From Lachnospiraceae bacterium (GTDB taxonomy: Bacteria > Bacillota_A > Clostridia > Lachnospirales > Lachnospiraceae): a stretch of 8,905 nucleotides of DNA. Within the stretch, counting starts at the first letter, position 1. Every line of letters starts with the position of its first letter. Shown here piece by piece: positions 1 through 8,905 of the stretch. The DNA lies in the NCBI GenBank assembly GCA_021770615.1, contig JAETQR010000080.1:1-8905 (forward strand). The letters are read 5' to 3'. The translations under genes were made by a program, and so were the position numbers. The notes below the pieces were generated by a model. The model saw only the letters and a list, made by a program, of their open reading frames with translations, had not been told where the DNA came from and ran no database searches.

Positions 1-707
1 ATCACATCTTCCCCATGCAGACGCTGATAGGATTTGTTAATCGTGACTGTTTCCTTATCAAAATTGAAATCAGCAGCGGTCAAAGCTAATAATTCACCCT
101 CTCGGATTCCGCACCAGTAAAGCATCTGGAACGCATAATAGGAAACTGGCTTGTCCATCATTTCATCCGCAAACTTCTTATATTCCTCTTTCGTCCAGAA
201 CAGCATTTCCTTGTGTTCCTCGCTTCCCATGTTCCCCGCCTTTGCCGCAGGGTTGGAGCGGAGGTCGTAATAGCGCACCGTATGGTTAAATATTGCGGAA
301 AGCTGATTGTGAACTGTTTTCAGATACGTCTGTGAATAGGGATTGCGTTTTTCATCACGGTAGGCAAGCAGCTCATTCTGCCATGCGATGATTTCCTTTG
401 TGCCAATCCCGCTAATTTTCATCCTTCCAAAATACGGAAGAATCTTCGTCCGAATGATATGCTCCTTTGTCAGCCAAGTGTTCTCTTTCAGTCGGTTCTT
501 TACATCATTCGCATAAAGTTCCGTAAATACTTCAAAGTCCATGTCAAGGTCAGCGGAATTTTGTAACTGGAACTTCCGCTCCCACTTCTGCGCTTCCCGT
601 TTTGTGGCAAATCCACGCTTGCACTTCTGTTTACGCTCCCCTTTCCAGTTTACATACCTTGCCATCACATACCATGTGCCATTGCCCTCGTTCTTAAATA
701 CTGGCAT
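1..707 (-). CDS. int: Tyrosine recombinase / integrase, N-terminal 235 residues (runs off the left edge)
   Basis: This is the site-specific recombinase that would integrate and excise the element. The visible part has the Tn916/phage-type layout. An N-terminal arm-binding domain (about 1-50, with GTWYVMARYVNWKGERKQ and a K/R-rich strand) is followed by a helical core-binding domain (about 57-160) and the start of the catalytic domain. The first catalytic arginine is R202 in CGIREGELLAL. The reading frame is open to the window edge, so the HxxR, second His and Tyr nucleophile are missing here. They are seen in the partial gene at 8619-8905, which could be the other end of the same gene. The ATG at 707 directly follows the TAA of the upstream xis gene (TAAATG), with AAGGAG about 10 bases upstream, so the two are likely translationally coupled. 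Confidence 0.93.
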   Translation of the reverse strand, partial: MPVFKNEGNGTWYVMARYVNWKGERKQKCKRGFATKREAQKWERKFQLQNSADLDMDFEVFTELYANDVKNRLKENTWLTKEHIIRTKILPYFGRMKISGIGTKEIIAWQNELLAYRDEKRNPYSQTYLKTVHNQLSAIFNHTVRYYDLRSNPAAKAGNMGSEEHKEMLFWTKEEYKKFADEMMDKPVSYYAFQMLYWCGIREGELLALTAADFNFDKETVTINKSYQRLHGEDV

Positions 708-908
708 TTACTCCATCTCCTTTCCCTGTTTTTCCCCCGCCCCGTAAAACCTTTCTTGAAAATACTGGCGGTTGACACGCCCCGCAATCGTGATAAACCC
801 CTGCTCCTTCAGCTCGTAATTTAATTTCTTGATAAGCTTATAGGCGTAAGGCTTCGATATGGAAAGCTCCTGCGCCACCTCATCTACACGGATAAATTTG
901 TTGTCCAT
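708..908 (-). CDS. xis: Excisionase-like small helix-turn-helix protein
   Basis: A 66-residue basic protein whose N-terminal half (about 5-30, RVDEVAQELSISKPYAYKLI) is a MerR/excisionase-like helix-turn-helix. The middle, with GRVNRQYFQERFYG, resembles the small DNA-binding proteins encoded next to integrases in clostridial elements. In such elements the protein bends the att DNA and directs Int towards excision. It starts at an ATG preceded by AAAGGAGG with a 6-base spacer, and its stop abuts the int ATG. Its promoter contains operators probably bound by the divergent XRE protein. The Xis role is inferred from size, fold and position. It could instead only regulate int. Confidence 0.8.
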   Translation of the reverse strand: MDNKFIRVDEVAQELSISKPYAYKLIKKLNYELKEQGFITIAGRVNRQYFQERFYGAGEKQGKEME

Positions 909-927
909 ATAACTCCTCCTTTCTTGT

Positions 928-1046
928 TAAGCGTTTTTGCTTAATCCATAATACTAAACATTTTTGCTATTGTCAATAGGTTTGCAAGAAAATATTAAAC
1001 TTTTTTGTTTCGCTTATGCTTGACTTTTTCTAAACATATATGCTAT
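928..1046. promoter_or_regulatory. Four operator-like repeats between divergent promoters
   Basis: A 16-bp motif with consensus TAARCNTTTTTGYTTA occurs at 928-943 (TAAGCGTTTTTGCTTA, dyad-symmetric), 955-970 (TAAACATTTTTGCTAT), 996-1011 (TAAACTTTTTTGTTTC) and 1031-1046 (TAAACATATATGCTAT). The second copy fills the xis-int promoter spacer and the fourth overlaps the spacer and -10 of the xre promoter. This is the arrangement expected for a repressor controlling both directions. The divergent XRE protein is the natural candidate binder, but Xis or Int binding to some copies cannot be excluded. Confidence 0.7.
948..976 (-). promoter_or_regulatory. Sigma-A promoter of xis-int
   Basis: On the minus strand there is a consensus -35 TTGACA (971-976) and a -10 TATTAT (948-953) separated by exactly 17 bases, about 40 bases upstream of the xis start. 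The spacer is filled by one copy of the repeated 16-bp operator-like motif (955-970), and another copy lies just downstream of the likely start point (928-943). Confidence 0.82.
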
Positions 1047-1049
1047 ACT
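1020..1049 (+). promoter_or_regulatory. Promoter of the xre-GNAT transcript
   Basis: A -35 TTGACT (1020-1025) and a -10 TATACT (1044-1049) are separated by 18 bases and lie about 34 bases before the xre start codon. An operator-like repeat at 1031-1046 covers the spacer and enters the -10, which suggests autorepression. Confidence 0.78.
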
Positions 1050-1082
1050 CCTTATAAACATACGAACAAGGAGTGAAACACT

Positions 1083-1610
1083 ATGGCAATTGGCGAAAGA
1101 ATACATTTTTTCCGCATCATGCGGGGCATGACGCAGAAATACCTTGGTATGCTTGTCGGGTTTCCCGAAAAATCAGCGGATGTGCGTCTGGCACAGTACG
1201 AAACTGGCTCACGCAAGCCAAAGGCAGACTTGACGGCTGCACTGGCACAGGCTCTTGACGTTGCGCCGCAAGCACTGGACATACCCGACATTGACAGTTA
1301 CATTGGGCTTATGCACACCTTATTTGCCCTTGAGGATATTTACGGTCTTACCGTTGGTGAATCAGACGGTGAAATCTGCTTAAAAGTCAACAAAGACAAA
1401 AGCAAGGATGCCGCCGAACTGCTGAAAATGCTCTCCGCTTGGAAAGAGCAGGCAGACAAGCTCTCTGCCGAGGAAATCAGCAGGGAAGATTACGACCAGT
1501 GGCGGTACAATTATCCCAAATTTGACACCACGCAGCATTGGGCGGAAGCCCCCTCTAAGGAATTGAGCGATGCCTTAGTTGAAGCGTTCAAAGACAAGCT
1601 ACCAGACTAA
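1083..1610 (+). CDS. XRE/Cro-CI family transcriptional regulator
   Basis: A 175-residue cytoplasmic DNA-binding protein. Residues about 4-65 form a lambda-repressor-like helix-turn-helix (GERIHFFRIMRGMTQKYLGM, then a second helix ending AQYETGSRKPKADL), followed by LAQALDVAPQALDIPD, which is typical of XRE domains. The rest (about 70-175) is a charged, mostly helical C-terminal region that I do not assign to a named domain. The ATG follows AAGGAG with a 10-base spacer. The gene is divergent from xis-int, and the four repeats between them cover both promoters. The likely role is therefore repressor of excision and of itself. The GNAT gene follows within about 20 bases and is probably co-transcribed. 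Confidence 0.85.
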   Translation: MAIGERIHFFRIMRGMTQKYLGMLVGFPEKSADVRLAQYETGSRKPKADLTAALAQALDVAPQALDIPDIDSYIGLMHTLFALEDIYGLTVGESDGEICLKVNKDKSKDAAELLKMLSAWKEQADKLSAEEISREDYDQWRYNYPKFDTTQHWAEAPSKELSDALVEAFKDKLPD

Positions 1611-1636
1611 CCAAGCCAGATTGGAAGGTGAAAAAC

Positions 1637-2089
1637 GTGATTATCAGAGAATACCTCCCCTCGGACTGTAAATACTTAGCGGAGCTGTTTTATCAGACTG
1701 TCCATTCCATAAATGCCAAAGACTACACAGATGAACAGTTAAACGTCTGGGCAACTGGCAATGTAAACATAAATGAATGGAATCAATCATTATCCGAGCA
1801 TTTTACGCTTGTCGCCATAAAAGGCGGCATTATAGCAGGGTTTGGCGATATTGACAGGACAGGCTACCTTGACAGGCTGTATGTCCACAAGGACTATCAA
1901 AGCCAAGGGATTGCCACCGCTATATGCGATAAACTGGAACACGCTTTTGGGATAAGCAAAGTAACCACCCATGCTTCCATCACTGCAAAGCCGTTCTTTC
2001 TTCACAGGGGATATAACACAATTAAGGAACAACAGGTAATCAGGTCAAATATCCCCTTGACGAATTACATTATGGAAAAAACACTTTAA
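1637..2089 (+). CDS. GNAT family N-acetyltransferase (YafP-like)
   Basis: A protein of about 150 residues of the GCN5-related acetyltransferase superfamily, which moves the acetyl group of acetyl-CoA to an amine acceptor. The acceptor is unknown here. The acetyl-CoA-binding motif A is clear: the strand YLDRLYVHKDY is followed by QSQGIATAI (about residues 88-96), matching Q/R-x-x-G-x-G/A. The end (KPFFLHRGY, KEQQV) is typical of this subgroup. A GTG at 1637 is preferred because GGAAGG lies 8 bases upstream and relatives begin near the MIIR sequence. An in-frame GTG at 1628 would add three residues but has no good ribosome site. It is the second gene of the xre transcript and is cargo rather than transfer machinery. 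Confidence 0.85.
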   Translation: MIIREYLPSDCKYLAELFYQTVHSINAKDYTDEQLNVWATGNVNINEWNQSLSEHFTLVAIKGGIIAGFGDIDRTGYLDRLYVHKDYQSQGIATAICDKLEHAFGISKVTTHASITAKPFFLHRGYNTIKEQQVIRSNIPLTNYIMEKTL

Positions 2090-2123
2090 TCATCACCCCC
2101 ATTCATCAATTAAAAAACACGAC

Positions 2124-2172
2124 AAAAAACGCCCTTAGCCATGAGTTCCTACCCACAGCTAAGGGCGTTTCT
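2124..2172 (+). terminator. Rho-independent terminator after the GNAT gene
   Basis: A perfect 13-bp stem, AAACGCCCTTAGC (2127-2139) with GCTAAGGGCGTTT (2158-2170), has an 18-base loop and continues into TCT. The A-run before the stem means it may also act from the opposite direction. It closes the xre-GNAT transcript and marks the change to A/T-rich cargo DNA. Confidence 0.85.
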
Positions 2173-2496
2173 AATATGGATTTATTTCAGCCATCCAAAC
2201 CTCTTGCAAATCATTCCCCCACTAACAAATCACTTGACAGTAAGAATAATCGCACTTAAACGACTGTTATCAATTTGTTATCAAAAGACCTTTTGAAATG
2301 CTGCAAACCCGCATAAACACTGGATTTACTAAGCATTTTTGTTTATTCGAACTCGTTTCCCAGTTTCTAACATGAGATACTTTTGTATCTTTTCTGTCCT
2401 TTTATTTACTTATATTACACGGATTTTCCTATCCTATTTTTCGTTTTCGATTTTTTTAGAAGCAAAATAGAAGCAGCATATTTTTAACCCCTACCA
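2173..2496. other. Gene-free A/T-rich stretch with paired repeats; candidate attachment/arm-site region
   Basis: No convincing ORF is present. It holds two pairs of short direct repeats, each with an 11-bp period: TTATCA at 2267 and 2278, and AGAAGCA at 2458 and 2469. It also holds an inverted repeat TCAAAAG/CTTTTGA (2281-2296), a small hairpin AGATAC-TTTT-GTATCT (2375-2390) followed by a T-rich run, and a fifth copy of the xis-xre operator motif (2330-2345). Direct repeats one helical turn apart are typical of recombinase arm sites, so this could be the att region of the element. That assignment is inference; no core duplication is visible. Confidence 0.35.
2330..2345. promoter_or_regulatory. 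Distal copy of the operator-like 16-bp motif
   Basis: TAAGCATTTTTGTTTA fits the consensus TAARCNTTTTTGYTTA of the four copies between xis and xre, although it is 1.3 kb away and not beside an obvious promoter. It may be a binding site for Xis, Int or the XRE regulator within an att region. Confidence 0.45.
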
Positions 2497-2979
2497 TTAT
2501 CTTGCATTTAACAACTCTTCCATTTTTCCTTGTATATAATCAATATCTGGAAAAATCAGATGAATCCCTCTTCTATACATCGCTATCACTTCCCGTAAAT
2601 TAACAGTCAATTCCCTGTTCAGTTTGCTGTGTATCATAATAGGGTTATTTTCAATCGTATGTACGTGGTCAAAAAACTTCTTTATAATTGGAAAGGCATT
2701 TTGTATTAAAAAAGCATTGTCCCTTCCTGCAAATTTTCCTATGACGATTGTATTGCACTTTCCGTACCTTTTTATTTTCTTTTCGATAATAATTTTATAT
2801 TTGTCCACCTGGGAACTAATCGGGATCATCCAATACAATTCTTCATTTTTGTTATCTTGAATTGCTAAAAAATGTGGTCGGTAATTTCCATTCTCTTTAT
2901 TTCCCATCAAATATTTATCTTGAACGAAATCAAAAAATTCATCTTTGATATGATAAGAGTACCCTTGCTTTATTTCCAT
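2497..2979 (-). CDS. Type III toxin-antitoxin endoribonuclease toxin (ToxN/AbiQ/CptN-like)
   Basis: A 160-residue protein that I read as the RNase toxin of a type III toxin-antitoxin system. Such toxins cleave cellular RNA and their own antitoxin transcript and are held inactive by the pseudoknot repeats of that RNA. Family-like segments in order are YRPHFLAIQD (33-42), YWMIPISSQVDKYK (49-62, a strand followed by the conserved Ser-rich turn and Lys), and GKFAGRDNAFLIQNAFPI (81-98). Length fits the family (about 150-190). The ATG at 2979 has AAGGAG 5 bases upstream. Just upstream are a terminator and three tandem structured repeats with their own promoter, the diagnostic gene order of type III systems. 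The sequence looks closest to the CptN branch, judged by eye. No transmembrane segment or signal peptide is present. Confidence 0.82.
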   Translation of the reverse strand: MEIKQGYSYHIKDEFFDFVQDKYLMGNKENGNYRPHFLAIQDNKNEELYWMIPISSQVDKYKIIIEKKIKRYGKCNTIVIGKFAGRDNAFLIQNAFPIIKKFFDHVHTIENNPIMIHSKLNRELTVNLREVIAMYRRGIHLIFPDIDYIQGKMEELLNAR

Positions 2980-2992
2980 CGTTTCTCCTTAG

Positions 2993-3024
2993 AAAAAATC
3001 CCCATCAAAAAATGACGGGGATTT
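2993..3024 (-). terminator. Leaky terminator between antitoxin RNA and toxin gene
   Basis: On the minus strand a 12-bp stem (AAATCCCCGTCA with TGATGGGGATTT, one G-T pair, 5-base loop) runs into six T. It lies directly between the repeat array and the toxin ribosome site. In type III systems such a terminator lets most transcripts stop as antitoxin RNA and a minority read through into the toxin, which sets their ratio. Confidence 0.88.
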
Positions 3025-3026
3025 AT

Positions 3027-3178
3027 GAACGAACTATATTACTTATATCCCACCTATATAGCAAGTGGCAAGCATTTACATACCGAATCATTTATACCCC
3101 ACACCATCGGCAAGTGGCAAAATTACCTGCTATGTTTCTTTTACCCCGTCGCATAGCCAACGGCAAACATTTACCTTT
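3027..3178 (-). ncRNA. Type III antitoxin RNA: three tandem pseudoknot repeats
   Basis: Three diverged repeats with periods of 46 and 49 bases start on the minus strand at 3163, 3117 and 3068, each with TTGCC. Each can form an H-type pseudoknot. Stem 1 is CCGTTG/CGACGG (3158-3163 with 3146-3151), CCAC/GTGG (3114-3117 with 3099-3102) and CCACTT/AGGTGG (3063-3068 with 3050-3055). Stem 2 is GCTATG/CATAGC (3152-3157 with 3129-3134), TGCCGA/TCGGTA (3107-3112 with 3081-3086) and GCTATAT/ATATAGT (3056-3062 with 3033-3039). Bases differ between repeats while pairing is kept. The stem order (S1, S2, S1', S2') is that of known type III antitoxins, which wrap around the toxin. A partial repeat tail (GGTAAATG) lies at the 5' end. 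Confidence 0.82.
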
Positions 3179-3184
3179 ATCCAT

Positions 3185-3212
3185 AGTATAGCAGAACTGC
3201 AAGAAATTGCAA
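3185..3212 (-). promoter_or_regulatory. Promoter of the antitoxin RNA-toxin transcript
   Basis: On the minus strand, -35 TTGCAA (3207-3212) and -10 TATACT (3185-3190) are separated by 16 bases. The start point would fall near 3178, just before the first repeat, so one promoter serves both antitoxin RNA and toxin. Confidence 0.7.
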
Positions 3213-3339
3213 TCACTTTTTATCATTTGATTTCTATCATTTATGGCTATCTCTATAGCAATTGTCTTTTTCTCACCTGCACTATGTACTTTTTATTATA
3301 TTCAAAAATCACTAAATTACCCTGCAAAGCTCTTACTTT

Positions 3340-3490
3340 TGTTCGTTACTCCTCAATCTTGTAGCTACCGATAACTCTCAAAATCTAATCTTCCCTACAA
3401 CCATTCTATATTAAAATCATTGTACAACGAAATTCCCGTTAATTTCTGCCTATTATATATCACTCATAAATATCATGAATCTCACTGCCC
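3340..3490 (-). pseudogene. Decayed fragment related to the 153-residue gene at 3609-4070
   Basis: On the minus strand the sequence encodes SEIHDIYE, a stop, YI, further disruption with a frameshift, then NDFNIEWL-stop-GRLDFESYR-stop-LQD-stop. This matches SKIHDIYERYI and NDFNITWLLEELDYENYRKLEDY of the intact neighbour (about residues 68-112). At DNA level both share a block around ATTAAAATCATTGT and ATAAATRTCATGAAT. Several in-frame stops and a frameshift show that it no longer encodes a protein. Weaker similarity may extend to about 3300 and 3500. The rest of 3213-3608 shows nothing I can support as a gene. Confidence 0.75.
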
Positions 3491-3608
3491 ATTTATTCAG
3501 TTACGCAAAAACCATATTGGCACACTCTTTCCTACTTTTCATTAAAAACTGGCTGTCCTCAAGCACTGAACCCTTTCACATACTCATTTCTAAGTTTTTA
3601 TGGCATTT

Positions 3609-4070
3609 TTATCCCCTGGTTTTATCAGTATTTTCTACCTTCTCCTCTGTTATACATTCATGAAACAAAGACCATGCATATTTAAATCCAAGTCTGAATA
3701 AAAGTTCATCATTTCTGGAACAATAACACAAAATATAATCTTCTAACTTCCGATAATTCTCATAATCCAATTCTTCCAGCAACCATGTTATATTAAAATC
3801 ATTGTGCATCAAGGTTTCATTAAATTCCCAACTATTTATATACCGCTCATAAATGTCATGAATTTTACTATTCGTTTCATCTAATCCCATTAAATATGCT
3901 TCTTGTTCGGCATCCCGCTTCCCAATTTTAAGCAAAAACTCACTTTTATCAGACATTTCTATCCCAAACAACCATTTGTTCTCATGTAACTGTTCTACTT
4001 CTGCGATAGGCAGACCTGTCTTTCTCATGCTTTTTAACAGCATGGAAACAAAACTTTCAATATCCATCAT
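3609..4070 (-). CDS. Uncharacterised 153-residue protein divergent from a small XRE regulator
   Basis: I do not recognise the family. The protein is soluble, acidic and probably mostly helical. The middle carries KIHDIYERYINSWEF (69-83) and HNDFNITWLLEELDYENY (89-106). The C-terminal part contains the hydrophobic-aromatic segment DELLFRLGFKYAWSLFHECI (121-140), loosely like the F-x-x-GF-x-x-A helix of small Firmicute helical proteins. No catalytic motif, signal peptide or membrane segment is seen. The ATG at 4070 (or the next codon) follows AGAGAGGAAAA, a moderate ribosome site. The gene is divergent from the XRE gene at 4183 with a shared dyad operator between them. A decayed relative lies just downstream, so this family was duplicated locally. 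Confidence 0.7.
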   Translation of the reverse strand: MMDIESFVSMLLKSMRKTGLPIAEVEQLHENKWLFGIEMSDKSEFLLKIGKRDAEQEAYLMGLDETNSKIHDIYERYINSWEFNETLMHNDFNITWLLEELDYENYRKLEDYILCYCSRNDELLFRLGFKYAWSLFHECITEEKVENTDKTRG

Positions 4071-4102
4071 TTTTCCTCTCTATTGAAACAAAACATTTGT
4101 TT

Positions 4103-4126
4103 TTATTGTTCTTACACGAACAATGT
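4103..4126. promoter_or_regulatory. Dyad operator between the 153-residue gene and XRE gene 1
   Basis: ATTGTTCTTACACGAACAAT (4105-4124) is an inverted repeat that differs at only two positions from the element at 4447-4466 in front of the second XRE gene. A -10-like AATAAT starts 23 bases after the right end of both copies, so each operator abuts or overlaps the -35 region. It probably binds the small XRE proteins and may control both divergent genes. Confidence 0.65.
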
Positions 4127-4182
4127 TGTTTCACCTATTTTAATGCAATAATGAAAATAAATCAATAGAAAGGGGCGAAAAA

Positions 4183-4395
4183 ATGATAGTGTATGACAGA
4201 TTGTGGAAAACTATGGAAAAAAAGGGGATTTCACAATATTCACTTATTCACGACTACAACATAAATGAATCACAGCTAGACCGTTTTAGAAAAAACAGCG
4301 TCATAAAAACAGTCACGATCGACCGTTTATGCAAAATCCTGGATTGTAACGTGGAAGATATTTGCCAATATGTAAAAGATGAACCCAAAGAGTAA
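4183..4395 (+). CDS. Small XRE/Cro-type helix-turn-helix regulator, copy 1
   Basis: A 70-residue protein that is essentially one helix-turn-helix domain. Its parts are YDRLWKTMEKKGISQYSLI (helix 1-2), NINESQLDRFRKN (likely recognition helix, 26-38), then TVTIDRLCKILDCNVEDICQYV. This is the pattern of minimal Cro/CI-like repressors. The ATG has AAAGGGG 7 bases upstream. It is divergent from the 153-residue gene across a dyad operator and is followed by its own strong terminator. It is about 74 % identical (52 of 70 aligned residues, counted by eye) to the next gene, and they share a run of nearly 30 identical bases. The role is likely autorepressor or regulator of the divergent gene. Confidence 0.82.
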   Translation: MIVYDRLWKTMEKKGISQYSLIHDYNINESQLDRFRKNSVIKTVTIDRLCKILDCNVEDICQYVKDEPKE

Positions 4396-4438
4396 AGGTA
4401 TATTTTAAATTTAAAATTATATACCTTTATTTTTTTTT
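4394..4438 (+). terminator. Rho-independent terminator after XRE gene 1
   Basis: AAAGGTATA pairs with TATACCTTT around an A/T-only palindromic inner segment (TTTTAAATTTAAAA), followed by A and about nine T. It separates the two duplicated XRE units, so each is transcribed on its own. Confidence 0.85.
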
Positions 4439-4444
4439 GCGCAA

Positions 4445-4468
4445 ACATTGTTCGTACACGTACAATGT
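4445..4468. promoter_or_regulatory. Dyad operator in front of XRE gene 2
   Basis: A 24-bp near-palindrome with outer arms ACATTGT and ACAATGT; 10 of 12 base pairs are symmetric. The core ATTGTTCGTACACGTACAAT nearly repeats the operator at 4105-4124. A -10-like AATAAT (4489-4494) has the same spacing as in the first unit. Likely auto- or cross-regulation by the two XRE paralogues. Confidence 0.66.
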
Positions 4469-4523
4469 TATATTTCTGAATCTCATGGAATAATAGTTAT
4501 ATACTTTCCAGAAAGGAACGACT

Positions 4524-4739
4524 ATGATTGTATATGACCGTTTGTGGGAAACCATGAAGAAAAAGGGGATTTCACAATATTCACTTATTAAAGATTACCA
4601 TGTAAACGAAGCACAGCTTCACCGCCTGAGAAAAAATAAGGTGATAAAGACGATTACCCTTGACCGCCTTTGTGAAATACTGGATTGTGAAGTTGAGGAT
4701 ATTTGCCAGCACATCAAAGGCAATCCTGATGAAGCATAG
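4524..4739 (+). CDS. Small XRE/Cro-type helix-turn-helix regulator, copy 2
   Basis: A 71-residue paralogue of the gene at 4183. The scaffold (MIVYDRLW, KKGISQYSLI, RLCxILDCxVEDICQ) is kept. Several differences fall in the probable recognition helix (HVNEAQLHRLRKN against NINESQLDRFRKN), so the two may prefer different sites or partners. The ATG has AAAGGA 6 bases upstream. The operator, promoter and gene together repeat the preceding unit at a 341-bp distance, which indicates tandem duplication. No structural gene follows in the same direction. The next gene, tnpV, is convergent. Confidence 0.82.
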   Translation: MIVYDRLWETMKKKGISQYSLIKDYHVNEAQLHRLRKNKVIKTITLDRLCEILDCEVEDICQHIKGNPDEA

Positions 4740-4765
4740 GGGCACTTTTTTTAATGCCCCTTCTT
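4739..4765 (+). terminator. Probable terminator after XRE gene 2
   Basis: GGGGCA (4739-4744, overlapping the stop codon) pairs with TGCCCC (4755-4760) across a T-rich 10-base loop, followed by TTCTT. It is short and its T-tract is broken, so termination may be partial. Confidence 0.5.
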
Positions 4766-4828
4766 GCACCATCCGAGAACAATATGCCAGGAAAATCAAG
4801 TATTCCCCAAAACAAACTTTTCTAATTC

Positions 4829-5224
4829 TTATACATACACCAACTCTTTCAGCACAATTTCCTCTGCTGCGTTCCTCACATTATTTACAAGTCCAATCCA
4901 CTGCATAAAATCCGTTGATTTCAATTCTTCTGTAATTCCTGCACTGGTTTTCATCTGCCCCGCCAATAATTCTATCCTCTCGTGGCATTCCTCGTCAACC
5001 TCATGCAGATGCCTATGAAGTTCCCCTGCCAGCAACATCCTAATATATTCCCATCTGCGGCAGGTTTTCAGATATTCCCACCGCATCAGACCATATTTGC
5101 CGATATTGTATTGCCCTTCCTCTGGCAGTTTTAAATCAGGGTAATAGAGACCATCTTCCCCAAGGGTATATCCTATGCCATTTTCCCCAGTAATATATTT
5201 TTCCAATCCTTTTACCTTTTCCAT
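4829..5224 (-). CDS. tnpV: TnpV family transposon-encoded protein
   Basis: A protein of about 131 residues recognised as TnpV by its conserved order. GLYYPDLKLPEE is followed by NIGKYGLMRWEYLKTCRRWEY, MLLAGELHRHLHEVDEECHERIELL, and ITEELKSTDFMQWIGLVNNVRNAAEEIVLKELVYV. TnpV is found on clostridial mobilizable transposons such as the Tn4451 group. Its biochemical role is not established. It lies directly downstream of mobV in the same orientation and its ribosome site (AAGGAG) overlaps the mobV stop. I prefer the ATG at 5224 because relatives begin shortly before the YPDL motif. An in-frame ATG at 5263 inside mobV is possible but has only a weak ribosome site. Confidence 0.85.
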   Translation of the reverse strand: MEKVKGLEKYITGENGIGYTLGEDGLYYPDLKLPEEGQYNIGKYGLMRWEYLKTCRRWEYIRMLLAGELHRHLHEVDEECHERIELLAGQMKTSAGITEELKSTDFMQWIGLVNNVRNAAEEIVLKELVYV

Positions 5225-5240
5225 CTTCCAATTTATCTCC

Positions 5241-5621
5241 TTATCTGTAATGTCTGTTGTCATAGCTTCTCTGTATGCGTTTCTGCTCTCTGTCCAGCCT
5301 TTCAATTGTCTTTATGGCTTCAACCATCTCCTGCACCTTGTCCGCCCCGGCATACAGCTTCACACGTTCCAAGTCGGCTGCTTGTTCCTGGAATTTCTCT
5401 GCAATGTTCGCCTGTTCCAGCAGCTTCCCTTTGTACCAGTCAATATCCAGTGCCTGTTGTTTTACTTTATCCGTCAAACTCCTAACCTGTTCCGCAAGGC
5501 TGGCGCAACTGGTTATCAGGCTTTTGACAAGTTCTTTTAATTTGATAACCAAAGGCTTTACTGTATTTTCACAGTAGGATTTTGCACTGGTGAACGCTCC
5601 TGGCTCTGGAAGCTGCCATCG
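5241..5621 (-). pseudogene. C-terminal part of MobV, cut off by an in-frame amber codon
   Basis: These 126 codons are in the same frame as the relaxase gene and directly continue it after a TAG at 5622-5624. They open with RWQLPEPGAFTSAKSY, which resembles the WQLPEP segment that continues the coiled coil in full-length relaxases of this group. A second charged coiled coil follows (LAEQVRSLTDKVKQQALD and onwards), ending at TAA. A TTG at 5550-5552 or another internal start could allow separate translation of about 103 residues, but no good ribosome site is evident. Most simply this is the severed tail of mobV. Readthrough or suppression would give one protein of about 479 residues. Confidence 0.75.
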
Positions 5622-6680
5622 CTACTCCCTTTCAAACGACTGAACCTCTAATTCCATCCTGGCTTGAACATCTGCTATCAAACATAGTTCCTCCTGAAGC
5701 TGTTCCCTCCGCTTCTCCAAATCGCTGTTGCCAGACTGCAATTTTGCATTTTTATCCCGCAGATTTTCATTTTCTGCTTGTAAGAGCCTGTTTTTCTCGG
5801 ACAGGGATGAATGGCGCTGCTCCGCTTCTGTATAGACATTTTCCAGCTTAGAATTGTCCGTGTGCAGCCTGTCATTGGATTTTCTTAGATTTTCGTTGAT
5901 TTGCGCCAAGTTTTCCGCGCGTTCCAGTCGGTTGTCCACCAGTTTTTTTACGCTATGGAGCGCAGTTTCAGACTTTTCTATCTGTTTATCCAGTTCCGCT
6001 ACTTCCTTTGCCCTTTCCTGCTTTTCATAGTCCAACACGGACAAATGTTTCCTGTGCGTCCCCAGTTTCTTCCACCGTATGCCATACTTTTCCATAACTT
6101 TTGATAGCTCCTGTTTCTCCGCTTCTATCCATTGGTTCCATTCCGTAGCCCCTCTTGTGCCGCCTTGGAATCCCTGTTTTGCTAATGCGCCTTTTAACGA
6201 TACTCTTGTGTCCAGCCCCCGCTTACTGTTACGGATAAAAGGGACAAAGTCTATATGCAAATGTGGCGTTTCCTCGTCCATGTGCAGATGCGCCGAAAAT
6301 ACATGGAGGTTTGGGTTCCTTCCCTGGAAATCCGCCATAAACTCCACCAGGATATCCTTTGCAACCTGCCCTTGCCAGTCTTTGGCGTTCATGTCATCCT
6401 TATTGCCAATCTGGAAGATCACCTCATGAAACAGTTTTTCCTGTTTGCCCTGGCGTATCTTCTCATAGTAATTTTCTATCTTACGGTCACTCCGTTTCTG
6501 CCTTGCGTTATACCGCTCCAATGCTTCACGAAAAAGCTGCTGGTATACCTCTTTTATATCCGAATGGCAGAACTCCACGTTTTCCCTGCTCCGTTCCCTA
6601 TCTACATTTTTTGCTGTAAAGGCTCTTGTGTTGTGTTTGACAGAGCCTTTCCCCATCATACCGCTAATCGTCCTCTCCAA
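5622..6680 (-). CDS. mobV: MobV-family relaxase (Mob/Pre plasmid recombination enzyme), truncated by an amber codon
   Basis: The relaxase would nick the element at oriT and lead the single strand into the recipient. The N-terminal domain (1-215) is complete: MERTISGMMGKGSVKHNTR at the start, NPNLHVFSAHLHMDE at 122-136, and the metal-binding motif HMDEETPHLH at 133-142, which matches the MobV HxDExxPHxH signature. HLSVLDYEKQ (212-221) closes the domain. Residues about 222-340 are a long coiled coil. The frame then meets TAG at 5622-5624, while the same frame stays open for another 126 codons. The start is TTG at 6680, which keeps the conserved ERTISG; GAAAGGGG lies upstream at a somewhat long distance. 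A downstream ATG (6659) would lose that motif. The catalytic domain is intact, so nicking may survive loss of the tail. Confidence 0.88.
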   Translation of the reverse strand: MERTISGMMGKGSVKHNTRAFTAKNVDRERSRENVEFCHSDIKEVYQQLFREALERYNARQKRSDRKIENYYEKIRQGKQEKLFHEVIFQIGNKDDMNAKDWQGQVAKDILVEFMADFQGRNPNLHVFSAHLHMDEETPHLHIDFVPFIRNSKRGLDTRVSLKGALAKQGFQGGTRGATEWNQWIEAEKQELSKVMEKYGIRWKKLGTHRKHLSVLDYEKQERAKEVAELDKQIEKSETALHSVKKLVDNRLERAENLAQINENLRKSNDRLHTDNSKLENVYTEAEQRHSSLSEKNRLLQAENENLRDKNAKLQSGNSDLEKRREQLQEELCLIADVQARMELEVQSFERE

Positions 6681-6704
6681 ATAAATTACTTTCCCCTTTC
6701 TTTT

Positions 6705-6865
6705 TATTACTCCGGCGGTTAAATATCGCAGAATTTTACGCAGGATAAATTTTCATCTGCAAGGCGGAAGAATGAGTTGTAGCGAGGGTTACAACGATTG
6801 ATGACAACGTGGCAGATGGAAATTTAGACAAGTAAAAACTGTAATATTTAACCGCTGGAGTAATA
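6705..6865. repeat. 161-bp imperfect palindrome upstream of mobV
   Basis: The outer arms, 6705-6726 and 6844-6865, are 22-bp inverted repeats with one mismatch (TATTACTCC at one end, GGAGTAATA at the other). Inner arms 6746-6760 and 6812-6826 are 15-bp inverted repeats with one mismatch. The centre holds GTTGTA/TACAAC (6776-6795). Between these blocks the arms still resemble each other, so the whole can fold as one long hairpin. It lies 24 bases upstream of the mobV start. It may be part of oriT, a structured leader, or a non-autonomous MITE-like insertion; no target-site duplication is obvious. ORFs crossing it are by-products of the palindrome. Confidence 0.75.
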
Positions 6866-7163
6866 TCTGTTATTTTTTGTGCCGCCAGGCACATAATAAG
6901 TTCTGTTACTCTTGTCAAGAGTAAACGCAAAGGCACTTTCGACAGGCAAGCCCATCAAAAATGCAACCTGCAAGCAGGTTTTGCGCCCTGCCGGGGGCAA
7001 GACGTCCTGGGGACGTCTGTTTTGCACCTACCGAAATGGAACAAAAACCTTTCTGCCCTACGGACGGTAGGCGGTTTATGCCGCCGTGTTATCGCCACGC
7101 TTCCAATTCAAGGCGGCAAGATTACCCTGTCTTTAGAAAAGGTAATCTTTCTATCTTCCCTTA
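6866..7163. other. Non-coding, hairpin-dense region between repA and mobV; candidate oriT
   Basis: No supported gene is present. A row of stem-loops is visible: TGTGCC/GGCACA (6878-6893), the perfect palindrome TTACTCTTG-T-CAAGAGTAA (6906-6924), AACCTGC/GCAGGTT (6965-6980), AGACGTCC/GGACGTCT (7000-7018), CCTAC/GTAGG (7057-7071), GGCGG/CCGCC (7070-7085) and AAGATTACC/GGTAATCTT (7118-7149). None has the T-tract of a minus-strand terminator. Such density beside relaxase and helicase genes is what an oriT or a replication origin looks like, and MobV elements often carry oriT upstream of mob. The nick site cannot be placed. Confidence 0.5.
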
Positions 7164-8132
7164 CTACAAAGTCCAGTACCATTGATTTCCTACTTTCACA
7201 CTATCAATATTCATGTCCTTTTTGGCGTTCCAAAGCGTTTTGTTTCGGATGCCCCTGTCCTTTGCCGCTTTCATGATTTCATTGCAGGATAGCTGCCCAT
7301 CCGCCAGCATTTCCGAAAGGAACGACTTTGCATCCTTTGTTTTCTGCCCCCTGGCATCCCCAGACAATAATTCTTCCACGGAAATTTCATATTCCCCCTG
7401 CCATGTGAATCCATTGTCTTTATCCATGCAAAACGCTATCGACTGCCCCTCTGGGGCAAGGCTGCTCTTATCGTGGGCTATGACACGCAAAGACGCATTG
7501 CCCTTTATCCTGCCGACTACAAGAACGCTCCTTGCAGTCGCCTGGAAATCTATGGAGCCTAACCCACGGTAGGTTGACTTGCTTCCGCTTGCCTTGTTCA
7601 TATGACCGATAAGGATAATGGCGCAGCCATATTCTTCGGCAATGTTCCCAAGCTGCTTTAACACAGGTCTGATTTCATTCGCCCGATGCATGTCCACACC
7701 TGCGCCCAGATAGGCTTGTATCGGGTCTAAAATCACCATCTTTGCCCCAGTTTCCTTTATCGCACGGACAAGCCTTACATCCGTCATACACAGGCTGTCA
7801 ATGCTTTCATCAATTACTAATACTTTGCTACAGTCTGCCCCTGCATGGACTAGCCGTGGTTTTATGGTGTCCTCCAGGCTGTCCTCTGCATTCTGGTAAA
7901 TCACATTGACCGGCTCTCTATGCCTTAAATCTTCCTCACATGGCAGAGCTTCCCCTTTTGTCAACAATGCTGCAAGATGCAGGATAAAGGTTGTCTTGCC
8001 CTCTCCTGGGTCGCCCTGCACTATGGTTATCTTTCCATACGGGATATATGGATACCAGAGCCAGCTTACGTCCCTTGTTTCCACATCCTCCATATTTATC
8101 AAACGGTAGTTCTTTTCTCTCTTTTCTTCCAT
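7164..8132 (-). CDS. RepA-like AAA/RecA-fold ATPase (AAA_25)
   Basis: A 322-residue cytoplasmic P-loop ATPase of the RecA/RepA (hexameric helicase) type. Walker A is GDPGEGKTT at 40-48. Walker B is MVILDPIQA at 132-140. The following IILIGHMNKASGSKSTYRG (172-190) matches the sensor/H-motif region of RepA- and DnaB-like ATPases, and RSVLVVGRIKG (201-211) continues the core. The C-terminal part (about 262-322) reads as a winged-helix-like domain. In mobilizable elements this family probably unwinds DNA during replication or transfer. The ATG at 8132 is chosen because GGAGG lies at the right distance (GGAGGATAGGGATG). An in-frame ATG seven codons earlier lacks a comparable site. It lies between mobC and the hairpin region on the same strand. 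Confidence 0.87.
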   Translation of the reverse strand: MEEKREKNYRLINMEDVETRDVSWLWYPYIPYGKITIVQGDPGEGKTTFILHLAALLTKGEALPCEEDLRHREPVNVIYQNAEDSLEDTIKPRLVHAGADCSKVLVIDESIDSLCMTDVRLVRAIKETGAKMVILDPIQAYLGAGVDMHRANEIRPVLKQLGNIAEEYGCAIILIGHMNKASGSKSTYRGLGSIDFQATARSVLVVGRIKGNASLRVIAHDKSSLAPEGQSIAFCMDKDNGFTWQGEYEISVEELLSGDARGQKTKDAKSFLSEMLADGQLSCNEIMKAAKDRGIRNKTLWNAKKDMNIDSVKVGNQWYWTL

Positions 8133-8167
8133 CCCTATCCTCCACTGAATCATTTTGTTGAATTTCA

Positions 8168-8219
8168 GCAGAGCCTTTGTTATAGTGTAATTGCGGGTTA
8201 CATAAACAATCGGCTCTGC
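8168..8219. other. Inverted repeat in the mobC-repA gap with a MobV-nick-like sequence
   Basis: GCAGAGCC (8168-8175) and GGCTCTGC (8212-8219) are perfect 8-bp inverted repeats around a 36-base interior. The interior contains TATAGTGT (8181-8188) and further on TTACAT, two short strings also found around the pMV158-type MobV nick region as I recall it. It could be the oriT of this element or a leader structure of repA. The match is short and made from memory. Confidence 0.35.
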
Positions 8220-8235
8220 CTTTTGTTATGTCGGG

Positions 8236-8261
8236 ACGCCCCTGTCAGTCGCCAGGGGCGT
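8236..8261 (-). other. Stem-loop over the mobC stop codon
   Basis: ACGCCCCTG (8236-8244) and CAGGGGCGT (8253-8261) form a perfect 9-bp stem whose 8-base loop contains the mobC TGA stop. No T-run follows on the minus strand, so it is more likely a processing or attenuation structure between mobC and repA than a terminator. Confidence 0.6.
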
Positions 8262-8622
8262 TTCCATTTTCCTGCTGGTTTTCCCAGAGGTATTTTGCGC
8301 CGTCCAGCATCCAGAGGATTGCTTTGAGCATATCCAAGAAATCATGCTTCATATCCTCTAGCCCCTTCGCTGAAATATCTGTCTTTCCCTGTTCTAATTG
8401 TCCTGCAACTTCTTTGATGGTTGTCTGCATTGTTTCTAATTCCTGCACCAGCTTATATATCACTTCCTTCTTCCCAACCACGCAGACACGGTTATAAATG
8501 CAGGAACGGATAAAATAATCTTTTTTGGAAAGCCCGCTTGCCAGGATTTTTGCTTCAATCTCCTCCCTCTGCCTGGGAGAAACCCTGAAGCTGATGGTTG
8601 GATATTTGTGTACCCCGCTCAT
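8245..8622 (-). CDS. mobC: MobC-like relaxosome accessory protein
   Basis: A 125-residue protein whose N-terminal part (about 7-42, YPTISFRVSPRQREEIEAKI followed by LSKKDYFIRSCI) is a ribbon-helix-helix-like DNA-binding domain typical of MobC mobilisation proteins. These bind oriT and help the relaxase open the nick region. The C-terminal half is a helical, coiled-coil-like segment (about 56-115). The ATG overlaps the stop of the upstream integrase fragment as ATGA, which indicates translational coupling. GGAGG lies about 11 bases upstream. Its partner relaxase is presumably the MobV protein encoded at 5622-6680. Confidence 0.83.
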   Translation of the reverse strand: MSGVHKYPTISFRVSPRQREEIEAKILASGLSKKDYFIRSCIYNRVCVVGKKEVIYKLVQELETMQTTIKEVAGQLEQGKTDISAKGLEDMKHDFLDMLKAILWMLDGAKYLWENQQENGNAPGD

Positions 8623-8905
8623 AGTCCCCTGCCCTCCTTTGTAAATTCCCCGTCCAGGCGCTCAGCAAGCTGCGCCTGTTTGTTCGGATATAAATGTGAA
8701 TACGTGTTGAGTGTGGTTTCAATCTTCTCATGCCCTAACCGCTCCGCAATCTCCAAAGGCGTAAAGCCCAATTCCACAAGCAGCGAAGCGTGGCTATGCC
8801 GCAAATCGTGAATCCGTATGCGTTTCACCCCTGCGGCTTTTGCGCCCCTGTCCATCTCGTGATGGAGGTAACTCTTTGTCACTGTGAAAATGCGGTCTTT
8901 CTTCT
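8619..8905 (-). CDS. int: Tyrosine recombinase / integrase, C-terminal 94 residues (runs off the right edge)
   Basis: This is the catalytic end of a Tn916/phage-type integrase. From the window edge it reads KKDRIFTVTKSYLHHEM, then IHDLRHSHASLL (HxxR box, H32 and R35 of the visible part), ERLGHEKIETTL (third-box His at 58) and TYSHLYPNK with the probable nucleophile Y68. The frame is open to the right edge, so the internal GTG at 8882 is not a real start. The missing N-terminal part and first catalytic Arg match what is present at 1-707, so both could be one gene across the ends of a circular or tandem molecule. Joined directly, the two pieces would not be in frame, so some sequence is missing between them. 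Its stop overlaps the mobC start. Confidence 0.92.
   Translation of the reverse strand, partial: KKDRIFTVTKSYLHHEMDRGAKAAGVKRIRIHDLRHSHASLLVELGFTPLEIAERLGHEKIETTLNTYSHLYPNKQAQLAERLDGEFTKEGRGL

What the first reader, a model, noticed from the sequence alone, without database searches (positions are those of the whole stretch)
2993..3212. Type III antitoxin RNA with three covarying H-type pseudoknots
Seen: promoter, three repeats of about 46-49 bases, leaky terminator, then the toxin gene. Stem 1 changes from CCGTTG/CGACGG to CCACTT/AGGTGG and stem 2 from GCTATG/CATAGC to TGCCGA/TCGGTA to GCTATAT/ATATAGT, each time keeping pairing. Known: type III systems (ToxIN, CptIN, TenpIN) have this layout and pseudoknot antitoxins. 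Inferred: an active RNA-protein toxin-antitoxin locus on an IME, with unusually diverged repeats, perhaps each with a different affinity or a new antitoxin subtype.
Basis: partly seen in the sequence, partly recalled or inferred. Interest (0 to 1): 0.78.

Follow-up and report, generated by a model that had tools for sequence, protein, structure and literature searches.

The report
CptIN antitoxin with three distinct pseudoknots
A gut bacterium carries a known kind of RNA-restrained RNase toxin gene, but its RNA antitoxin is built from three clearly different knots whose order is kept in related bacteria, instead of the usual near-identical copies.

The parts
3185..3212 (-). sigma-70-like promoter TTGCAA-16-TATACT with TG before the -10
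   Evidence: loose -35/-10 pattern in 22 of 25 three-repeat loci
3127..3174 (-). antitoxin repeat R1; S1 3163-3159 with 3150-3146, S2 3157-3152 with 3134-3129
3080..3126 (-). antitoxin repeat R2; S1 3117-3114 with 3102-3099, S2 3111-3107 with 3086-3082
3031..3079 (-). antitoxin repeat R3; S1 3068-3065 with 3053-3050, S2 3062-3056 with 3039-3033
2996..3024 (-). hairpin between antitoxin and toxin gene (probable leaky terminator; part of the U run pairs with the A run)
   Evidence: -18 kcal/mol, z -6.2; inverted repeat I7; not listed by the strict scan
2985..2990 (-). Shine-Dalgarno-like AAGGAG
   Evidence: read from sequence
2497..2979 (-). cptN toxin gene, 160 aa, CptIN-family endoribonuclease

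Best explanation
A CptIN type III toxin-antitoxin locus. One promoter makes a precursor with three pseudoknots; a hairpin lets only part of transcription run into cptN. CptN, an endoribonuclease with a MazF-like fold, is expected to cut the precursor near the (G)TAA-like sites before each unit and after R3, and to be held inactive in closed protein-RNA rings with the released units. Loss of supply of the RNA would free the RNase, giving post-segregational maintenance of the mobile element and possibly phage abortive infection. What sets this clade apart is that the three units are not copies: R1, R2 and R3 are three distinct pseudoknot lineages kept in fixed order, so one transcript would give three different antitoxin RNAs. 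Shown here: toxin family and predicted fold, layout, pairing and compensatory change, positional conservation, clade restriction in my sample. Inferred: transcription, cut sites, ring assembly, toxicity, function.
Against: No RNA or phenotype data. In Oceanivirga (L072) R1 is no closer to the window's R1 (0.55) than to its other repeats (window R1 vs L072 R3 is 0.64), so there R1's descent rests on position and form only. R2 has no covariation support inside the clade. In R1 four rows of 20 count as unpaired in four S2 columns because their register is shifted by one, and two of the five measures were reached by shuffles (29 and 60 of 500); for R3 two of five, for the wide R2 set two of five (45 and 500 of 500). 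The window's R1 has A where CptI of E. rectale has the L2 kink U30, whose deletion abolished rescue (PMC4627078). Folding without pseudoknots gives no unusual stability for any unit (z -0.7 to 0.0). Units were found with patterns written after inspection, so badly broken units could be overlooked, although each listed locus gave the expected number (L080 gave one extra, dropped).
Confidence: 0.87

Rival explanations
1. The difference among the three repeats is neutral: an old duplication diverged, each unit is kept only as a foldable pseudoknot, and the three are interchangeable.
For: R1 stems change while pairing is kept, and in Oceanivirga R1 is not recognisable by identity. Relatives in the same family have near-identical repeats (other clusters median 0.87). 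A single E. rectale repeat rescued fully (PMC4627078, figure legend).
Against: R2 and R3 keep sequence as well as pairing: S2's 5' strand has 2 and 4 versions over 24 arrays, against 9 in R1, so the positions are not under equal constraint. No homogenisation: within-locus identity 0.543 is about equal to different-position identity 0.536.
Confidence: 0.42
2. Divergence is selected because identical repeats recombine: different repeats protect the antitoxin from loss by slippage, which would free the toxin.
For: Longest identical run between repeats of one locus is 6-13 nt in the 25 three-repeat loci, against 39 nt in L070 and 16 in L075. Clade B's first repeat looks like an R1/R2 fusion: columns 1-13 are 0.94 like R1, the rest 0.79 like R2, as a deletion between repeats would leave.
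Against: Other CptIN clusters keep identical or near-identical pairs, so instability is not generally fatal; no rate was measured.
Confidence: 0.25
3. Repeats differ so that the S2 3' strand of one unit cannot pair with the S2 5' strand of the next, a plain hairpin that would compete with the pseudoknots.
For: By eye, adjacent units of the window do not pair this way while non-adjacent R1 and R3 could; in L075 (clade C, two R2-type repeats) adjacent is -1.5 vs reverse order -5.5 kcal/mol.
Against: Over 17 toxin clusters at 60% identity: adjacent weaker in 2, stronger in 7, tie in 8; at 50%: 1, 4, 1; at 70%: 6, 10, 9.
Confidence: 0.07
4. The locus is a decaying remnant.
For: Decayed copies are common: 7 of 57 arrays examined have a broken toxin frame, and the same genome has a truncated copy on C31.
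Against: In the window the toxin frame is whole, all three S1 and S2 stems pair, and promoter-like, hairpin and Shine-Dalgarno-like sequences are in place.
Confidence: 0.04

Closest known systems
CptIN of Eubacterium rectale (PDB 4RMO; PMC4627078)
   Same: Toxin family and fold; repeats-hairpin-toxin layout; H-type pseudoknot with short L1 and long A-rich L2; RPH and Ser-Ser motifs aligned.
   Different: Three repeats of 47-49 nt instead of two of 45; repeats of one array about 54% identical (19 loci of the E. rectale-type cluster: median 0.89); the residue aligned with Tyr104, which contacts the scissile site, is His107 here (taking the chain as numbered from 1), and the putative cut context is TA instead of GA.
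CptIN of Fusobacterium (Table 3 of PMC6315513: 40-41 nt, 2.9-3.1 repeats)
   Same: Three-repeat CptIN loci are already on record.
   Different: Listed with one repeat length each, presumably near-identical copies; the distant Fusobacterium plasmid locus I read by eye (L189) has three near-identical repeats.
ToxIN and AbiQ (2xd0, 4ato, 7d8o, 4glk)
   Different: 9-16% identity to the model; antitoxin repeats of 34-36 nt in the three systems named in PMC5086642 (passages read).

Membership tests
CptIN (type III TA) | toxin belongs to the CptN protein family | tested here: met
   NF047359 equivalog 195.7 bits, cut-off 90; 4rmo E 3.3e-27
CptIN (type III TA) | type III toxin fold | tested here: met
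CptIN (type III TA) | active-site Arg and two Ser | tested here: met
   R34, S55, S56 invariant in the 23 rows of A1 and aligned with 4rmo; that these are the paper's triad residues rests on the motif, its residue numbers were not read; the adenine-contact Tyr104 is His here
CptIN (type III TA) | tandem array of pseudoknot-forming units directly upstream on the same strand | tested here: met
   three units by structure descriptor and by alignment with homologues; not visible to Tandem Repeats Finder, which is a detection step, not the definition
CptIN (type III TA) | hairpin terminator between antitoxin and toxin | tested here: met
   2996-3024, -18 kcal/mol, z -6.2; the strict scan did not list it
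CptIN (type III TA) | toxin cuts precursor to monomers and is neutralised by them | not testable with these tools
   needs RNA sequencing and a kill/rescue assay
ToxIN / TenpIN | toxin falls in ToxN or TenpN families | tested here: inconclusive
   only the CptIN family was hit in NCBIfam at E 1e-3; no Pfam hit; fold shared with ToxN at lower Z
any antitoxin RNA family of Rfam | match to an Rfam model at its gathering score | tested here: not met
   0 matches in the window; of the 17 sub-threshold rows the best lie over the terminator hairpin and R3

The most novel reading that the evidence does not exclude
A position-locked antitoxin set: three RNAs cut from one precursor are not interchangeable but have separate jobs with one toxin, for example R2 and R3 as sequence-specific ring partners and R1 as a fast-evolving unit for first cutting or timing, perhaps giving an asymmetric ring with one of each (3:3) from each transcript.
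Probability: 0.25. Interest if true: 0.7.

Novelty: new variant of a known kind. Interest (0 to 1): 0.46.

Why it matters
Type III antitoxins are described as repeats of one consensus unit, and screens look for tandem repeats. Here is a clade of CptIN loci whose arrays such a step misses: with the settings given in PMC8860590, 0 of 19 three-repeat and 1 of 18 two-repeat arrays are seen, against 42 of 64 in other clusters; with laxer settings 2 of 19, 2 of 18 and 49 of 64. Its three-repeat members keep different pseudoknots in order. That makes a clean experimental question: are antitoxin repeats interchangeable copies, or can they divide labour? The sequences also give natural compensatory variants for mapping what CptN reads in its RNA.

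Tried and rejected
Adjacent-hairpin avoidance as the reason for diverged repeats: looked promising in a few loci, failed over 17 toxin clusters (2 for, 7 against, 8 ties).

Phage decoys: an exact R2 19-mer gave one viral contig, L112, which I take for a chance match: it lies inside ORFs of a contig with no CptN-like ORF noticed near it; R3 and clade-B patterns gave none. CptN in 50,697 phage records: none; in 72,556 plasmid records: 5 hits, all under 60% identity. Viral contigs: 5 loci, 4 of them near full length.

Antitoxin-only protection by the C31 copy: all three of its repeats have a mispaired S1, and the same truncated allele recurs in G013 and G043, each with 1 difference in the 144-nt array. 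I read this as one decaying allele, not a kept antitoxin; a mispaired unit might still bind.

Rfam sub-threshold hits (rnk leader, rli38 and others): the best ones sit over the terminator hairpin and R3.

Rows dropped: of the 80 kept genome-contig loci (247 relatives found) L033, L044 and L057 have too little upstream DNA, L069 has only part of the toxin, L105 has no array in view and L084 was left out as too different. In A5 I left out units with length changes (L073 second, L078 second, L087 second, L097 both), L107 both, and near-duplicates, which favours clean pairing. In one search, 72 toxins were used; L032, L055, L060, L071, L083 and L087 fell out by length and L002, L068, L069, L084, L086 and L105 were left out beforehand. 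In some searches six loci with a dubious first unit (L142, L174, L180, L181, L186, L167) were left out. L019 (0.46 within-array identity) stayed in and may be a false array; L090 also carried a spurious third unit.

Full report
Check of the observation. On the minus strand the window reads promoter (TTGCAA-16-TATACT, 3212-3185), three units of 47-49 nt, a hairpin (3024-2996), AAGGAG and an ORF of 160 aa. A descriptor for H-type pseudoknots (S1 of 4 bp, S2 of 5 bp, bounded loops), set after seeing the sequence, finds three in 261 nt; none of 300 dinucleotide shuffles reached three. Tandem Repeats Finder sees nothing at score 30: the units are related by structure more than by sequence.

Relatives. 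247 relatives were found in genome contigs, the best 80 kept. Of these 23 have three repeats like the window, 20 have two diverged repeats (clade B), 12 have two R2-type repeats, 19 have two repeats in Bacilli-type loci and 6 were not used.

Positional conservation. With the window and the C31 copy there are 25 three-repeat loci, 24 distinct arrays. Same-position identity between loci is 0.814 (R1 0.751, R2 0.861, R3 0.831); different-position identity 0.536; within-locus identity 0.543, so there is no sign of homogenisation; the nearest neighbour has the same position for 71 of 72 units. The one miss is R1 of Oceanivirga miroungae (L072, Fusobacteriota, toxin 59%): there R2 (0.78) and R3 (0.84) match the window's but R1 does not (0.55, against 0.64 between window R1 and L072 R3). 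With 12 representatives under 90% toxin identity (54-90% pairwise) the same-position mean is 0.801 against a permuted mean of 0.624, 0 of 2000 as high. On the toxin tree the three-repeat loci are not one clade: the label needs 3 changes, at least 2 forced by well-supported branches. Clade B's first repeat looks like an R1/R2 fusion (columns 1-13: 0.94 to R1; the rest: 0.79 to R2) and its second is R3-like (0.78) (9 of the 20 clade-B loci used).

Covariation. R1: 91.7% of cells paired, 4 of 11 pairs with changes on both sides, score 0.305 vs 0.166, 0/500 shuffles. R3: 99.6% paired, one such pair, 0.141 vs 0.096, 0/500. R2: almost no variation to test within the clade. R2-type units over all clades, 72 rows: 97.7% paired, 7 of 9 pairs with changes on both sides, 0.580 vs 0.215, 0/500, slid structures at most 0.128. 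In each of these three sets two of the five measures (number of pairs with double change, number of pair types) did not clearly exceed their shuffles. Shuffles do not correct for relatedness; the slid controls do so in part.

A natural test. Loci whose toxin frame is broken should lose pressure on the antitoxin. Core S1 is complete in 49 of 49 loci with an open frame; 2 of 7 broken loci have mispairs: L002 in all three units, L032 in one (Fisher p 0.014). Numbers are small, related loci are not independent, L002 stands for one allele seen again in two other genomes, and MAG sequence errors could mimic broken frames.

How unusual. Among 100 distinct arrays grouped by toxin at 60% identity, the window's cluster (37 loci: 19 with three units, 18 with two) has median within-array identity 0.61 (range 0.53-0.98); the other 63 loci, all with two units, have 0.87 (minimum 0.46). 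With the repeat-finder settings given in PMC8860590 (read as passages; there used beside manual recognition) 0 of 19 three-unit and 1 of 18 two-unit arrays of this cluster are seen, against 42 of 64 others; with laxer settings 2, 2 and 49. Three-repeat CptIN loci as such are in print: Table 3 of PMC6315513 (passages read) lists Fusobacterium loci of 40-41 nt times about 3, and a Fusobacterium plasmid locus that I read by eye has near-identical repeats.

Mechanism. Established for CptIN of E. rectale (PMC4627078; text parts 2 to 4 of 6 read): CptN processes the precursor to single 45-nt pseudoknots and is held in a 2:2 ring; the locus stabilises a plasmid; no effect on over 200 coliphages was seen. 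By homology processing and inhibition of this kind are expected here. I did not show transcription, cutting or toxicity. Why three different units persist is not settled: neutral drift under a pairing constraint, protection against recombination, or division of labour. S2's 5' strand has 9 versions in R1 but 2 in R2 and 4 in R3 over the 24 arrays, which speaks for unequal constraint. A proposed rule that neighbours must not pair with each other failed (2 clusters for, 7 against, 8 ties).

Literature. Searches for CptIN and for type III toxin-antitoxin with non-identical, degenerate, divergent, heterogeneous or imperfect repeats (listings, with passages of three papers and parts of a fourth) showed no paper on position-specific antitoxin repeats. 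The library lacks most subscription papers, and the 2012 classification paper (recalled) is not held. [quoted passage not shown]

Verdict. A sound observation, correctly read; a CptIN locus, a known kind, with a clade-wide variant in its antitoxin that a repeat-finder step misses.

Noticed in passing
G000:C31, locus L002 1300-1700: Second CptIN copy in the same genome: full three-unit array but toxin frame of 66 aa, and an S1 mispair in every unit; the same allele recurs in G013 (L020) and G043 (L024), 1 difference each over 144 nt.
   Followed up: partly
G000:C60, locus L003 1340-1962: Third CptIN in the genome, E. rectale type; its first repeat equals the 45-nt repeat in the primer table of PMC4627078.
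   Followed up: partly
L003 1061-1080 and 1985-2004; also beside L129, L131, L133, L136, L139: A palindrome ACATGGTGCTAGCACCATGT (or close variant) flanks the E. rectale-type CptIN on both sides in L003 and lies near it in several other genomes, as if the locus moved as a small cassette.
   Followed up: no
window 3355-3486: Degenerate partial copy (74-85% identity) of part of the ORF at 3609-4070, upstream of the antitoxin promoter; the ORF has no Pfam or PADLOC match.
   Followed up: partly
window 4183-4395 and 4524-4739: Two neighbouring HTH_26 genes, 77.5% identical over 187 bases.
   Followed up: no
G000:C46 1-115 and 9004-9118 (window right end and just beyond window base 1): A 115-bp exact direct repeat inside a tyrosine integrase gene bounds about 9 kb that includes the window; beyond it the integrase frame ends beside a serine recombinase gene. 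Could be a circular or tandem form of the element, or an assembly branch.
   Followed up: partly
L036, upstream of its array: The promoter region of this array is replaced by a GC-rich repeated sequence although array and toxin frame are whole.
   Followed up: no
window 2340-2480: Sequence with TTCGAACTCG and GAAGCAAAATAGAAGCAGC just downstream of cptN is nearly the same in L007, and a similar motif lies near the E. rectale-type locus L133; possibly an attachment site.
   Followed up: no
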